A stretch of 64,000 bases of DNA from positions 310,001 to 374,000 of the forward strand of contig NZ_CP083760.1 in NCBI RefSeq assembly GCF_020149915.1, read 5' to 3'. Below, in pieces: positions 1-64,000 of the stretch; within the stretch, counting starts at the first letter, position 1; every line of letters begins with the position of its first letter. Origin of the DNA: Candidatus Sulfidibacterium hydrothermale (GTDB lineage: Bacteria > Bacteroidota > Bacteroidia > Bacteroidales > F082). Made by a program: the position numbers and the translations under genes. The notes under the pieces were generated by a model that saw nothing but the letters and a program-made list of their open reading frames with translations, made no database searches and was not told where the DNA came from.

Positions 1-3000
1 GGACTAAATCGCGTTGTGAAATGGCTACATTAATTTTTTCTGTTTCGGTGTTGAATTCGATTTTTACCGGATATGATTTTCTGAAGAGGCTGATGGTTGA
101 TTGGATGGTTTGGATCAAATCAGCTTTTTCCTCTTTCGGTTTTTGGGTTTTTGAAAAATCATAGAACATATCGACCACCTCATTCAGTGTTTCTATTTGG
201 TCGATGAGCGACTGGCTTATGGTTTCTGTTTTTTCTTTGAACGACGGGTCGTTTGCCTGGTACAGTTTTTTTAAATATTGAATATTTAATTTCATTGGGG
301 TGAGCGGATTCCTTATCTCATGGGCAATTTGTTGTGCCATTTCTCGCCAGGCTTTTTCTCTTTCTGAGTCTTTTAGCAAACGGGCACTTTCTTCCAGTTT
401 GTCAACCATGCTGTTGTATGCTTCTATGAGTTTTCCGATCTCGTCCTGCCGTGGCCATTCAATTTTTTCGTTTTGTTTTTCAATACTTACATTTTTTATT
501 TTTTGCTGCAGTACCTCCAATGGTTTCGTCAGTAATTTGGACAGATAAATCATGATGAGCATTCCAATCAGTCCGCTAAATACGAATAAATTGATCAGAT
601 TGGTCAACATTCGGAAGTAGGTGTATTGCAGTTCTGATTGCCGGGCAAAATATGGCAGGTTGATAATTCCGGCTTCTTTCCCGTTCTCCAGAATTAGCGG
701 GGCATAAGCAGAATAAAATGTAGCGTTTCTGATTTTTTCTTTGCCGAGATAGAACAATTTGTGTTCTTTTTCGATTTTGAAAAATGCTTCCGGATTCATG
801 AGTTTCGATTGTAATCCTGCGCTAAAAATTTCAGGTCTCGATGAGGTAATAAGAAAACCGGACGGGTTGTATAAATGGATATCCGTGAAAAAAATCATGG
901 AAAGTTTTTGCAGATAAATTTGTAAGCCTGCCGGCTGGTTGGGGTACGGATAAAAATTTTGTTTTAGCTCTATGGCTACCGAGTTGATTTTTTCTTTGAG
1001 AATATTACTGATATTTCTTTTGCTGTTGGTGTTGAAATACGAAATGATCACCATGGTGAGAATGGCGTAAACTACCATCATGGCCGAGAACATGGTAATT
1101 TGTAAACGGGTACTGAACGAATAACGATAGGTTTTCCGGATTTGTTTTCCGTAGGTTATGACAATGTAAGTTACCAGAATAATGGCCAGCAAAATAAATG
1201 ATAACGAGAAAGGAAGTAGCCGGTCGGAGAGTTTGGTTTGCGGCCGGCTGACGATCAGGATTTCATTTTTCCCTACCGGAATTTTATAGTGCGTGAAACC
1301 ATCCAGGTTGATAAATGTCCTTTCCGGTTCTGTTTTGTATTTTGCCATGTCGATGGGGTACAGAAAATCGCCAAACTTATATTCCAACTTTCCCTGTCGA
1401 TAAAAAGCAAAGGAATAACCGGAGAGATTTATTTTGTCTTCTTTTTTATTTTGTAACAGCTCCGGGTAGCCAATCCCTTTGGGGATGATGTTGGTGAAAA
1501 ATTCGACATATAAGTTGAAAGGCGTGTTCTTTTCGTTGTATTTGAATTGGGCCAGGTAATAAATACTTTCTCCTGTATTGGGGATGAACGAGAGCTCAAA
1601 ATGCGTTGTGCTGTCAATTACCGGACCTTTTAGCCGTTTAAAGAACCTTTCGCATTCGATAAGCCGGTTTTCCGGCTGAATCTCTAATTGTTGTCCCGGT
1701 TCGCATAAGGTTACCTGTGTCGTGTAGGCCTTAAGTGTTTTGCCAAAGTATTTTTGTGAGAGTATTTTTTTAATCGCAGATTCTTTATTTCCACTTTTCC
1801 CGTAGATGACTTTCCGAATTGTTTGATCGTTTAAAATCTTGGCCGCTTTGTTTTTTACCATGTATTCTAAAAACGGGTCTCTTTTTTGGGTAAGCAGATT
1901 GGCCGTGTAAATTTGTCGGGCGTTTTTGTTGGCTTTTTCATTTTGGTTTAAAACGAAAGCGATGACCAATGATAAAATAAAGATCGTTAAAAGGCTGTGG
2001 ATGTACGGTTTTTCTTTTCGGTCAATTTTGTATATCGTGATGGTGAGTGAGGTGGTAATGAACCAGGCTGCAATGATTTCTTGTTTGTTGAACGGGAAAA
2101 TCAGAAAGAAAATGGCAGCTATAACCAGTAAAAGGGCCAGCACATAACTGTCTTTCAGTTTGTTTTTTTTGTAAATTGATACGAAGAAATCAATCCACAG
2201 ATAAATGAGGACATTAACAACAATCAGGATAAAGATATTTACGAATCCGGTTTGGGTAAAGTAGATGTTCTCATGAAATAATATTCCTGAGCGGTTTTGT
2301 ATCAGACTTTCTGTAACGGAATAGAAAAGAATGGGAATGCTCAATACGATGATTTCTATCCCCAATATTTTTAGCCATTTGTTCTTTTGCCATTTTTTCT
2401 GATCTTCTTTTTCTGTATTCCGCAAAAACTGAAGAAACACAATAAACCAGATGGCATTTATTAGAATATCTGCTGCCGTGTGAAATCCCGGAATTTTTGT
2501 CAGCGGGTTACTGGCAAACTCAAGACGGAATATTTCCGGGAATCCGGCCCATGCAACGATCAGCCGTAGAAAAATTAAAACAAGAATAAATAAAAACTGT
2601 TTGGTTCTTTTGGATATTCTTTGTGGCTTTTGAATTTGATAGAAGACGAAAACCGATTCCAGTCCGGTATAAATGATGATCAGGTAGAGTATGAAAAACC
2701 ATAAAGGAATGGCTTTGGGTTTTTGTGTTTTGTCGGTTGTAATGGTAATGTTCCAATTTTTTAGCGGGATGTTGTTTTTGTTAAAATGTAGCCCTTTGAT
2801 AATTCGGCTTCCCGGTGGCAGGTTTTTTTGGTTTAAGGAGATGAAAACCGAAATGGTGAATTTGTTTTGTTTTTTTTGGTAGAGGAGATAGAGTTTGTTT
2901 TTTTCGAAGTGAAAAACAGGGGTGTTGATTTTTGTCATCTGAAGAAGGTGCTCCGGGAAAATGTTGTTGTTCCAAAAGACGATTTTCCCTTTTTGGGTGA

Positions 3001-3277
3001 TGACAATGATGTCTTTTGACTTTTTAAACTGTTTTTCTAATATGGTCCAGTTGATCTCTTTTTTTTGCTTCACTAAACCGGACACTTTGTTTGCTGTTGT
3101 AATGGCCTGATTAACAGTTAGCTCAATCTTGTTTTTTGCCCGTTTAACTACATTTTCCGGCGCATAAAACTTTTCCGTTAATAAACTGGTCGTAAAAAAC
3201 AGAAAGAGAAGAAGGAATAACAGGGTTATCCTGCGATAAAATTGTTTTTTTTTCTTTTCTTTTGTGTAGATGGGCAT
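1..3277 (-). CDS. NtrY-like membrane sensor histidine kinase (3' end missing)
   Basis: Sensor kinase of a two-component system. The reading frame is open from an ATG at 3277 to the window edge, giving 1092 codons, and the C-terminal ATPase domain lies outside. The H-box (HEIRNPLTPMKL) has its phospho-accepting His at about residue 986 and is preceded by a HAMP-like linker and coiled region. The N-terminal part is unusual. There is one membrane segment near residue 20, then roughly eight hydrophobic segments between about 195 and 440, a soluble stretch, two more segments, an extracytoplasmic region with PAS/Cache-like spacing, and a last segment before HAMP. The NPLTP H-box resembles NtrY. The methyltransferase gene ends 38 bp upstream, so the two are probably co-transcribed. 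No partner response regulator is visible. The kinase assignment is firm; the ligand is unknown. Confidence 0.9.
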   Translation of the reverse strand, partial: MPIYTKEKKKKQFYRRITLLFLLLFLFFTTSLLTEKFYAPENVVKRAKNKIELTVNQAITTANKVSGLVKQKKEINWTILEKQFKKSKDIIVITQKGKIVFWNNNIFPEHLLQMTKINTPVFHFEKNKLYLLYQKKQNKFTISVFISLNQKNLPPGSRIIKGLHFNKNNIPLKNWNITITTDKTQKPKAIPLWFFILYLIIIYTGLESVFVFYQIQKPQRISKRTKQFLFILVLIFLRLIVAWAGFPEIFRLEFASNPLTKIPGFHTAADILINAIWFIVFLQFLRNTEKEDQKKWQKNKWLKILGIEIIVLSIPILFYSVTESLIQNRSGILFHENIYFTQTGFVNIFILIVVNVLIYLWIDFFVSIYKKNKLKDSYVLALLLVIAAIFFLIFPFNKQEIIAAWFITTSLTITIYKIDRKEKPYIHSLLTIFILSLVIAFVLNQNEKANKNARQIYTANLLTQKRDPFLEYMVKNKAAKILNDQTIRKVIYGKSGNKESAIKKILSQKYFGKTLKAYTTQVTLCEPGQQLEIQPENRLIECERFFKRLKGPVIDSTTHFELSFIPNTGESIYYLAQFKYNEKNTPFNLYVEFFTNIIPKGIGYPELLQNKKEDKINLSGYSFAFYRQGKLEYKFGDFLYPIDMAKYKTEPERTFINLDGFTHYKIPVGKNEILIVSRPQTKLSDRLLPFSLSFILLAIILVTYIVITYGKQIRKTYRYSFSTRLQITMFSAMMVVYAILTMVIISYFNTNSKRNISNILKEKINSVAIELKQNFYPYPNQPAGLQIYLQKLSMIFFTDIHLYNPSGFLITSSRPEIFSAGLQSKLMNPEAFFKIEKEHKLFYLGKEKIRNATFYSAYAPLILENGKEAGIINLPYFARQSELQYTYFRMLTNLINLFVFSGLIGMLIMIYLSKLLTKPLEVLQQKIKNVSIEKQNEKIEWPRQDEIGKLIEAYNSMVDKLEESARLLKDSEREKAWREMAQQIAHEIRNPLTPMKLNIQYLKKLYQANDPSFKEKTETISQSLIDQIETLNEVVDMFYDFSKTQKPKEEKADLIQTIQSTISLFRKSYPVKIEFNTETEKINVAISQRDLV

Positions 3278-3315
3278 CGTATTCTTTTTTCTTCCGAATA
3301 CGTAAAAGTACGAAA

Positions 3316-4215
3316 TTAGTTTTTCTTTTGATCGGTTGCTTTTTCAATCACATAAATCAGGCTTGAGTATTCTCCGGTTTGTCGGGCCGACCGGTTTGAT
3401 CTCCATCCTTTGATGAACCCCCTAAACAGGGGAAGTTTTTTTTGCCGGTATTTTTCGCTCAGATAGGATACATAATACGCATCCATTTTCATGGGAACGA
3501 TTTTTATGATTTTTAATTCTTTGTTTTTCAATAGGTTGCTTAACGATTCCTTTGTAAAATGGTATAGGTGCCTTGGAACGTCTAATGCGGCCCAGTATTT
3601 ATGATAATGTTTTGAATCCCAGCTGTTTGGGTTTGGTAGAGCGATGATTATTTTCCCGTTATCTTTTAATAATCTTTTGGTTTGATCAATTCTTTTGTTG
3701 ATATCGGGCACGTGTTCCAGTACATGCCACATGGAAATGATATCAAATTCTTTTTTCGGCCACTGGTCTAATTTTGTTTCTGTTTCTATTTGCAGGTGGT
3801 AATTTTTTCTTCCGAACGTTCTTGCTTTTTCGCTGGGTTCTATTCCTTTTGTATCCCACTGTTGTTTTTTGAAAAAATTTAATAGTTCGCCGGTACCACA
3901 ACCGATATCCAATATTTTTCCGCGCTTGACATACTGATTGATTAAGTTGTATTTTTTCCGGATATTTTTTTGCCTTAGTTGGGCATAAAGAAAACTTAAT
4001 GGGTTTTTCTTTTCCGTTTGGTGTGAAAAATATTCGTTCGACTGGTAATATTTGGGAAGTTCTTTTTCCTCAGGTTGTGGAGTGGTAAAACGTATTTTAC
4101 AGGTTTGGCATTCCCATATTTCAAAAGCTTCGCCCGTTAAAAAATAATCTTTTGTTTCCAGAAATTTTGTTGTCTCTTCAGAGGCACATACCGGACATTT
4201 TTGCATCTTTTCCAT
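3316..4215 (-). CDS. Class I SAM-dependent methyltransferase with N-terminal zinc ribbon
   Basis: A 299-residue predicted cytosolic methyltransferase. Residues 7-40 hold a CxxC...CxxC zinc-ribbon pair (CPVC and CQTC). The Rossmann methyltransferase core follows, with SAM motif I ILDIGCGTGEL near residue 100, an acidic motif (GIEPS) and a WHVLEHVPD segment typical of the UbiG-like methyltransferase_11 family. The zinc ribbon plus methyltransferase layout occurs in enzymes that modify sugars, lipids or small molecules, and the substrate cannot be read from sequence. The gene sits between mnmG (29 bp) and the histidine kinase (38 bp) on the same strand. An internal ATG three codons in is an alternative start. 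Confidence 0.85.
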   Translation of the reverse strand: MEKMQKCPVCASEETTKFLETKDYFLTGEAFEIWECQTCKIRFTTPQPEEKELPKYYQSNEYFSHQTEKKNPLSFLYAQLRQKNIRKKYNLINQYVKRGKILDIGCGTGELLNFFKKQQWDTKGIEPSEKARTFGRKNYHLQIETETKLDQWPKKEFDIISMWHVLEHVPDINKRIDQTKRLLKDNGKIIIALPNPNSWDSKHYHKYWAALDVPRHLYHFTKESLSNLLKNKELKIIKIVPMKMDAYYVSYLSEKYRQKKLPLFRGFIKGWRSNRSARQTGEYSSLIYVIEKATDQKKN

Positions 4216-4244
4216 TTTGGTTGTTTCACGTGAAACATTCTTTC

Positions 4245-6119
4245 TTATCGGCCTAAATAAACCAGTAAAACGTTAATGTCGGATGGAGAAACCCCGCTGA
4301 TTCGTGCTGCCTGGCCGATGGTTTTAGGTTTGATTTTCGTAAGTTTTTCTCGTGCTTCGTATGAAATGGATTTTAATTGTTGATAATTGAAATCGGGTTT
4401 TAAAGGGATGTTTTCCAGTTTGTCTAATTTAATGGCGATCTCCTGTTCCTTTTTAATGTATCCATCGTATTTGATTTGGATCTCTGCCGATTCGATACAC
4501 TGGTCGTCAATTTTGTTTTTTTGAGTGAATGTTTTTAGTGCCGAAAGTTCTTCGGTTAAGTCGCTCAGGCGGATTTGCGGACGTAATAATACTGTGGCTA
4601 GTTTTACTTTTTGTTTTAGTGGTGCAGTATTATTCTTTTCTAAAAGATGATTGATTTGTTCCGGAGCGATCCCTGTCTCTTTTAAAAACGTAATGAGCTG
4701 TTCTATTTTTTCTTTTTTTGCCTGATATTTTTCAAAGTGGGCAGCCGGAACCAGGCCTAACTGGTATCCTTTTTCTGTTAACCGGGTGTCGGCATTATCT
4801 TGACGCAGCAGAATCCGGTGTTCTGCTCTGGAAGTAAACATCCGGTACGGTTCGTCCACGCCTTTGGTGATCAGGTCATCAATCAGCACGCCGATATAGG
4901 CTTCTGAGCGCTTTAATATGAACGGTTCTTCTTCTTTTATTTTTCGGTGGGCGTTGATGCCGGCCATGATTCCCTGTGCCGCTGCTTCTTCGTAACCGGT
5001 GGTTCCGTTGATTTGTCCGGCAAAAAATAAATTTTTTATTTTTTTGGTTTCCAGGCTCGCATTTAATTGTGTCGGCGAAAAATAATCGTATTCAATGGCG
5101 TAACCCGGTCTGAAGATTTTGGCATTTTCCAGGCCCGGGATTTTTCTTAAGGCTTTTACCTGGATATGATCGGGCAGGGATGATGAAAAGCCGTTAAGGT
5201 AGTATTCAATGGTATTCCATCCTTCCGGTTCAACAAATAACTGGTGCCTTGATTTATCCGAAAAACGTTCAATCTTGTCTTCGATTGACGGACAATAGCG
5301 CGGTCCGACTCCTTTTATTCTTCCGGTGAACATGGGTGATTCCGAAAATCCGAGTTTTAGGGTGTCGTGTACCTGTGGAGATGTATAAGTAATCCAGCAG
5401 CTTTTCTGTTTGGTTAGTTTTGTTTTTTCGAAGAAGGAAAAATTCCCCGGATTTTCGTCTCCTTTTTGTTCTTCCATTTTCGAAAAATCGATGGTTCTCC
5501 CGTCGATTCGAACCGGGGTTCCCGTTTTTAGTTGGAGAGTTTCAAATCCCAGTTTTTTAATTTGGTCGCTAAGACCGTAGCTGGCCGGGTCACCTAACCG
5601 GCCTCCGGGAAATTGCTTGGTTCCGATATGTATTTTTCCGTTCAGGAAAGTCCCGTTGGTTAAAATAACCGTTTTGGATTTAATCTCGATTCCCATTGCG
5701 GTTTTTACTCCGATGACGTAATCTCCGCGAATCAAAAGGCCGGTTACGGTATCTTGCCAGAAGTCGAGATTGGGTGTTTGTTCCAGCATATTTCTCCATA
5801 CGGCTGAAAACAGCATCCGGTCACTTTGGGCTCTCGGGCTCCACATGGCCGGCCCTTTTGATTTGTTTAGCATACGGAACTGAATCATGGATTTGTCCGT
5901 TACGATTCCGGAATACCCTCCCAATGCGTCAATTTCGCGTACGATTTGGCCTTTGGCAATGCCTCCCATGGCCGGGTTGCACGACATTTGGGCAATGGCA
6001 TTCAGGTTCATGGTGATCAAAAGTGTTTTTGATCCGAGATTTGCAGCGGCAGCGGCAGCTTCAGAACCTGCGTGACCGGCACCCACAACAATCACATCGT
6101 ATTGTTCAAACATTTCCAT
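4245..6119 (-). CDS. mnmG: tRNA uridine-5-carboxymethylaminomethyl modification enzyme MnmG
   Basis: FAD-dependent enzyme that, with MnmE, installs (carboxymethyl)aminomethyl groups on U34 of certain tRNAs. At 624 residues it has normal family length. Visible features are the N-terminal FAD Rossmann motif VGAGHAGSEAA, the Cys-containing SCNPAMGGIAKG signature, GTFLNGKIHIG, a second GxG-containing region, and the C-terminal helical domain with SRAEHRILLRQDNAD and the terminal GVSPSDINVLLVYL segment that contacts MnmE and tRNA. An ATG two codons downstream is an alternative start. It lies 21 bp after ybeY on the same strand, a likely translation-related operon. Confidence 0.97.
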   Translation of the reverse strand: MEMFEQYDVIVVGAGHAGSEAAAAAANLGSKTLLITMNLNAIAQMSCNPAMGGIAKGQIVREIDALGGYSGIVTDKSMIQFRMLNKSKGPAMWSPRAQSDRMLFSAVWRNMLEQTPNLDFWQDTVTGLLIRGDYVIGVKTAMGIEIKSKTVILTNGTFLNGKIHIGTKQFPGGRLGDPASYGLSDQIKKLGFETLQLKTGTPVRIDGRTIDFSKMEEQKGDENPGNFSFFEKTKLTKQKSCWITYTSPQVHDTLKLGFSESPMFTGRIKGVGPRYCPSIEDKIERFSDKSRHQLFVEPEGWNTIEYYLNGFSSSLPDHIQVKALRKIPGLENAKIFRPGYAIEYDYFSPTQLNASLETKKIKNLFFAGQINGTTGYEEAAAQGIMAGINAHRKIKEEEPFILKRSEAYIGVLIDDLITKGVDEPYRMFTSRAEHRILLRQDNADTRLTEKGYQLGLVPAAHFEKYQAKKEKIEQLITFLKETGIAPEQINHLLEKNNTAPLKQKVKLATVLLRPQIRLSDLTEELSALKTFTQKNKIDDQCIESAEIQIKYDGYIKKEQEIAIKLDKLENIPLKPDFNYQQLKSISYEAREKLTKIKPKTIGQAARISGVSPSDINVLLVYLGR

Positions 6120-6140
6120 GATGTTCCACGTGAAACAAAA

Positions 6141-6563
6141 TTATTTTTGCGGCAGCAAAGATAGGTAATAATCTTCTTTGGCACGCATCTGTTGCCTTTC
6201 TTCGTCGGTGTGGTCGTCGTATCCAATGAGATGTAAAACTCCGTGAACCAAAACACGAGCCAACTCGGTTTGAAAAGGGATTTTCCTTGTTTTTGCGTTT
6301 TCATTAACCCGTTCCGTACTGATGAAAATTTCTCCGGAAATTATTTCCGCAGAACCCGATAGTGGAAAGGTGATGATATCGGTGTAATAATCGTGCTGTA
6401 AAAATGAACGGTTGATCTGAAGTAAACTTTCATCGGTGCAAAAATGATATAAAATATCTCCTGTTTTGTATTGCTCAGAAGCAATTACTTTTTTTAACCA
6501 ATTGGAATAAACAGAAGGATGAAAGGAAAATTTATCTGCACTATCAAATTGAAAATTAATCAT
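6141..6563 (-). CDS. ybeY: Endoribonuclease YbeY, 16S rRNA maturation factor
   Basis: A 140-residue metalloprotein involved in 16S rRNA 3' processing and ribosome quality control. The zinc motif HGVLHLIGYDDH, with the three conserved histidines, lies near the C-terminus and is followed by the usual acidic helix (TDEERQQMRAKED). The upstream core SLLQINRSFLQHDYYTDIITFPL matches the family pattern of a conserved NxxF then TDVxSFP. It ends 21 bp before mnmG and starts 4 bp after the stop of the RsbW-like gene, so the three are probably one transcript. Confidence 0.95.
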   Translation of the reverse strand: MINFQFDSADKFSFHPSVYSNWLKKVIASEQYKTGDILYHFCTDESLLQINRSFLQHDYYTDIITFPLSGSAEIISGEIFISTERVNENAKTRKIPFQTELARVLVHGVLHLIGYDDHTDEERQQMRAKEDYYLSLLPQK

Positions 6564-6567
6564 TTAA

Positions 6568-7011
6568 CTATATTGTATATTCTTCCTGTTTTTGAATTTG
6601 TTCTGGTGGTTCTCCCGAAATATCTTCAGGAAGTTCCCCGAGATTAAATTTTAATATTAGTTCGGTTTTTTTTAAAATGACCTCGTCACAGACTTTTTGT
6701 ATTAAAAAGATGGCTTTTGTCGGACTGTCTTTTGCTTCATCCGGCAAATAGTGCTTTTTGAATGATGCCAAAATAGCCGGCGTTAATTCGGCAATGCTAA
6801 GAATAAAAAAATCATTTTGCCGGGAAGCCGTCAGGGTAATTTCCTGATTTGAGTGGACGATGTGTTGAAATAAAAGCGTGCAGGCGGTTTGAATATTTCC
6901 GCGATAAATGGTATTTACTTTCCATAGATCGAAAAGATACTCCAGAAAAAATTCAAGATTTACCTGAATGGCTTCTGTGGATTTTATCTGATAAGCTGCA
7001 GTCAGATTCAT
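6568..7011 (-). CDS. RsbW-like ATPase-fold protein with degenerate nucleotide site
   Basis: A 147-residue cytosolic protein starting at the ATG at 7011. An in-frame extension to 7164 would overrun the divergent M1 peptidase promoter and start, and its residues look non-coding. Spacing and hydrophobic pattern resemble anti-sigma-factor (RsbW/SpoIIAB) GHKL ATPases. However, the helix that should carry the Mg-ATP N-box (residues 39-56, NIQTACTLLFQHIVHSN) lacks the Glu and Asn needed for ATP binding, and no clear GxG lid is present. It is likely a non-catalytic binding relative. It is encoded 4 bp before ybeY. The fold assignment is inference from a weak pattern match. Confidence 0.55.
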   Translation of the reverse strand: MNLTAAYQIKSTEAIQVNLEFFLEYLFDLWKVNTIYRGNIQTACTLLFQHIVHSNQEITLTASRQNDFFILSIAELTPAILASFKKHYLPDEAKDSPTKAIFLIQKVCDEVILKKTELILKFNLGELPEDISGEPPEQIQKQEEYTI

Positions 7012-7062
7012 TGTTGTCCGTGTTTTTATTTTGCCTTTTATACCCGGTTTTGCTTGGTAAGG

Positions 7063-7093
7063 TTTCTTTTCGGTGCGTTTTTGTGTATTTTTG
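7063..7093 (+). promoter_or_regulatory. Bacteroidota-type promoter of the M1 peptidase gene
   Basis: TTTC at 7063-7066, a 19-nt spacer, then TATTTTTG at 7086-7093, matching the TTTG / TAnnTTTG pattern of Bacteroidota primary sigma factors. Transcription would begin near 7100, about 13 nt before the ATG at 7113. Confidence 0.6.
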
Positions 7094-7112
7094 AAATGAA
7101 AAAACGATAGTG

Positions 7113-9062
7113 ATGTTCCGGTTTTTGTTTCTCTTTTTGCTTTTTCTGGATTTTGTGCCGGCACAAGCTCAGCGACAAGTATCTCCTGACCGGTTTAAAC
7201 AGGCTTTTTCACCTGAATACGCCTGGCAAAGTAAATATCTTTTTGATTACGATGTGCATTTTTATGGCCTGGATATTTCAGTGAGTCCGGTCAGCCGTTT
7301 TATTCAGGGAAGTTGTACGCTTGAAGCGACTACTTTGATCCCTCATTTTGATACGCTGGCCGTGGAATTAATCCCGGAAATGGAAATTGATTCCGCCCTT
7401 TTTAAAGGAAGGAAGTTAGCCGTTCCCCAGAGAGATGACAATAATGTTCTTTTTGTGTTGCCGGATATTCCGGATAGTGGAAGCTTATTTTCTGTTCAGA
7501 TTTTTTATCACGGGACACCGCCTGAAGGAGGCTTTTTTTCGGGTGTTACAACTGCTTACAACGCGACCTGGGATAAACGGGTTACTTGGTCGTTATCGGA
7601 ACCTTTTGCGGCAAAACAGTGGTTTCCGGTAAAAGAAGACCTGAAAGATAAAGCGGATTCGGCTTGGATTTTCCTGACTGTGGATTCGATCTATATGGCA
7701 GGCTCAGAAGGCCTTTTAACCCGGGTGGTAGATCTTCCGGGCGGGAAAAGACGTTTCGAATGGAAAACGCATTATCCTATTGATTATTACTTACTTTCGT
7801 TTGCTGTAGCTGATTATCGCGACTTCAGTTTTTATGCTCATCCGGATGATCCCAAAGGAGATTCTGTTTTGGTCCAGAATTTTATTTATGATTCTGATGC
7901 GTATCTGAAACAAAATGAAGATGCCATTAAACGAACCGCAAAATTTATCGAGTTGTATGTAAAGCTGTTTGGCCCGTATCCGTTCCGGAAAGAAAAATAT
8001 GGCCATTGTCTGACCGAGCTTCCCGGGGGAATGGAACATCAAACCATGACAACTTTGGGTAGTTTTGGTTTTGATTTGGTGGCCCATGAGTTGGGGCACA
8101 TGTGGTTCGGTGACGATGTTACCTGTGCTGACTGGAGTGACATTTGGGTGAACGAAGGTTTTGCCTCTTATGCCGATTATCTGGCCAACGAATATATTCT
8201 TGGAGACAGTATAGCGCAGATTTTTATCCGTAAGGCGGAGGATTATGTAATGACTCAGCCGGGAGGGTCTGTTTATATCCCTGAAGATCAGATTTATATG
8301 GGGAATGAAGGACGGATTTTTAATGGCCGGCTTTCGTATGATAAAGGGGCGGTTTTGCTTCACATGTTACGTCATGAAATTCATCAGGATAGCGTGTTCT
8401 TTACGATACTGAAAACGTACTTGATCCGTTTTGCCGGCGGGGTGGCTACCGGTGATGATTTCCGAAAAATTGTTGATGAAATTACCGGAAAAGATTATCG
8501 TTGGTTTTTCCAGCAATGGTACTATGGCGAAGGTTATCCTGAATTTTCCGTTGACTGGTATCAGCAATCGGATACGTTGCATATTTTAAGTACAGAAACC
8601 ACTTCAACCGATAACCCGTCTTTTTTTAAAATGACAGTTGATTATCAACTGGTTTATGATAACGGTTTGGACACCATCGTCCGGCTGGTTCAGACAGAAC
8701 AAAACAATCATTTTGTTGTTCCTGTAAAAGGTAAAGTAAGCGCCATTCACATCGATCCTGATCACTGGTCGCTGTTAAAAGTTTTGCGGAACGATTTTGT
8801 TGGCATACAGGAAGAAAAAAATCCGGCAAGTTTTACGCTGTCTCCTGTTCCGGTTAGAAATATGCTTTTTATGCAGTTTTTTCATCCCGACAGGAGTGAA
8901 AAAAACGTCATTATTTCGGACATGAACGGCCGTATCTTTTTTAGAAAAAATACAACGGCTGTCCGGTTTCAAATTCCGGTTTCAAAATTTCCGCCCGGAT
9001 TATATGTCGCGCGGGTAATGGCAAACGGACAGATTTATGTTAAGAAATTTGTGAAATGGTAA
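7113..9062 (+). CDS. Secreted M1-family zinc aminopeptidase with T9SS sorting domain
   Basis: A 649-residue gluzincin aminopeptidase expected on or outside the outer membrane. A hydrophobic signal peptide ends near AQAQ at residue 20. An N-terminal beta domain is followed by the substrate-binding GGMEHQTM segment (the GAMEN equivalent) and the zinc motif HELGHMWFGD, with H325, E326, H329 and third ligand E348 in WVNEGFA. A Tyr in the RLSYDKGA segment is the probable transition-state stabiliser. The last 75 or so residues form a type A T9SS sorting domain (LSPVPVRNML, then GLYVARV and a terminal KKFVKW). The ATG at 7113 is preferred over the GTG codon before it. The epimerase gene follows after 25 bp. 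Confidence 0.93.
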   Translation: MFRFLFLFLLFLDFVPAQAQRQVSPDRFKQAFSPEYAWQSKYLFDYDVHFYGLDISVSPVSRFIQGSCTLEATTLIPHFDTLAVELIPEMEIDSALFKGRKLAVPQRDDNNVLFVLPDIPDSGSLFSVQIFYHGTPPEGGFFSGVTTAYNATWDKRVTWSLSEPFAAKQWFPVKEDLKDKADSAWIFLTVDSIYMAGSEGLLTRVVDLPGGKRRFEWKTHYPIDYYLLSFAVADYRDFSFYAHPDDPKGDSVLVQNFIYDSDAYLKQNEDAIKRTAKFIELYVKLFGPYPFRKEKYGHCLTELPGGMEHQTMTTLGSFGFDLVAHELGHMWFGDDVTCADWSDIWVNEGFASYADYLANEYILGDSIAQIFIRKAEDYVMTQPGGSVYIPEDQIYMGNEGRIFNGRLSYDKGAVLLHMLRHEIHQDSVFFTILKTYLIRFAGGVATGDDFRKIVDEITGKDYRWFFQQWYYGEGYPEFSVDWYQQSDTLHILSTETTSTDNPSFFKMTVDYQLVYDNGLDTIVRLVQTEQNNHFVVPVKGKVSAIHIDPDHWSLLKVLRNDFVGIQEEKNPASFTLSPVPVRNMLFMQFFHPDRSEKNVIISDMNGRIFFRKNTTAVRFQIPVSKFPPGLYVARVMANGQIYVKKFVKW

Positions 9063-9087
9063 AGCCAAATGCGCTAATTTAGCCGGC

Positions 9088-10095
9088 ATGATTTTAGTAA
9101 CCGGCGGAACGGGATTTACAGGAGCCCATTTATTGTATCATTTGCTGCAAAAAGAACCGAGTGTTCGTGCTTTGAAACGGCCTTCGTCTTCTTTGAAAAC
9201 CTGCCGTAAAATCTTTTCATATTATACGGATAAGCCGGATGAATATTTCTCCCGGATTGAATGGGTAGACGGAGATATCCTGGATATTTATTCGCTTTTG
9301 CCGCTTTTGGACGGGGTACAAAAGGTTTTTCATACCGCAGCGCTTGTTTCATTCGATCCGGGCGATAAAGACCGGATTATGGAAACCAATGTTGCCGGAA
9401 CAGCGAATGTGGTGAATGCCTGTCTTGAGAAAAAAGTGGAAAAACTGGCTTATGTCAGCTCAATTGCTGCACTGGGCAGAGAAGGAAATGAAAAGCTGGT
9501 TACCGAAGAAAGTGAATGGAAACCATCGAAAAACAGCTCTCCGTATTCGCAAAGCAAATACGAAGCCGAACGGGAAGTCTGGCGGGGAATGGCCGAAGGG
9601 TTAAAGGCGGTGATTGTCAATCCGTCGGTTATACTCGGGCCGGGCGATTTTTCAAAAGGCAGCCTTAAAATGTTTCAAACGGTTTATCAGGGATTGAAAT
9701 TTTACACCCGTGGCGTAAATGGCTATGTGGATGTAAATGATGTGGCGAAAGCCTTAATCTGGCTTATGGAAAGTGAAATTTCAGAAGAGCGCTTTATTTT
9801 AAACAGCGAAAATGTAAGCTACCAGAAACTTTTCCAGATGATGGCCTCTGCTTTGGGGGTTTCTCCGCCAAAGCAAAAAGCCGGAAAGGTAATCAGTGCG
9901 CTGAGCTGGCGGCTTTTTAAAATACAAGCTTTATTTACCGGAAAAAAACCGCTGGTAACCCGGCAAACGGCGCGTACGGCTAATAGTGTTTTTCGTTACA
10001 GTAATGAAAAATTTATCGGGGTAAGCGGATTTTCTTTTACTCCGGTGAAAACAACCATCGAAAAAACAGCTCAGATTTTTTTATCCGAAGTCTGA
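9088..10095 (+). CDS. NAD(P)-dependent epimerase/dehydratase (extended SDR)
   Basis: A 335-residue extended short-chain dehydrogenase. The N-terminal dinucleotide motif is TGGTGFTGAH (residues 5-14). The catalytic pair is YSQSKYEAE (YxxxK), with the preceding Ser in the VSSIAALG strand. The segment NPSVILGPGD is typical of the dihydroflavonol-reductase-like and nucleotide-sugar-epimerase subgroup. Homologues act on nucleotide sugars, sterols or aldehydes, and the substrate cannot be fixed here. It lies 25 bp after the M1 peptidase and is probably read through from it. It converges with ispG. Confidence 0.88.
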   Translation: MILVTGGTGFTGAHLLYHLLQKEPSVRALKRPSSSLKTCRKIFSYYTDKPDEYFSRIEWVDGDILDIYSLLPLLDGVQKVFHTAALVSFDPGDKDRIMETNVAGTANVVNACLEKKVEKLAYVSSIAALGREGNEKLVTEESEWKPSKNSSPYSQSKYEAEREVWRGMAEGLKAVIVNPSVILGPGDFSKGSLKMFQTVYQGLKFYTRGVNGYVDVNDVAKALIWLMESEISEERFILNSENVSYQKLFQMMASALGVSPPKQKAGKVISALSWRLFKIQALFTGKKPLVTRQTARTANSVFRYSNEKFIGVSGFSFTPVKTTIEKTAQIFLSEV

Positions 10096-10127
10096 ACAAC
10101 TTTTTCTCCGGGTAAAGGATAAAAAAT

Positions 10128-11588
10128 TCAGCCTTCGTTTTCTGGAACGGAATTCGGGTTCAGAATCAATTCTTCCAGTTTATTCAATGCTTCGTCAGGC
10201 GAAAGATACTTAAAAATAATTTTGTTCTTTTTGTACAAATTCACTTTTCCTTTTCCTGTTCCGACATAGCCGTAATCGGCTCCGGCCATTTCTCCCGGTC
10301 CGTTAACAAAACATCCCATGATGGCTATTTTTAGTCCTTTTAAATGTCCCAGCCTTTTTTGAACCCGTTGTAGTTCTTTTTCAATATCAAATTGAGTTCT
10401 TCCGCAGGAAGGACAAGCAATAAATTCTGCTTGCGAAAACCGTAATCCGGCAGCCTGTAAAATTTGAAAAGCAAGTGTGGTATCCGATTCCTCCGTGTTG
10501 TTTTTACGATGCAGAATAAGCAATCCGTCCGGTTTTTCCTGTTCCCATGTCCGGAAAAAGTCCACGGGCGCACGGAACAGGATTTCATCCATTTGTAAAT
10601 CCGGATAGGAGAGAAGACAGACTTTTTTTTCGGCATCCGGTGTTTCGTTTTCTTTTATCCAAACCACGAACGGCCGTAAATGATTTTCAATTTCGCCATA
10701 TCGTATTTGTTGTATCGTATTGCCCGGAAATACAAAATGGCGGGGATAAGTACGAATGATTTTGCGGGCTACCGGGATTTCTTTTTCTGGGGCTTCGGTA
10801 AGCGAAACACGCAGCGTATCACCAATTCCTTCCGATAACAGTGTTCCGATACCCATAATGGATTTTATCCGGCCTTCAGTGCCGCTTCCGGCTTCGGTTA
10901 CGCCCAAATGAATCGGATAATTCCATCCGTGTTGCTTCATTTTTTCAACCAGTAACCGGTTGGCTTTAATCATCACCGGAACCGAGCTGGCTTTTAAAGA
11001 AAGGGTCAGGTTGTGAAAATCATTTTCGCGGCAAATTTGAATGAATTCCAGTGCCGAAGAAACCATCCCCTCGGGTGTGTTTCCGTATCGATATAAAATT
11101 CTGTCGGATAAAGAACCATGATTGATTCCGATTCGGATTGTTGTGTGGTTTTTTTCACAGATGTTGAACAGCGGTTTCAGGTTGGCTGCGGTATTCCGTA
11201 ATTCCTGATGATATTCTTCTTCCGAATATTTTTTGTTTTTGTGATGAGAGCCGGTAAAATTACCCGGGTTAATCCGTATTTTATCCACAATGCCGGCGGC
11301 GATTTCTGCTGTTTTGGGTTGAAAGTGGATATCCGCGATAAGCGGAATATCCACTCCTTTTTGCCGCAGCAGATTACGGATATTTTTCAGGTTTTCAGCT
11401 TCCTTAACGTCAGCGGCAGCTATTCGTACCAACTCGCAACCGGCTTTTGCCAACCGGATAATTTGATTGACCGTTGCCTCGGTATCCTGTGTGGGAGTGT
11501 TGGTCATGCTTTGGATACGAACCGGTTGGTTGCCGCCAAGTGGTAAATTGCCTACGGTTATTTCGTTGCTGATAAAATGCTGATTCAT
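10128..11588 (-). CDS. ispG: 4-hydroxy-3-methylbut-2-enyl diphosphate synthase (IspG/GcpE)
   Basis: Radical-type [4Fe-4S] enzyme of the MEP isoprenoid pathway that converts MEcPP to HMBPP. The 486-residue form starts at the ATG at 11588. This start is supported by a TATCTTTG box just upstream, which would put the transcription start inside the longer in-frame extension to 11675. The N-terminal TIM barrel carries VRIQSMTNTPTQDTEAT and DIHFQPKTA. The C-terminal cluster domain has ACPSCGRTQFD and GCFVNGPGEMAGADYG, which supply the three Cys and one Glu ligands. Between the barrel and the cluster domain lie about 110 residues absent from E. coli-type IspG. They correspond to the extra domain of plant and Bacteroidota three-domain IspG but look shorter than usual. 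Confidence 0.95.
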   Translation of the reverse strand: MNQHFISNEITVGNLPLGGNQPVRIQSMTNTPTQDTEATVNQIIRLAKAGCELVRIAAADVKEAENLKNIRNLLRQKGVDIPLIADIHFQPKTAEIAAGIVDKIRINPGNFTGSHHKNKKYSEEEYHQELRNTAANLKPLFNICEKNHTTIRIGINHGSLSDRILYRYGNTPEGMVSSALEFIQICRENDFHNLTLSLKASSVPVMIKANRLLVEKMKQHGWNYPIHLGVTEAGSGTEGRIKSIMGIGTLLSEGIGDTLRVSLTEAPEKEIPVARKIIRTYPRHFVFPGNTIQQIRYGEIENHLRPFVVWIKENETPDAEKKVCLLSYPDLQMDEILFRAPVDFFRTWEQEKPDGLLILHRKNNTEESDTTLAFQILQAAGLRFSQAEFIACPSCGRTQFDIEKELQRVQKRLGHLKGLKIAIMGCFVNGPGEMAGADYGYVGTGKGKVNLYKKNKIIFKYLSPDEALNKLEELILNPNSVPENEG

Positions 11589-11605
11589 GGTTCTTTTTTC
11601 CGATG

Positions 11606-11613
11606 CAAAGATA
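11606..11613 (-). promoter_or_regulatory. Candidate -7 box for ispG
   Basis: TATCTTTG on the minus strand matches TAnnTTTG. The start of transcription would be near 11599, 11 nt before the ispG ATG. No good -33 element is seen at the right distance. Confidence 0.4.
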
Positions 11614-11682
11614 CGGGAAAGCGGATACTTTTTTTGCGGATTTTTTTCCGGTCGCGGAAGCATAATGCTAACCAAAATTCTG

Positions 11683-11690
11683 TACTTTTG
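11683..11690 (+). promoter_or_regulatory. Candidate -7 box for ridA
   Basis: TACTTTTG matches TAnnTTTG. The start would be near 11697, about 50 nt before ridA. The -33 position is weak. Confidence 0.4.
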
Positions 11691-11747
11691 AAAAGAACGA
11701 AACAGAGAAATCCCTGAAAATTTTGTAAACCAAATTTTAAATACCGT

Positions 11748-12128
11748 ATGAAAAAGATTATTCAGACTTCAAATGCTCCGGCGGCCATTGGTCCGTATAG
11801 CCAGGCTGTTGAAATGAACGGAATGTTATTTATTTCGGGACAAGTTCCTATTGACCCAGAGACCGGAAAAGTGGTGGAAGGTGATATTACCAAACAAACC
11901 GAACAGGTAATGAAAAATATTGGTGCCATTTTACAGGCAGCCGGATACCAGTTTTCTGATGTGGTGAAATCAACTTGCTTGTTGAGTGATATGGCTCATT
12001 TTGGAGAGATGAACGCGGTTTATTCGCGTTATTACGCTGAAAATCCGCCGGCGCGGGCGGCTTTTGCTGTTAAGGAATTGCCGCTTGGTGTGCTGATTGA
12101 GATAGAGACAATAGCGATGAAAAAATAA
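11748..12128 (+). CDS. ridA: RidA family enamine/imine deaminase
   Basis: A 126-residue protein of the YjgF/YER057c/UK114 family. RidA hydrolyses reactive 2-aminoacrylate and related imines made by PLP enzymes. Visible are the N-terminal NAPAAIGPYSQAVEMNGMLFISGQ signature split across residues 9-32, the central TEQVMKNI helix, and the C-terminal PARAAFAVKELPLGVLIEIE motif with the active-site Arg. Length is normal. The GH35 gene starts 11 bp downstream on the same strand and may be co-transcribed although unrelated in function. Confidence 0.95.
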   Translation: MKKIIQTSNAPAAIGPYSQAVEMNGMLFISGQVPIDPETGKVVEGDITKQTEQVMKNIGAILQAAGYQFSDVVKSTCLLSDMAHFGEMNAVYSRYYAENPPARAAFAVKELPLGVLIEIETIAMKK

Positions 12129-12139
12129 ATCACAAAAGC

Positions 12140-13981
12140 ATGAGAATACCGGCTCGCTTTTTTGTCTTGGGAGGCTTTTTGTTTTTACTTCTGGCTTTCC
12201 CTTTTGGGGGATATTCGCAGACGTTTTCATCCGGTCAGCCGGTTTTGCACACTTTTCAGATCGATTCGTCTCAATTTTTATTGGATGGGAAACCCTTCGA
12301 AATCATTGCCGGCGAGATGCATTATGCCCGTATTCCGGCCTGTTATTGGAAGCAACGGATTGAAATGGCCAAAGCCATGGGGTGTAATGCGATTTCTACT
12401 TATGTGTTTTGGAATTATCATGAGCAACAACCCGGTCATTTTGATTTTAAAACCGGAAACCGGGATCTTGCGCATTTCATTCAGTTGGTGCAGGATGCCG
12501 GCATGTGGCTGTTGATCAGGCCGGGTCCGTATGTTTGTGCCGAATGGGATTTCGGCGGGCTTCCGCCGTACCTGCTCAGTATTCCCGATATTAAACTGCG
12601 ATGTTCAGATGCGCGGTACATGCAGGCGGTAAAAAAATATATTGATACCTTGGCAAATGTCCTGAGGCCTTATCAAATTACCCGTGGAGGCCCCATTATT
12701 TTATTACAAATAGAAAATGAATATGGCAGCTACGGTAACGACCGGTCGTATTTGAAAACATTGGAAAAACTCTGGCGAAAGAATGGAATCAACATTCCTT
12801 TTTATACAGCCGACGGTGGAACGCCGTATATGTTAGAAGCCGGTTCGTTACCCGGATGTGCCGTCGGGTTAGATCCGGGCGGTTATGAAAAAGCCATTCG
12901 CCTGGCGCAGAAAATAAATCCCGGCGTTCCGGTTTTTAGCAGTGAAACCTATACCGGCTGGCTGACGCATTGGCGGGAAAAATGGGCCAAAGCCGATACT
13001 GCTGATCTGTATAAAGAAGTCCGTTTTTTATTGGAACATCATCGTTCGCTAAGCTTTTATGTGGTTCATGGCGGAACAAATTTTGGCTTTACGGCCGGTG
13101 CAAATGCCAGCGGTCAGCGTTTTCAGCCGGATGTAACCAGTTACGATTATGCTGCCCCGATTACTGAAACCGGAAGACCGACTGCCGAATTTTTCCGGTT
13201 ACGACAACTGATTCATCAATATCATCCTGAAACGAAACTTCTGCCGGTTCCTGCGGCGCCTCCGCTGATTTCCATTCCGGAAGTGGAAATGAAAGTTTTT
13301 TCTTCCGTATGGGCAAATCTTCCAAAACCGGTTCATTCGGTTCAGCCGCGTCCTTTTGAATATTACGGGCAATATCATGGTTATATGATGTATCAGACGC
13401 GTCTGATTGGTCGCAAAAGCGGGAAACTGGTGCTGACTCAATTGCACGATTATGCTACCGTTTTTCTCAACGGAAAATATATCGGCTCAATTGACCGGAC
13501 CAAAGGACAAAATTCTATTGTTCTTCCGAAAACGAAAGCGCGTGTTCCGCTTTTGCAAATTTTAATCGAAGCCATGGGGCATGTAAATTACGGGTCGCAG
13601 CTGATTGACCGGAAAGGAATTACCGAAAGAGCTACACTCAACGGTATGACTTTAATGAACTGGGAGGTTTATGGTTTGCCTTTTGGTGCATCGTACCTCA
13701 AACATTTGATTCCGGACCATGACGTTTCCCGTCCGGGTGTTTTCTTCCGGGGCACGTTTCAACTCGATAAAACAGGCGATACTTATTTTGACCTTTCCCG
13801 TTATCAAAAAGGGCTGGTTTGGGTAAACGGACATTTGCTCGGGCGCTATTGGAATGTTGGTCCACAGCATAGCCTCTATTGTCCGGCTTCTTTTTTGAAA
13901 AAAGGCCGGAATGAAATTCTGATTTTCGATTTACACCAAATCCATCCCATGCCGGTAAAAGGCATTCGAAAATTGCTTTAA
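12140..13981 (+). CDS. Exported GH35 beta-galactosidase
   Basis: A 613-residue glycoside hydrolase expected in the periplasm or at the surface. An N-terminal hydrophobic signal peptide ends near GYSQ at residue 27. The TIM barrel carries the GH35 signature GPYVCAEWDFGGLP, the acid/base Glu194 in QIENEYGSYG and the nucleophile Glu269 in SSETYTGWLTHW. C-terminal beta-sandwich domains include GLVWVNGHLLGRYW, common in GH35 lectin-like folds. It releases terminal beta-galactose from oligosaccharides. In this window it fits with galM, galK and the sugar symporters. It converges with the 2208-residue gene, with 28 bp between the stops. Confidence 0.94.
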   Translation: MRIPARFFVLGGFLFLLLAFPFGGYSQTFSSGQPVLHTFQIDSSQFLLDGKPFEIIAGEMHYARIPACYWKQRIEMAKAMGCNAISTYVFWNYHEQQPGHFDFKTGNRDLAHFIQLVQDAGMWLLIRPGPYVCAEWDFGGLPPYLLSIPDIKLRCSDARYMQAVKKYIDTLANVLRPYQITRGGPIILLQIENEYGSYGNDRSYLKTLEKLWRKNGINIPFYTADGGTPYMLEAGSLPGCAVGLDPGGYEKAIRLAQKINPGVPVFSSETYTGWLTHWREKWAKADTADLYKEVRFLLEHHRSLSFYVVHGGTNFGFTAGANASGQRFQPDVTSYDYAAPITETGRPTAEFFRLRQLIHQYHPETKLLPVPAAPPLISIPEVEMKVFSSVWANLPKPVHSVQPRPFEYYGQYHGYMMYQTRLIGRKSGKLVLTQLHDYATVFLNGKYIGSIDRTKGQNSIVLPKTKARVPLLQILIEAMGHVNYGSQLIDRKGITERATLNGMTLMNWEVYGLPFGASYLKHLIPDHDVSRPGVFFRGTFQLDKTGDTYFDLSRYQKGLVWVNGHLLGRYWNVGPQHSLYCPASFLKKGRNEILIFDLHQIHPMPVKGIRKLL

Positions 13982-14009
13982 ACCGGCTTGGGAGGCCTGG
14001 AAACAGCTT

Positions 14010-17000
14010 TTATTGCTTCTTCTTTTGGTCTAAGATGGTAATGGCTGCCTGTTTGGCCGCTGCCAGTGTTTCGCGATCTACTTTATGCATAACTTGTCCT
14101 TTGGTCAGATCATCATTGATAATATGATGTTTGAGCAAAAGCAGCTGGACAATAATGTTGTTCAGTTGTGTTTCGCGGTTGTACTGATCGGCGACATAAA
14201 TTTTATCCGCCTCTGATACAAAACTGGCCATCAGATTTTCCATCTGGGGCAAATGCAGCAGCTGTTTATAGGTTTCGCTCATGGCTGAGATCTCACGGTT
14301 CATGTTGGGTGTAACCAGCAACGGTTGAAATTCATGATTTTCATCCAGTCTTGATTTCAGATTGGATAAATCAATCTTTTCATCCGGACGATCGATGCGT
14401 ACGAGCTGGGCTTTTCGCATTTGTTCCATTTGCCACAGCCAGAAATTGTACCGGTTGATTTCGGCATTTTGTTCGATGTCGGGCAAAACGGTTTTGTAAG
14501 CCGCTGTTACTTTTTGTTTTACCCGGTTTTTATTTTCGTTGATGTCCGGACGTTTGTTGCGGACTTCACGAATCAGGCGCCGCATATCTTCGGCTGCGAT
14601 TTGCGGACCGGTAATTTCTTTTCCTTTTCGCCCGATATCGGTGGATAAGATACCGAGTTGTACTTTCTTTCCTTCTCCGGCTTTGAGTGCTTCGATCAGG
14701 TGTTTTTTGCTCTCAAATTCGCCTTCTTCATCCACAAACGGCTGTCCGGCCGGGGTGCTGGCCAGTGAGTCGAACAGGGTGTTGAAAAGGTTCCGGTCGA
14801 TAATTTGTTGTTTCTCTTCCCCGTCGGCATTCCGGATGGTGGCTACAAAACGGTTTTTGATAATATCGAAATCAACCCGGGAAATTGTCCACTCAATGTC
14901 TCCTTCACAGAATCTTTTTTCACTGAATATTTTATTGACAATTTCTTCCAGATTAATCTGGTCGATCATTTTATAAGAAGAGCACAAATAATAACGTCCT
15001 GAAAAGTCATCGTATTCCCAATCCAGCACATCATCGATGTAAGCGCCGTGGCGGTCCATTACCTCCACGATGTTTTTATCGCTGGTGTAGCGCAAAAGGG
15101 TACGCTGGAAGTGCGGGTTATCGCCCGAAGTGGCTTTTTCTTTCCGTTCGCCGTGTGAGTTGCGGTAAAGAATAAAGTTTTCCGGATTTTCGTAACGGGT
15201 AATTCCGGCTTCTTCGCGGGCAAAGTTACTGGCGGTAAGCATGATGTCAATTTTGTACGGCATGCTCACATCGCATAATCCACTGATGGTACTTCGTGAA
15301 TTGAGGTCTTCCACATTGGAGTCGGAAGCACTTTCAAACAGGGTGTAATAGTATTTGATGTAATCCGGATCGAAGTCGGTAACACGGCTAAAGTCGCCTT
15401 CTTCGGTTCCGATACCATACAGGTTCCCCTCTTTATCCGGGAACAGATGCAGCATATCCCCAGCAATCATTTTCAGCGAACGAACGCCGGTGAGGTTATT
15501 TTGCATCCATTTCAGCATCATGGCAGCCAGCATTTCCGATTTTCCCACACCACTGTCGCCGCTGATCTGAACGACAAATACTGCGCCGTCTTCTTCTTCT
15601 ACGGCAAACATGGAACCATGAATGGGAATGCCGCCCATCTCTTTGATTTTCTCGTTCAAAACCGTCAGGCGGGGCTTTTTGATGTTCCCGAAATAATCCA
15701 CTTCTTTACGCAGCGGCGAAACAATGGCTTTAATGTTTCCGCGCGGACCGGGAATATCAAAGTAACCGATCTGCGGGAAAGAAATCAGTTTCTCGGGAAA
15801 ACCGTAAAAGCAAATGGTATCCGGAACAAATTGCTGAATTTGATCAAGCGTTACTTCCTGTTTTTGCAGCAGGCGGAAGTTGTCTGCCAGATATTTCATG
15901 TAGGATTTATGGAAAACAAAAAGTTCATTGACCAGTCCGCCGTTGAAGATCTTACACCGGTAATCGCCGGCATCCATATTTCCGATAAATTGCTGAATAC
16001 GGTTCAGGAAGAAAGCCGGCATAGGCCGGGTGTCCAGCACTTTAATGTATTCATTGGAATTTTTTTGCGCCAGCGCAGCAATTTTTTCCGGTTTGTTTTT
16101 TTCGCCGTGCAACCGGTCGAGCCGGTGGTATGGGAATCCGCGTTTTTTGGCATCGGTAACAATGCGGGTATGGGTTTGTACATTTTGTTCCGTTCCGATA
16201 ACTCCGCATTGCGATAACATTTGTGGTATCCAGGTCAGCGTTTTCTTTTTGCTTTTTACCAATACATGTTCTTGAATGTCAAAGTGTTCAAAAACACTAA
16301 TGCCGTGCTGGGCCATTTCGTTAATGGCCGAGTTTTGTTTCAGGTAAACGGCTTCCGAAAGGCGCATAACGGTATGAACGTACGGATAGTAATGTTCGTT
16401 GGCTTTGGTGTTGTTGATCAGCTGGATGAGGAACAGGACAAACCAACGGGTTTCCTGATGGAGTTTTTCCGCCGGAATTTTTTTATCGGCCAGTTCGGCT
16501 ACCTGATTCCACAGCAGATTCCATTGTCCGGGAAGGGTTTCGTATAAAAACTTATCAATTAAAGCCTGTTCATCACGATCGTCAATTTCGTGGAGTTTTT
16601 GGTTAAAATGACGGAAAGTATCCGCCAGATTTTCTTTAAACCGGCTTTTTTCTTTTAACAGATAAAGATAAGCAATACGCTGTCCGGCCGTGAGATCGGT
16701 ATCATAAACCCGGTTCCGGATACGTTGGTTGATATCGCCAAAGAGTTTTTTCCCGGTTTCCAGATTTTCTTTTTCCAGCAATTGATAAATATCCTCGCCA
16801 AAATCTTTCAACGTATGATCCAGATCGATTTGTTCCGGATTGATCCCGATGATTTCTTCAAATTTTTCGAGAATGCTGTGTAAAAGCTCCAGCATGGAAG
16901 GTTCTGACGGGTCGTTATCAAACGGAAGATTAAAATGGAGCATCAATTCCTGAATGTATTTTCTGAGCAATTGATTCATCCCTTCCATGCGGGCGATGTC

Positions 17001-20000
17001 AGAAGAGTGGTTTCCGCTGCTGCGGAGAGCAATAATTTTTGTTTTTCCTGAGGAGAAAAGCAAGCGCTCCATTTCGAGCAGAATCTCAGCCATGATCAGC
17101 TCTTCGTCCGGTGCATCCAACACATAATGGTTGGGTTCGTAGTAAAGCTTGTTGGTGATGTATTTCAACAACGTGGCTTTTCCGAAACGGGCCAGTACTT
17201 CGCTAAACGGATAATGTTTTATTGCCGGAATGTTTTTATAAACCTGGGGAAGCAGGTTTTCGTAAACCGACGAGAATGCCTGGCTCTGGATAAACTCCGG
17301 AAGAGATGAACAGCGGCCCAGCGCATCGGTAAATTCGATTACTGCATTTTGCGAATCGTCAATGGCATGAATACCGACGCCGCTTACCGAAGGAGAAGCA
17401 TGATAAAGTGTCCAGCGGTTATCGATCAGCAGGGTTTGAAGCGGCTTTTTATTCAGATCGCGAATCAGATAAAAATCATCCAGAACACGGTCAATAAAAG
17501 CCCGTTCCGACGGCAGCGTAAAAATCTTGTCCAGCAATTCGTCGGTGCTTTTCTCTTTGTTTTCCGGGTTGTTTTTGGCCTGGTAAAATTGTTGCCAGTA
17601 TTTGAGAACGATTTCCAGTGCATTTTTTATCTCTTTCCGGAAAACATCATATGAGGCTGCCGTTCCTTCAAGATACCCGCCCAATGAAAACCGCAGAAAA
17701 CCGGTTTGGTAAGGGATGACTGCAATCCCCCGTTGTTCGGCCAGCTTTTGAGTAAATTTCTCCAGATCCTGATAAGAGAAAAAGTGCTTGAGCTGAATGT
17801 TGAAAAGGAAAGAGCCATCAGAGGCAACTACGCGGGCATATTTTCCGTTTTCGCCGCTGAGCAACTCTGCCGCCGTTTCTTTTCCGATTTTTAACCGTTT
17901 CAGCGATTCGTTGCGGAAGTTTTTGTTTACGCGGAAACTGTTTAGTGTACCGACCAGTTGTTTTTGATAATAAGCAAAGAAAGGTTCGTCTTTGTATTTG
18001 AAATCATCCGGAAGTTCCAGCATGTTCAGTTTGTCGATGGCTACCAGCTCATTAAGCAAAAAGAGATGTAGCGGACTTCCTTCAAAAGAGTTTTTCGGAA
18101 GACCGGCTTTGCTTTTGTCTGCTTTTTGTCCGGTGCATGTTTCCACGATAAACTGCTCAATGATGCGCTTGATCTTATGTCGCGAAGCATTACGCGGCAT
18201 TTTTTCTTCCAGGACATTCTTGATTTTCTTGGCTTGTTGTGCCGTTTCCAGTACGTTTACCAGCATGTACAACGAGTTGGTATTGCCGGTTTCTTTGTTG
18301 TTTTTACGCCGGGCAAAATCAATCACGTCTTTTTTGGCCGGAGTGGCCACAATTGAACCGAGCCGGTCGCCGGTAGCTCCCAGGTTTTTGGTTGTGGAAA
18401 TGGAAGACACCATGTTAAGACGGGCATATTTCTGGTCGAGATTGTCCATAACATACCGCGAAATGGTGCGCCATTTGGGTTCGTTGGGGTCATCGGTTTT
18501 TACGGTGTCGTTGTAGGCTTCATCCAGGAACAGCGTGATTTTGCTGGTGCTGATGAATTTTAAAAACTCCAAAAGCGACGGGTTGTTGAAATCAGAATAA
18601 CCGGACGGGTTGGCCGGATCGTTGATCACAATGGTCAGGTTTTCGCAAAAACGATCCCACAGGTTTCCAGTTTCGTCAAAAATCTGAAACGTGTTTTTCA
18701 TACGTTCCAGACGCAGCGTCAGCCGGTCAAAATCAATACGGCCCTCAGGGGTAATCCCGATTTCCAAATCGAACGGATTGATGTCGAAACGATCGGTGGG
18801 GAACAAATCGAGGTATTCCCAGGAGGAATATTTGTTAAACAGAATGTAAGGTTTCAGCACCTTGTCTTCCTTCCCAAAAAGCACATCACGGATAATCATT
18901 TGGACATCATCCGAAATGGATGTCTTTTTCAGATTGGTGAGGTTGCTGATAAATTCTTTGATAATGTGTTGTTCTGAAGGCGACAGCGCGTTGTATTTTT
19001 CCAGAATTCCTAAATCGATCAGTACATTTTTTAGTCGTCCTTCGTTATCGGCTTCGTTTTCCGCTTTGATCAAATATTGCTTGTACTTTTCAAGAAACAG
19101 GTTGATTCCGAAGTTTTTATGAAAATGATTTTTTAGTGTGCGCTGGTAGCTGTCCGGATAGAGATCCAGAATAACGCGGCAACGTTCCACAATTTCGTTA
19201 CTGATGGGTTTGAGTTTTCTTTGCAGCAGATAATCGCCGTAAGTTTTAATTTGGTTTCTGCCGCCACCTTCCACTACGGTGGCAATGTGGAGTTTTTTGG
19301 TTCCTGAATAGAAATATTTCAGGGTGCGTTCTTCAAAAGCCTCAATAAGTGCTTTGTTCAGTTGTTTTTGTTTTTTACTGTCGGCACACCGGATGATCAT
19401 GTCTAAATAGTTGCTCAGCCGGGTTAGCGCATATTTGTCCTTGATGATCTGCCGCGAAAACTCGTCAAATTTGAATAGCGTCAGATTTTTTTCCGGAGAA
19501 TCGGTTACCCCCAGTTGTTCTTTTTTCAGTTGTTCCAGTTCGGTTTGGTAGGCTGCAATTTTTTCGTCCATCCGCTGTTTGAACTTTTGCAGGTGGGGCA
19601 AGCTGACTTTTTCAAGGATTAACCGCAGGTTCATCTGGCTATTGGCCAATGCCCCCAGCTTTTTGGTGTGTACTTTATCCAGGCTTTGGATGATTTTGTT
19701 GTGAAAGCTGTACACCAGGCTGATGTTGGTACGGATAGCCATGGGAGAGTTGTCCACAAAAATCATCCGGCTCAAAAACGGGAACCATTTGGTGTCGTGA
19801 AATGGATTGTGTGTCAGTGATTTTACTTTAACAGCAAAAACAGCCGTGTTATTTTCCTGTAGCTTCTCAAAAAGTTGTTCGTCATTCTTATATTCTACTA
19901 CAACTACTTGCGAAGGGTGAAACATTTCTTCGCGCAGCAGTTGAACAACAGTATCAGGACTTCCGCTCACCGCCGTTACCAGCAATCCGTTCAGGCCTTT

Positions 20001-20636
20001 GAACGAAAGGCTTTGAGACATTCTTTCGAGAAAATCGGTTTTTTCGGCTTTGGTAGTATAGTGTGCGCTTTGTACGATCATCTGTTCCAGCACATCCATC
20101 AGGTAGTTCCACTGGAGCTTTTCACGGTCATCGTAAATTCCCAATACTTCCCGGAAACGGCGAAGGGTAGTAACTTCTTCGCCCAGCAGGATACGAAACC
20201 GGAATTTCAGGTTGGCCTGCGTGAAAGGCGGGGTGCCCATGGAAAAATCGTGGAAACCCAGTATTTTTTTTGCCTGTTCCTGTTTTTCATCGTTGATGAG
20301 TTCGGTATCCATGAGGTTGACCAGCCGGTTCCGGAAGCGGTTAAGCCGCGAGCGGTACTGAAACGCTTTGGATTCATCATGCGGAAACAGCATAAGGGAA
20401 ACATCCGTATAGGAAGGAAACGATTCTTTCAGAAGCAGAAGCTGTCGTTGTATTTCTTTTTGCTGATAAACCGGATCGTCAGGCTCTTCGTAGCAAAGAT
20501 GATAGAAGTTTTTCAGCAGTTCCATGTAGTGCAGGGGAAGAATGTTTTCGGCTTTATGCCGTAAAGCCAGATAGAGTTCAATAAAATCGAGGGCGTCTTC
20601 ACCGGGTTTGAGCTTTGATTTACTTAATGTACGCAT
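14010..20636 (-). CDS. Giant protein: aminotransferase-fold PLP domain plus HPr-kinase-like P-loop domain
   Basis: A 2208-residue predicted cytosolic protein with no signal peptide or clear membrane segments. Residues 1 to about 540 are mostly helical with no family recognised. About 545-1050 is a class I/II aminotransferase fold: N676 in NDPANPSG, D705 and Y708 in FLDEAYND, Schiff-base K750 in SISTTKNLGATGDRLG, and R982 in GFLRFSLGG. Their spacing matches aspartate aminotransferase, with an insertion of roughly 100 residues before R982. About 1050-1650 is a large helical region. About 1660-1850 resembles HPr kinase/PEPCK: IPIHGSMFAV, then GDSGVGKSE (K1699), an Asp at 1727 and SGLCDV (C1788) like the HprK signature. 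The C-terminus is helical. asnB lies upstream, separated by a terminator. All catalytic residues are present. The function is unknown. Confidence 0.85.
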   Translation of the reverse strand: MRTLSKSKLKPGEDALDFIELYLALRHKAENILPLHYMELLKNFYHLCYEEPDDPVYQQKEIQRQLLLLKESFPSYTDVSLMLFPHDESKAFQYRSRLNRFRNRLVNLMDTELINDEKQEQAKKILGFHDFSMGTPPFTQANLKFRFRILLGEEVTTLRRFREVLGIYDDREKLQWNYLMDVLEQMIVQSAHYTTKAEKTDFLERMSQSLSFKGLNGLLVTAVSGSPDTVVQLLREEMFHPSQVVVVEYKNDEQLFEKLQENNTAVFAVKVKSLTHNPFHDTKWFPFLSRMIFVDNSPMAIRTNISLVYSFHNKIIQSLDKVHTKKLGALANSQMNLRLILEKVSLPHLQKFKQRMDEKIAAYQTELEQLKKEQLGVTDSPEKNLTLFKFDEFSRQIIKDKYALTRLSNYLDMIIRCADSKKQKQLNKALIEAFEERTLKYFYSGTKKLHIATVVEGGGRNQIKTYGDYLLQRKLKPISNEIVERCRVILDLYPDSYQRTLKNHFHKNFGINLFLEKYKQYLIKAENEADNEGRLKNVLIDLGILEKYNALSPSEQHIIKEFISNLTNLKKTSISDDVQMIIRDVLFGKEDKVLKPYILFNKYSSWEYLDLFPTDRFDINPFDLEIGITPEGRIDFDRLTLRLERMKNTFQIFDETGNLWDRFCENLTIVINDPANPSGYSDFNNPSLLEFLKFISTSKITLFLDEAYNDTVKTDDPNEPKWRTISRYVMDNLDQKYARLNMVSSISTTKNLGATGDRLGSIVATPAKKDVIDFARRKNNKETGNTNSLYMLVNVLETAQQAKKIKNVLEEKMPRNASRHKIKRIIEQFIVETCTGQKADKSKAGLPKNSFEGSPLHLFLLNELVAIDKLNMLELPDDFKYKDEPFFAYYQKQLVGTLNSFRVNKNFRNESLKRLKIGKETAAELLSGENGKYARVVASDGSFLFNIQLKHFFSYQDLEKFTQKLAEQRGIAVIPYQTGFLRFSLGGYLEGTAASYDVFRKEIKNALEIVLKYWQQFYQAKNNPENKEKSTDELLDKIFTLPSERAFIDRVLDDFYLIRDLNKKPLQTLLIDNRWTLYHASPSVSGVGIHAIDDSQNAVIEFTDALGRCSSLPEFIQSQAFSSVYENLLPQVYKNIPAIKHYPFSEVLARFGKATLLKYITNKLYYEPNHYVLDAPDEELIMAEILLEMERLLFSSGKTKIIALRSSGNHSSDIARMEGMNQLLRKYIQELMLHFNLPFDNDPSEPSMLELLHSILEKFEEIIGINPEQIDLDHTLKDFGEDIYQLLEKENLETGKKLFGDINQRIRNRVYDTDLTAGQRIAYLYLLKEKSRFKENLADTFRHFNQKLHEIDDRDEQALIDKFLYETLPGQWNLLWNQVAELADKKIPAEKLHQETRWFVLFLIQLINNTKANEHYYPYVHTVMRLSEAVYLKQNSAINEMAQHGISVFEHFDIQEHVLVKSKKKTLTWIPQMLSQCGVIGTEQNVQTHTRIVTDAKKRGFPYHRLDRLHGEKNKPEKIAALAQKNSNEYIKVLDTRPMPAFFLNRIQQFIGNMDAGDYRCKIFNGGLVNELFVFHKSYMKYLADNFRLLQKQEVTLDQIQQFVPDTICFYGFPEKLISFPQIGYFDIPGPRGNIKAIVSPLRKEVDYFGNIKKPRLTVLNEKIKEMGGIPIHGSMFAVEEEDGAVFVVQISGDSGVGKSEMLAAMMLKWMQNNLTGVRSLKMIAGDMLHLFPDKEGNLYGIGTEEGDFSRVTDFDPDYIKYYYTLFESASDSNVEDLNSRSTISGLCDVSMPYKIDIMLTASNFAREEAGITRYENPENFILYRNSHGERKEKATSGDNPHFQRTLLRYTSDKNIVEVMDRHGAYIDDVLDWEYDDFSGRYYLCSSYKMIDQINLEEIVNKIFSEKRFCEGDIEWTISRVDFDIIKNRFVATIRNADGEEKQQIIDRNLFNTLFDSLASTPAGQPFVDEEGEFESKKHLIEALKAGEGKKVQLGILSTDIGRKGKEITGPQIAAEDMRRLIREVRNKRPDINENKNRVKQKVTAAYKTVLPDIEQNAEINRYNFWLWQMEQMRKAQLVRIDRPDEKIDLSNLKSRLDENHEFQPLLVTPNMNREISAMSETYKQLLHLPQMENLMASFVSEADKIYVADQYNRETQLNNIIVQLLLLKHHIINDDLTKGQVMHKVDRETLAAAKQAAITILDQKKKQ

Positions 20637-20722
20637 GGCTGTTTTGTTTTTATCTTTTCAAAAGAGAACCGGTTGCTGTTTTCTTTTGAAGTTGAATGAT
20701 TATTTTTCTGTTTTTTTCTCCA

Positions 20723-20760
20723 AAAAAAAGGCCGAAAATTTTGTTTTTCCGGCCTTTGGT
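20723..20760 (-). terminator. Terminator after asnB
   Basis: A stem of AAAGGCCG(g)AAAA pairs with TTTTCCGGCCTTT around a short loop, followed on the minus strand by a run of eight T. It separates asnB from the 2208-residue gene. The right flank is also T-rich, so it could work in both directions. Confidence 0.75.
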
Positions 20761-20780
20761 TTTTTATGTTCTTTTTATCG

Positions 20781-22445
20781 TTAATACGATTTTTTATGAA
20801 CTTTTTGAACCGCCCGGCCGGAAGGATCAATCACATTATTCAAGGATTTATCCCACATAAGCGCTTCCGGGGTACTGCAGGCTACCGATTTTCCGCCTGG
20901 AACACACTTAGCCGCCTCATCCCCGGGGAAATGATGTTCAAAAATGCTCCTGTAAAAATACGCTTCTTTGGTCATCGGTGTATTTACCGGAAAACGATAA
21001 GCTGCTTTTTCTAATTCCAGATCCGTAACCTGTTTTTCGGCCACTTCTTTCAGGGTATCAATCCAGCTGTAGCCTACGCCGTCAGAGAATTGTTCTTTTT
21101 GCCGCCAGGCTACTTCTTTTGGAAGGTAATCGCTAAAGAGTTCGCGAAGGATCTGTTTTTCCATTTTTCCTTCTTTTACCAGCTTATCTTCCGGGTTGAT
21201 GCGCATGGCCACGTCCAAAAATTCTTTATCCAAAAACGGAACGCGGGCTTCCACACCCCAGGCAGCCATCGATTTATTGGCCCGCAGACAGTCAAACATG
21301 TGCAATTGTGACAATTTTCGCACGGTTTCTTCATGCAATGCTTTCGCATCAGGGGCTTTATGAAAATAAAGATATCCGCCAAAAACTTCGTCGGCACCTT
21401 CGCCCGACAACACCATTTTTACTCCCATGGAACGGATTTTACGCGACATCAAATACATGGGAGTTGCTGCCCGGATAGTGGTTACATCATAGGTTTCAAG
21501 ATGATAAATGACATCTTTTACTGCATCCAGCCCTTCCTGAATGGTGTAAACAAAAGAATGATGAACCGAACCGATATAATCAGCTACCTTTTGTGCAGCT
21601 TCCAAATCGGGCGAGCCTTCCAAACCAATGGAAAAAGAGTGAACCTGAGGCCACCATGCTTCTTTCAGGTCAGAAGTTTCAATACGCCGTTGGGCATATT
21701 TACGAACAATGGCTGCAATGATGGAAGAATCCAGACCGCCGGAAAGCAGAACACCATAAGGAACATCAGACATTAACTGACGGTGAACGGCACTTTCCAG
21801 CGCCTGTTTTAATTGTTTTTTGTCGGTTACATTGTCTTTTACTGCTTCGTACGATTCCCAGTCGCGTTGGTAGTAACGGACAAATTTCCGGTCTTTGCTG
21901 CTGTAAAAATGTCCGGGAGGAAATTCCTTGATCTTTACACAATGGTTGATCAATGCTTTCATTTCGGAAGCCACACAAAAATTCCCCATTTTGTCGTATC
22001 CGTAGTATAAGGGAATAATGCCGATATGATCGCGTCCGATCAGATAAGAGTGGTCTTTGTTATCGTATAAAACAAAGGCAAAAATACCGTTAAGATCATC
22101 CAAAAAACCGGTTCCTTTTTCCAGATAAAGGGCATTGATGACTTCACAATCCGATTTTGTCTGAAAATCGTAAGGGACTTTCAGGTTTTTTTCCAGTTCA
22201 CGGTGGTTGTAAATTTCGCCGTTTACAGCCAGAGCCAAACGGCCGTCAGCACTCCGCAGAGGCTGAGCGCCATTTTCCACATCTACAATTGATAACCTTT
22301 CATGAACCAGAATGGCTTCGTCGTTCATGTAAATTCCTGACCAGTCCGGGCCACGATGACGCATGGTTTTCGACATTTCCAACGCCTGTTCGCGCCATTC
22401 TGCCGTACCGGTTTTAATATCTAAAATGCCTAATATTGAGCACAT
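20781..22445 (-). CDS. asnB: Asparagine synthetase B (glutamine-hydrolysing)
   Basis: A 554-residue enzyme that makes asparagine from aspartate, glutamine and ATP. The N-terminal class II glutaminase domain starts MCSILGI with nucleophile Cys2, followed by RHRGPDWSG and the AVNGEIYNH motif. The synthetase domain has the PP-loop LLSGGLDSSIIA near residue 230, VLSGEGADEVFGGY, and RVPFLDKEFLD. Length and order match E. coli AsnB. The promoter at 22483-22512 gives a leader of about 30 nt. The gene ends in a hairpin terminator. Confidence 0.97.
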   Translation of the reverse strand: MCSILGILDIKTGTAEWREQALEMSKTMRHRGPDWSGIYMNDEAILVHERLSIVDVENGAQPLRSADGRLALAVNGEIYNHRELEKNLKVPYDFQTKSDCEVINALYLEKGTGFLDDLNGIFAFVLYDNKDHSYLIGRDHIGIIPLYYGYDKMGNFCVASEMKALINHCVKIKEFPPGHFYSSKDRKFVRYYQRDWESYEAVKDNVTDKKQLKQALESAVHRQLMSDVPYGVLLSGGLDSSIIAAIVRKYAQRRIETSDLKEAWWPQVHSFSIGLEGSPDLEAAQKVADYIGSVHHSFVYTIQEGLDAVKDVIYHLETYDVTTIRAATPMYLMSRKIRSMGVKMVLSGEGADEVFGGYLYFHKAPDAKALHEETVRKLSQLHMFDCLRANKSMAAWGVEARVPFLDKEFLDVAMRINPEDKLVKEGKMEKQILRELFSDYLPKEVAWRQKEQFSDGVGYSWIDTLKEVAEKQVTDLELEKAAYRFPVNTPMTKEAYFYRSIFEHHFPGDEAAKCVPGGKSVACSTPEALMWDKSLNNVIDPSGRAVQKVHKKSY

Positions 22446-22482
22446 AATATTTCCTCTTCCTGATGCCTTTATTTTACCGAAA

Positions 22483-22512
22483 CAAAACTATTAATCTTTT
22501 TAATATAACAAA
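22483..22512 (-). promoter_or_regulatory. asnB promoter
   Basis: On the minus strand TTTG (22509-22512), an 18-nt spacer, then TAGTTTTG (22483-22490). This is close to the Bacteroidota consensus and lies 38 nt before the asnB ATG. Confidence 0.65.
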
Positions 22513-22794
22513 TCGTTTATATGATTTTTTCTGAAGAGCCTTTTGCCGGTTTGTTTTTCGTGATGAGGTTTCTGCTTGATGTGTCAGATTTCAAACGATT
22601 GAGATAAGTATGCAGCCGGAAAGGAGTTCTTTTGGAATGTCGAATATTTTCGGGATGATTTCCGCTTTTTTTTCTTAGTTTTGAAAAAAAGAAAAAGAGA
22701 AAACCAATTGGTTTTGAAAAAAACCGGTGCCGGCTTGAAAAATCAAAAGCTGAATTTTCCACACCTTGTGCTTAATCATTAAAAGAATTCTGGT
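22513..22794. other. Intergenic region between divergent asnB and nhaC
   Basis: No convincing gene. A TAGTTTTG box at 22676-22683 on the plus strand is a candidate -7 element for nhaC, with an A-rich stretch after it and no clear -33 element. The short open frames here have no coding character. Confidence 0.4.
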
Positions 22795-24255
22795 ATGCAA
22801 AAAAGTGTTCGAGAAAAAAAAGACCCGACTTTGGTTGATGCATTGATCCCCATGTTGTTTTTAATTGGGCTTTTATCAATGGCCGTTTATCTTTTTGGCG
22901 AAGATGCTTCGTGGGGACCGAACCAGATTGCTTTGATATTCAGTGCGCTGGTAGCTGCACTGGTGGGGCTGAAAAACCATCATCACTGGGATGAGATGGC
23001 ACAGGGCGTGGTGAAGAGTATCAACCAGGCGTTGCCGGCCATTTTTATCCTGCTTGCTGTCGGAGCACTTATCGGAACCTGGGTGATGTCGGGAACCGTA
23101 ACCACGATGATCTATTACGGATTGAAATTGTTGAGTCCTCATATTTTTTATCCGACCGTGGTAATTGTTACTGCGATTATTTCGGCCAGTATTGGCAGCT
23201 CGTGGACGACGGTCGGAACTATTGGTGTCGGATTAATTGGCATTGCCCACGGGATGGGAATGTCTATGCCGGTAACGGCCGGAGCCATTATCAGCGGTTC
23301 CTATTTTGGCGATAAAATTTCTCCTTTGTCGGATACGACCAATCTGGCTCCCGCGGTAGCCGGAGCTGATCTTTATTCTCATATCCGCCACATGCTTTGG
23401 ACAACGGTTCCGTCCATTACGCTGGCGCTGATTCTTTTTAGCATGTTAGGATTTTCTGCTTCTGCCACAGGAGATGTTGCTATTAAAGAACAGACATTGA
23501 CAGCGATTCATCAAAACTTTCATACCAGTCTTTGGTTACTGACACCGGTGCTTTTGGTGATTGTTTTAGCGGTGCTTAAACTGAAGCCTTTTCCGGTGAT
23601 TTTGTTGGGAGCCCTGGCCGGAGGAATTCTGGCGGTGATTTTCCAGCCGGAACAGATTGTTCAGTTTGTCAACCGGCCCGATTTATCCAAACCGATGGTG
23701 ATGATTGCCGGCGTGTGGAAAGCCATGTATACCGGATTTACTACATCTACCGGGGTGAAAACCATTGACGACCTGGTGAACCGGGGCGGAATGAACTCGA
23801 TGCTGGAAGTGATTTGGCTGATTTTAACGGCGCTGACTTTTGGCGGAGTGATGGAAGAAACCGGATTGTTAAAAAGACTGGTGCTGACTTTGTTAAAAGG
23901 GGTGCGTAGTACCGGCTCCCTGATTTTTACCACCTTGCTGACCGGACTGGGCGTGAACATTGTGGCTTCTGACCAGTATATGGCGATTGTTTTGCCGGGC
24001 CGGATGTTCAAAGCCGAATTTGAAAAACGGAATCTGGCTCCGGAAAATTTATCACGGGCTTTGGAAGATTCGGGAACGCTTACCTCTGCACTTATTCCCT
24101 GGAATACTTGTGGCGCCTATATGGCCGGAACACTGGGCGTAGCTACACTGGCCTATCTGCCGTTTACCTTTTTCAATCTGATTAATCCACTCATGGCCAT
24201 TGTATTTGGTTTTACCGGGATTTCCGTGAAAAAGATGACCAAAGAAGAAAAATAG
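22795..24255 (+). CDS. nhaC: Na+/H+ antiporter NhaC
   Basis: A 486-residue inner-membrane antiporter with about 11-12 hydrophobic segments. Family features include the ASIGSSWTTVGTIGVG segment, SGSYFGDKISPLSDTTNLAPA (the conserved DKxSPLSDTT region) and the later SDQYMAIVLPGRMF and NTCGAYMAGTLGV segments. It exports sodium in exchange for protons and may balance the sodium load of the symporter encoded convergently 17 bp away. The ATG at 22795 is the first good start. Confidence 0.93.
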   Translation: MQKSVREKKDPTLVDALIPMLFLIGLLSMAVYLFGEDASWGPNQIALIFSALVAALVGLKNHHHWDEMAQGVVKSINQALPAIFILLAVGALIGTWVMSGTVTTMIYYGLKLLSPHIFYPTVVIVTAIISASIGSSWTTVGTIGVGLIGIAHGMGMSMPVTAGAIISGSYFGDKISPLSDTTNLAPAVAGADLYSHIRHMLWTTVPSITLALILFSMLGFSASATGDVAIKEQTLTAIHQNFHTSLWLLTPVLLVIVLAVLKLKPFPVILLGALAGGILAVIFQPEQIVQFVNRPDLSKPMVMIAGVWKAMYTGFTTSTGVKTIDDLVNRGGMNSMLEVIWLILTALTFGGVMEETGLLKRLVLTLLKGVRSTGSLIFTTLLTGLGVNIVASDQYMAIVLPGRMFKAEFEKRNLAPENLSRALEDSGTLTSALIPWNTCGAYMAGTLGVATLAYLPFTFFNLINPLMAIVFGFTGISVKKMTKEEK

Positions 24256-24272
24256 TTTTCGTCTGTTTTAGC

Positions 24273-25886
24273 TTACCAGAAAATAATGTATAACGTGGCA
24301 ATAATGGCTGTAATGGCAACAGCACCTACGTTAAAGGCCGTATCGGTATGAAACAACTCTTTGCTGACAGGAATGGCTTTGGATTCGGTTTTCTTTTCCA
24401 ATAAACTGATAATTACAATAATTGCGCTGATAATCAGAAAGCTGTATCCCATCTGGTTCATCCACGGCACCTGCGGAAAAACAAATTTGAAAAACATGGA
24501 AACCGGAATGGTAAAAATAGCTGCCCACAATGCCGAATTGGAAGTGGCCCGTTTCCAAAACAAGCCAAACAGGAAAATAGCCAGAATACCCGGACTGACC
24601 ATACCGGTATATTCCTGAATGTATTGAAAAGCCTGATCGAGCGTTTGTAACATAGGTGCAATGGCCACAGCGATCAGTAAGGCTATTGCTGCGGTGGTTC
24701 GTCCCACACGCACCAGGTTTCTTTCGGTGGCATCCTTTTTAAACTGCTTGTAAATATCCATGGTAAAGATGGTAGATGTGCTGTTGAGCATCGACGCCAG
24801 TGAGGAAACAATGGCTGCGGCAAGGGCGGCAAAAGCAATTCCTTTTACACCGTACGGCAACAATCCGAGTAACCACGGATAAGCATAATCGGCATGTTGT
24901 GCCGAAGGCAGATGCTGGTGCGCTGCCGGCCCGAGGGTGGCCAGCAGGTTGGTATCTTTCGTTAAAACAAAAGCGGCAATACCGGGAATCACTACAATCA
25001 GCGGGGTTAATATTTTCAGAAATCCGGCAAAAATAATTCCTTTCTGGGCTTCGCTTTTGCTTTTGGCAGCCAGAGCACGCTGGATAATGTACTGGTTAAA
25101 TCCCCAATAATACAAATTGGCCACCCACATACCGCCCACCAGCACGCTAATGCCGGGTAAGTCCATGTAATACGGGTTGCCTTTGTGCAAAATCATGTGA
25201 AATTTCTGCGGTGCTTCGTGAATTAAATATTTAAATCCCTGAATAACGCCGTGCGTTTCGGGAATGGCATTCAAGGCAAGATAAGTGGTAGCCAGTCCGC
25301 CGCCGATGAGAAAAATAACCTGAATAACATCGGTCCAGGCCACAGAAGAAAGGCCGCCATACAGCGAATAAGCTGCCGCAAAAGCCGCCAGTCCGATAAC
25401 TCCCCACAGCAACGGAACGCCCATAATCGACTGAATGGCCAGCGCGCCGAGATACAGCACCGAAGTAAGATTAACAAAAACGTAAACCAGCAACCAGAAA
25501 ACAGCCAGAATGGTGCGCACCCGGTTATCATAACGCCGGACGATGTACTGCGGCATGGTGTAAATTTTGGCTTTCAGGAAAACCGGCAGGAAGTATTTTC
25601 CGACAATAATCAATGTAATGGCCGACATCCATTCATAAGAAGCAATGCCCAGTCCGATAGCATAACCCGAACCCGACATGCCGATAAACTGTTCGGCCGA
25701 AATATTGGCAGCAATAAGCGATGCACCCACAGCCCACCAGGTTAACGAATTACTGGCAAGAAAATAGTCGTTGGATGTTTTTTCCTTGCCTTTTTTATTG
25801 CGAGAAACCCACAATCCCACGGTGATGATCAGGGCGGCATAAGCCCCGAAAATAATGTAATCCAGTGTTGAAAATCCTGCTGTCAT
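24273..25886 (-). CDS. Sodium/solute symporter (SSS family, SGLT-like sugar transporter)
   Basis: A 537-residue inner-membrane symporter with about 14 hydrophobic segments. The N-terminal sodium-site region NDYFLASNSLTWWAVGASLIAANIS and QFIGMSGSGYAIG is typical of SGLT/vSGLT-like galactose or glucose carriers. The central YGGLSSVAWTDVIQ and ALAAAIVSSLASMLNSTSTIFTMDIY segments are also conserved in the family. galM lies 59 bp upstream on the same strand and a glycosidase lipoprotein precedes that, so sodium-driven uptake of a hexose released outside the cell is likely. The exact sugar is unproven. Confidence 0.92.
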   Translation of the reverse strand: MTAGFSTLDYIIFGAYAALIITVGLWVSRNKKGKEKTSNDYFLASNSLTWWAVGASLIAANISAEQFIGMSGSGYAIGLGIASYEWMSAITLIIVGKYFLPVFLKAKIYTMPQYIVRRYDNRVRTILAVFWLLVYVFVNLTSVLYLGALAIQSIMGVPLLWGVIGLAAFAAAYSLYGGLSSVAWTDVIQVIFLIGGGLATTYLALNAIPETHGVIQGFKYLIHEAPQKFHMILHKGNPYYMDLPGISVLVGGMWVANLYYWGFNQYIIQRALAAKSKSEAQKGIIFAGFLKILTPLIVVIPGIAAFVLTKDTNLLATLGPAAHQHLPSAQHADYAYPWLLGLLPYGVKGIAFAALAAAIVSSLASMLNSTSTIFTMDIYKQFKKDATERNLVRVGRTTAAIALLIAVAIAPMLQTLDQAFQYIQEYTGMVSPGILAIFLFGLFWKRATSNSALWAAIFTIPVSMFFKFVFPQVPWMNQMGYSFLIISAIIVIISLLEKKTESKAIPVSKELFHTDTAFNVGAVAITAIIATLYIIFW

Positions 25887-25945
25887 AATTTTCTGTTTTT
25901 ACTTTCCAACCAGCGATATATTTTATTCAAAACATTCATCATCTG

Positions 25946-26995
25946 TCAAAAATAGAATTTAAAAATACTTTGATGGGAATAAATTTCTCCGGGCTGTAAA
26001 ACAACCGATGGAAACGCCGGGTGGTGGGGCGAATCGGGAAAATGCTGGGGCTCAAAGCAAAAAGCACCATATTTTAAATACGGTTTCCCGCTTTTACCAG
26101 TATCGTTTCCATCAAGAGCGTTTCCTGTGTAAAATTGAAGACCCGGCTGGTCGGTCCACACTTCGAGTCCCCGGTCCGAAAACGGATCGCGTGCCGCAGC
26201 GGCATAACACAAGTCTTGGTTATTATTGTTCAGTACAAAATTATGATCGTAACCCTGTGCTATTTTTAATTGTTCATCATCAGAAAAAAATCCTTCTCCT
26301 ATGGACTTAAATTTTCTGAAATCAAAAGGGGTATCTGCCACCGGGCGCAGTGAACCGTCGGGCACCATACTTCCGGACTTTACGGAGGTAAAGCGGTCGG
26401 CATTGATTTGTACTTCCTGATTTAAAACTGTGCCGTTTCCTTCGCCGGCCAGGTTAAAAAACGGATGTACAGTTAAGTTGATGATGGTGGGTCGGTCGGT
26501 TTCGGCATGCATTTCAATTTTCAGAGCATTTTCGTCGGTTAGCCGGTAAATAACATCAACTTGCAGGTTTCCCGGATAGTTTTCTTCGCCGTCGGGACTC
26601 AGATAACGCAATTCCAAAGCCTGTTCACCATTTATCAACCGGGTTTCGGCATCCCAAACCACGTTGTGAAAACCGTTGTTCCCGCCATGCAGATGGACGT
26701 TCCCGTAATTTTTATGTAAATAATAAGTTTCCCCGTCCAGCATAAATTCTCCTTTATCAATGCGGTTGGCATAGCGGCCGACCAACGCCCCGAAAAAAGG
26801 ATTTCCGTGGATATAATCGCGGATATTGTTGTACCCAAGCACCACATCTACCGGTTTTCTTTGCTTGTCAGGAAGCTGTATGGAAACAATTTTCCCGCCG
26901 AAATTGGTGATGAATACCTGCATTCCGTTGTTGTTGGTCAGTGTGAAAAGCCGGGTTTTTTTACCCTTTATCGTTGTTTCGAAATGGTCTGTCAT
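25946..26995 (-). CDS. galM: Aldose 1-epimerase (galactose mutarotase)
   Basis: A 349-residue enzyme interconverting alpha and beta anomers of hexoses before phosphorylation. Signatures are NPFFGALVGRYANRI, the HLHGGNNGFHNVVWD segment with a catalytic His, LTVHPFFNLAG with the second His, and the C-terminal FCFEPQHFPDSPHHPAFPS with the general-base Glu. There is no obvious signal peptide, so it is probably cytosolic. It lies between the glycosidase (20 bp upstream) and the symporter (59 bp downstream), which supports one sugar-use transcript. Confidence 0.95.
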   Translation of the reverse strand: MTDHFETTIKGKKTRLFTLTNNNGMQVFITNFGGKIVSIQLPDKQRKPVDVVLGYNNIRDYIHGNPFFGALVGRYANRIDKGEFMLDGETYYLHKNYGNVHLHGGNNGFHNVVWDAETRLINGEQALELRYLSPDGEENYPGNLQVDVIYRLTDENALKIEMHAETDRPTIINLTVHPFFNLAGEGNGTVLNQEVQINADRFTSVKSGSMVPDGSLRPVADTPFDFRKFKSIGEGFFSDDEQLKIAQGYDHNFVLNNNNQDLCYAAAARDPFSDRGLEVWTDQPGLQFYTGNALDGNDTGKSGKPYLKYGAFCFEPQHFPDSPHHPAFPSVVLQPGEIYSHQSIFKFYF

Positions 26996-27015
26996 AAAGC
27001 CGTTCAGAATAAATG

Positions 27016-29049
27016 TTAGAGAATAATTTTTACGGGTGATTTTCCGTTCCAGATAATTTTTTTCTCCGGTTTTCCTTTTTCGGCCACCGTGATTTCTTCT
27101 CCGTTTTTAATCCGCTTAACGCGAAGGTCGAATGTGGTGTTAAAAGCTTTTATCTTATCAAGATTCATGTAGTTCCAATTATCAGGAAGATGAGGTGCAC
27201 AGGTAAAAGCATGCAATCCGACGGGGGTAATACCGAACAGCCCTTCGATAATGGTACGACAGTAAAGACCGCTTTCGGCGGAAAGCTGAGCTTGGTTGCC
27301 TTCGGGCCAGGCTTCCACAGCGTAAGGCACATGGTTACCCAACAATCTTTTCTGCGAATAATATTCAAGATATTTCAGCCCGATATTGGTTTCGCCGGCT
27401 TTCAGGATGCCGCGTAGCGCAATAAGTGTGGCACGATCCCAGTACACTGAATCGCCGGCTTGTGTCAGGATACCGTTTTCGCTCCACAGCTTGTCGGAAA
27501 GCAGCGCACGGATGGTGCCTTCTTTACGGTCGTAAACTCCCATGGTCAGCGGAAAACAAATCCATGAACGCAATTTGGTGTTGCCTTTGTAATAACGATA
27601 AGTATGAAATCCCTGAACGGTAGCTCCAAAATAACGGTTACAGGCTTTACGTAAAGCTGCCGCTTTTTGGCGATACGAACGGGCCAGCACCGGATCTTCA
27701 TGCAAGGCATCCAACAGGTCGGCAGCACTTAAAAAGCCGCCATAAGCCAGCATATTGGTGGACAGGTTGGCTTTTCCGGCCGGAAAACGACCTTCCAGTT
27801 CGTCACAATCGGAAGCAATCACCCCTTCGGGAAGCATTTTTTTCTCGCAGTAAGTCAAACACCATTTGATGAGCGGCAACAGCGAATCAGCCGTTGATTT
27901 TTTTCCATAAGCCAAAGCAAAACACGAAGCACCGTAAGCCAGCATGGCAGCATCGCCCCGGTCGCCGGCGCCGTTCCAGATACCGGTTCCTTCGGCAATG
28001 ATGGACGACGGAATCGGTTTATATTCCGGATTCATGTATTTCGCAAACCAACGATAGCTGTTGATGGCAGACTCATTCCCGTTTTTCATGCCGAGAAACG
28101 GAAAAAACGGATTGATGTATTCGCCCTGGTCGTTGGCCCAGATAGCCGCATAATATCTGCCGCCACCGGGGCCGTGCATCAGTCCGCCTTTGGTGGCAAA
28201 AATACTTTCCACACCCCGCAGTTTGGCAAAAGCAAACATCCGGTTCAAAATTCTGTCAGGGGTTTGCAAAATCAACCGGCTGTTGACACTGTCGATAAAT
28301 GCCTGTCGCTTTTGTATTTCACGGGAAGCATCAAGGTGAAAATGCTGGGATACTTTGGTGGCGATAAACAGCTGTGAAAAAGTATATTTTTCGCCGGGGC
28401 GAAGTGTGATGTTTCCGGCTCCGGTGTTGTAAGTCTGGATGGTATAAACCCCATAAACGCCTTTGTTTTTCGGGGTTTTGTAAATATAATTCAGCTTTCC
28501 GACGGTGATTTTCTTCCGACTTTTCCCGGTATTGACCAGTGTAATTTGTTCCACGATGGCCGGCTTGTCGATGCTGGGTGACAACACTCTTTTTATATCA
28601 ATTGTTCCGGCATGTGATTGCAGGGTTAAAATGCCGTTAAACGAAATCTGGTACGGTTTTTCCGGAGGAATGGGCCGGCCGTTTACTTTCAGCGGAACCG
28701 TTTGGTCAAATATATGAATCAGGCTGGCCTGCGTGATATTGGGAATGGTGCGCAGCATGGGCCAGACCACCTTTTCGCGCAGGTAAAGATTTCCGTTTTG
28801 TACACCGTAACGGATAATTCCGGAAACCATCAATCCGCTGAATTCGAGATGATCGAGGTGGTTTTTCTGTTTTACAGTCCAAATGATCTCTTTATTGTCG
28901 GGCGACAAATGCCAGATATTTACCAGCGAATCGAGTTTGACTTCGGCAATGGGCTTGTTCTCCTTTTTTTGTTTATTTACCTGGTTTTGACAGGCAAAAA
29001 ATGAGGTGGCCAGCAGGAGAAGAAGAGCGGTTTTTAAATTTTTTTTCAT
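27016..29049 (-). CDS. Six-hairpin glycosidase-like lipoprotein
   Basis: A 677-residue protein with a lipoprotein signal (hydrophobic stretch, then SFFAC with Cys20), so it is probably anchored at the periplasmic face or cell surface. An N-terminal beta-sandwich of about 270 residues is followed by an (alpha/alpha)6-like domain. WANDQGEYINPFFPFLG, SDCDELEGRFP and WPEGNQAQLSAESGLY are acidic, aromatic-rich segments of the kind that hold catalytic residues in glucoamylase and trehalase-type folds. I cannot name the GH family. Its place ahead of galM and the sugar symporter suggests release of a monosaccharide from an oligo- or polysaccharide. A 31-bp inverted repeat lies in its upstream region. 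Confidence 0.75.
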   Translation of the reverse strand: MKKNLKTALLLLLATSFFACQNQVNKQKKENKPIAEVKLDSLVNIWHLSPDNKEIIWTVKQKNHLDHLEFSGLMVSGIIRYGVQNGNLYLREKVVWPMLRTIPNITQASLIHIFDQTVPLKVNGRPIPPEKPYQISFNGILTLQSHAGTIDIKRVLSPSIDKPAIVEQITLVNTGKSRKKITVGKLNYIYKTPKNKGVYGVYTIQTYNTGAGNITLRPGEKYTFSQLFIATKVSQHFHLDASREIQKRQAFIDSVNSRLILQTPDRILNRMFAFAKLRGVESIFATKGGLMHGPGGGRYYAAIWANDQGEYINPFFPFLGMKNGNESAINSYRWFAKYMNPEYKPIPSSIIAEGTGIWNGAGDRGDAAMLAYGASCFALAYGKKSTADSLLPLIKWCLTYCEKKMLPEGVIASDCDELEGRFPAGKANLSTNMLAYGGFLSAADLLDALHEDPVLARSYRQKAAALRKACNRYFGATVQGFHTYRYYKGNTKLRSWICFPLTMGVYDRKEGTIRALLSDKLWSENGILTQAGDSVYWDRATLIALRGILKAGETNIGLKYLEYYSQKRLLGNHVPYAVEAWPEGNQAQLSAESGLYCRTIIEGLFGITPVGLHAFTCAPHLPDNWNYMNLDKIKAFNTTFDLRVKRIKNGEEITVAEKGKPEKKIIWNGKSPVKIIL

Positions 29050-29127
29050 TTTTATGCGTGAAATGTTTGTGATCTTTTCTTGGCTCGGAATCCCCCTTTG
29101 CTGATGTGATTAAAGCAGATGACGGCG

Positions 29128-29158
29128 TTTTGATAGGGTACAGCCAATTTTATCAAAA
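29128..29158. promoter_or_regulatory. Inverted-repeat operator candidate upstream of the sugar block
   Basis: A perfect 8-bp inverted repeat, TTTTGATA and TATCAAAA, with a 15-nt spacer. It lies between the Nudix regulator gene and the glycosidase gene and overlaps a near-consensus -7 box (TTATTTTG) on the minus strand. The half-sites are 23 bp apart, about two helical turns, as expected for a dimeric regulator. Confidence 0.5.
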
Positions 29159-29178
29159 TAAATGAGTCCGGATGAGAA

Positions 29179-29862
29179 TTAAAATTTAATGATTCTTTCC
29201 GCACTTTTTTTCATGGAATTTCCATTAAAAGTATAATAATAAGCTCCTTTCTTTGATTCAGAGACATCTTTTTTGTCGAGCCGTTTTAAAATGTGAAGCG
29301 AAAGGATCTTTTTCCGGAAATTTCCCGGATCAAATTCTTTCATAAAAATGGAGTTGTATACATTGCGTAATTGGGTTAAGGTAAATTCGGCGGGGAGCAA
29401 GTCGCTTCCGATCAGCTCTCGGCTGGCTTTCATCCGTAACTTGTTCAAGGCCGTTTCCACCATCTCACGATGATCAAAAATCAACTCGGGGAGGTTTTTT
29501 ACCGGCCACCATTGTGCTCCATACTGATCAACCAGCTCATGGTCATGTTCCTGAATGTTGATTAATGCGTAAAAAGCAACGCTAATGACTCTGCCGCCTA
29601 AATCGCGGTTAGGTTTTGAGAAAACCGCCACCTGTTCCATGAACAGGTCTGAGAGGCCGGTAATCTTTTTTAATACACGGGCAGCCGTTTCTTCTACCGA
29701 TTCGTTGGCATTAACCCAGCCACCCACCAGGGACCATTTCCCTTTGCATGGTTCGATATTTCGCTTGAATAACAATAGCTTGAGTTGGCCGCCTTCGTAA
29801 CCAAAGACGATGTTATCAATGGCTACGAGGTGTTTTTCTTGTAAGGAATAAGAGGCTAACAT
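29179..29862 (-). CDS. Nudix-fold transcriptional regulator (NrtR/AraR-like)
   Basis: A 227-residue regulator starting at the ATG at 29862. A longer form would need a TTG at 29907 and adds residues unlike the family. The Nudix domain has lost its catalytic glutamates: in the box (residues 48-70) the REUXEEXGU part reads RVLKKITGL. This is the mark of Nudix domains used as sugar or nucleotide sensors. The C-terminal winged helix follows (LLPAEFTLTQLRNVYNS, then NFRKKILS). The family includes AraR-type regulators of sugar genes in Bacteroidota. It precedes the glycosidase, galM and symporter genes and probably controls them. A paralogue lies at 42359-43099. Confidence 0.88.
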   Translation of the reverse strand: MLASYSLQEKHLVAIDNIVFGYEGGQLKLLLFKRNIEPCKGKWSLVGGWVNANESVEETAARVLKKITGLSDLFMEQVAVFSKPNRDLGGRVISVAFYALINIQEHDHELVDQYGAQWWPVKNLPELIFDHREMVETALNKLRMKASRELIGSDLLPAEFTLTQLRNVYNSIFMKEFDPGNFRKKILSLHILKRLDKKDVSESKKGAYYYTFNGNSMKKSAERIIKF

Positions 29863-30068
29863 AGGCAAATTTTCTACAAAAGAAGAATATACTTTTATAA
29901 AAAGCAAGAAAAAAGGTAAGAAATACTTTTAAATAAAAGAGTTTTTTCAGCAGAGAAAAAAAGAAGAACAGAAAAAATAATGATATTCTATTGTTTTTTG
30001 GTCCTTTCAAAAAGGATTTGTTTCTTGAATGAAACTCTTTGTTTTTTTAAGGGTTTTCATCTGTTTTT

Positions 30069-30154
30069 CCGGCGGGCGGGACGGCACCTGGTCAAATAGA
30101 AACGTACAATTTTTATTTGGTCGTGTTATGCTATCAGGTGCCGTGCCTGCCGGG
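30069..30154. repeat. Long imperfect inverted repeat in a 371-bp intergenic region
   Basis: Arms share an exact 9-bp core, CGGCACCTG (30082-30090) and CAGGTGCCG (30135-30143), with GC-rich, partly complementary flanks and a 44-nt A/T-rich loop. No strong T run follows on either strand, so it is not a typical terminator. The rest of 29863-30233 holds no gene I can support. Confidence 0.55.
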
Positions 30155-30233
30155 GACAACGAAAGGTTCTTTTTTTGGGGGTTAATGTGTGAGTATCAGT
30201 TGTTTCAATCTTTTGGAACCTTTGTTTTCCAAT

Positions 30234-32081
30234 TTATAATTTTAATAGTTCTTTAGTAAATGTTTCTGAAAGACTTTTCACTTTCAGGATATAAATTCCT
30301 TGTGGGAGTTGTTTTAAATGAAGTGTTATTTTTAATTGACCCTTAGGAAGCTGTTGTTTTAAATAAATTTTTCCATTTACAGATTGAATGGTTATGACTC
30401 CCTGAGAATATTCATTCCGGGGAAATTCCAGTGTTACTTGTTCTTTTACCGGATTAGGATAGATTTTTATTCCTGGAGAAGAAGAAAAAGCATGGATTCC
30501 TGTTTCAACAACTACGATATGATTTGAAGTATCAGAGCGACATCCGTTTTGAGTAACAACAACATAATAATTCCCTTTTTCTTTTACCGTAAAGTTTTGT
30601 CTGGTAGAATCCGTAATCATTCCGTTTTGATTAAACCACTGATTTCCTGTTGGGGTGTTGGAATGGAGAATATTGCCGTTTTGCAGAGTAATCACCGGAG
30701 TAGCCGGTTGCTTTTTTATACGAATGGCTAACGAATCGGGGGCTCCTTTGCTGTATTTGTTTTTTCCGTAAACCGAAATAAAACCGGAAACAGAAGAACT
30801 GCCATAATGGATGTAGACGCTGTCTGTAGAAGTTTCCACCGTCTTCCCGTCAGGAAGAGTCCAGACATAAGAAGTGGCTGTGGCGATTTCCGGAAGCGTG
30901 TATAATACCGAATCCTGTCCCTGACAAACCACCGTATCGCCGGTGATGGAACCCGCTTTATCCGGTTTTAACGGATGGGTGCCGATAACAGCTCCTTGTT
31001 GGTAAGAATAATTCCTGGTTGATGTAGGACTCAGGTTATTTAAAAAGAAATAACCATCGTCAGTTCCATTCCAACCCCAGTTAAAATGGAAAAAATCACC
31101 CTGATATCCATCGCATACAAAAGAATGGCCTCCGCCGCTGGCTTTATGTCCTCTGTATAAGATTGGCCTTAAGGAGTCTAATTCTGTTTTTATGAGAGAC
31201 TCCCACTGTGCATCAGAATACGATTCTTTTTCGACAAAATGGGCTGTTGGTGCGTAATAGAAATAATCAGTCAGAGCAGATACGGTATAACTGGTATGTG
31301 AACCTGAACTTTTGGGCCCGTAATCCATATCAATAGAAACTCCACAATGATACATCAGAGTAGCTACGGCATTATTAGCAGAATCAAGACGGTCTGGCAT
31401 ATCAGACCACTGATAGGTTGTAGCGCCAAAATTTACGGTTAACTTTCCGTAAGTTTCTGTATTGTCTGTATGAGAACCTTTTCCGTGTTTTGGAAATGAC
31501 CAGTATTTCATTACTTGAGCCATGGCTGTGGCAACACATCCGGTTAAAGCATGTCCACAATGGCCATCTATATCTTCTGGACATGATGCATTATAGTAAC
31601 AGCCTTGGTCCCAGGTTGTTTCTAATAAAGGACCAATAATTTTTTCATTTTCATTAGAAGTTTTAAGATTGCTCCAAGCATTTTTTATTGTTTGATTGGG
31701 TTGGATATTACTTGTTTTAATTTGAATAATTTCCTGCTTTTTCTCTTTCATCCAGTCGGAAAAAGCCGGAGGTTGGTAATAAGGAGAGTATGATCCTTTA
31801 AAGGCATAACCGATCACCGGATACACTCTGCGATCAGCGGAAAGGATTACAAAACCACGGTTTTGCCCGAAGTTAAAAACGTAATACAAAGTATCATTTC
31901 CGGAGGTAATACTATATTCGTCTGAGATGGTAACCTGAACCGGTGATGTTTTAAACCGGGATTGATAAAACTGGGTATATTGATTTTTTGCAAAAGCCCG
32001 GGCAGTACGGATGGGTACGTTCTGACCAGTAGCCATAGCTGCCCAGGCGATTAAAAAAATGGAAGCAAATAGTTTTTTCAT
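30234..32081 (-). CDS. Secreted C10-family (streptopain-like) cysteine protease with T9SS sorting domain
   Basis: A 615-residue precursor starting at the ATG at 32081, with a signal peptide ending near ATGQ; an ATG two codons upstream is an alternative. A prodomain with the Spi-inhibitor-like pattern (NFGQNRGFVILSADRRVYPV) keeps the enzyme inactive. The catalytic domain has the nucleophile Cys in GCVATAMAQVMKYW, the His in SGGGHSFVCDGYQ and the following FHFNWGWNGTDDGYF. Ig/PKD-like repeats follow, then a type A T9SS sorting domain (IKIYPNPVKEQV to the terminal KELLKL). It is probably surface-bound or released. It lies downstream of the SusCD operon and the metallophosphoesterase gene on the same strand. 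Confidence 0.93.
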   Translation of the reverse strand: MKKLFASIFLIAWAAMATGQNVPIRTARAFAKNQYTQFYQSRFKTSPVQVTISDEYSITSGNDTLYYVFNFGQNRGFVILSADRRVYPVIGYAFKGSYSPYYQPPAFSDWMKEKKQEIIQIKTSNIQPNQTIKNAWSNLKTSNENEKIIGPLLETTWDQGCYYNASCPEDIDGHCGHALTGCVATAMAQVMKYWSFPKHGKGSHTDNTETYGKLTVNFGATTYQWSDMPDRLDSANNAVATLMYHCGVSIDMDYGPKSSGSHTSYTVSALTDYFYYAPTAHFVEKESYSDAQWESLIKTELDSLRPILYRGHKASGGGHSFVCDGYQGDFFHFNWGWNGTDDGYFFLNNLSPTSTRNYSYQQGAVIGTHPLKPDKAGSITGDTVVCQGQDSVLYTLPEIATATSYVWTLPDGKTVETSTDSVYIHYGSSSVSGFISVYGKNKYSKGAPDSLAIRIKKQPATPVITLQNGNILHSNTPTGNQWFNQNGMITDSTRQNFTVKEKGNYYVVVTQNGCRSDTSNHIVVVETGIHAFSSSPGIKIYPNPVKEQVTLEFPRNEYSQGVITIQSVNGKIYLKQQLPKGQLKITLHLKQLPQGIYILKVKSLSETFTKELLKL

Positions 32082-32135
32082 GATCATGGTTGTTTGAACA
32101 TTTTTTCCGGCAGGTTCATTCAAAAAACGTCTGTT

Positions 32136-33032
32136 TTAATGTGTTTTAGCACTTTTTTTAAAAGGACTGGTTACTTTTACCACGTCATACTTCACGGCTT
32201 TGGGAGTAATGGTTACTTTGATGTAGTTGTAAAAGCCGTCGTTCTCAAATTTTACCAGAGGAGCTCCGGCCCCACCAGTAATAATAAACGGTGTTTCATG
32301 CCATTTCCCGCGATAATAAAAATGAATATGTGAGCAAAACAGCATCGTTACGTGATATTGGTCAAACAAATCATTTAACGTCTTTGCGTTTGTCATATCT
32401 TTTAAGCTGTGTCCTCTTTTGTATTCTCCGGCACGGGGATCATAAAGCGGAACATGCATAAAAACAAAACGGTACTGATAGTTTTGACTTTCTTTTAGTT
32501 GATCTTTTAGCCAGGAGAGCTGCTTGCCCAGTATTCCTAGTTCATCTGCATCGTCCAGTACAATAAAATAGCTGTTTCCTGTGTGAAAAGAGAAATAATC
32601 TTTTCCAAAGAATTTTTCATAATTTTTTGATCCGTCATATCGTGGAATTTCGTGATTACCAATTATACCAATGAACGGAACATTAGATTTTTTAATGATC
32701 TGCATGTAGTTTTTATACTCTTTCAGGTATCCATGATGGACCAGATCACCATTATCCAGCGTAAATTTTACACTTTTATCTTTATTAATCTCCTCGATGA
32801 TTTTTGCAAGTACCTTATCTCCACTACGGTTGTCGCCCATTACGACAAATGAAAAACTGGTATCCGCAGGATTTATTTTTTCTATTGCATGAATATTCCA
32901 GTTTTGATCAGGTATGGCTTTCAACGAGTCAATGGTGTGATTATAAGTAATGGTGTTGTTTTCGCTCGATGATCCACAACCCATTAGAAAAATGGAAATT
33001 ACCAAACCTACTATAAACAATATTTTTTTCAT
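32136..33032 (-). CDS. Calcineurin-like metallophosphoesterase lipoprotein
   Basis: A 298-residue protein starting at the ATG at 33032; the only longer option is a TTG. A short signal ends in a good lipobox, FLMGC. Metal-binding motifs of the calcineurin fold follow in order: VVMGDNRSG, LDNGDLVHHG, GIIGNHEIPRY, HVPLYDP, and CSHIHFYYRG. These give a dinuclear-metal phosphoesterase exposed to the periplasm or surface. The substrate may be a phosphomonoester, a diester or a nucleotide. It lies 54 bp before the C10 protease gene and about 270 bp after SusD, past a strong terminator. Confidence 0.88.
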   Translation of the reverse strand: MKKILFIVGLVISIFLMGCGSSSENNTITYNHTIDSLKAIPDQNWNIHAIEKINPADTSFSFVVMGDNRSGDKVLAKIIEEINKDKSVKFTLDNGDLVHHGYLKEYKNYMQIIKKSNVPFIGIIGNHEIPRYDGSKNYEKFFGKDYFSFHTGNSYFIVLDDADELGILGKQLSWLKDQLKESQNYQYRFVFMHVPLYDPRAGEYKRGHSLKDMTNAKTLNDLFDQYHVTMLFCSHIHFYYRGKWHETPFIITGGAGAPLVKFENDGFYNYIKVTITPKAVKYDVVKVTSPFKKSAKTH

Positions 33033-33064
33033 TATCAATGTTTTATTCCTTTTTTCTTCAGTAT

Positions 33065-33108
33065 AAATAAAAAAAGCGCAAGCAGATGGGGTTTCTTTCT
33101 GCTTGCGC
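33065..33108 (-). terminator. Strong terminator downstream of SusCD
   Basis: An exact 11-bp stem (GCGCAAGCAGA / TCTGCTTGCGC, 33076-33108) is followed on the minus strand by a run of seven T. It should stop transcripts from the SusCD operon before the metallophosphoesterase gene. Confidence 0.85.
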
Positions 33109-33224
33109 CGATTAACAAAAAATCACGTTACTTTACCCAAAATCATCATTACATCACCTTATGTTGTGCGAATAATTATGCTAAAATTTTCCTGATCCGT
33201 TTTGATGATAAGGCTTCCCAACGG

Positions 33225-33247
33225 GGGGCAGCTTTTGTTGCTGCCCC
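33225..33247. other. GC-rich hairpin in the SusD 3' region
   Basis: GGGGCAGC and GCTGCCCC form a perfect 8-bp stem around TTTTGTT, 62 bp after the susD stop. There is no T run on the minus strand. It may stabilise the 3' end of the SusCD mRNA. The rest of 33109-33308 holds nothing recognisable. Confidence 0.5.
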
Positions 33248-33308
33248 GGGATTGGGATTTTTGTGCAATTATGCAACAGGATAGGGTTTTCTATTAAAAA
33301 TCGGAACC

Positions 33309-34688
33309 TCAATAGCCTTCATTTTGAACCATATTCGGATTGGCATTAATTTCTCCAATCGGAATAGGGAAAGCAAACCGGTAGTCTCCGTATTTCACCA
33401 AACCATGGGTTTGATAAAATGGATCAACATCCGGAATGTCTTGGTGGGTACGGGCCAAATCGTCGAAACGGAAACCTTCAAAACACAGTTCTTTTCGTCT
33501 TTCCAGAAGAATATTATCTTCAGAAATGGTGGTATACAATTTCGCATCACGATGGGCCGGTATCAAATTTAATTCGGTGAGCGCTTTTGCATCATCTCCT
33601 AAGTGATACAAAGCCTCGGCATAATTCAGAATTACTTCTTCATATCGAATAATGGGGATGTCATAATCAAAATTAGCATTGGTCGGATATTTACCAATAT
33701 TTCTCCATTTTCCATCTACGTTGGCAATCATATCTGGGGCAATGCGTACGTCTGTCGAATCAAATATTTTAGGAAGATTGGGTAATACCTCTATATCACC
33801 ATAGTTATCTCCTCTGTAGATGTAAGAAAGCCCGTTAATTCCAGCATTATCTGTTGGCCGTTGAGCCAATTCAAAAATAACATTTTTTGCTCCTTTGGTC
33901 GAAAATGTTTTGGCATAATCAGCAGCCGGAGCAATTTCGTAATCCCCTGAATTTATCACTTTTTCGCAAGCCGTTTTAGCAGCATCCCAATCGCCAAAGT
34001 AAACGTCTACTCTTGACTGTAAAGCTTCTACGGCATAAGTGGTAATAAATTCTCTGGAAGGATCGTTCAAGTCTGGATCCATCAAAGAGAGGGCTTTTTC
34101 AAAATCCGCATTAATCATTGTTTTGTCCTCTGCCACCGTTTTTCTAGCAGGCGATAAATCATCTCCTTTAAAAGTGGTAACGTAAGGAACGCCCAAAGTG
34201 CCGCCGGTAACATTTTGCTGGCCATACAGTTTCAGCAGGTCAAAATGAGCCAACGCACGGATGGCATACGCCTGACCAATGATATTCTTGATGGCCTCCG
34301 GATCTCCTGTGATTTTTTCCGGATCCTGTTTTATGATAACATTAGCGCTGGCGATAACCCGATAAATTTGAGCCCATGTACCGGCTGCATAACCATCATC
34401 ATCGCCCATTTTCATAGCCGCTACAGTGGTAAATCTTCCGGAATTGCCATTGGAAAAACAATTATCAGACCGTATTTCTCCATAAATAATGTAGTTACGA
34501 CCATAATAATAATGACTGGTCATTCTATTATAAGCTCCCAATAACAATCCTTGCATATCTTCAAGTGTATTTATGCTTGTACTAATCGCTTTATCTTGTG
34601 CAAGGGTAGGGTCTAATGCGTCTTTACTGCAAGAAAACAAGGTTCCCAATAACACAAGCGTTAATAGGATATTAATTGTCTTTTTCAT
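33309..34688 (-). CDS. susD: SusD/RagB-family outer-membrane lipoprotein
   Basis: A 459-residue surface lipoprotein that caps its SusC channel and binds the ligand. The signal ends in TLFSC with Cys20. Family features include the N-terminal helical repeats (LEDMQGLLLGAYNRM), AIRALAHFDLLKLYGQ and the C-terminal PIIRYEEVILNYAEALYHLGDDAKALTELN repeat, then ERRKELCFEGFRFDDLAR. It starts 3 bp after the SusC stop, so translation is probably coupled. The ligand is unknown. The symbol marks the family, not the starch-specific protein. Confidence 0.95.
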   Translation of the reverse strand: MKKTINILLTLVLLGTLFSCSKDALDPTLAQDKAISTSINTLEDMQGLLLGAYNRMTSHYYYGRNYIIYGEIRSDNCFSNGNSGRFTTVAAMKMGDDDGYAAGTWAQIYRVIASANVIIKQDPEKITGDPEAIKNIIGQAYAIRALAHFDLLKLYGQQNVTGGTLGVPYVTTFKGDDLSPARKTVAEDKTMINADFEKALSLMDPDLNDPSREFITTYAVEALQSRVDVYFGDWDAAKTACEKVINSGDYEIAPAADYAKTFSTKGAKNVIFELAQRPTDNAGINGLSYIYRGDNYGDIEVLPNLPKIFDSTDVRIAPDMIANVDGKWRNIGKYPTNANFDYDIPIIRYEEVILNYAEALYHLGDDAKALTELNLIPAHRDAKLYTTISEDNILLERRKELCFEGFRFDDLARTHQDIPDVDPFYQTHGLVKYGDYRFAFPIPIGEINANPNMVQNEGY

Positions 34689-34691
34689 CTT

Positions 34692-37600
34692 TTAAAAATT
34701 TAAATTTAAACCAAATACAACTGATTTTACAGGGGGAGTAGTTAATCGAGTAAACCCGTTGGCTCTGACTTCCGGATCATATTTTAACCGGTCATCTTTA
34801 ACCCAGGTCAATAAATTTGTCCCTTTCACATAAACGGTTAATCCTGTTAATCCGACGTGAGATAAAAGTGCTTTGGGGAAATTGTAACCCAGTGTAACAT
34901 CTTTTAACCGGATATAGTCTCCATCATACAAAAATCGGGTAGAAGTTCTTGATGAGTTATCATGGTATGTGTATTTCATTTTTGGTACATCGGTAATATC
35001 ACCGGGTTTTTGCCAACGATTCATAAGCGGAGAAACGCCGTTGAATAACAAGGTAGAATATAACCCGGCATTGTGAGTATAACGCGACCATCTTTCGAAA
35101 ACTTTATTTCCTCCAGAGTAATACATACTGGCATCGAGATAAAAACCCTTGTAGTCAATATGGGTTGAAAGGCCGCCTGTATAAGTAGGAATGGCACTTC
35201 CTCCCTGAAAAGCTTTTTTGGCTGCATAGTAATCGGTAGTGACCGTATCATTTGGTCCTCCGGTACCGTTCAGATACCAAAGAGCATCACCTGTGGCAGG
35301 ATCCACTCCGGCGTATTTCCGCATATACCAAGCAGAAATTGGATGGCCTACAGCCACTTTTTGGCTTCCGCTTTCGATATCAATATAGTTCCCTTTGGCA
35401 TCTCTGGCCAAATCCAGCACTTCGTTGCTCAGTCCGGCATAGTTGAAAGATACATTCCAGTGGAAGTTCGATTTCTGAAAAATACTTACTGTTAAAGTAG
35501 CTTCTATCCCTTTGTTTAATACTTTCCCGGAATTTTGTACCTGACTGCTGAATCCGGTAGTACGCGACATGGGAACATTTTGTAGCAGGTCGTATGTTTT
35601 TTTGTGGAAATAAGAAATTGATCCGTTGATTTTATTTTTCCAAACAATAAAATCCATTCCGATGTCATAATTCTTATTCTTTTCCCAGGTTAAATTACTG
35701 GCTCCAAATTGGCTGGGGTAGATGGCTGCTTTGTCTGCATAATTTGCATCGTACGAAAGCAGTGCCTGATAAGAATTGATCGGAATTTCAGAGTTGCCGC
35801 TTAAACCATAAGAACCACGGATTCTCAACATATTAATAAACTTAATATTTGAGAAAAAGGATTCACGGTTAATGTTCCATGCGGCACCCACTGACCAAAA
35901 GTTACCATACCGGTTGTCGGAAGCAAACCGGGAAGAACCTTCTCTTCTGAAAGTAAAGTCAGCAATGTATTTTCCAAGGTAGTTGTAATTAAACATACCG
36001 AGGTAAGAAAGATTACTCCAATCATAATAAGATGAGGTAGCATCCCAATTGGCTCCTGCATTGGCAATATTGGTTAAACCATCTGCAGCAAACTGTTCAC
36101 CATAACCAAATAAGTAATTATCTTTATTTTTTTGGTATTCCATTAAGGCTTTAAAATGGAAAGTGTGGTCATGATAACGATAGGTGTAATCTAAAGAGTT
36201 TTGAGCGACTACTGTAAAGTTTCTGTCAACAGAAGATTCTGCATAACCATTGACATCTGCTCCGTCACCATAATGCCGGTTAGCATATCTTTTGTAAGTG
36301 GCAATATTGTAGTCTAAACTGATCACAGATTTAAATTTCAGGTTTTTAATAATTTCCCATTCTACATAGGAGTTACTCAAACCACGTGTCAGTTCATTAC
36401 GTCGAATGTCGTTTTTTACAATGTAAAGTGGGTTAAACGGCATGGCTATATCTGTATTAATTGTGCCATCATCATTATAAGGATGATCCCACGGACTCAT
36501 AAAATACTTTGCAATAAACGGGTTTGCAAAGTAGCCGCTTTGTTCTGCCAAAGCATTTTGTGTAGAGTTAGAAACCGTATTAACCGTAGAAAATCTTATA
36601 TTCTTTCTGAAATTCCGGCTATAATTCAAATTACCGCTAATTCTTTTAAAATCACTACCAATAACTGTAGCTTCGGTTTTATTGTAGCCAACGGAAGCAT
36701 AAAAATCGGAATTTTTACCACCGCCACTAGCAGAAAAATTATAATTTTCAGTAGGTGCGTTTTTATTTTTAATGACGTCCGGCCAGTCACCATCCACGCC
36801 ATCCCAATTTTGAAGTTTGCCATGGTCGAGATTGTGGGCAACCATAAAACTGTAGGTAGAGTCTTTGGATTGGAAATAACCTTTTCCATAAGGGCCATAA
36901 GTATTGTAAATTCCTTCCAGGAATAACGTTTCTCTTTGTTTACCTGTTAAAGGTTCGAGTCCTTTAACGGCATCATTTTGAAATCCGTAACTGGCATTAA
37001 AGTTAAAATGAGTTTTGGTGTCCATCCTTCCTTTTTTGGTGGTAATCACAATAACACCGTTAGAACCCCGGGCACCATAAGCCGAAGTGGCTGAAGCGTC
37101 TTTCAAAACAGTAACGCTGGCAATATCATTACTGTTAATGGCGGCAAGCGCACTCAGCGAACTGGATGACCGGCTACCGCTGAAGTTTTCGTTAATAACA
37201 GGTACTCCGTCAATAACAATTAACGGGCTGTTTCCTGCTGTGATAGATCCTACCCCGCGAATCCGAATGTTTTGTACAGAACCGGGAGTACCAGAAGATG
37301 TGGTAACCACAAGGCCGGGAACTTTCCCCTGCAAAGCCTGGGAAACATTAACTACCGGAATTTTTTTGAGGTCGGCCCCTTTTACCTGAACAGCCGAACC
37401 GGTTATCTCGTTTCTTCCTTTGGTGGTATAACCCAGTACAACGACCTCATTCAGGCCTTCGGTAGCTGTTTTCATGGTCACGTTAATAACAGATTTTCCT
37501 TTAATGGGAACTTCCAGTGATTTCATCCCAACAAAAGAAAATACCAGGGTTTGATCCGTGCCTTTTACTTGTAGGGTGTATTTACCATCAACGTCCGTAA

Positions 37601-38084
37601 CGGTACCGTTGGTGGTTCCCTTTACCAATACGGTAACTCCGGGAAGGGTTTGTCCTTTTTCGTTAGTGACGGTACCCGTAATGGTGATTTTTTTCTCTGC
37701 TTGTTGTTGTTCGGCTTGTGCCGCAGGCGTGAGAATGACGGTTTTTCCCTCTATTTTGTATTTTACCCCACATCCGTCGAATAATTTATTTAAAACAACG
37801 TCAATGGGTTGATTGTTAACCTGAATGTCCACTTTTTTATCTAAGTTAACAAATTTGCTGCTCCAGGCAAAAGTGTAATTACTTTGCTGGGAAATTTCAT
37901 TCAAAACCTGCTGAATGGTAACATTAGTCATTCTTATCGACAAGTTGGCTTCCTGGCCTTTAGACGTTTTTGCCGACAATGTGAAAAGATTCACCAAGAT
38001 TAATATGACTGTTAACCGTGCGATAAGGAAAAATTTACTTTTGTAAAAGCTGTAAAGCCATTTAATCGTATCTTTATAATTCAT
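34692..38084 (-). CDS. susC: SusC/RagA-family TonB-dependent receptor with STN domain
   Basis: A 1130-residue outer-membrane transporter. After a signal-anchor-like N-terminus come an STN domain (about residues 45-125, LSIRMTNVTIQQVLNEIS), which in this family contacts a FecR-type anti-sigma factor, a carboxypeptidase-regulatory beta domain (about 133-215, GTVTNEKGQTLPGVTVLVKG), the plug with the SusC signature (NSPLIVIDGVPV, DASATSAYGARGSNGVIVITTKKG) and the 22-strand barrel ending in FGLNLNF. The STN domain and the upstream sigma/FecR genes show transport coupled to signalling. It is coupled to susD 3 bp downstream. The symbol marks the family only. Confidence 0.96.
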   Translation of the reverse strand: MNYKDTIKWLYSFYKSKFFLIARLTVILILVNLFTLSAKTSKGQEANLSIRMTNVTIQQVLNEISQQSNYTFAWSSKFVNLDKKVDIQVNNQPIDVVLNKLFDGCGVKYKIEGKTVILTPAAQAEQQQAEKKITITGTVTNEKGQTLPGVTVLVKGTTNGTVTDVDGKYTLQVKGTDQTLVFSFVGMKSLEVPIKGKSVINVTMKTATEGLNEVVVLGYTTKGRNEITGSAVQVKGADLKKIPVVNVSQALQGKVPGLVVTTSSGTPGSVQNIRIRGVGSITAGNSPLIVIDGVPVINENFSGSRSSSSLSALAAINSNDIASVTVLKDASATSAYGARGSNGVIVITTKKGRMDTKTHFNFNASYGFQNDAVKGLEPLTGKQRETLFLEGIYNTYGPYGKGYFQSKDSTYSFMVAHNLDHGKLQNWDGVDGDWPDVIKNKNAPTENYNFSASGGGKNSDFYASVGYNKTEATVIGSDFKRISGNLNYSRNFRKNIRFSTVNTVSNSTQNALAEQSGYFANPFIAKYFMSPWDHPYNDDGTINTDIAMPFNPLYIVKNDIRRNELTRGLSNSYVEWEIIKNLKFKSVISLDYNIATYKRYANRHYGDGADVNGYAESSVDRNFTVVAQNSLDYTYRYHDHTFHFKALMEYQKNKDNYLFGYGEQFAADGLTNIANAGANWDATSSYYDWSNLSYLGMFNYNYLGKYIADFTFRREGSSRFASDNRYGNFWSVGAAWNINRESFFSNIKFINMLRIRGSYGLSGNSEIPINSYQALLSYDANYADKAAIYPSQFGASNLTWEKNKNYDIGMDFIVWKNKINGSISYFHKKTYDLLQNVPMSRTTGFSSQVQNSGKVLNKGIEATLTVSIFQKSNFHWNVSFNYAGLSNEVLDLARDAKGNYIDIESGSQKVAVGHPISAWYMRKYAGVDPATGDALWYLNGTGGPNDTVTTDYYAAKKAFQGGSAIPTYTGGLSTHIDYKGFYLDASMYYSGGNKVFERWSRYTHNAGLYSTLLFNGVSPLMNRWQKPGDITDVPKMKYTYHDNSSRTSTRFLYDGDYIRLKDVTLGYNFPKALLSHVGLTGLTVYVKGTNLLTWVKDDRLKYDPEVRANGFTRLTTPPVKSVVFGLNLNF

Positions 38085-38158
38085 AATTTTGTATTTGTGA
38101 TTAATAATTATAAATAGACCTTTTGCAACGCGTCTGTTTATGATTTTTTAATTGTCCA

Positions 38159-38192
38159 GTCGGGAAATGTGCCAGCATTTTCCGACTTTTTT
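38159..38192 (+). terminator. Hairpin with T run on the plus strand, ahead of susC
   Basis: GTCGGGAAATG pairs with CATTTTCCGAC (one G-T pair) and is followed on the plus strand by six T. It sits between fecR and susC, both on the minus strand, so its terminator orientation is antisense. It could end an antisense RNA or simply fold in the fecR-susC mRNA. Confidence 0.45.
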
Positions 38193-38240
38193 GTTTTGCA
38201 TCTCTTACTCTTTTTTTGTTTCATAGGCAACTGGTTTTTG

Positions 38241-39308
38241 TTATTCATTATTTTTGATAAAATCTTTCCATCGTTTTTTATCTTTTGTCACAAAGATTTT
38301 TCCGTCTGATTGTTTGAAACAAACCGGGGTCATTTCGTGTAATATTTTCAAGACGGTAGGTAAAGGCGTTTTGTTAAACTGAACGGTATAGTTCATTTGA
38401 TTTAAAATACTGTCGTTGTCTTTTATAACAATTTTTGCATTGTACCAACGATTAATTCTTTTCACGACCTCCGGTAAAGGCGTGTTTTTAAAGACAAGAC
38501 GGCCTTTTATCCAGGCAGTATAGTCGCTTGTGTTGATTTTTCGGACCTGGAACGTGTTGGTTTTTTCTGAAAAGGTGGTTTGTTCACCCGGCGACAGAAT
38601 TACTTTTGCCTTGATTCTTCCAAACCGGCTTTTCCTGAAGGCCATGACCCGGCCGTGGACCAAAGTAACCTGAACCGGTTCATCGCAATAGGCACTGACA
38701 TTAAAACCGGTTCCCAATACTTTTACATTGATTTTTGGGGTGTGTACAATAAAAGGATGTTTAGCATCTTTTGTTACCTCAAAATAAGCTTCTCCGTGCA
38801 AGCAGATTTTTCGGGTTTTCCCAAAATGTCGGGGGTATTTTAAAATGCTTCCGGAATTTAACCAAACGTGGGAGCTGTCCGGAAGAATAACCGATTTTTT
38901 TACGCCTAAAGGTGCTTTTACAAAAACGCAAACTTCTTTTTGATGCCAGTGGTAAATGGATCTTCCGCCAAAAAACAATAAAAGCCCCAGAATAAATATT
39001 GCAGCTATTTTTAAAAGACGCGGGATAACTTTTTTCCGGGGGATAGAACGAATCGTTGTTTTTTTATTGGGTTGGGCTTCTTTGGTCCGGATGGTGGTCA
39101 AAACACGTTGTAAAAGTTTTTCCGGATCGTAGGAAGCGGGGCTTTCTGTATTTTCTGCTGTTTCCCAGAGTTGTTCAACAGCTTTATAAAAAGCTTTCTG
39201 TTCTTCTTCTGTTTCAAATCGTTTTAAAAGTTGACGTAGTTCTTCCTCGTTGTACTCGTAGTGAAATAATTTTCGAATAATCTCCAGATATTCTCCCTCA
39301 CGCTTCAT
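38241..39308 (-). CDS. FecR-family anti-sigma factor
   Basis: A 355-residue inner-membrane regulator. The N-terminal cytosolic part (about 1-95) would bind the ECF sigma factor. A single membrane segment follows (AAIFILGLLLFFGGRSIYHW, about 102-122), then the periplasmic FecR domain (VILPDSSHVWLNSGSILKYP, GEAYFEVTKDAKHPFIVHT, VKVLGTGFNVSAY) and a C-terminal DUF4974-like domain (LPEVVKRINRWYNAKIVI). It lies between the sigma gene and the STN-containing SusC, the standard cell-surface signalling order. Confidence 0.93.
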   Translation of the reverse strand: MKREGEYLEIIRKLFHYEYNEEELRQLLKRFETEEEQKAFYKAVEQLWETAENTESPASYDPEKLLQRVLTTIRTKEAQPNKKTTIRSIPRKKVIPRLLKIAAIFILGLLLFFGGRSIYHWHQKEVCVFVKAPLGVKKSVILPDSSHVWLNSGSILKYPRHFGKTRKICLHGEAYFEVTKDAKHPFIVHTPKINVKVLGTGFNVSAYCDEPVQVTLVHGRVMAFRKSRFGRIKAKVILSPGEQTTFSEKTNTFQVRKINTSDYTAWIKGRLVFKNTPLPEVVKRINRWYNAKIVIKDNDSILNQMNYTVQFNKTPLPTVLKILHEMTPVCFKQSDGKIFVTKDKKRWKDFIKNNE

Positions 39309-39413
39309 AGAAAACTTCTTTTATTACAAGTATGCTTTGCTCAACAAAAACCATTACCCGAAAAAGAAAAAATTTTCCTTCGGGAGGGATTGTTTCTTAT
39401 AAGTACAATGTAA

Positions 39414-39974
39414 TCAAAGAAATAGGAAAAGAAGAAACAGGTATTTTCCGAGCGACTCCCGGATAAATTTTAATGCTTTTGACATTTGGCTTTCCACCGT
39501 GTGAACGGAAATATTCAGCCGTTGAGAAATTTCTGCATAGGATAGCCCCTCTTCGCGGCTTAGTAAAAAGATTTCTCTGCGTTTAGGGGGTAGCTGATTG
39601 ATTACTTCGGTGAAAGATTGCTCTAATTCGTCAAATAAAACTTTTGACTCGGTAGGATTGGGATTGGCCTTTCTTTGTTTAATAACTTCCCGCAGGATAA
39701 TTTGCCGGTGGATCTCGGAACGAATGTGGTAAAAAGCCATGTTTCGGGCAATCGTAAAAAGAAAACCGGAAAACGATTTTTTGGTGTCAATGGTTTCTTT
39801 TATCGTCCAAAGCTTAACAAAAATGTCTTGGGTAATATTTTCGGCTTCTTCACTTTGGTGTAAAATGGAGTAACAAAACGAATAAATTTTTTTGTTGTAT
39901 AAACGGAAAATTTCTTCAAAAGCGGTACGATCACCTTTTTTTAATGCTCCTACCAACGTTATTTCATCCCGCAT
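39414..39974 (-). CDS. ECF sigma-70 factor (FecI/CarQ-like, SusC-linked)
   Basis: A 186-residue extracytoplasmic-function sigma factor. Region 2 includes FEEIFRLYNKKIYSFCYSIL and AENITQDIFVKLW. Region 4 includes LPPKRREIFLLSREEGLSYAEIS and a helix-turn-helix, RLNISVHTVESQMSKALKF. It should be held by the FecR protein encoded 105 bp downstream and freed when SusC meets its ligand. A candidate TACTTTTG box lies 115-130 bp upstream at 40097-40104. Confidence 0.94.
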   Translation of the reverse strand: MRDEITLVGALKKGDRTAFEEIFRLYNKKIYSFCYSILHQSEEAENITQDIFVKLWTIKETIDTKKSFSGFLFTIARNMAFYHIRSEIHRQIILREVIKQRKANPNPTESKVLFDELEQSFTEVINQLPPKRREIFLLSREEGLSYAEISQRLNISVHTVESQMSKALKFIRESLGKYLFLLFLFL

Positions 39975-40406
39975 TTTTAACTCCCTTATCTGCTTAATTA
40001 TTAAAAATTTAATTACAACAGATGTTGAAAAGAAAAAATAAAACCCAAAAGCCCCTGAAGAAAGAAAGTTTCATTTTTTCCGATAAATTTCTTGAACAAA
40101 AGTATGATAAAAAAAGCATTTTGACCTGGTTTTGTATTTAGAAAAACGAATTTAAACTGAAAAGGATGCTCTTTGATAAGATAATTTTGTTCTTAAAAGC
40201 TTACAGCCAAGCGTTAATAACGGTTATTTTTTAACGGATAAGAATTTGTAAAAAAAACAGTAAAAAATTTTCTCTTTTGTAGAATCTGGAGAAATAAACC
40301 GAATTTTAAAACAACTGTTTGTTAAAATAAAAACACCATATAAGTACTAAATTATCAGTATTTTTTTTAATCAACGTTTTTATCCGCCAACAGGGAAAAG
40401 AACAAA
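39975..40406. other. AT-rich intergenic region upstream of the ECF sigma gene
   Basis: No gene is supported. It holds a minus-strand TACTTTTG box (40097-40104) that may serve the sigma gene with a leader of about 115 nt, and an 11-bp near-palindrome, CGTTAATAACG, near 40213. Confidence 0.4.
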
Positions 40407-40423
40407 TTTCCGGTTGTCGGAAA
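40407..40423 (-). terminator. Weak hairpin after the sugar porter gene
   Basis: TTTCCG and CGGAAA form a 6-bp stem around a 5-nt loop 20 bp after the stop, followed on the minus strand by a T-rich stretch. Confidence 0.4.
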
Positions 40424-40443
40424 CTGATAATTAATGTGTTCCG

Positions 40444-41922
40444 TTATTTTTTTAAGTCTCTCGGTTTTCCGCCTTTGCGCCAGTGTTCTTCTATTTTTTC
40501 CAGCGGTACATCTTTGGTTTCGGGCAGGTAATAATATCCCCAAATCAATCCCAGAACACCAATAAAAGCATAAAGCCAGAAAGCTCCTGCCGGATTGCCG
40601 TTGTCGATAGCCTTGGTAACAAAGGTGTGGGTGGTTGCATCATAAATTTTTTCATGGGTAATGATGCCGGTACCGGAAGCGGTAAACAGTTTAACTATCT
40701 TAAAGAAAGTAAATGCCACCACACCATTAAAAAACCAGTTGGAAAGTGATCCGATGGATGTACCGATTCCTCTTACCCGCAACGGGAAAATTTCGGAAAT
40801 GATAAGCCATCCCAATGGTCCCAGGCTGATAGCAAAAAAGGCAATGTAAATCCATACAAAAGCAATAGCCATCCATTTTCCGGTATCACCCAGTGCGGTA
40901 TGAAAAGCAAATACCATTCCGAGTGCCATCAGCGAAATAACAATACCGCTCAATCCGATGAAGTACAGCTTCCGGCGTCCCAGCCGGTCAATCATAAACA
41001 ATGACAGAATGGTAAACAGTACGTTGATGACTCCCACACTTACGGCTCCCCAAATTCCGGCACGGGCCCCTTCAAATCCGACAATCATAAAAATTTTCGG
41101 GCTGTAGTAAATTACTGTATTGATACCCACGAATTGCTGAAAAAACATAATTCCTACAGCAATAATTAAAGCCGTACGCAGCCAGGGACGGAAAATTTCC
41201 CGCAAACCGGCTTTTTCTTTGTCCTGTTCAATTTCTTGCTTCATCCGTTGGATCGATTCTTCCACCAGTGCCGGTTCTTCAATGCGTTGCAGGATTTTCC
41301 GGCTTTCTTCTTCGCGGCCTTTGCTCATCAGCCAACGCGGTGTTTCCGGAAGAAACAGCATGCCAATGAGCAGAATGAATCCCGGAATCATTCCGGCATA
41401 AAACATGGGGCGCCACGAACTAAGCACATCATTATTGGCAAAAGCCAAATCGCTCAGATACGAAACCAAAATACCTATGGTGATGAGTAGTTGAAACAGC
41501 GAAACAAGACGTCCCCGCATTTTGGTGGGAGAAATCTCTGCAATGTAAAGTGGTACGGAAAAAGAGGAAATCCCGATAGCCAGACCGATGAACAAACGGG
41601 CAAGAATTAAATCGGTGGGATTAGGGGCCCAACCCGACCAGGCTGCACCCACAACAAAAATGATTGCTGCTCCGAGAATTGTTTTCCGGCGTCCGAAAAT
41701 GTCGGAAAGCCGTCCGGTAAACATGGCTCCGATAACTGCACCGATCAATCCTGCCGTGGTAATATTTTCCACCATGCTGTTACTTAACTGAAAATCCTGT
41801 TGAAAAAAAGGAATGGCTCCGGAAATTACGCCGGTATCAAATCCAAAAAGTAATCCGCCTGTGGCGGCTACCGCAGCAATAATTACGACCAGATTTTTGT
41901 TGTAGGTTGTTTGTTTTTCCAT
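40444..41922 (-). CDS. Sugar porter of the major facilitator superfamily (XylE/GalP-like)
   Basis: A 492-residue inner-membrane proton/sugar symporter with 12 predicted segments. Sugar-porter signatures are FGFDTGVISGAIPFF in segment 1, GRLSDIFGRRK after segment 2, LPETPRWLMSKGR before the central loop, QQFVGINTVIYYSP in segment 7, DRLGRRKL after segment 8, and the PETKDVPLEKIEEHW C-terminal motif. The QQxxGxN pattern fits a pentose or hexose carrier such as xylose, arabinose or galactose. It is divergent from a Nudix regulator gene and has a well-formed promoter with a direct repeat just downstream. Confidence 0.93.
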   Translation of the reverse strand: MEKQTTYNKNLVVIIAAVAATGGLLFGFDTGVISGAIPFFQQDFQLSNSMVENITTAGLIGAVIGAMFTGRLSDIFGRRKTILGAAIIFVVGAAWSGWAPNPTDLILARLFIGLAIGISSFSVPLYIAEISPTKMRGRLVSLFQLLITIGILVSYLSDLAFANNDVLSSWRPMFYAGMIPGFILLIGMLFLPETPRWLMSKGREEESRKILQRIEEPALVEESIQRMKQEIEQDKEKAGLREIFRPWLRTALIIAVGIMFFQQFVGINTVIYYSPKIFMIVGFEGARAGIWGAVSVGVINVLFTILSLFMIDRLGRRKLYFIGLSGIVISLMALGMVFAFHTALGDTGKWMAIAFVWIYIAFFAISLGPLGWLIISEIFPLRVRGIGTSIGSLSNWFFNGVVAFTFFKIVKLFTASGTGIITHEKIYDATTHTFVTKAIDNGNPAGAFWLYAFIGVLGLIWGYYYLPETKDVPLEKIEEHWRKGGKPRDLKK

Positions 41923-41952
41923 TTCTGTTGTTTTTAGGATGGTCTGTTCAGG

Positions 41953-41979
41953 ACACTTAATGTAAAAATAACACTTAAT
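41953..41979. promoter_or_regulatory. Direct-repeat operator candidate for the sugar porter
   Basis: ACACTTAAT occurs at 41953-41961 and again at 41971-41979, 18 bp apart. Both copies lie just downstream of the predicted -7 box, across the expected transcription start, where a bound repressor would block initiation. Confidence 0.45.
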
Positions 41980-41986
41980 AACCCTA

Positions 41987-42016
41987 CAAATGTATAAAAA
42001 CTATTGAATTGAACAA
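41987..42016 (-). promoter_or_regulatory. Promoter of the sugar porter gene
   Basis: On the minus strand TTG (42014-42016), a 19-nt spacer and TACATTTG (41987-41994), an excellent match to the Bacteroidota consensus. The start would be near 41980, giving a leader of about 58 nt. Confidence 0.65.
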
Positions 42017-42185
42017 GGTTTTTGTCAAGCATTAATCATGGAGCTTTGTTTATATTATATAAACTATTGTTAATAAAAAGTTTATGTTTATTGTTTTTTT
42101 GTTCAAACCTCTTGTTTTTGTATTTCTTCTCTCGGTCTTAGTAAATGTTTTTATGACAATAAGTCTGGATGTAAAATGAAATGTT

Positions 42186-42193
42186 TACCTTTG
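42186..42193 (+). promoter_or_regulatory. Candidate -7 box for the second Nudix regulator
   Basis: TACCTTTG on the plus strand, with only a weak TCTG 18 nt upstream. It would give a leader of about 158 nt. Confidence 0.4.
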
Positions 42194-42289
42194 TACGGTG
42201 AATTTTTCCCGGAAATAGCCTTTGTATTTTAAATATAACCGGAATAATCCGGAGAGAAAACCCGGTAAAAAGAACAAAAGCCGTTTTGA

Positions 42290-42302
42290 CAAAATTTTGA
42301 TA
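42290..42302. promoter_or_regulatory. TTTTGATA half-site beside the second Nudix regulator
   Basis: TTTTGATA at 42295-42302 matches the half-site of the inverted repeat at 29128-29158 near the other Nudix regulator and is embedded in the palindrome CAAAATTTTG (42290-42299). A related CTTGATAAC follows about 10 nt later. Confidence 0.35.
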
Positions 42303-42358
42303 CGAACGCAACTTGATAACAAAAATAAACGGTAATTCGACAGATATAAAACAGAAAA

Positions 42359-43099
42359 ATGGACAAACGATTGATTCCTAATATTTCAGTGGATGCTGTG
42401 GTTTTTGGCTTTGATGATTTTCATCTGAATATTTTGTTGGTTACCCGTCCGGTATATCATGAGGGGAAAAACTATATCGATTGGAAATTTCCGGGAGATC
42501 TGATTCGGAAAGATGAAGACCTGGATGTTTCTGCCGAGCGGATTTTGTATGAACAAACCGGATTACAGAAGATTTACCTGAAACAGTTAAAGGCATTTGG
42601 CGATACCAACCGGTTAAAACGACAACCCCGCGATATGACCTGGCTGTATGCCATTGATCATCCGGAAGAACGGGTAATTACGATTCCCTATTTCGGACTG
42701 GTAAATCTTTCTGAAGATGTGGATTATAAAACTTCTTTAAATGGAAATGCCCGTTGGTTTCCGGTGGATGAAGTAAAAGATTTGCCATTGGCTTTTGACC
42801 ATCGTGATATTTTTACTTTTGCTCTGGAAACGCTTCGGAATGAGTTGCGTAATCAGCCGCTTGCCTTTGAATTATTACCGCCCAAGTTTACCTTGAGCCA
42901 GTTGCAACGAATTTATGAAGTTGTTTTCGAAAAAAAGCTGGACAAACGTAATTTCCGGAAAAAAATAGCCGGCTTGCGCTATATTGTTCCTTTACACGAA
43001 AAAGAAACAGAGGTATCGCACAGGCCGGCTCAGTTGTATATGTTCAGCAAAGATATTTACCAAAAACTACATACCCGCCAGTTTGATTTTACAATTTAA
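42359..43099 (+). CDS. Nudix-fold transcriptional regulator (NrtR/AraR-like), second copy
   Basis: A 246-residue paralogue of the regulator at 29179-29862. The Nudix box (residues 46-69) is altered: the spacing after the first Gly is one longer, the catalytic REUXEE part reads RILYEQ, and so hydrolase activity is unlikely. The C-terminal winged helix is clear (LLPPKFTLSQLQRIYEVVF, then RNFRKKIAGL). It is divergent from the sugar porter and is the obvious candidate to control it. The effector is probably a sugar or a sugar metabolite, by analogy with AraR-type Nudix regulators. Confidence 0.88.
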   Translation: MDKRLIPNISVDAVVFGFDDFHLNILLVTRPVYHEGKNYIDWKFPGDLIRKDEDLDVSAERILYEQTGLQKIYLKQLKAFGDTNRLKRQPRDMTWLYAIDHPEERVITIPYFGLVNLSEDVDYKTSLNGNARWFPVDEVKDLPLAFDHRDIFTFALETLRNELRNQPLAFELLPPKFTLSQLQRIYEVVFEKKLDKRNFRKKIAGLRYIVPLHEKETEVSHRPAQLYMFSKDIYQKLHTRQFDFTI

Positions 43100-43124
43100 C
43101 TGCACGGGCTGTAGTGTGTGGCTG

Positions 43125-44882
43125 TTATTTCTTTTCTTGCCCCGGTACTTTAAATTTATCGCCGGTTTGTTCAATAATTAGTTTATACCAATCTTCACCA
43201 TATCCCGGTTGCTCCAGTTTAGGATTCACGTATTTGTATCCTTTGGGTACCGGACGTTTAAATTTAATGTTCCCGTCCATGTATTTCATAAACAGGTGGT
43301 GATAAAGATTCTTCCAGGTTTTGAACGTTTTGGATGCCATGGCATTGCTGTATTCGGTCAAAAATGCGACAGCTTCTTTCGGATTGGTTTTATAAAGTGT
43401 TTCAGCTGTTTCGTCTACGGCAGGTGTAAAAGCGAAAAACTCATTTTCAAGTTTCGATTGTGCTTTCACAATGTCGGGATGAATCCGGTCCCATGCCGTG
43501 TAGGCAAAATTTTCGACCTGATTGAAAATCCAGAACCCTGAGGAATCAGACCATTCCATCATGCTGCCATTGCCGACTCTGAAATTTTCCGGAATGGTAG
43601 TAATGGACGAATAGATGGGCATGTAAACTGTTCCGGAAGCATCGTCAACGCCCCACCAGATAATTCCGCCCACTGCGTCGGGCAGCCAGCTGCGCGATTG
43701 GGCTACAAAAGTAAACCCGGTTTGTTGGGTAGCCGTGGCCCGTTCGTTAAAGTATTCTACACCATTTACTTTCCAGGTAAGCGGACGCCAGCGGTAAGGA
43801 CAATGAAATGGTCCGGCACCTACGTCTTTGCTCATGTCGAGTTCGGTACCTTCCAGATGGTTTCGCATAAAATGCATCATATCTTTCAACGTGATTTTTT
43901 TATCGGGTTTTACCCACAGCGGCATCCGGTTCGTGGCGTAACCGTTCAGGTTTTTGTCCCCGTCGGCCAGCCGTTTTCCGTGCTCAATATGTCCTTTGGC
44001 GTAATCCCAGTATTTATCCATTCCTTTTTTTACATCGTTAAACATCGTCCATACACGGATTTCACAAAAACGGGCCCCTTCAAAGTCAACGGGAGCATAA
44101 GTATCGGAAAAGGAAAAATCTTTATCCGGTCCTTTGTAAAAGCCTTTTTTGCGGGCAAAAGAAATGACGTCAGCAGCATAAACGGTGTTGACCTCTTTAT
44201 TAAAAATTTTATCCATTTGGTCAGAAGTGATGGAGGTTTTTCCGTTGGCCAGCGGGAAAGTGGTAATACGTGCCTGGTTGGCATGTCCGGATACATAACC
44301 GTCAGGTATGCGGCGGGCTACCCAAACAGCGCCTTTTTCGCCTTTACCTTTCCCAATCATTTCCAGAATCCAGGCTTCGTTTTTATCAGCAATAGAAAAC
44401 GATTCCCCTTCGCTGTAATAGCCATATTTTGCTACCAGCTGTGTCATCACCTTAATGGCTTCGCGGGCACTTCTTGAACGCTGTAAAGCGATATAAATCA
44501 GGCTGCCGTAGTCGATTACGGCTTTGGGTTGGTGTTGTAATGATGCTCTGCCGCCGAAAGTGGTTTCGCCGATGGCTACCTGGTATTCATTCATATTGCC
44601 CACCACATTGTACGTCTGATGCGCCTGTTCAATTTTTCCAAGATATTTTCCGGTATCCCAGTCGTACACATCCATCATGGTGCCTTTGGGCCAGGTTTGT
44701 GCCGGCCAGTGATAAAGTTCACCATACAACACGTGTGAGTCGGCATTGTAGGAAATCATAACGGAACCGTCAGCCGAAGCTCCTTTGGTAACCAGATAGT
44801 TGGTACAACCGTAACTGGTTTCGGTAAATGAAAAAAGAAAAAGGACAAGAAAGCCCAACAGGGTGGAGATTTTTTTCTGCAT
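43125..44882 (-). CDS. Exported C69-family dipeptidase
   Basis: A 585-residue Ntn-type hydrolase of the PepD/C69 family. The N-terminal hydrophobic signal is followed directly by Cys26 in YGCTNYLVTKGASADGS, where cleavage would expose the catalytic N-terminal Cys. The same SYGC site could be mistaken for a lipobox. Further family segments are QVAIGETTFGGR, the acidic DKNEAWILEMIGKG and YVSGHANQARITTF. It probably cleaves dipeptides in the periplasm. It converges with the Nudix regulator gene and is divergent from the BNR-repeat gene. Confidence 0.92.
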   Translation of the reverse strand: MQKKISTLLGFLVLFLFSFTETSYGCTNYLVTKGASADGSVMISYNADSHVLYGELYHWPAQTWPKGTMMDVYDWDTGKYLGKIEQAHQTYNVVGNMNEYQVAIGETTFGGRASLQHQPKAVIDYGSLIYIALQRSRSAREAIKVMTQLVAKYGYYSEGESFSIADKNEAWILEMIGKGKGEKGAVWVARRIPDGYVSGHANQARITTFPLANGKTSITSDQMDKIFNKEVNTVYAADVISFARKKGFYKGPDKDFSFSDTYAPVDFEGARFCEIRVWTMFNDVKKGMDKYWDYAKGHIEHGKRLADGDKNLNGYATNRMPLWVKPDKKITLKDMMHFMRNHLEGTELDMSKDVGAGPFHCPYRWRPLTWKVNGVEYFNERATATQQTGFTFVAQSRSWLPDAVGGIIWWGVDDASGTVYMPIYSSITTIPENFRVGNGSMMEWSDSSGFWIFNQVENFAYTAWDRIHPDIVKAQSKLENEFFAFTPAVDETAETLYKTNPKEAVAFLTEYSNAMASKTFKTWKNLYHHLFMKYMDGNIKFKRPVPKGYKYVNPKLEQPGYGEDWYKLIIEQTGDKFKVPGQEKK

Positions 44883-44918
44883 AAGACCAAAAATTTAATG
44901 TTTTATTGAAATGAACGA

Positions 44919-44926
44919 CAAATGTA
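44919..44926 (-). promoter_or_regulatory. Candidate -7 box for the C69 dipeptidase
   Basis: TACATTTG on the minus strand, 37 nt before the ATG. No good -33 element is seen. Confidence 0.35.
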
Positions 44927-45091
44927 CATGTTTTTGCGGGATGAGACTTTGAAATTTTATTTGTTTTCCGGATCGAAAAAACGAAACATTTGAAAAATAA
45001 CCAGGACAAAATAATGACAGAGCGATAGATGAAAATTATTATCTTTAACCCTGTAAAATAAACAGCCAACCAATCATTTAACAGCTATCCT

Positions 45092-48000
45092 ATGAAAAAA
45101 CAATTTACGTGTAAGATTTTTTATGTCTTACTGGCGGGTTTTGTTGTCTTTGGGACACTGCCTGCCCAGGCAAAAAAGAAAAAAACCAAAACTCCGGCTC
45201 AGCATGAGCTAAAAGCATCTTTGTTCAACGGATTAAAATGGCGAAGCATCGGGCCGGCTTTCACTTCCGGACGAATTGCCGATTTTGTCGTTGACCCGGA
45301 TAATCACAGCCGGTTTTATGTGGCAGCTGCCTCGGGTGGTATCTGGAAAACCGATGATGACGGAACAACCTTTAAACCGGTTTTTGATCATTACGGGGCC
45401 TATTCCATGGGATGTCTTGCGATGGATCCGAATAACCACCACGTTATTTGGGCCGGAACCGGAGAGAACAATCACCAACGGGCACTCGGTTACGGAAACG
45501 GTGTCTGGAAAACGACCGATGACGGAAAAACATGGAAAAACATGGGATTGAAAAATTCACGTCAGATCGGGAAAATTCTCATCGATCCCCGAAACTCCAA
45601 TGTTGTTTATGTGGCGGCCGAAGGTTCGGTTTGGGCACCCGGTGGCGATCGTGGTCTTTACAAAACCACCGACGGCGGAAAAACCTGGAAACGGGTGTTG
45701 TACATCTCGGAAAATACCGGAGTGGCCAATATGTGTTTTGAACCCGGGAATCCGGATGTGATTTATGCCGGAGCCGAACAACGTCGCCGGAGACAATGGA
45801 CACAGATTGGCGGCGGCCCCGAGTCGGCATATTACAAAACCACCGATGGCGGAAAGACCTGGAAAAAGTTGACCAATGGAATTCCTTCGGTGGACAAAGG
45901 CGGAATGGCTATTGCTGTTTCTCCGGCCAATCCGGATATTGTGTATGTCATGTTTCAGGCTTCTAACGGAAAAGGCGGATTTTTCCGGTCAACTGATCGG
46001 GGGGCTTCTTTCAAAAAAATGAGTGATTATTACAGCAGCGGACAGTATTACAGCGAATTGTATCCTGATCCGAAAAATCCAAACAAGGTTTATGCCGTGA
46101 ATACTTACGGAGCGGTTACACTCGATGGCGGTAAAACCTGGAAACATATCGGAAACAACAAACGTCATGTGGATGATCATGCGTACTGGATTGATCCACA
46201 GCATACCGATCACATGCTCATTGGCTGCGATGGTGGGGTGTATGAAACCTGGAATGGGGCCAAAACGTTTATTTTTAAAAATACGCTTCCGGTTACTCAG
46301 TTTTACCGGGTTTGGGCCGACAACACCAAACCTTTTTATTGGGTTTACGGCGGAACGCAGGACAATAACAGCCTGGGTGGCCCCTCACGAAACCTGAAAC
46401 GGGGCGGCGTTACCGGTTGTGAATGGGTGACTACGCTTGGGGGCGATGGTTTTTGGCAGGCTTCCGATCCAAACAATCCGGATATTGTTTACTCGGCTTA
46501 TCAATACGGAAATATTTATCGCTATGACCGGAAATCGGGAGAGCGAATTAAAATAAAACCGATGCCCAAAAAGGGAGAAAAAACCTTCCGCTGGAATTGG
46601 GATGCTCCGTTTATTGTGAGCAGTCACCAGCCAACCCGTTTGTACATGGGGGCAAACAAGTTGTTTGAAAGCGATGACCGCGGAAACAGCTGGCACGAAA
46701 TCAGTGGCGATCTTACCCGCGATCTGGATCGCAACAAGATGAAAATCATGGGAAAATACTGGCCGTCCGATGCTGTGGCCAAGGATGTTTCCACTTCACA
46801 ATGGGGAACCATTGTTTCGTTGGCCGAATCTCCGTTAAAAGAAGGCCTTCTGGTGGTGGGTACCGATGACGGTGTCATTCAGATTACCGATAATGACGGA
46901 AAAACCTGGAATAAAACAACCTCTTTTCCCGGAGTTCCTGAATACACTTATGTGAGTGATGTTTTCCCCTCTAATTTTGATGAGAATGTTTTCTTCGCTT
47001 CTTTTAATGATACCAAAAGCGATGATTTTAAAGCTTATTTGCTGAAAACGACCGATAAAGGAAAAACATGGACTTCCATTGCCGGAGACCTTCCCAAAGA
47101 ACCGGTTCATACTGTAGCTCAGGATCCGGTTAACAAGAATCTACTTTTTGTGGGAACGGAATTCGGGTTTTATTTTACCCTGAACGGTGGAAAGCACTGG
47201 ATTAAACTGGGAGCCGGACTGCCGGATATTGCCGTGCGTGACATTGCGATTCAAAAAAACTGGAAAGACCTGGTTATTGCCACTTTCGGACGTGGAATTT
47301 ATATTCTGGATGATTATTCTTCTCTGCGACAATTGTCGGCAGACAAGCTGAAAAATACACCGGCTATTCTTTTTACTCCGCGTGATGCCCTGATGTATAT
47401 TCAGCAAGATGATCGTTACGGAACCGGTTCGGCTTATTATCAGGCGCCTAACCCGCCTTTTGGTGCTAATTTCACGTATTATGTAAAGGATGTTCCTAAA
47501 ACATTGAAACAGCAACGGCTGGAGAAAGAAAAAGCGCTCTTTAAAAAAGGAGAACCTATTCCGCAGCCAACACACGAAGAGTTGGAAAAAGAGAAAAACG
47601 AAACCGGTCCGTATTTTGTTTTTGTCATCAAAAATGCTCAGGGTGAAGTGGTTCGGAAGATATACAAGCCGGCGGCCAAAGGCATTCACCGTGTAAACTG
47701 GGATTTGCACTATGTCAGTCCGCAACCGGTACGGCTAAAAAATAAAGAGTTTAATCCGATGGCCGATGGTGCTGACGGCATGATGGCTCTTCCGGGAAAA
47801 TATACGGTTACCTTGGAATTGTTCCACAACGGAAAAGAAAAACCGTTGGCCGGTCCGGTTTCATTTACCGCCAAAGTGTTAAACAATACCACTCTTCCGG
47901 CAAAAGACCGGCAGGCACTGGATGCGTTCTTCGGACAGCTTTCTGATTTGTGGCGGGTAATGAGCGGGGCCCAGCAATATCTGAACAGCCTGAAAACCAA

Positions 48001-48373
48001 AACGGCTTATGTTCAACAGGCTATCCAGATTACTCCGGCAGCTACGCTGGCCATGAAAAATCAAGCCCAGGCAGTGAAAGAGGAAATTGAAAAAATCAAT
48101 TATCTCTTCCATGGCATGCCGGCCAAAGCCAGTTTTGAAGAAGTTCCGCCGGAACCGATGCCGTTGATGAAACGATTAAACGAAGCGGTGTTTGCTTCCT
48201 GGGAATCTACCTCGGCACCTACCGAAATGCAGAAAATGAACATGCAAATTGTCAAAGAGGCTCTTCCCGGTGTCCTTGCCCGCATAAAAAAAGTGGACGA
48301 GCAGCTGAAAGCACTGGATAAAGAACTCAATGCGATTAAAGCACCCTATACGCCCGGACGTTTGCTTCAATAG
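45092..48373 (+). CDS. Exported BNR/Asp-box beta-propeller protein (VPS10/sortilin-like)
   Basis: A 1093-residue exported protein. A signal peptide ends near LPAQA, followed by a lysine-rich patch. From about residue 50 to 770 there are many Asp-box repeats of the form YKTTDGGKTWK (for example WKTDDDGTTF, WKTTDDGKTW, YKTTDGGKTW, FRSTDRGASF, LDGGKTWKH), which build one or two seven- to ten-bladed propellers as in sortilin-like and xyloglucanase-like proteins. The C-terminal 300 residues hold a beta domain (PAAKGIHRVNWDL) and a helical tail. Such proteins are often labelled glycosyl hydrolase, but I see no catalytic residues I could name. No T9SS domain is present. A strong terminator follows. 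Confidence 0.85.
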   Translation: MKKQFTCKIFYVLLAGFVVFGTLPAQAKKKKTKTPAQHELKASLFNGLKWRSIGPAFTSGRIADFVVDPDNHSRFYVAAASGGIWKTDDDGTTFKPVFDHYGAYSMGCLAMDPNNHHVIWAGTGENNHQRALGYGNGVWKTTDDGKTWKNMGLKNSRQIGKILIDPRNSNVVYVAAEGSVWAPGGDRGLYKTTDGGKTWKRVLYISENTGVANMCFEPGNPDVIYAGAEQRRRRQWTQIGGGPESAYYKTTDGGKTWKKLTNGIPSVDKGGMAIAVSPANPDIVYVMFQASNGKGGFFRSTDRGASFKKMSDYYSSGQYYSELYPDPKNPNKVYAVNTYGAVTLDGGKTWKHIGNNKRHVDDHAYWIDPQHTDHMLIGCDGGVYETWNGAKTFIFKNTLPVTQFYRVWADNTKPFYWVYGGTQDNNSLGGPSRNLKRGGVTGCEWVTTLGGDGFWQASDPNNPDIVYSAYQYGNIYRYDRKSGERIKIKPMPKKGEKTFRWNWDAPFIVSSHQPTRLYMGANKLFESDDRGNSWHEISGDLTRDLDRNKMKIMGKYWPSDAVAKDVSTSQWGTIVSLAESPLKEGLLVVGTDDGVIQITDNDGKTWNKTTSFPGVPEYTYVSDVFPSNFDENVFFASFNDTKSDDFKAYLLKTTDKGKTWTSIAGDLPKEPVHTVAQDPVNKNLLFVGTEFGFYFTLNGGKHWIKLGAGLPDIAVRDIAIQKNWKDLVIATFGRGIYILDDYSSLRQLSADKLKNTPAILFTPRDALMYIQQDDRYGTGSAYYQAPNPPFGANFTYYVKDVPKTLKQQRLEKEKALFKKGEPIPQPTHEELEKEKNETGPYFVFVIKNAQGEVVRKIYKPAAKGIHRVNWDLHYVSPQPVRLKNKEFNPMADGADGMMALPGKYTVTLELFHNGKEKPLAGPVSFTAKVLNNTTLPAKDRQALDAFFGQLSDLWRVMSGAQQYLNSLKTKTAYVQQAIQITPAATLAMKNQAQAVKEEIEKINYLFHGMPAKASFEEVPPEPMPLMKRLNEAVFASWESTSAPTEMQKMNMQIVKEALPGVLARIKKVDEQLKALDKELNAIKAPYTPGRLLQ

Positions 48374-48390
48374 AAAATTTCCGGAAGAAT

Positions 48391-48426
48391 AAAAAAGCCT
48401 CTCTGCAAAACAGAGAGGCTTTTTTT
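48391..48426. terminator. Bidirectional terminator
   Basis: AAAAAAGCCTCTCTG and CAGAGAGGCTTTTTTT form a perfect stem of about 15 bp with a 5-nt loop between two convergent genes, with T runs on both strands. Confidence 0.93.
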
Positions 48427-48441
48427 AAAACCGTGATAAAA

Positions 48442-48831
48442 TTATTTTTTCTCGTAGGTTACAATTAAATCACCCAACGGGGTTTTGGTGTCCGAGATAA
48501 TGTGGGTTCCGTCCCATTTTCCCAGTTTATGAAACATGGCCGGTTGTGTGGTGAAGTAATAACTGATCTCATGATCTTTTCCCATTTTCCAATGGGCTTC
48601 GTGGGTATTGTTGTCCAGAATCAGCACCATGACCGAATCGTTCATAATCCGGAAACTGATTTTTTTCTGTTCGGCCACAATATGGGCCACCAGTTCCGGA
48701 GGTAATTTGGTTTTCCCAAAATTAGTTTTTACATCAGCTACTTTCCATTCGCCTTTTAACTTTGATGCCGGGCTGTTACATGCTCCTAAAAAAACGGCAG
48801 AGAGCAGAATAAGAATCAGAATTTTTTTCAT
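48442..48831 (-). CDS. Small lipocalin-like lipoprotein
   Basis: A 129-residue lipoprotein that starts at the ATG at 48831; a longer in-frame form lacks a signal at its N-terminus. The signal ends in the lipobox FLGAC. The mature part opens LKGEWKVADVK and shows alternating beta strands (KISFRIMNDSVMVLIL, THEAHWKMGKDHEISYYF), the pattern of lipocalin-like domains frequent in Bacteroidota lipoproteins. Function is unknown. It shares the terminator with the convergent BNR gene. Confidence 0.75.
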   Translation of the reverse strand: MKKILILILLSAVFLGACNSPASKLKGEWKVADVKTNFGKTKLPPELVAHIVAEQKKISFRIMNDSVMVLILDNNTHEAHWKMGKDHEISYYFTTQPAMFHKLGKWDGTHIISDTKTPLGDLIVTYEKK

Positions 48832-49068
48832 ACGTTTTATTTGTCTCGTTTCCGGCAAAAATACAACCATATTTTAATTGGAATGAAATGACGGGATTTT
48901 TTTTCGTTATCAATTAAGTTGTTGTATCTTTCTTTGAGAAAAGTAAGGCCTTGGTTATACTTTTTTGTGTGGAATAGTGCATCAGTAAAGTGCTTCGCTG
49001 GTAGTGGTTTAACAAAGATTATGTTTTCGGGAGAAGGGCCTCAGGCGAAAAAAGTCTATCTTTGAAGC

Positions 49069-50751
49069 ATGTTAACGGTTAAAGATTTAAACATTCATAT
49101 TGGCGATCGTCCGGTGGTTCAGGATGTAAATTTTACATTGAAAAAAGGAACCTGTACCGGACTGGTAGGAGAGTCGGGTTCCGGCAAATCGTTAACCGCC
49201 TTGTCGCTCATGGGGCTTTTACCCAAACAGGCCCGGATTACAGGGGGGCAGATTTTATTTAAAGACAGAAATTTGGCTGCTCTCTCCGAGAAAGCTTTTC
49301 GGGATATCCGGGGAAAAGAAATCTCCATTGTATTTCAGGAGCCGATGACTGCGCTGAATCCGGTGATGCACTGCGGTAAACAGGTGGTAGAGATGATCAG
49401 GCAACACCAAAAAGTTTCGAAAGACGCTGCCCGGCAAAAAGTATTGTCTCTTTTTGAGAAAGTGCAGATCCCGCGACCGGAAAAGATTTTTTCTTCCTAT
49501 CCGCATCAGATCTCAGGCGGGCAAAAACAGCGGATCATGATTGCCATGGCTTTGGCCAATCATCCGGATATTCTTATTGCAGATGAACCGACGACGGCAC
49601 TGGATGTAACAGTGCAGAAAGAGATTCTTCTGCTTTTAAAGCGCCTTCAGCAGGAAACCGGAATGAGCCTGCTTTTTATTTCGCACGACTTAAATGTGGT
49701 TTCCGGTATTGCCGATGAAATTTTGGTGATGTATCAGGGAAAGATTGTGGAATCCGGAAACCGTCAACAAATTTTTGGGAACCCGCAGCATGCTTATACC
49801 CGGGCCTTGTTGGCTTGTCATCCGCCATTGGATAAGCGGTTGAAGAAACTGGCAACGCTCGATGATTTTATGCGTAAAGAAAATGCCGAAGGTTTTCATC
49901 CGGAAGAAGAAAAACCGGAAGAAAGAAAAGAACGGCTGGCCCGGTTATATACCCAAAAACCGTTGGTCAGGGTGGAAGAGCTGGTCAAATCGTATCCGTT
50001 GCAAAAGTCGTGGCGGGGAAAGGTCATCCGTTCGTTACAGGCTGTGGATCATGTGAGTTTTCAGGTGTATCCGGGCGAAACGTTAGGTTTGGTCGGGGAA
50101 TCCGGTTGCGGAAAAACAACACTTGGCCGGACATTATTACGGTTGATCGATCCGGATAGCGGACGGATCTTTTTTGAAGAGACAGATATTCTGCCTCTTT
50201 CACGCAAAGAATTAAAACCCTACCGTAAAAAAACCGGAATTGTTTTCCAGGATCCGTATTCGTCACTAAACCCGCGGATCAGTATCGGAAAAGCCATTAT
50301 GGAGCCCATGCAGGTGCATAAGCTGTACAAAGGCAAAGAGTTAAAACAGAAAACCATCGAACTGATGATAAAAACCGGTTTGAAACCGGAACATTTTCAC
50401 CGTTATCCTCATGAATTTTCCGGCGGACAACGTCAACGGATTGTGATTGCCCGGGCACTGGCTCTCAATCCGCGATTTATTATCTGCGACGAAGCTGTTT
50501 CTTCGTTGGACATTTCGGTGCAGGCAACCGTTCTTAATCTGTTAAACCGGTTGAAAGCCGAATTCGGATTTACGTATATCTTTATTTCGCACGATTTATC
50601 GGTTGTCCGCTTTATGTCCGACCGTATTATCGTGATGAAAGAAGGAAAAATTGTGGAAACGGGCGATGCAGATGAGATCTATTATCATCCGAAACACCCC
50701 TATACTCAAAAACTGATTGCTGCAATTCCCGTTTTGCAAAATACCATGTAG
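49069..50751 (+). CDS. Fused dipeptide/oligopeptide ABC transporter ATPase (DppD-DppF type)
   Basis: A 560-residue protein with two complete ABC ATPase domains. The first has Walker A GESGSGKS, signature SGGQKQR and Walker [10 protein letters not shown] (about residues 1-260). The second has [15 protein letters not shown] and FIICDEAVS (about 310-555). The linker holds the oligopeptide-transporter C-terminal extension ([13 protein letters not shown]). This is the YejF/GsiA-like arrangement that powers peptide or nickel import. No permease or binding-protein genes are nearby, so its partners must lie elsewhere. RNase R follows after 23 bp. Confidence 0.94.
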
Positions 50752-50774
50752 AATTTAAAAAAAGAGAAAAAATT

Positions 50775-52922
50775 ATGGCACGGAAAAAGAAATATCCCAA
50801 AAGCCAATTACACGGAATTATTGTCAGCATTTTTGCCGATAACCCGTTCAAAGCATACAACAACAAACAAATTGCCCATAAGCTCGGCATTAAAGATAAA
50901 GCCGGGAAAAACATGATTTATACCATTCTTACCGAATTGCTTGCCGATGGATATCTGCAGGAGGTGAAAAAGGGAAAATTTGTTTTACATGCTGATAAGC
51001 TGGCCACGCTGGCCAATAAAAAGAAATATATCACCGGAACGGTGGAAATGAAAAAAACCGGTAAAGCGTATATCGTTTCTGATGAAGGTGGTGAAGACAT
51101 TTATATCGCACCGAACAACACCCATCATGCTTTGCATGGCGATCATGTTAAAGTGTTGCTCTTCCCTAAACGAAAAGGACACAAAACCGAAGGTCAGATT
51201 GTGGAAATCCTGGAAAGGAAAAAGACACAATACGTGGGGATTCTGGAAGTCAGCAAAAACTTTGGGTTTGTGGTACCGGACAGTCCGTTTATGCCGGTGG
51301 ATATTTTTGTTCCGAAAAGTAAGCTCAAGAAAGGGAAAAATGGAGATAAAGTGTTGGTAAACATTACCGACTGGCCGGAACATTCCAACAACCCTTTTGG
51401 AGAAGTGATAGAAGTGCTGGGTAAACCGGGCGATAATGATGTGGAGATGAAATCGATTCTGGCTGATTTTGATTTCCCGCTGTCGTTTCCGGACAAAGTA
51501 CTCCGGGAGGCTGAAAAAATCAGAACGACCATCAGTAAAGAAGAAATTGCCCGCCGGAAAGATTTCCGGAAAGTATGGACCATTACCATTGACCCGGTGG
51601 ATGCCAAAGATTTTGACGATGCACTCTCGTTAAGAAAACTCAAAAACGGATTATGGGAGGTCGGAGTGCATATTGCCGATGTAACCCATTATGTTCGTCC
51701 GGATACGGTCTTGGATGCCGAAGCCTACAAGCGTGCGACTTCCGTTTATCTTGTGGACCGGGTAATTCCTATGTTGCCCGAAAAACTTTCGAATGGTGTT
51801 TGCTCTTTACGCCCCGATGAAGATAAACTGACTTTCTCGGCAGTCTTTACCATGAACGACAAGGCCGAAGTAGTCAGCCAGTGGTTTGGCAAAACGGTAA
51901 TCCGTTCTAATCGCCGGTTTGCTTACGAGGAAGTGCAAAAAATCATCGAAACCGAACAGGGTGAGTTTGTTGAAAACATCCTGAAACTGAACCAACTGGC
52001 TTCTATTATGCGCGAAATCCGGTTTAAAAACGGAGCCATTAATTTCAATACCCCTGAAATCCGCTTTAAGCTCGATGAAAAAGGAAAGCCAATAGAAACT
52101 TATGTAAAAGAGTCAAAGGAAGCCAATCATTTGGTGGAGGAATTTATGTTACTGGCCAATAAGTCGGTAGCGACTTTTGTAGGAAAACCAAAGAACAACA
52201 AAACACCCAAAACGTTTGTTTACCGGGTTCATGACGAACCCAATCCGGAAAAATTAAATACGTTTACCCAGTTTCTGAACCGTTTGGGATATTCGCTCGA
52301 AATTCAATCGCGTGACGCATTGGCCCGCTCATTTAATGCCCTTTTCGACCGGATAAAAGGAAAAGGGGAAGAAAACATGATTGAAACCATTGCCATACGA
52401 ACCATGTCCAAAGCCTATTATTCCACAGAAAATATCGGGCATTACGGATTGGCTTTTCCTTATTACACTCACTTTACATCTCCTATCCGGCGTTATCCGG
52501 ATATGATGGTACACCGGTTACTTGAGAAATACCTTGAAGGAAAAAAATCGGTAAACAAAGAAACCTGCGAAGAAAAATGTGAACATGCTTCTGAAATGGA
52601 ACGCAAAGCGGCTGATGCAGAAAGAGCTTCCGTAAAATACAAACAGGTTGAATTTTTAATTGACAAAGTGGGAAAAACCTTTGACGGACTGATCTCCGGG
52701 GTGAGCAAATGGGGAATCTTTGTGGAATTGGTCGAAAGCAAAAGCGAAGGACTGATCCGTTTCAACGACATGAAAGACGATTATTATTATCTGGATGAAG
52801 ATAATTATCAGATCATCGGAAAACGCTATGGCCAGAAATTACGACTGGGCGATAAAGTCAGGGTTCTGGTGAAAAATGTAGACCTGGAACGGCGACAACT
52901 CGACTTCGAAATGGTAGAGTAG
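50775..52922 (+). CDS. rnr: Ribonuclease R
   Basis: A 715-residue processive 3'-5' exoribonuclease of the RNB family. An N-terminal winged-helix segment (KQIAHKLGIKDKAGKNMIYTIL) and cold-shock domains are followed by the catalytic RNB domain with TIDPVDAKDFDDALSL (the metal-binding Asp cluster) and HYGLAFPYYTHFTSPIRRYPD. The C-terminal S1 domain (FDGLISGVSKWGIFVELVES) ends the protein; there is no long basic tail as in E. coli. It degrades structured RNA and takes part in rRNA and mRNA turnover. It starts 23 bp after the ABC gene. Confidence 0.96.
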   Translation: MARKKKYPKSQLHGIIVSIFADNPFKAYNNKQIAHKLGIKDKAGKNMIYTILTELLADGYLQEVKKGKFVLHADKLATLANKKKYITGTVEMKKTGKAYIVSDEGGEDIYIAPNNTHHALHGDHVKVLLFPKRKGHKTEGQIVEILERKKTQYVGILEVSKNFGFVVPDSPFMPVDIFVPKSKLKKGKNGDKVLVNITDWPEHSNNPFGEVIEVLGKPGDNDVEMKSILADFDFPLSFPDKVLREAEKIRTTISKEEIARRKDFRKVWTITIDPVDAKDFDDALSLRKLKNGLWEVGVHIADVTHYVRPDTVLDAEAYKRATSVYLVDRVIPMLPEKLSNGVCSLRPDEDKLTFSAVFTMNDKAEVVSQWFGKTVIRSNRRFAYEEVQKIIETEQGEFVENILKLNQLASIMREIRFKNGAINFNTPEIRFKLDEKGKPIETYVKESKEANHLVEEFMLLANKSVATFVGKPKNNKTPKTFVYRVHDEPNPEKLNTFTQFLNRLGYSLEIQSRDALARSFNALFDRIKGKGEENMIETIAIRTMSKAYYSTENIGHYGLAFPYYTHFTSPIRRYPDMMVHRLLEKYLEGKKSVNKETCEEKCEHASEMERKAADAERASVKYKQVEFLIDKVGKTFDGLISGVSKWGIFVELVESKSEGLIRFNDMKDDYYYLDEDNYQIIGKRYGQKLRLGDKVRVLVKNVDLERRQLDFEMVE

Positions 52923-52941
52923 GGAAAAGGCAGAAGAGGGG

Positions 52942-52983
52942 AGTCAGAAGTCAGAAGTCGGAAGATGGAAGATGGAAGTCAGA
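52942..52983. repeat. Heptanucleotide tandem repeat
   Basis: Six consecutive 7-bp units: AGTCAGA twice, AGTCGGA, AGATGGA twice and AGTCAGA. It fills most of the gap between the convergent rnr and fabH stops. Confidence 0.85.
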
Positions 52984-52989
52984 AGAGGG

Positions 52990-53997
52990 TTATCCTTGCT
53001 TTTTTCCGTCGTAAGCCCATTTCAGGTAAATGGCTCCCCAGGTAAATCCACCGCCAAAAGCCGCTAATACCAGGTTGTCTCCTTTTTTCAGCTGGCTTTC
53101 CCATTCATACAAACACATAGGAATGGTTCCGTTGGTCGTATTTCCGTACCGCTGAATATTGATCATTACCTTTTCTTTTTGAAGCTTCATGCGTCGTGCG
53201 GTGGCTTCAATAATACGAAGGTTGGCCTGGTGGGGTACCAGCCAGTCGATATCATCCGAAGAAAGATGATTCCGCTGCATGATTTCTACAGCTACATCGG
53301 CCATATTGGTAACAGCAAATTTAAATACCGGCTGGCCTTCCTGATAGATAAAGTGTTCGCGGGCATCGACCGTGGCATGAGAAGCCGGTTTTACCGAACC
53401 GCCTGCTTTTTGGTGAAGATGAACTCTTCCGGAACCGTCGGTATAAAAACGATGATCAATAATTCCGACATCTTCTGTTGTAGGCTCCAGCAATACTGCT
53501 CCGGCGGCATCTCCGAAAATGACACACGTGGCACGGTCGGTATAATCGGTGATGGACGACATTTTATCTCCTCCTACAACAATGACTTTTTTATATTCTC
53601 CTGATTCCACATATTTTGAAGCGGTAACTAACGCATAAATAAAAGTGGAACAAGCGGCATTCATATCAAAACTAAAGGCGTTTTTTATTCCTACTTTATC
53701 ACTGATGATGTTGGCGGTTGCCGGAAACTGCATATCGGGGGTTACGGTGGCACAAATCAACAAATCCACTTCTTCCGGTTTTGTTCCTGTTTTTTTCAGC
53801 AGTCCTTTTACCGCCTCTACTCCCATATCGGAAGTTCCCAAACCTTCTCCCTTTAATATATGACGTTCTTTGATTCCTGTTCGGGTGGTAATCCATTCAT
53901 CGGTGGTATCCACCATTTTTTCCAGGTCTTGGTTGGTGAGCACGTCTTCGGGTGCCCAGGCATGAATACCTTTAATGGCAGCTCTCAATTTAGCCAT
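52990..53997 (-). CDS. fabH: 3-oxoacyl-ACP synthase III (FabH)
   Basis: A 335-residue condensing enzyme that starts fatty-acid synthesis by joining acyl-CoA with malonyl-ACP. The catalytic triad is visible: Cys116 in [10 protein letters not shown], His in [11 protein letters not shown] and Asn in [25 protein letters not shown] and the C-terminal [15 protein letters not shown] are typical. It has its own promoter (54023-54052), downstream of the terminator that ends the yceD-rpmF transcript. plsX, often between rpmF and fabH in other bacteria, is absent here. Confidence 0.96.
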
Positions 53998-54022
53998 AAC
54001 TTCATTTTAAAATATCAGGAGG

Positions 54023-54052
54023 CAAAAATAGTATTTTCATTTACATATTGAA
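54023..54052 (-). promoter_or_regulatory. fabH promoter
   Basis: On the minus strand TTC (54050-54052), a 19-nt spacer and TATTTTTG (54023-54030). The leader would be about 18 nt. Confidence 0.55.
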
Positions 54053-54133
54053 CTTTTATCCCAATTGTATTTTAAGACGCGCTAAAAGTGCATTTTAAAA
54101 TTTACAATGGTAGATTGCCGCAGAAACCGGGCA

Positions 54134-54166
54134 TAAAAAAACCTTTGTCCGGTAAGGAACAAAGGT
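54134..54166 (-). terminator. Terminator between rpmF and fabH
   Basis: AACCTTTGT pairs with ACAAAGGTT, extended by a bulged CC/GG pair, and is followed on the minus strand by seven T. It lies about 60 bp after the rpmF stop. Confidence 0.8.
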
Positions 54167-54223
54167 TGATGGGTTTATAAATCCGAAGGTAAACAATACC
54201 TGAACAGATTGATAAATTGACTT

Positions 54224-54412
54224 TTATGCTTCTGCGCCCTGTACAATCAGTTTTCCTTTGTAGTAAAGATCGCCGTCAACATAATATGCGCGGTGATAAA
54301 CGTGTACTGTTCCGGTGGTGGGGCAGGTAGCCAAAACAGGAACGTGTGCTTTCACATGAGTTCTTCTTTTATCTCTCCGTGTTTTTGATGTTTTTCTCTT
54401 TGGATGTGCCAT
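54224..54412 (-). CDS. rpmF: 50S ribosomal protein L32
   Basis: A 62-residue basic ribosomal protein. The N-terminus [19 protein letters not shown] and the [21 protein letters not shown] core are diagnostic. Only one of the four zinc-binding cysteines of the C+ form remains, so this is a C-minus variant. It lies 27 bp after yceD on the same strand, the usual pairing. Confidence 0.97.
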
Positions 54413-54439
54413 TTTTATAAATTTTATCGGTTATTCTTT

Positions 54440-54958
54440 TTATTTTATTTTCACGTTTTTTAATGCTGCCCAACGCGGGTCAACAGCTTGTTTTTCAAAT
54501 TTTTCCAATTCTTTGAGCATCTCCGGGTCACAGGTGCTGTTTCCGTGTGCATCATCCGGATGCACATGCTTGATCGGAAGCATCAGCTGGATAAACTCAA
54601 GAATATAAGGCGCAATATCGAACCGGCTGGTTTCAAACGGAATTGTCATTAACTCTTCCGATAATTCTTCCTCTTTTTCACCGTATTTTACGATCAGCCG
54701 AAAATCGCCCTGCAAGGGCTGTCTATAATTTTCGAGACACCGGTCGCATGCCAACTGCAGATTTCCGTTAAAATGAAATTGAAAAGTCATTAACCGGCTT
54801 TCTTTTTCAACATCCAGCTGCAGCTTAATATTCCCATGATGAATTTCTTCCAGGGGATATTGCTCAAAGAACGCGTCTTCCACCACAAAATCGAAATGAT
54901 GATTCCCTAAAGCAAGGCCTTTTACGGGAATCTGAAATCTTTCGCTTTTCCTTTCCAC
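54440..54958 (-). CDS. yceD: YceD/DUF177 family protein
   Basis: A 172-residue protein linked to 23S rRNA and L32 accumulation in other bacteria. The conserved Cys pair ACDRCLENYRQP and the acidic strand that follows mark the family. The start is a GTG at 54958; no ATG is available near the N-terminus, and a strong promoter lies 20 nt upstream. It heads the yceD-rpmF transcript. Confidence 0.9.
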   Translation of the reverse strand: MERKSERFQIPVKGLALGNHHFDFVVEDAFFEQYPLEEIHHGNIKLQLDVEKESRLMTFQFHFNGNLQLACDRCLENYRQPLQGDFRLIVKYGEKEEELSEELMTIPFETSRFDIAPYILEFIQLMLPIKHVHPDDAHGNSTCDPEMLKELEKFEKQAVDPRWAALKNVKIK

Positions 54959-54977
54959 TCTTCAAAAAATTGGGCGG

Positions 54978-55009
54978 CAAAATTAGAGATAAATATTTGT
55001 TTAAACAAA
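54978..55009 (-). promoter_or_regulatory. yceD-rpmF promoter
   Basis: On the minus strand TTTG (55006-55009), a 20-nt spacer and TAATTTTG (54978-54985), a full consensus match. The start near 54971 gives a leader of about 13 nt. Confidence 0.7.
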
Positions 55010-55119
55010 TTTTTTATCGTATAGATTTTCCCGTTGATTTACCAGACAAAACAAGGAGAGATCTATTTCTCAAACTTTGATTTTCAAAACGTTTATCCGC
55101 GTTGTTTTTTATTCAGCTA

Positions 55120-55310
55120 TTTTAAAGCCGAAGGAAATATTCAGGGTGGCTTTTCGTGCTGTCCGTTTTAGTCCCGGTGCCATAAGCCGTGTTTCGCTCC
55201 CGCGGCATACGAGCTCCCTGTGGTCGCTGTCTGCCCGACTTGCGCAGCCAGGCGGGGCTCCACATCGGCTTCTGTCGCCGGGCGCTGCCACTCCCATCAC
55301 GGCCACAGAG
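55120..55310. other. GC-rich non-coding island
   Basis: A block about 190 bp long with clearly higher GC than the AT-rich flanks, between yceD and the first 102-bp repeat. Open frames of 65-102 codons exist in several frames on both strands, as expected from GC content alone, and none has a convincing start. I take it as non-coding or the relic of a mobile or repeated sequence. Confidence 0.4.
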
Positions 55311-55412
55311 GAAATCCAAAAAGACAAAAAGTCAAATCACAAAAAACTCCCAAATTCCAAAAATCAACTTCTTTTGTCATGCTGAGCAACGCGAAGCATC
55401 TCGTTTAATGGC
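55311..55412. repeat. 102-bp dispersed repeat, copy A
   Basis: Begins GAAATCC and ends around CTCGTTTAATGGC. The A-rich first half is followed by a core with GCTGAGCAACGCGAAGCATC. It is nearly identical to 56857-56958. Similarity continues to about 55524 through a small hairpin (ATCGT...ACGAT) and a CCCCGTAGGGACGG segment also found after copy B. Confidence 0.85.
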
Positions 55413-55557
55413 ATCCTTCATCGTCCGGGCGGACGCCCAAACGATGAATTTCACCGATAAGATGTAGTGTAATGGAGCCCCGTAGGGACGGACTCAGCTT
55501 TTCGCTTTGAATTCATTCAGAGCAAAAAATAACAACCCCTGAATCTATTGTCGTTTT

Positions 55558-56565
55558 TTATTTGTCTTTAACCAAACGAACACTAAAGGCAGAAGTGTTA
55601 TCTACAGCCAAACCAAGATTTAACCAAGTATTATTATAATCCATTCTCGTAGTGTAAGCACAATTTAATAATGGTGCTTTATCACTAGTCCAAAAATAAG
55701 CAAACTCTTTTATACCAGCAAAAGAGATTAAAGTTTTATGCTCATTAGTTAAACCGCGCATTCCTCCTGGTAAAGCAGTGAAGCCAGTTGAATTAGTGGC
55801 TCCCGTATTGGGAGCATTCCAATGCTTAAAACTAGTTTCTTTCATTTTACCACCAGCAACAGGAGTCTTTCCTAAAGCTATTGATAAATCAATGTATTCC
55901 TGTAAAGTCGGAACATGCCAGCCCTGGGGAGCTAAACCACGAGGATCGTCAACGGCATAGAAATTATACAGGGCTCCATAGATAGAATCATATTTAGCCC
56001 GGTTATTCTGATACCAGCACATTGCTCCTTGCTTGTCATTCAACCAAACCGTGCTATCCTGAACTTCAGGGATGGGATCGCCATTACGATAATGGGTTAC
56101 CTTGAGATTTTCCACGGTCCAGATACGGTTATTGATTTCAACGGTATGGTAACCATTGCCATCAATATCCATCAAACCGTAGGTCCAGATCTCCAGACTT
56201 TTGGAAAAGATAGTTCCATCAGCTGTGGTGCAATAGGCCCAAACATGGTATTTAGTGTTTGCCTGTAAACCAGTTAAGGTTAAGGAGATGATTCCGCTTT
56301 TAGCATCAGCTTTAACTTTGGTAGCGCTGCTACTGGTAGTACCAGTGCTGTAAGCTACGCCAGCTTCGCTGATCTGAGAATCATTGGGTGTTACTGTGAA
56401 ATTTACAGTTACGCTTGTCATTTGTAAGTTATTGATACTGTCCATTTTTACGGTAGCTGGCACCGGAGCAGGCGTTGGTGTAGAAGAATCTTTTTGGCAA
56501 CCGGTAAAAGCGGCCAAGGCGGTAAAAGAAACAGCAAGGAGTAGGGTTTTTGCTTTTGTTTTCAT
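55558..56565 (-). CDS. FISUMP-domain lipoprotein with FnIII-like domain
   Basis: A 335-residue lipoprotein that starts at the ATG at 56565; the only longer option is a TTG. The signal ends in AAFTGC with Cys24. Residues of about 40-135 form a fibronectin-III-like domain (VTVNFTVTPNDSQISEAGVAY, LQANTKYHVWAYC). The C-terminal part is a Fibrobacter succinogenes major paralogous (FISUMP) domain: NNRIWTVENLKVTHYRNGD, GALYNFYAVDDPRGLAPQGWHVPT, and FWTSD. Such proteins are surface lipoproteins of unknown role and are often multi-copy. The gene stands alone between repeat arrays. Confidence 0.88.
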   Translation of the reverse strand: MKTKAKTLLLAVSFTALAAFTGCQKDSSTPTPAPVPATVKMDSINNLQMTSVTVNFTVTPNDSQISEAGVAYSTGTTSSSATKVKADAKSGIISLTLTGLQANTKYHVWAYCTTADGTIFSKSLEIWTYGLMDIDGNGYHTVEINNRIWTVENLKVTHYRNGDPIPEVQDSTVWLNDKQGAMCWYQNNRAKYDSIYGALYNFYAVDDPRGLAPQGWHVPTLQEYIDLSIALGKTPVAGGKMKETSFKHWNAPNTGATNSTGFTALPGGMRGLTNEHKTLISFAGIKEFAYFWTSDKAPLLNCAYTTRMDYNNTWLNLGLAVDNTSAFSVRLVKDK

Positions 56566-56790
56566 GGGAGGTAAGGGTTTAAACAATAAAAGTACTACAA
56601 TTAGAAATACAATATTCGAAAAAAGCGAAAAAAAAGATTTTTTTATTTAAATCCGAACAAGAGATTGTTTTATTCAACCCCTTCGGGGTTATGATTTTCT
56701 GATGGGTTTATTTCCCTGCACTTCGTACAGGGTTATTCTGGTTTAATCCCTTCGGGATTAGTTATAAACACGAGATAAATATCTGACTAC

Positions 56791-56856
56791 TTTAAGTACT
56801 TCACACTTCAAATTTTAAGTACTTCAAGTGCCTAAAGTTTGAAGTGCCTAAAGTGG
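56791..56856. repeat. Companion repeat module preceding copy B
   Basis: Starts CTTTAAGTACTTCACACTT and is itself built of short repeats (TTTAAGTACTTCA, AAGTGCCTAAAGT). A shorter form occurs at 57151-57201 before copy C. Both are preceded by a GAGTTATAAA- or TAGTTATAAA-like stretch. With the 102-bp element they form a tandem duplication of about 345-360 bp. Confidence 0.7.
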
Positions 56857-56958
56857 GAAATCCCAAAAGACAAAAAGTCAAATCACAAAAAACTCCCAAA
56901 TTCCAAAAATCAACTTCTTTTGTCCTGCTGAGCAACGCGAAGCATCTCGTTTAACGGC
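56857..56958. repeat. 102-bp dispersed repeat, copy B
   Basis: Near-identical to copy A with only a few substitutions. It is followed by a hairpin-forming ATCGT...ACGAT segment and a GTCCCGTAGGGACGAC segment resembling that after copy A. Confidence 0.85.
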
Positions 56959-57150
56959 CTCCTTCATCGTTTGGGCGTCCTCGGACGATGAATTCCTCGG
57001 TCCACCCGCTCGCTTGCGAACAAATACACACAAAATGTGGTTGTATTGGAGTCCCGTAGGGACGACTCATTACCATTGACGCTGAATTTATTCAGAGACC
57101 GGTGTTTAACCCCTTTGGGATGAGTTATAAATACGAGATATGAATCCAAA

Positions 57151-57201
57151 CTTTAAGTACTTCACACTTTAAATTTTAAGTACTTCAAATGTCTAAAGTG
57201 G
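57151..57201. repeat. Companion repeat module preceding copy C
   Basis: Shortened version of 56791-56856, starting with the same CTTTAAGTACTTCACACTT. Confidence 0.65.
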
Positions 57202-57303
57202 GAAATTCCAAAAAACAAAAAAGCAAATCACAAAAAATCCCCAAATTCCAAAAATCAACTTCTTTTGTCCTGCTGAGCAACGCGAAGCATCTCGTTTAAC
57301 TAC
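57202..57303. repeat. 102-bp dispersed repeat, copy C
   Basis: Same length as copies A and B with slightly more substitutions in the A-rich half. It lies exactly 345 bp after copy B. The region after it to 57549 is AT-rich with no gene that I can support. Confidence 0.8.
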
Positions 57304-57316
57304 CGTGATTATTTTT

Positions 57317-57353
57317 GAGATTCTTCACTGCGCTGCGCTCCGTTCAGAATGAC
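57317..57353. repeat. Inverted relative of the GCTGAGCAACGCGAAGCATC core
   Basis: GAGATTCTTCACTGCGC...TTCAGAATGAC is, in reverse complement, of the form GTCATTCTGAAC...GAAGAATCTC. This resembles the 102-bp repeat core (GTCATGCTGAGC...GAAGCATCTC) in opposite orientation. Confidence 0.5.
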
Positions 57354-57549
57354 AATGAAAACATGAGTAAAATATTGAAAATCAACCAATCACCAGTGAC
57401 TAATGACCAAGTTAGAAATCACAAAAAACAAAAAACCAAATTGCAAACGAAATTCCAAGGTCCAAAAAACAAATCACAAGAAAACAGATAAAATTATAAA
57501 TCGCCGATATTTTTAATAGAACCTTCGTTTTTCATTTTTCCGGATCGAC

Positions 57550-57580
57550 TTTCCCGGAACGCCGGAAAACCATAAATTTG
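57550..57580 (+). promoter_or_regulatory. mobA promoter
   Basis: TTTC (57550-57553), a 19-nt spacer and TAAATTTG (57573-57580), the same layout as the M1 peptidase promoter. The leader would be about 11 nt. Confidence 0.6.
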
Positions 57581-57597
57581 CCTCCTCATTTGAAAAC

Positions 57598-58200
57598 ATG
57601 ACCATCGCAAAAGAAGAGATTACCGGAATCATTCTCGCAGGCGGCAGAAGCAGCCGTATGGGAAAAGATAAGGGTTTGTGTATGTTGAAAGACAAACCGT
57701 TGGTTTCGTATGCCATACAAACGCTTCAGCCATTATGTACCCGGTTGATGATTTCTGCCAACCATTTTCCGGAAAAATATGCCGAATTTGGCTGGCCTGT
57801 AATCCGTGACGAAATACCGGATATCGGTCCGATGGGAGGAATTTATACCTGTCTGAAAAAATCAACTACACGTTACAACCTTATCCTTTCCTGTGACACT
57901 CCTTTTGTCAATACGGCTGTTTTTCAGTTATTGCTGGAAAATGTGGAAAACAATCAGGTCATTTGTCCGGTACACGATACTTTTCTTATCGAGCCTTTAA
58001 GTGGTTGTTACCATACCAACATTTTGGGTGATTTAACCCGCTCCATCGAAAACAAAGAATTTAAAATGATGCAGTTTTTAAAACGTATCCGAATGAAAAC
58101 GGTGACCATTGACGAGCATCTTCCTTTTTTTAACGACTTTCTGTTTCTGAATGTGAATTCTCCGGAAGATTTGAAAAAAGCAGAGGAGGCCGTATGGTGA
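57598..58200 (+). CDS. mobA: Molybdenum cofactor guanylyltransferase MobA
   Basis: A 200-residue nucleotidyltransferase that adds GMP to molybdopterin to form the guanine-dinucleotide cofactor. The NTP-binding LAGGRSSRMGKDKG (residues 14-27), the RDEIPDIGPMGGIYTCL segment and the metal-binding SCDTPF near residue 100 are diagnostic. The C-terminal NVNSPEDL is also typical. It overlaps the downstream membrane-protein gene by 7 bp, so translation is probably coupled. No other molybdopterin gene is in view. Confidence 0.95.
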   Translation: MTIAKEEITGIILAGGRSSRMGKDKGLCMLKDKPLVSYAIQTLQPLCTRLMISANHFPEKYAEFGWPVIRDEIPDIGPMGGIYTCLKKSTTRYNLILSCDTPFVNTAVFQLLLENVENNQVICPVHDTFLIEPLSGCYHTNILGDLTRSIENKEFKMMQFLKRIRMKTVTIDEHLPFFNDFLFLNVNSPEDLKKAEEAVW

Positions 58201-59390
58201 AAAAACAGACATTACCTCCGGATGAATTATGGTTGCGGGCGGCCGTAGCCGGTGGTTTGTGGGCATCCGTTGAGATTATTGTGGGTAGTTTCTTGCATAA
58301 TACCCGCCTTCCTTTTGCCGGTTCGATTCTTGCATTTACCGGAACGGTGTTACTCATCGGATTTTATCAGATTTGGCCATACAAAGGGTTGATTATCCGA
58401 GCCGGACTGATTACGGCCATTATGAAATCGGTTTCGCCCAGTGCGATTATTCTCGGACCCATGACCGGAATCATGCTGGAAGCAATCTTGATTGAAATAG
58501 CCATCCGGATATTGGGCTCTAACCTTGCCGGTTATATGGTAGCCGGAATCCTGAGTCTTTCCAGTGCCTTGTTTCATAAAATTATCAGCCTGATCATTTA
58601 TTACGGTTTTAATCTGGTAAAAATTTATGTCAACATCATTAATTTCGGGTTAAAGCAACTGCATATCCAACAGGCTACGGACTGGCAAATCCTTTGGTTT
58701 TTGCTGTCGTTTTATGTTTTTTTTGGCGTGCTGGCCGGCGGACTGGGCTACCTCATTGGGCGTAAGGCGTTGAAGTTACAATCAGAACAACAAGACTTTG
58801 GAGAGATAAAAGGAGAACCCGAAAAAGATTTTTTTGTGATCGATAAAAACCAAAAAACCTCTACAACGTTGTTGTTTTTTCATCTCATTGCTTTACCGCT
58901 GGGACTTTTTCTGGTGAATATGCATTACCACCTTCCGGGATTGATTTTTATGGGCGTTTATGTATTGGTTTTTGGCTTTGTGTACCGGAGAGCGTTACGC
59001 CGGTTACGAAAACCCATTTTTTGGTCACAGTTGGTTATTATTGTATTACTGTCGGCGCTGTTTTGGGATTTCGGGAAGCCTGATCACCACTGGTTTAATT
59101 TGGATGGCCTTTGGGTCGGGCTGGAAATGTTACTCCGGGCTTTGTTTATCGTTACCGGATTTTCGGCTTTAAGTGTGGAATTGCTTAACGAACATGTACG
59201 GCAATTTCTTTACCGGATTGGCTTTGGCCGGTTTTATAAAGGAATTGGAATGGCTTTCGGTGCACTTCCGGTAATGATCAGTCTGTTGCCTTCGTCCAAA
59301 GAAATCTTGCATTCTCCGGTAAAATCGTTGTTAAAACCATTGGTGATGGCCAACCAGTGGCTGGATACGTTCAGAAAAGAAAGTCAGTGA
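58194..59390 (+). CDS. Polytopic membrane protein, possible ECF-transporter S/T-like fusion
   Basis: A 398-residue inner-membrane protein with roughly 9-10 hydrophobic segments in two halves joined by a charged linker (about residues 195-222). The N-terminal half (AAVAGGLWASVEIIVGSFL, then ILGPMTGIMLEAILIEIAIR) has the small-residue-rich pattern of ECF-type substrate-binding (S) components. The C-terminal half, with two arginine-rich loops (YRRALRRLRKP), loosely resembles an ECF T component. No ATPase is adjacent. The 7-bp overlap with mobA suggests a link to molybdate, pterin or nucleotide supply. The fold is inference; I cannot name a family. Confidence 0.55.
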   Translation: MVKKQTLPPDELWLRAAVAGGLWASVEIIVGSFLHNTRLPFAGSILAFTGTVLLIGFYQIWPYKGLIIRAGLITAIMKSVSPSAIILGPMTGIMLEAILIEIAIRILGSNLAGYMVAGILSLSSALFHKIISLIIYYGFNLVKIYVNIINFGLKQLHIQQATDWQILWFLLSFYVFFGVLAGGLGYLIGRKALKLQSEQQDFGEIKGEPEKDFFVIDKNQKTSTTLLFFHLIALPLGLFLVNMHYHLPGLIFMGVYVLVFGFVYRRALRRLRKPIFWSQLVIIVLLSALFWDFGKPDHHWFNLDGLWVGLEMLLRALFIVTGFSALSVELLNEHVRQFLYRIGFGRFYKGIGMAFGALPVMISLLPSSKEILHSPVKSLLKPLVMANQWLDTFRKESQ

Positions 59391-59416
59391 TTTTGATTTT
59401 CCGGTTTGGGTAAAAA

Positions 59417-60604
59417 TTAAGAAAACGATTTCATTTTTCCGGAAAGGGAAAGAAGATATACCGAAGCTTCTTTTCCGGTTTCTTCTTTGTATTTCGTTTT
59501 GATTTCTTCTGAAAAACCGGAAACGGCCTCGTGCTTAACCAGGTTTAAAGTACAACCTCCGAAGCCGGCGCCGGTCATCCGTGCTCCGGCAGTTCCTTCG
59601 ATTTGAGAAGCGGCCTGTACCAAAAAGTCTAATTCTTCACAGCTTACCTCAAAATCAAAAGCCAGCGAATCGTGCGATGCATACATCAATTCACCAAAAG
59701 CCCGGGCATTTTGCTGTTCTAACAGTTCTGCCGCTACTTCTACCCGGGTGTTCTCGTTTACGACATGCCGTAAACGGTTTTTGAGCGTGGTGTCTTCTAC
59801 CAGTTTGTCTAACCACTCGTGGTCTTCACCCCGCAACATGCCCAGGTAGGGAACATCAAAAAACGAATTGATAATTTCTTTCACCCGGTTGAGTTCTTCT
59901 ACCCTTTGGTTGTAAACCGATTGAACCAGACTGTGTTTTACGTTGGTATTGACCGCCACAAAATCATAACCGGTAAAGGAAGCATCGGTTTCTTTATGGT
60001 TTATCTCGTGACAATCCAGCAAAAGGGCTTTTCCCGGTTTTCCAAATACGGCAGTATATTGATCCATAATTCCGCATTGAACCCCGGCAAAATGGTGCTC
60101 GGCCCGTTGAGCCAGTAAAACAAGCTCTTTTTTGGACAGCTCGATCGAAAAGATCTGCTGAATGGCAAAAGCGGTTACTGTTTCGATGGCTGCCGAACTG
60201 GAAAGTCCGGCATTCAGGGGTACATCACTGAAAAAGGTGAGTTCCAGTCCTTGTTTTTGCCAGCCTTTCTGCTCCATCTCAACCAAAATACCTGCCGGAT
60301 AATCGGTCCATTTTTTTTGCGGAACAGAAAGTAAATCGAACGGAAGAGTAATTTTTTCGTTGTAATTTAGAGAATGAAACTGTATTTCCTGTTCCGGAAT
60401 AAGTTTTACAAACAGATAAGTTCCGACAGAAAGGGCGGCTGGCAATACCAGTCCTTCGGTGTAATCGGTGTGATCACCCATTAAATTTATCCGGCCCGGG
60501 GCAAAAAAAAGAAAACGATCGGTCCCGTTTATCTGCGGAAGAAAAGTCGCTAGGAAAGTTTCTGTATTCAATGTCTCTCTTTTTTTCGGGCAAAAGTAAG
60601 GCAT
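59417..60604 (-). CDS. galK: Galactokinase
   Basis: GHMP-family kinase that phosphorylates galactose at C1, the first committed step of the Leloir pathway. At 395 residues from the ATG it has the galactokinase signature FFAPGRINLMGDHTDY, the ATP loop LSSSAAIETVTAF, the catalytic base in QCGIMDQYTAVFG and TGAGFGGCTLN near the C-terminus. A TACTTTTG box at 60591-60598 would start transcription after this ATG. A TTG at 60571 (384 residues, with about 23 residues before APGR as in other galactokinases) may therefore be the true start. It works with galM and the beta-galactosidase; galT and galE are not in view. Confidence 0.95.
   Translation of the reverse strand: MPYFCPKKRETLNTETFLATFLPQINGTDRFLFFAPGRINLMGDHTDYTEGLVLPAALSVGTYLFVKLIPEQEIQFHSLNYNEKITLPFDLLSVPQKKWTDYPAGILVEMEQKGWQKQGLELTFFSDVPLNAGLSSSAAIETVTAFAIQQIFSIELSKKELVLLAQRAEHHFAGVQCGIMDQYTAVFGKPGKALLLDCHEINHKETDASFTGYDFVAVNTNVKHSLVQSVYNQRVEELNRVKEIINSFFDVPYLGMLRGEDHEWLDKLVEDTTLKNRLRHVVNENTRVEVAAELLEQQNARAFGELMYASHDSLAFDFEVSCEELDFLVQAASQIEGTAGARMTGAGFGGCTLNLVKHEAVSGFSEEIKTKYKEETGKEASVYLLSLSGKMKSFS
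60591..60598 (-). promoter_or_regulatory. Candidate galK -7 box
   Basis: TACTTTTG on the minus strand, 4 nt from the annotated ATG and 20 nt before an in-frame TTG. The -33 element is poor. Confidence 0.4.
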
Positions 60605-60761
60605 TTTGCCTGAAGCCGGTTTGGCGATTTTATCTTTACCGGTTTATACCCGTAAACGTTTGAAAAAGCCACTCTATATAAAACTTGTGGAACAATAGCT
60701 ATTTCGTTAAAAAATAAGGATTTATTAACAAACGATGAAAATTTTCCACCGATAAAATACG

Positions 60762-60769
60762 TATTTTTG
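60762..60769 (+). promoter_or_regulatory. Candidate -7 box for the glycogen debranching gene
   Basis: TATTTTTG, 35 nt before the ATG. No matching -33 element is clear. Confidence 0.4.
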
Positions 60770-60803
60770 CCTTTGAAAATCTTTTTCTCCGAAATTAAAA
60801 AAA

Positions 60804-62744
60804 ATGGGTTATATAAAATTCGATAAAAAGCAGCTCATCAACCTGAATTACTCGCTGAGCAGAGAAAAGCTGCGGACAAACCGGGCCGGCAGTTATGCCA
60901 GTTCTACCATTATTAACTGTAACACCCGGAGTTATCATGGTTTGTTGGTGGCTCCCCAGCCGCTGATTGATGATAACAACCATGTTTTGCTGGCCGATTT
61001 GCACGAGACACTGCGCTCTAACGATTTTGAATTTCATTTGGGATCGCGGATGTACCAGGGAGATGTGATCGAACCCAAAGGACACAAATATCTGCGTGAC
61101 TACGAAATGGACCCCATCCCGCGGCTGGTGTACCGCTTGGGAAATATTGTCTTGGTCAAAGAACTGATCTTCACCCAAAAAGAAGACCGTATCCTGATTC
61201 GTTATACCCTTGAAGAAAGTGCCGGAAAGGTAACTTTTCAGTTCCGGCCGTTTTTGGCTTTCCGGAGTGTTCACTCGCTGAGCAAATCCAATACATACGT
61301 GAATACCCATTTTAAACCGGCTAAAAACGGGGTGAGCTGGCAGATGTATCAGGGATATTCGCCGGTGTACATGCAGTTCTCCAAAAAAGCCGAATATGTT
61401 CATGTGCCCGACTGGTATTACAATGTAAAATATATCCGGGAGCAGGAACGTGGTTACGATTATCTCGAAGATCTTTATACACCGGGTTATTTTGAAACTA
61501 CCCTTGAAAAAGGGGAAAGCCTTGTAATTTCAGCCGCTCTTGATGAAGAAAATCCGGCTTATTTTAAAAGAAAATTTGTAGCCGAAATCAAAAAACGGGT
61601 TCCCCGGAGTAATTTTGAAAACAGCTTGCAAAATGCGGCCGAAGAGTTTATCATTCATGTAAAAAACCGTACTGAAATCATTGCCGGATATCCCTGGTTT
61701 GGCCGCTGGGGACGTGATACGTTTATTTCATTGCCCGGTCTTACCCTTACCCGGGGCGATACCAAAACTTTTCATGCCGTGGTAAAAACCATGTTGCATG
61801 AATTGAAAAACGGTCTTTTCCCCAATCTCGGTCACGGCAAAGAAGCCAGCTATAATTCGGTGGATACTTCCCTGTGGTTTTTCTGGGCTTTACATCAGTA
61901 TGTGCTGATGACCGGTAGCAGTAAGGGATTATGGCAAAGCTACGGAAAAGCCATGCGAAGCATTCTGAATCATTATAAAACCGGGACGCTTCATCAGATA
62001 AAAATGCACGACAACGGGTTGATCTGGGCCGGAGAACCCGGAAATGCTGTTACCTGGATGGACGCCATCGTTGCCGGGAAACCGGTAACCGGACGGATTG
62101 GCTTTGCCGTGGAGATCAATGCGCTTTGGTATGAGGCGATCCGTTTTGCTTTGCAATTGGCTGAAGAAGCCGGTGACAAAAATTTTGTCAGCCGTTGGAA
62201 AAAATGGCCGGAAAAAATTGAACACTCGTTTGCTGCCATGTTTTGGGACGGACAAAAAGGCGTGTTGGCCGATTATGTCACGTATGAAAATAAAGATTTC
62301 ACCATCCGGCCGAATATGGTTATTGCTGTTTCTCTTCCGTTTACCCCGGCTACGCTGGACATGAAAATCGGTGTACTTGGGAAAGCCAAAAACGAACTGC
62401 TTACGCCAAGAGGATTGCGCTCTTTGTCGCCTCGTTTCCCGGAGTACAAAGGAAAATATATCGGGAATCAGGAAGAACGCGACCGGGCTTATCATCAGGG
62501 AACGGTTTGGCCGTGGTTGCTCGGACCATTTTCAGAAGCCTGGCTGAATCTTTATGGAAAAAAAGGAAAAGAATTTATTCTGAACCGGTATGCTGCCTTT
62601 GAAGAAGTGATGACCGAGGCCGGTGTGGGAACGGTTTCGGAAATTTACGATGGTGACCCGCCACACGAAGCCCGCGGAGCGATTTCACAGGCCTGGAGTG
62701 TCGCTGAATTGCTCAGAATAAAATGGCTGACAGACCATGTTTAA
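60804..62744 (+). CDS. Glycogen debranching enzyme (amylo-alpha-1,6-glucosidase, archaeal/bacterial type)
   Basis: A 646-residue cytosolic enzyme. The N-terminal beta domain (NRAGSYASSTIINCNTRSYHGLLVA) and the C-terminal (alpha/alpha)6 domain with WFGRWGRDTFISLPGL, PNLGHGKEASYNSVDTSLWFF, and YHQGTVWPWLLGPF match the GH133-like family that removes alpha-1,6 branches. EIYDGDPPHEARGAISQAWSV closes the active-site barrel. The glycosyltransferase gene follows 53 bp later on the same strand; in Bacteroidota this pair is usually followed by a GH57 alpha-amylase, the standard glycogen cluster. Confidence 0.93.
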   Translation: MGYIKFDKKQLINLNYSLSREKLRTNRAGSYASSTIINCNTRSYHGLLVAPQPLIDDNNHVLLADLHETLRSNDFEFHLGSRMYQGDVIEPKGHKYLRDYEMDPIPRLVYRLGNIVLVKELIFTQKEDRILIRYTLEESAGKVTFQFRPFLAFRSVHSLSKSNTYVNTHFKPAKNGVSWQMYQGYSPVYMQFSKKAEYVHVPDWYYNVKYIREQERGYDYLEDLYTPGYFETTLEKGESLVISAALDEENPAYFKRKFVAEIKKRVPRSNFENSLQNAAEEFIIHVKNRTEIIAGYPWFGRWGRDTFISLPGLTLTRGDTKTFHAVVKTMLHELKNGLFPNLGHGKEASYNSVDTSLWFFWALHQYVLMTGSSKGLWQSYGKAMRSILNHYKTGTLHQIKMHDNGLIWAGEPGNAVTWMDAIVAGKPVTGRIGFAVEINALWYEAIRFALQLAEEAGDKNFVSRWKKWPEKIEHSFAAMFWDGQKGVLADYVTYENKDFTIRPNMVIAVSLPFTPATLDMKIGVLGKAKNELLTPRGLRSLSPRFPEYKGKYIGNQEERDRAYHQGTVWPWLLGPFSEAWLNLYGKKGKEFILNRYAAFEEVMTEAGVGTVSEIYDGDPPHEARGAISQAWSVAELLRIKWLTDHV

Positions 62745-62797
62745 TGAGAATAATGAACAAAATTTACGCTTGCTAACGATTTAAACGAAAAGAAGAC

Positions 62798-64000
62798 ATG
62801 AGAGTTTTGATGTTCGGTTGGGAATTTCCGCCACATATTACCGGAGGACTGGGAACCGCCTGTTATGGCCTTACCAAAGGCTTAAGCAAACACGGTACCG
62901 ACATTATTTTTGTGGTTCCGAAAGCCTATGGCGATGAAGACCAGCAAGTAGCTTCCATCCGTAATGCCAGCGGTATTCCTTTCGATATAAACGATGAAGA
63001 ATACAAAGCTTACTGGGAACATATTCAGTATATCGAAATTGGTTCCAACATCATTCCTTACGTCAGCCCTGAATATTTTTCAAAAGTTACGCAGAAAAAA
63101 CAAAAAACCGGTGAAGAGCTGATCAGTCATGTTTTTTCGCGTCATTTTGAGTTTTCCGGAACGTATGGCGGTAACCTGATGGAAGAGGTGGCCCGCTATG
63201 CACTGATTGCTTCTGCGTTAGCACTAAAAGAAAATTTTGATGTGATCCACGCCCACGACTGGTTGACCTATCCGGCGGGTATTGCCGCAAAAAAATCTTC
63301 CGGAAAAAAACTGGTAGTCCATATGCACGCCACCGAATTTGACCGTACCGGTGGAAATGTGAACCAACAGGTTTATGACATTGAACGCCAGGGTATGGAA
63401 GAAGCGGATGCCGTGATTACCGTGAGTAACCTGACCCGTAACATTGTCATTGAAAAATATGGAATTTCCCCGGAAAAAGTGTTTACGGTGCATAATGCAG
63501 TGGACCAAAACACCATGAAACAACATCGGGGAAATACAAAACATTTTAATGAAAAGCTGGTAACTTTTTTGGGACGGATTACTTTCCAAAAAGGTCCGGA
63601 TTATTTTATTGAAGCAGCCTATAAAGTTTTGCAAAAAGACCCGAATATTCGTTTTGCCATGGCGGGTTCGGGGGATATGCTATTCCGGATGATCCGGCGG
63701 GTAGCCCAGCTTCGCATGGCGGATAAATTTCATTTTACCGGATTTTTACAAGGCAATGATGTAGACCATATTTTCAGCATGAGCGATGTATTTGTGATGC
63801 CGTCGGTTTCCGAACCGTTTGGTATTGTTCCGCTTGAAGCGATGCGTTCCAGTGTTCCCGTAATTATTTCAAAACAAAGCGGGGTAGCCGAAATTTTACA
63901 TCACGCTTTAAAAGTAGACTTTTGGGATATCGATGCCATGGCCGATGCTATTTACGGCCTTTGCCACTACGACGGCTTGTCGAAAATGTTTAAAAAATAC
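62798..64000 (+). CDS. Glycogen synthase-like glycosyltransferase (3' end missing)
   Basis: Partial GT-B glycosyltransferase, 401 codons in frame to the window edge from the ATG at 62798. The N-terminal domain starts MRVLMFGWEFPPHITGGLGT, with the glycine loop that contacts the nucleotide sugar. FDVIHAHDWLTYPAG and VHMHATEFDRTGGN follow. The C-terminal domain has FLGRITFQKGPDYFIEAA and the catalytic EX7E-type motif SVSEPFGIVPLEAM. It is related to GT4/GT5 alpha-glucan synthases and, with the debranching enzyme, probably makes glycogen. GT4 enzymes that make other products cannot be ruled out. Confidence 0.9.
   Translation, partial: MRVLMFGWEFPPHITGGLGTACYGLTKGLSKHGTDIIFVVPKAYGDEDQQVASIRNASGIPFDINDEEYKAYWEHIQYIEIGSNIIPYVSPEYFSKVTQKKQKTGEELISHVFSRHFEFSGTYGGNLMEEVARYALIASALALKENFDVIHAHDWLTYPAGIAAKKSSGKKLVVHMHATEFDRTGGNVNQQVYDIERQGMEEADAVITVSNLTRNIVIEKYGISPEKVFTVHNAVDQNTMKQHRGNTKHFNEKLVTFLGRITFQKGPDYFIEAAYKVLQKDPNIRFAMAGSGDMLFRMIRRVAQLRMADKFHFTGFLQGNDVDHIFSMSDVFVMPSVSEPFGIVPLEAMRSSVPVIISKQSGVAEILHHALKVDFWDIDAMADAIYGLCHYDGLSKMFKKY

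Follow-up and report, generated by a model that had tools for sequence, protein, structure and literature searches.

When considering the 64,000-nucleotide stretch of DNA analysed here (the window), one gene raises a simple question: what would a cell do with an aminotransferase and a kinase-like P-loop domain in one polypeptide, as the initial annotation proposed? The gene is read from 20636 to 14010:

14010..20636, minus strand: whole fusion protein, a single open reading frame of 2208 aa (ATG to stop, 0 internal stops; homologues)

The uninterrupted 2208-residue chain is indeed there, and the residues named by the initial annotation sit at their claimed positions. Relatives that likewise form one chain, of approximately 2200–2310 aa, are found in records from Bacteroidota, Ignavibacteriota, Chlorobiota and Calditrichota. 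Since full-length homologues share 48–84% identity with the window protein (best segments), a chance origin is excluded, and the chain is real, not a local accident. Relatives from other classes and phyla show 51–57% identity, and 21 representatives share no less than 46% identity in any pair. The distribution is patchy, carriers making up 3/395 genomes of the phylum with the window's own counted; the separate scan behind the 128 confirmed relatives mentioned below was queried with two peptides from residues 506–585, so that relatives devoid of this region would escape it. Judging from record titles, the carriers include the named isolates Marinilabilia, Anaerophaga, Thermophagus and Alistipes sp. 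dk3624, and the fusion is therefore testable now. No confirmed relative was found in viral contigs (pattern scan) or phages, and the plasmid collection yielded a lactobacillar PEPCK as the sole BLAST relative, so that a viral or mobile origin was discarded; a role in anti-phage defence was discarded as well, the single PADLOC match (E 0.043) not being credible. The conservation counts given below refer to an alignment of 87 rows, built from the window protein, 80 loci (the top-ranking ones among 128 confirmed relatives) and 8 additional loci, with 2 exact duplicates removed; 9 rows are shorter than 2195 aa, and close relatives were kept in. Below 88% identity, 63 rows with a length of 2000 aa or more remain.

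The PLP part of the chain comprises the following features:

17547..19169, minus strand: class I/II aminotransferase domain, residues ~490–1030, predicted from Pfam, from a profile compared with the PDB and from hhalign with aminotransferases of the same genome
18387..18389, minus strand: K750, predicted Schiff-base lysine (87/87 rows)

The aminotransferase fold claimed for this region is borne out by a Pfam Aminotran_1_2 match (E=1e-12; 48.4 bits, above the curated cut-off of 19.7) and by comparison of the domain profile with the PDB (best E=3.8e-6); hhalign with aminotransferases of the window's own genome gives 95% over 95 columns. The residues N676, D705, Y708, K750 and R982 are identical in 87/87 rows, and K750 is conserved together with K1699 of the P-loop, both being invariant in all rows. 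In textbook aspartate aminotransferase (AAT), these residues are spaced by 28 (N-D), 3 (D-Y), 33 (Y-K) and 128 (K-R) positions, as compared to 29, 3, 42 and 232 in the window protein; hence, the AAT-like spacing suggested initially holds for N-D and D-Y but fails for Y-K. Judged from its sequence, the region of residues ~490–1030 is a class I/II aminotransferase, with activity and substrate predicted.

What, then, is the second domain? Its features are:

14937..16199, minus strand: predicted PEPCK-like domain with an HprK-type P-loop, residues ~1480–1900 (Foldseek, BLAST, hhalign)
15618..15695, minus strand: Y1648xG1650xxK1653K1654...H1673, putative PEPCK substrate/metal-site motif (motif count)
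15534..15560, minus strand: P-loop GDSGVGKSE, residues 1693–1701 (87/87 rows)
15456..15458, minus strand: D1727, predicted metal-binding Asp (87/87 rows)
15294..15296, minus strand: R1781 (87/87 rows), aligned with the Arg of PEPCK NTRVSYP via the lactobacillar relative

The intact HprK-type P-loop with an upstream HG, on which the original assignment to HprK was built, is there: H1673, G1674, G1693, D1694, S1695, G1696, G1698, K1699, S1700 and E1701 are identical in 87/87 rows, and hhalign of residues 1610–1900 yields 90% over 61 columns against 20 HprKs vs 62% over 93 columns against PEPCK (89% vs 50% and 83% vs 26% with two longer queries). Pfam Hpr_kinase_C matches 16/22 members weakly (best E 6e-4), about as weakly as PEPCK_ATP does (15/22 members, best E 1.4e-3). 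The PF07475 profile remains below its cut-off (11.9 vs 33.3 bits), and so do PF01293 (E 0.042; 13.0 vs 26.5 bits) and the NCBIfam PEPCK profile (12 vs 806 bits). The SGLCDV block (1785–1790), previously likened to the second HprK signature, is not HprK-specific, because the preceding N-S-R1781 aligns with N-T-R of PEPCK via the lactobacillar relative.

The P-loop data could be accommodated by an HprK-like kinase phosphorylating a hydroxyl group either in a protein, which may be the fusion itself, or in the product of the PLP domain, and thereby regulating or completing the aminotransferase reaction. We consider this the best-surviving rival explanation, if an unlikely one. Against it speaks the motif YxGxxKK-18-H (His 19 residues past the second Lys), which is present in 87/87 family rows and 20/20 ATP-PEPCKs but in 0/20 HprKs (all 20 HprK loci, with ORFs taken by frame length) and 0/6 DUF4914 proteins, and which turns up anywhere in 12/20000 shuffles of the window protein. 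The Foldseek search with a model that includes the PEPCK-like domain (mean pLDDT 75) gave a best E of 3e-5 with probability 1.00, and the 50 PDB matches listed of 313 are all PEPCKs, with no HprK among them; the TM-scores are 0.15–0.18 by query (1164 aa), at an rmsd of 8–23. The plasmid relative, a Limosilactobacillus fermentum protein annotated as 'phosphoenolpyruvate carboxykinase' (AYP99509.1, 569 aa; tblastn E=3e-8, two-sequence BLAST 2e-15), also sides with PEPCK in hhalign (94% over 262 columns vs 45% over 43 columns for HprK), its PEPCK_ATP score being 23.9 bits at a cut-off of 26.5; the literature listings searched contained no functional test of it. Furthermore, the window's genome has no HprK at E<=1e-10, and a conserved partner gene is lacking (see below). 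In view of the motif test and the fold matches, HprK was set aside as the whole answer, and the initial view of the domain as simply HprK does not stand. From alignments and the structural model, the second domain is a mixed member of the PEPCK/HprK superfamily, PEPCK-like with an HprK-type P-loop.

At the level of individual residues, hhalign pairs YGGEMKK, MHCSAN and GLSGTGKTT of PEPCK with YFGNIKK, IHGSMF and GDSGVGKSE of the family at low probability (13–22%). The P-loop pattern GxxGxGK[ST] is present, with G1693, G1696, G1698, K1699 and S1700 in 87/87 rows. The adjacent Asp-Asp past the P-loop is not kept: D1727 is found in 87/87 rows and G1726 in 86/87, leaving one Asp. Its counterpart is the second IFDDM Asp when the lactobacillar relative is aligned, and the first GDDE Asp when PEPCK is aligned by hhalign. 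R1491 is invariant (87/87) and a candidate for PEPCK Arg65, which binds oxaloacetate in the N-terminal lobe, with no alignment fixing this equivalence; the family also lacks the Pro that follows N-x-R in PEPCK. The roles given to PEPCK residues (substrate, metal and oxaloacetate binding) and the E. coli/rat PEPCK numbering are assumed here. As to stand-alone copies of the PEPCK-like domain, its profile returned two full-length homologues (the window's own counted) and 10 weak matches (E 0.001–0.008) from 296 phylum genomes; the lactobacillar protein as query retrieved two full-length homologues only from 247 genomes. Two of the weak matches (L154, L157), when read as sequence, look like methionyl-tRNA synthetase.

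The remainder of the chain comprises three regions:

19287..20249, minus strand: N-terminal domain, residues ~130–450, possibly a degenerate fold-type-I PLP-like domain (AlphaFold model, Foldseek)
16197..17504, minus strand: mostly helical region, residues 1045–1480, no family found
14013..14936, minus strand: C-terminal region, residues 1901–2208, no family found

Foldseek with the model of residues ~130–450 returned mostly what we take, from the PDB titles, to be PLP enzymes (E 0.003–0.1, none <=0.001), and profile comparison of this region with the catalytic domain or with own-genome aminotransferases gave no match. Given these empty comparisons and E values, an active PLP site is not supported here; neither H323/K326 nor K314, which is not invariant, was established as a lysine equivalent. 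The model hints that residues 130–450 may be a degenerate PLP fold. The approximately 900 residues of the fusion without an assigned family may hold new folds.

Gene neighbourhood and genome content provide a further check. A neighbour of the fusion is:

20781..22445, minus strand: upstream asparagine-synthetase-like gene, 554 aa (named by reading the sequence)

It recurs at 6 loci, all from the window's genus, and is probably outside the system. Neighbours were clustered for the window and 86 retrieved loci (87 in all, many of them with short flanks); this revealed no conserved partner, and an operon-derived function was set aside. The largest cluster covers 11 loci at scattered positions, and a RidA-family cluster covers 10 loci, 8 of its 11 members occupying position +1 or +2 in opposite orientation. 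Of 50 carrier genomes selected from 80 loci, 46 also hold an ATP-PEPCK (one as a fragment only), so that the fusion usually is no PEPCK replacement, and such replacement was rejected as a general rule. In the window's genus (12 genomes, a small set of related and mostly incomplete ones), 4 carriers have a PEPCK and 6 do not, the non-carriers being 2 with and 0 without; the six genomes devoid of both ATP- and GTP-PEPCK thus all carry the fusion. Considering the ATP-PEPCK in most carriers and the PPDK_N-domain protein in 12/12 genus genomes, the fusion is not needed as the sole PEP-forming enzyme.

The most coherent reading, to which we assign a probability of roughly 0.4, is a self-contained enzyme that would perform aspartate <-> oxaloacetate <-> PEP within one chain. 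The PLP domain would interconvert an amino acid, most likely aspartate, and its 2-oxo acid (oxaloacetate), and the PEPCK-like domain would interconvert this 2-oxo acid and an enol phosphate (PEP) plus CO2, with a nucleoside triphosphate and metal ions, the net reaction being aspartate + 2-oxoglutarate + ATP <-> glutamate + PEP + CO2 + ADP. Run in reverse, in CO2-rich anaerobes, the enzyme could convert PEP and CO2 to aspartate. The N-terminal domain, perhaps a degenerate PLP fold, could complete the aminotransferase dimer interface within the single chain. Of the two-step scheme proposed initially, the transamination survives, and the second step is altered to PEPCK-type (de)carboxylation with phosphoryl transfer. 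In favour of the aspartate–PEP reading are the invariant PLP set, the PEPCK motif, the PEPCK fold matches, the confinement to one gene without a conserved partner and the six PEPCK-less genus genomes; against it are the P-loop block, nearer to HprK by profile, the PEPCK family cut-offs, far from reached, the single Asp, the uncertain equivalence of R1491 to Arg65, the missing Pro, the frequent ATP-PEPCK in carriers, and the choice of aspartate, which we infer. The fuller version, where both chemistries are channelled in one chain with an internal degenerate-PLP pseudo-dimer, is possible but more tentative; if true, it would connect the aspartate pool directly and reversibly with PEP in anaerobic Bacteroidota and their relatives, serving CO2 fixation into aspartate or PEP formation from amino acids, and could stand in for a lost PEPCK in some lineages.

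Next to the HprK-like kinase, and also doubtful, comes a different beta-carboxylated substrate: a substituted-aspartate aminotransferase followed by a PEPCK-like step would produce a substituted enol phosphate in specialised metabolism. The distance of the PEPCK-like domain from canonical enzymes, the normal PEPCK alongside it in 46/50 carriers and the patchy occurrence (3/395) would suit this explanation; conserved accompanying biosynthetic genes are absent, and 51–57% identity across classes and phyla seems high for specialised metabolism. That the PEPCK-like domain senses a nucleotide or metabolite and thereby turns the aminotransferase on or off, making no PEP, appears improbable: large extra regions could pass on a signal and ATP-PEPCK is usually encoded elsewhere in the genome, but the residues predicted for the metal, P-loop and substrate sites are invariant in 87/87 rows, a constraint that would be superfluous in a sensor.

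Glycolysis, gluconeogenesis and amino-acid synthesis meet at aspartate, oxaloacetate and PEP. If true, a conserved aspartate–PEP link within a single protein would be a new route at this node and a natural model for channelling an unstable intermediate, oxaloacetate, and an HprK-type P-loop with a PEPCK-type substrate site in one domain would show the superfamily bridging metabolic enzymes and kinases. In agreement with the initial annotation, which knew of no such layout, no description of an aminotransferase and a PEPCK-like domain in a single chain was found in the literature listings searched or in passages of the review PMC8100219.

How does the fusion compare with known systems? PPi-PEPCK is unrelated to ATP/GTP-PEPCK, according to PMC8100219. 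DUF4914 (PF16260), on which the literature searched held no paper, resembles the fusion in its P-loop GASGGGKSE and DDM motif and in a weak profile match (42% in one comparison, 28% in another), but is a separate 612-position family without YxGxxKK-18-H. HPr kinase/phosphorylase (PF07475) shares the HG dipeptide (H1673-G1674) and the GKSE P-loop and gives the P-loop block its strongest profile match, yet it is devoid of the YxGxxKK-18-H motif. The lactobacillar protein has YFGYMKK, LPIHGSM, GDSGAGKSE and GTETGAFVR in common with the fusion, but stands alone, without a PLP domain. ATP-dependent PEPCK (PF01293) shares the predicted fold and, in matching order, YxGxxKK...H, the P-loop, one Asp and N-x-R, whereas the domain of the fusion falls under the family cut-off, has S-E replacing T-T in its GDSGVGKSE P-loop and Gly in place of one of the two Asp, and sits inside a 2208-aa chain. 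Finally, class I/II aminotransferases (PF00155; e.g. ACC synthase and aspartate aminotransferases) have the N, D, Y, K, R set in the same order; compared with them, the fusion has a longer K-R segment (232 residues) and adds a possible PLP-like domain and a PEPCK-like domain.

Both catalytic sites of the fusion protein are strictly conserved, and the P-loop domain combines features of HPr kinases (HprK) and of PEP carboxykinases (PEPCK). The fusion gene and a RidA-family gene lying near it are as follows.

14010-20636, minus strand: single ORF encoding an uninterrupted chain of 2208 residues
11748-12128: RidA-family gene, named from sequence (reactive enamine/imine deaminase-like)

The initial annotation, which had proposed an HprK-like kinase fused to a PLP enzyme, raised the question of whether K750 and K1699 are conserved together. 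They are: both lysines are identical in all 87 aligned rows (the window's protein with its full-length and partial relatives), as is each of the other PLP-side residues N676, D705, Y708 and R982, the P-loop-side residues H1673, G1693, D1694, S1695, G1696, G1698, S1700, E1701, D1727 and R1781, and Y1648, G1650, K1653 and K1654. The ORF measures 2195-2314 aa in 78 of the 87 rows; eight of the nine shorter ones are cut by a contig end, and in the remaining row, L092, the longest ORF (1770 aa) lies within a longer match.

The fusion was matched in 12 of 40 genomes (own and relatives), 10 of these 12 belonging to the window's genus, own included, and in 3 of 395 genomes, own included, in a phylum-wide search; in one genome of the genus (G005) the gene is split over two contigs. 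A scan of genome contigs confirmed 128 relatives, of which the best 80 were kept; going by record titles, they include Marinilabiliaceae, Rikenellaceae/Alistipes, Odoribacter, Flavobacteriia, Ignavibacteria, Chlorobiota and Calditrichaeota. In a gene tree of 63 rows, built by a quick method, Marinilabiliaceae and most Rikenellaceae cluster; records labelled Flavobacteriaceae, Prolixibacteraceae, Calditrichota and Chlorobiota are dispersed, a pattern suggestive of transfer, mis-binning or mistaken labels. In another genome of the genus (G008), the contig bearing a full-length copy also carries, ~7.6 kb from it, a separate fragment of ~84 residues (L102:2328-2579), 56% identical to residues 2122-2205 at the protein's end, possibly a second-copy remnant or a free C-terminal module.

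The PLP domain is, by sequence, an aminotransferase of the Aminotran_1_2 family, and aspartate is its presumed substrate. Pfam Aminotran_1_2 matches residues 665-812 (E=1e-12); a 22-row profile of residues 480-1050 gave 10 PDB matches at E<=0.1, with ACC synthases and aspartate/tyrosine aminotransferases (best E=3.8e-6); and hhalign of residues 560-1030 against own-genome aminotransferases (longest ORFs of 17 other PF00155 loci) gave 95% over 95 columns. Residues 1-545 were modelled on their own (pLDDT 76), and the 50 Foldseek matches listed comprise, judging by their titles, 46 that we take to be PLP enzymes, 3 GroEL and 1 unclear. Since their E-values are 0.003-0.1, with none <=0.001 among the matches listed, and profile comparisons found no sequence support for a PLP-like N-terminal domain, the model may at most suggest a degenerate one.

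The class of the P-loop domain is left undecided by Pfam: in the window's protein NACHT, nSTAND3, PEPCK_ATP and Hpr_kinase_C all fall under their own cut-offs, and at E<=1 they match 22, 17, 15 (best 1.4e-3) and 16 (best 6e-4) of 22 members, respectively. In hhalign, 20 HprKs match residues 1610-1900 of the family at 90% over 61 columns versus 62% for PEPCK, and two longer stretches at 89% and 83% versus 50% and 26%, a difference that runs against a PEPCK reading. The HprK match covers the P-loop block only (H1673 to ~1745); the PEPCK match is longer and takes in the substrate-site motif. When the family is compared with PEPCKs from the own genome and from relatives, YGGEMKK, MHCSAN, GLSGTGKTT and EGGCYAK of PEPCK align with YFGNIKK, IHGSMF, GDSGVGKSE and EEGDFSR of the family, at a low 13-22% probability if PEPCK is the query and at 26-62% if the fusion family is. 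Residues 1045-2208, modelled from a 22-row alignment (mean pLDDT 75, pTM 0.62), gave 313 PDB matches by Foldseek at E<=10, 72 of them at E<=0.001; the best 50 of the 313 are all PEPCKs (E 3e-5 to 2e-4, probability 1.00), with high rmsd (8-23) and TM-scores of 0.15-0.18 by query, low because the query is multi-domain. PEPCKs alone appear among the matches listed, a listing that does not give the aligned query residues; for residues 1045-1480 and 1901-2208, neither a family nor a PDB sequence gave a credible match.

A tblastn search of 72,556 plasmid records with the whole protein returned a single match (27%, E=3e-8), L163:2290-3999 of Limosilactobacillus fermentum plasmid CP033373.1, a 569-aa protein annotated as PEPCK with an HprK-like P-loop, GDSGAGKSE. 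It lies slightly below the PEPCK_ATP cut-off (E=2e-5) and matches the fusion family in hhalign at 98.6% (E 1e-15), canonical PEPCK at 94% over 262 columns and HprK at 45% over 43 columns; possibly it is a separate divergent PEPCK-like type.

Canonical ATP-PEPCK is present in the own genome, with no GTP-PEPCK match and no HprK at E<=1e-10. Six of the twelve genus genomes (G002, G004, G005, G006, G008, G011; completeness 87-96%) lack both PF01293 and PF00821 matches, an apparent loss at lineage level; all six carry the fusion, and both non-carriers in the genus retain PEPCK. All 12 genus genomes have PPDK_N proteins, so that PEP need not come from the fusion alone in them. Of 50 carriers that were reached through loci, ATP-PEPCK is present in 46, and GTP-PEPCK in one of the remaining four. 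Across the loci examined, no neighbour gene is shared outside groups of close relatives. RidA proteins render harmless the by-products that PLP enzymes form; members of the RidA-family cluster are found in 10 of 87 loci, in most cases downstream of the fusion and on the other strand.

As oxaloacetate, the 2-oxo acid that an aspartate aminotransferase forms, is also what PEPCK acts on, the fusion is naturally read as aspartate <-> oxaloacetate <-> PEP; we infer the substrate, coupling and direction. According to the review PMC8100219, PEPCK catalyses a reversible reaction, which in natural succinate producers proceeds toward oxaloacetate, so that either direction is possible. The constituent parts are of known kinds; no description of their combination, of a mixed PEPCK/HprK type or of the ~900 family-less residues was found in searches of the open-licence PubMed Central library. 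DUF4914 proteins (PF16260; L125-L130), found in 6 of 60 relatives, have PEPCK-like P-loop, DDM and N-x-R elements; a literature search found no paper on them.

In PEPCK, the residues of the motif Y.G..KK.{18}H bind oxaloacetate and the catalytic metal. The motif is common to the fusion family (87/87) and ATP-PEPCKs (20/20), in contrast to HprKs (0/20) and DUF4914 proteins (0/6); when the window's protein was shuffled 20000 times, 12 of the shuffled sequences contained it at any position. N-x-R1781 aligns, via L163, with N-T-R of PEPCK, the subsequent Pro missing in the family. The domain scores below the family cut-offs for both ATP-PEPCK and HprK, and we file it under neither; it is fairly described as a divergent PEPCK/HprK superfamily member whose P-loop block is of HprK type and whose substrate/metal site is of PEPCK type. 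Where PEPCK has two adjacent acidic residues, the fusion family has Gly at one, and which PEPCK Asp corresponds to its retained Asp depends on the alignment.
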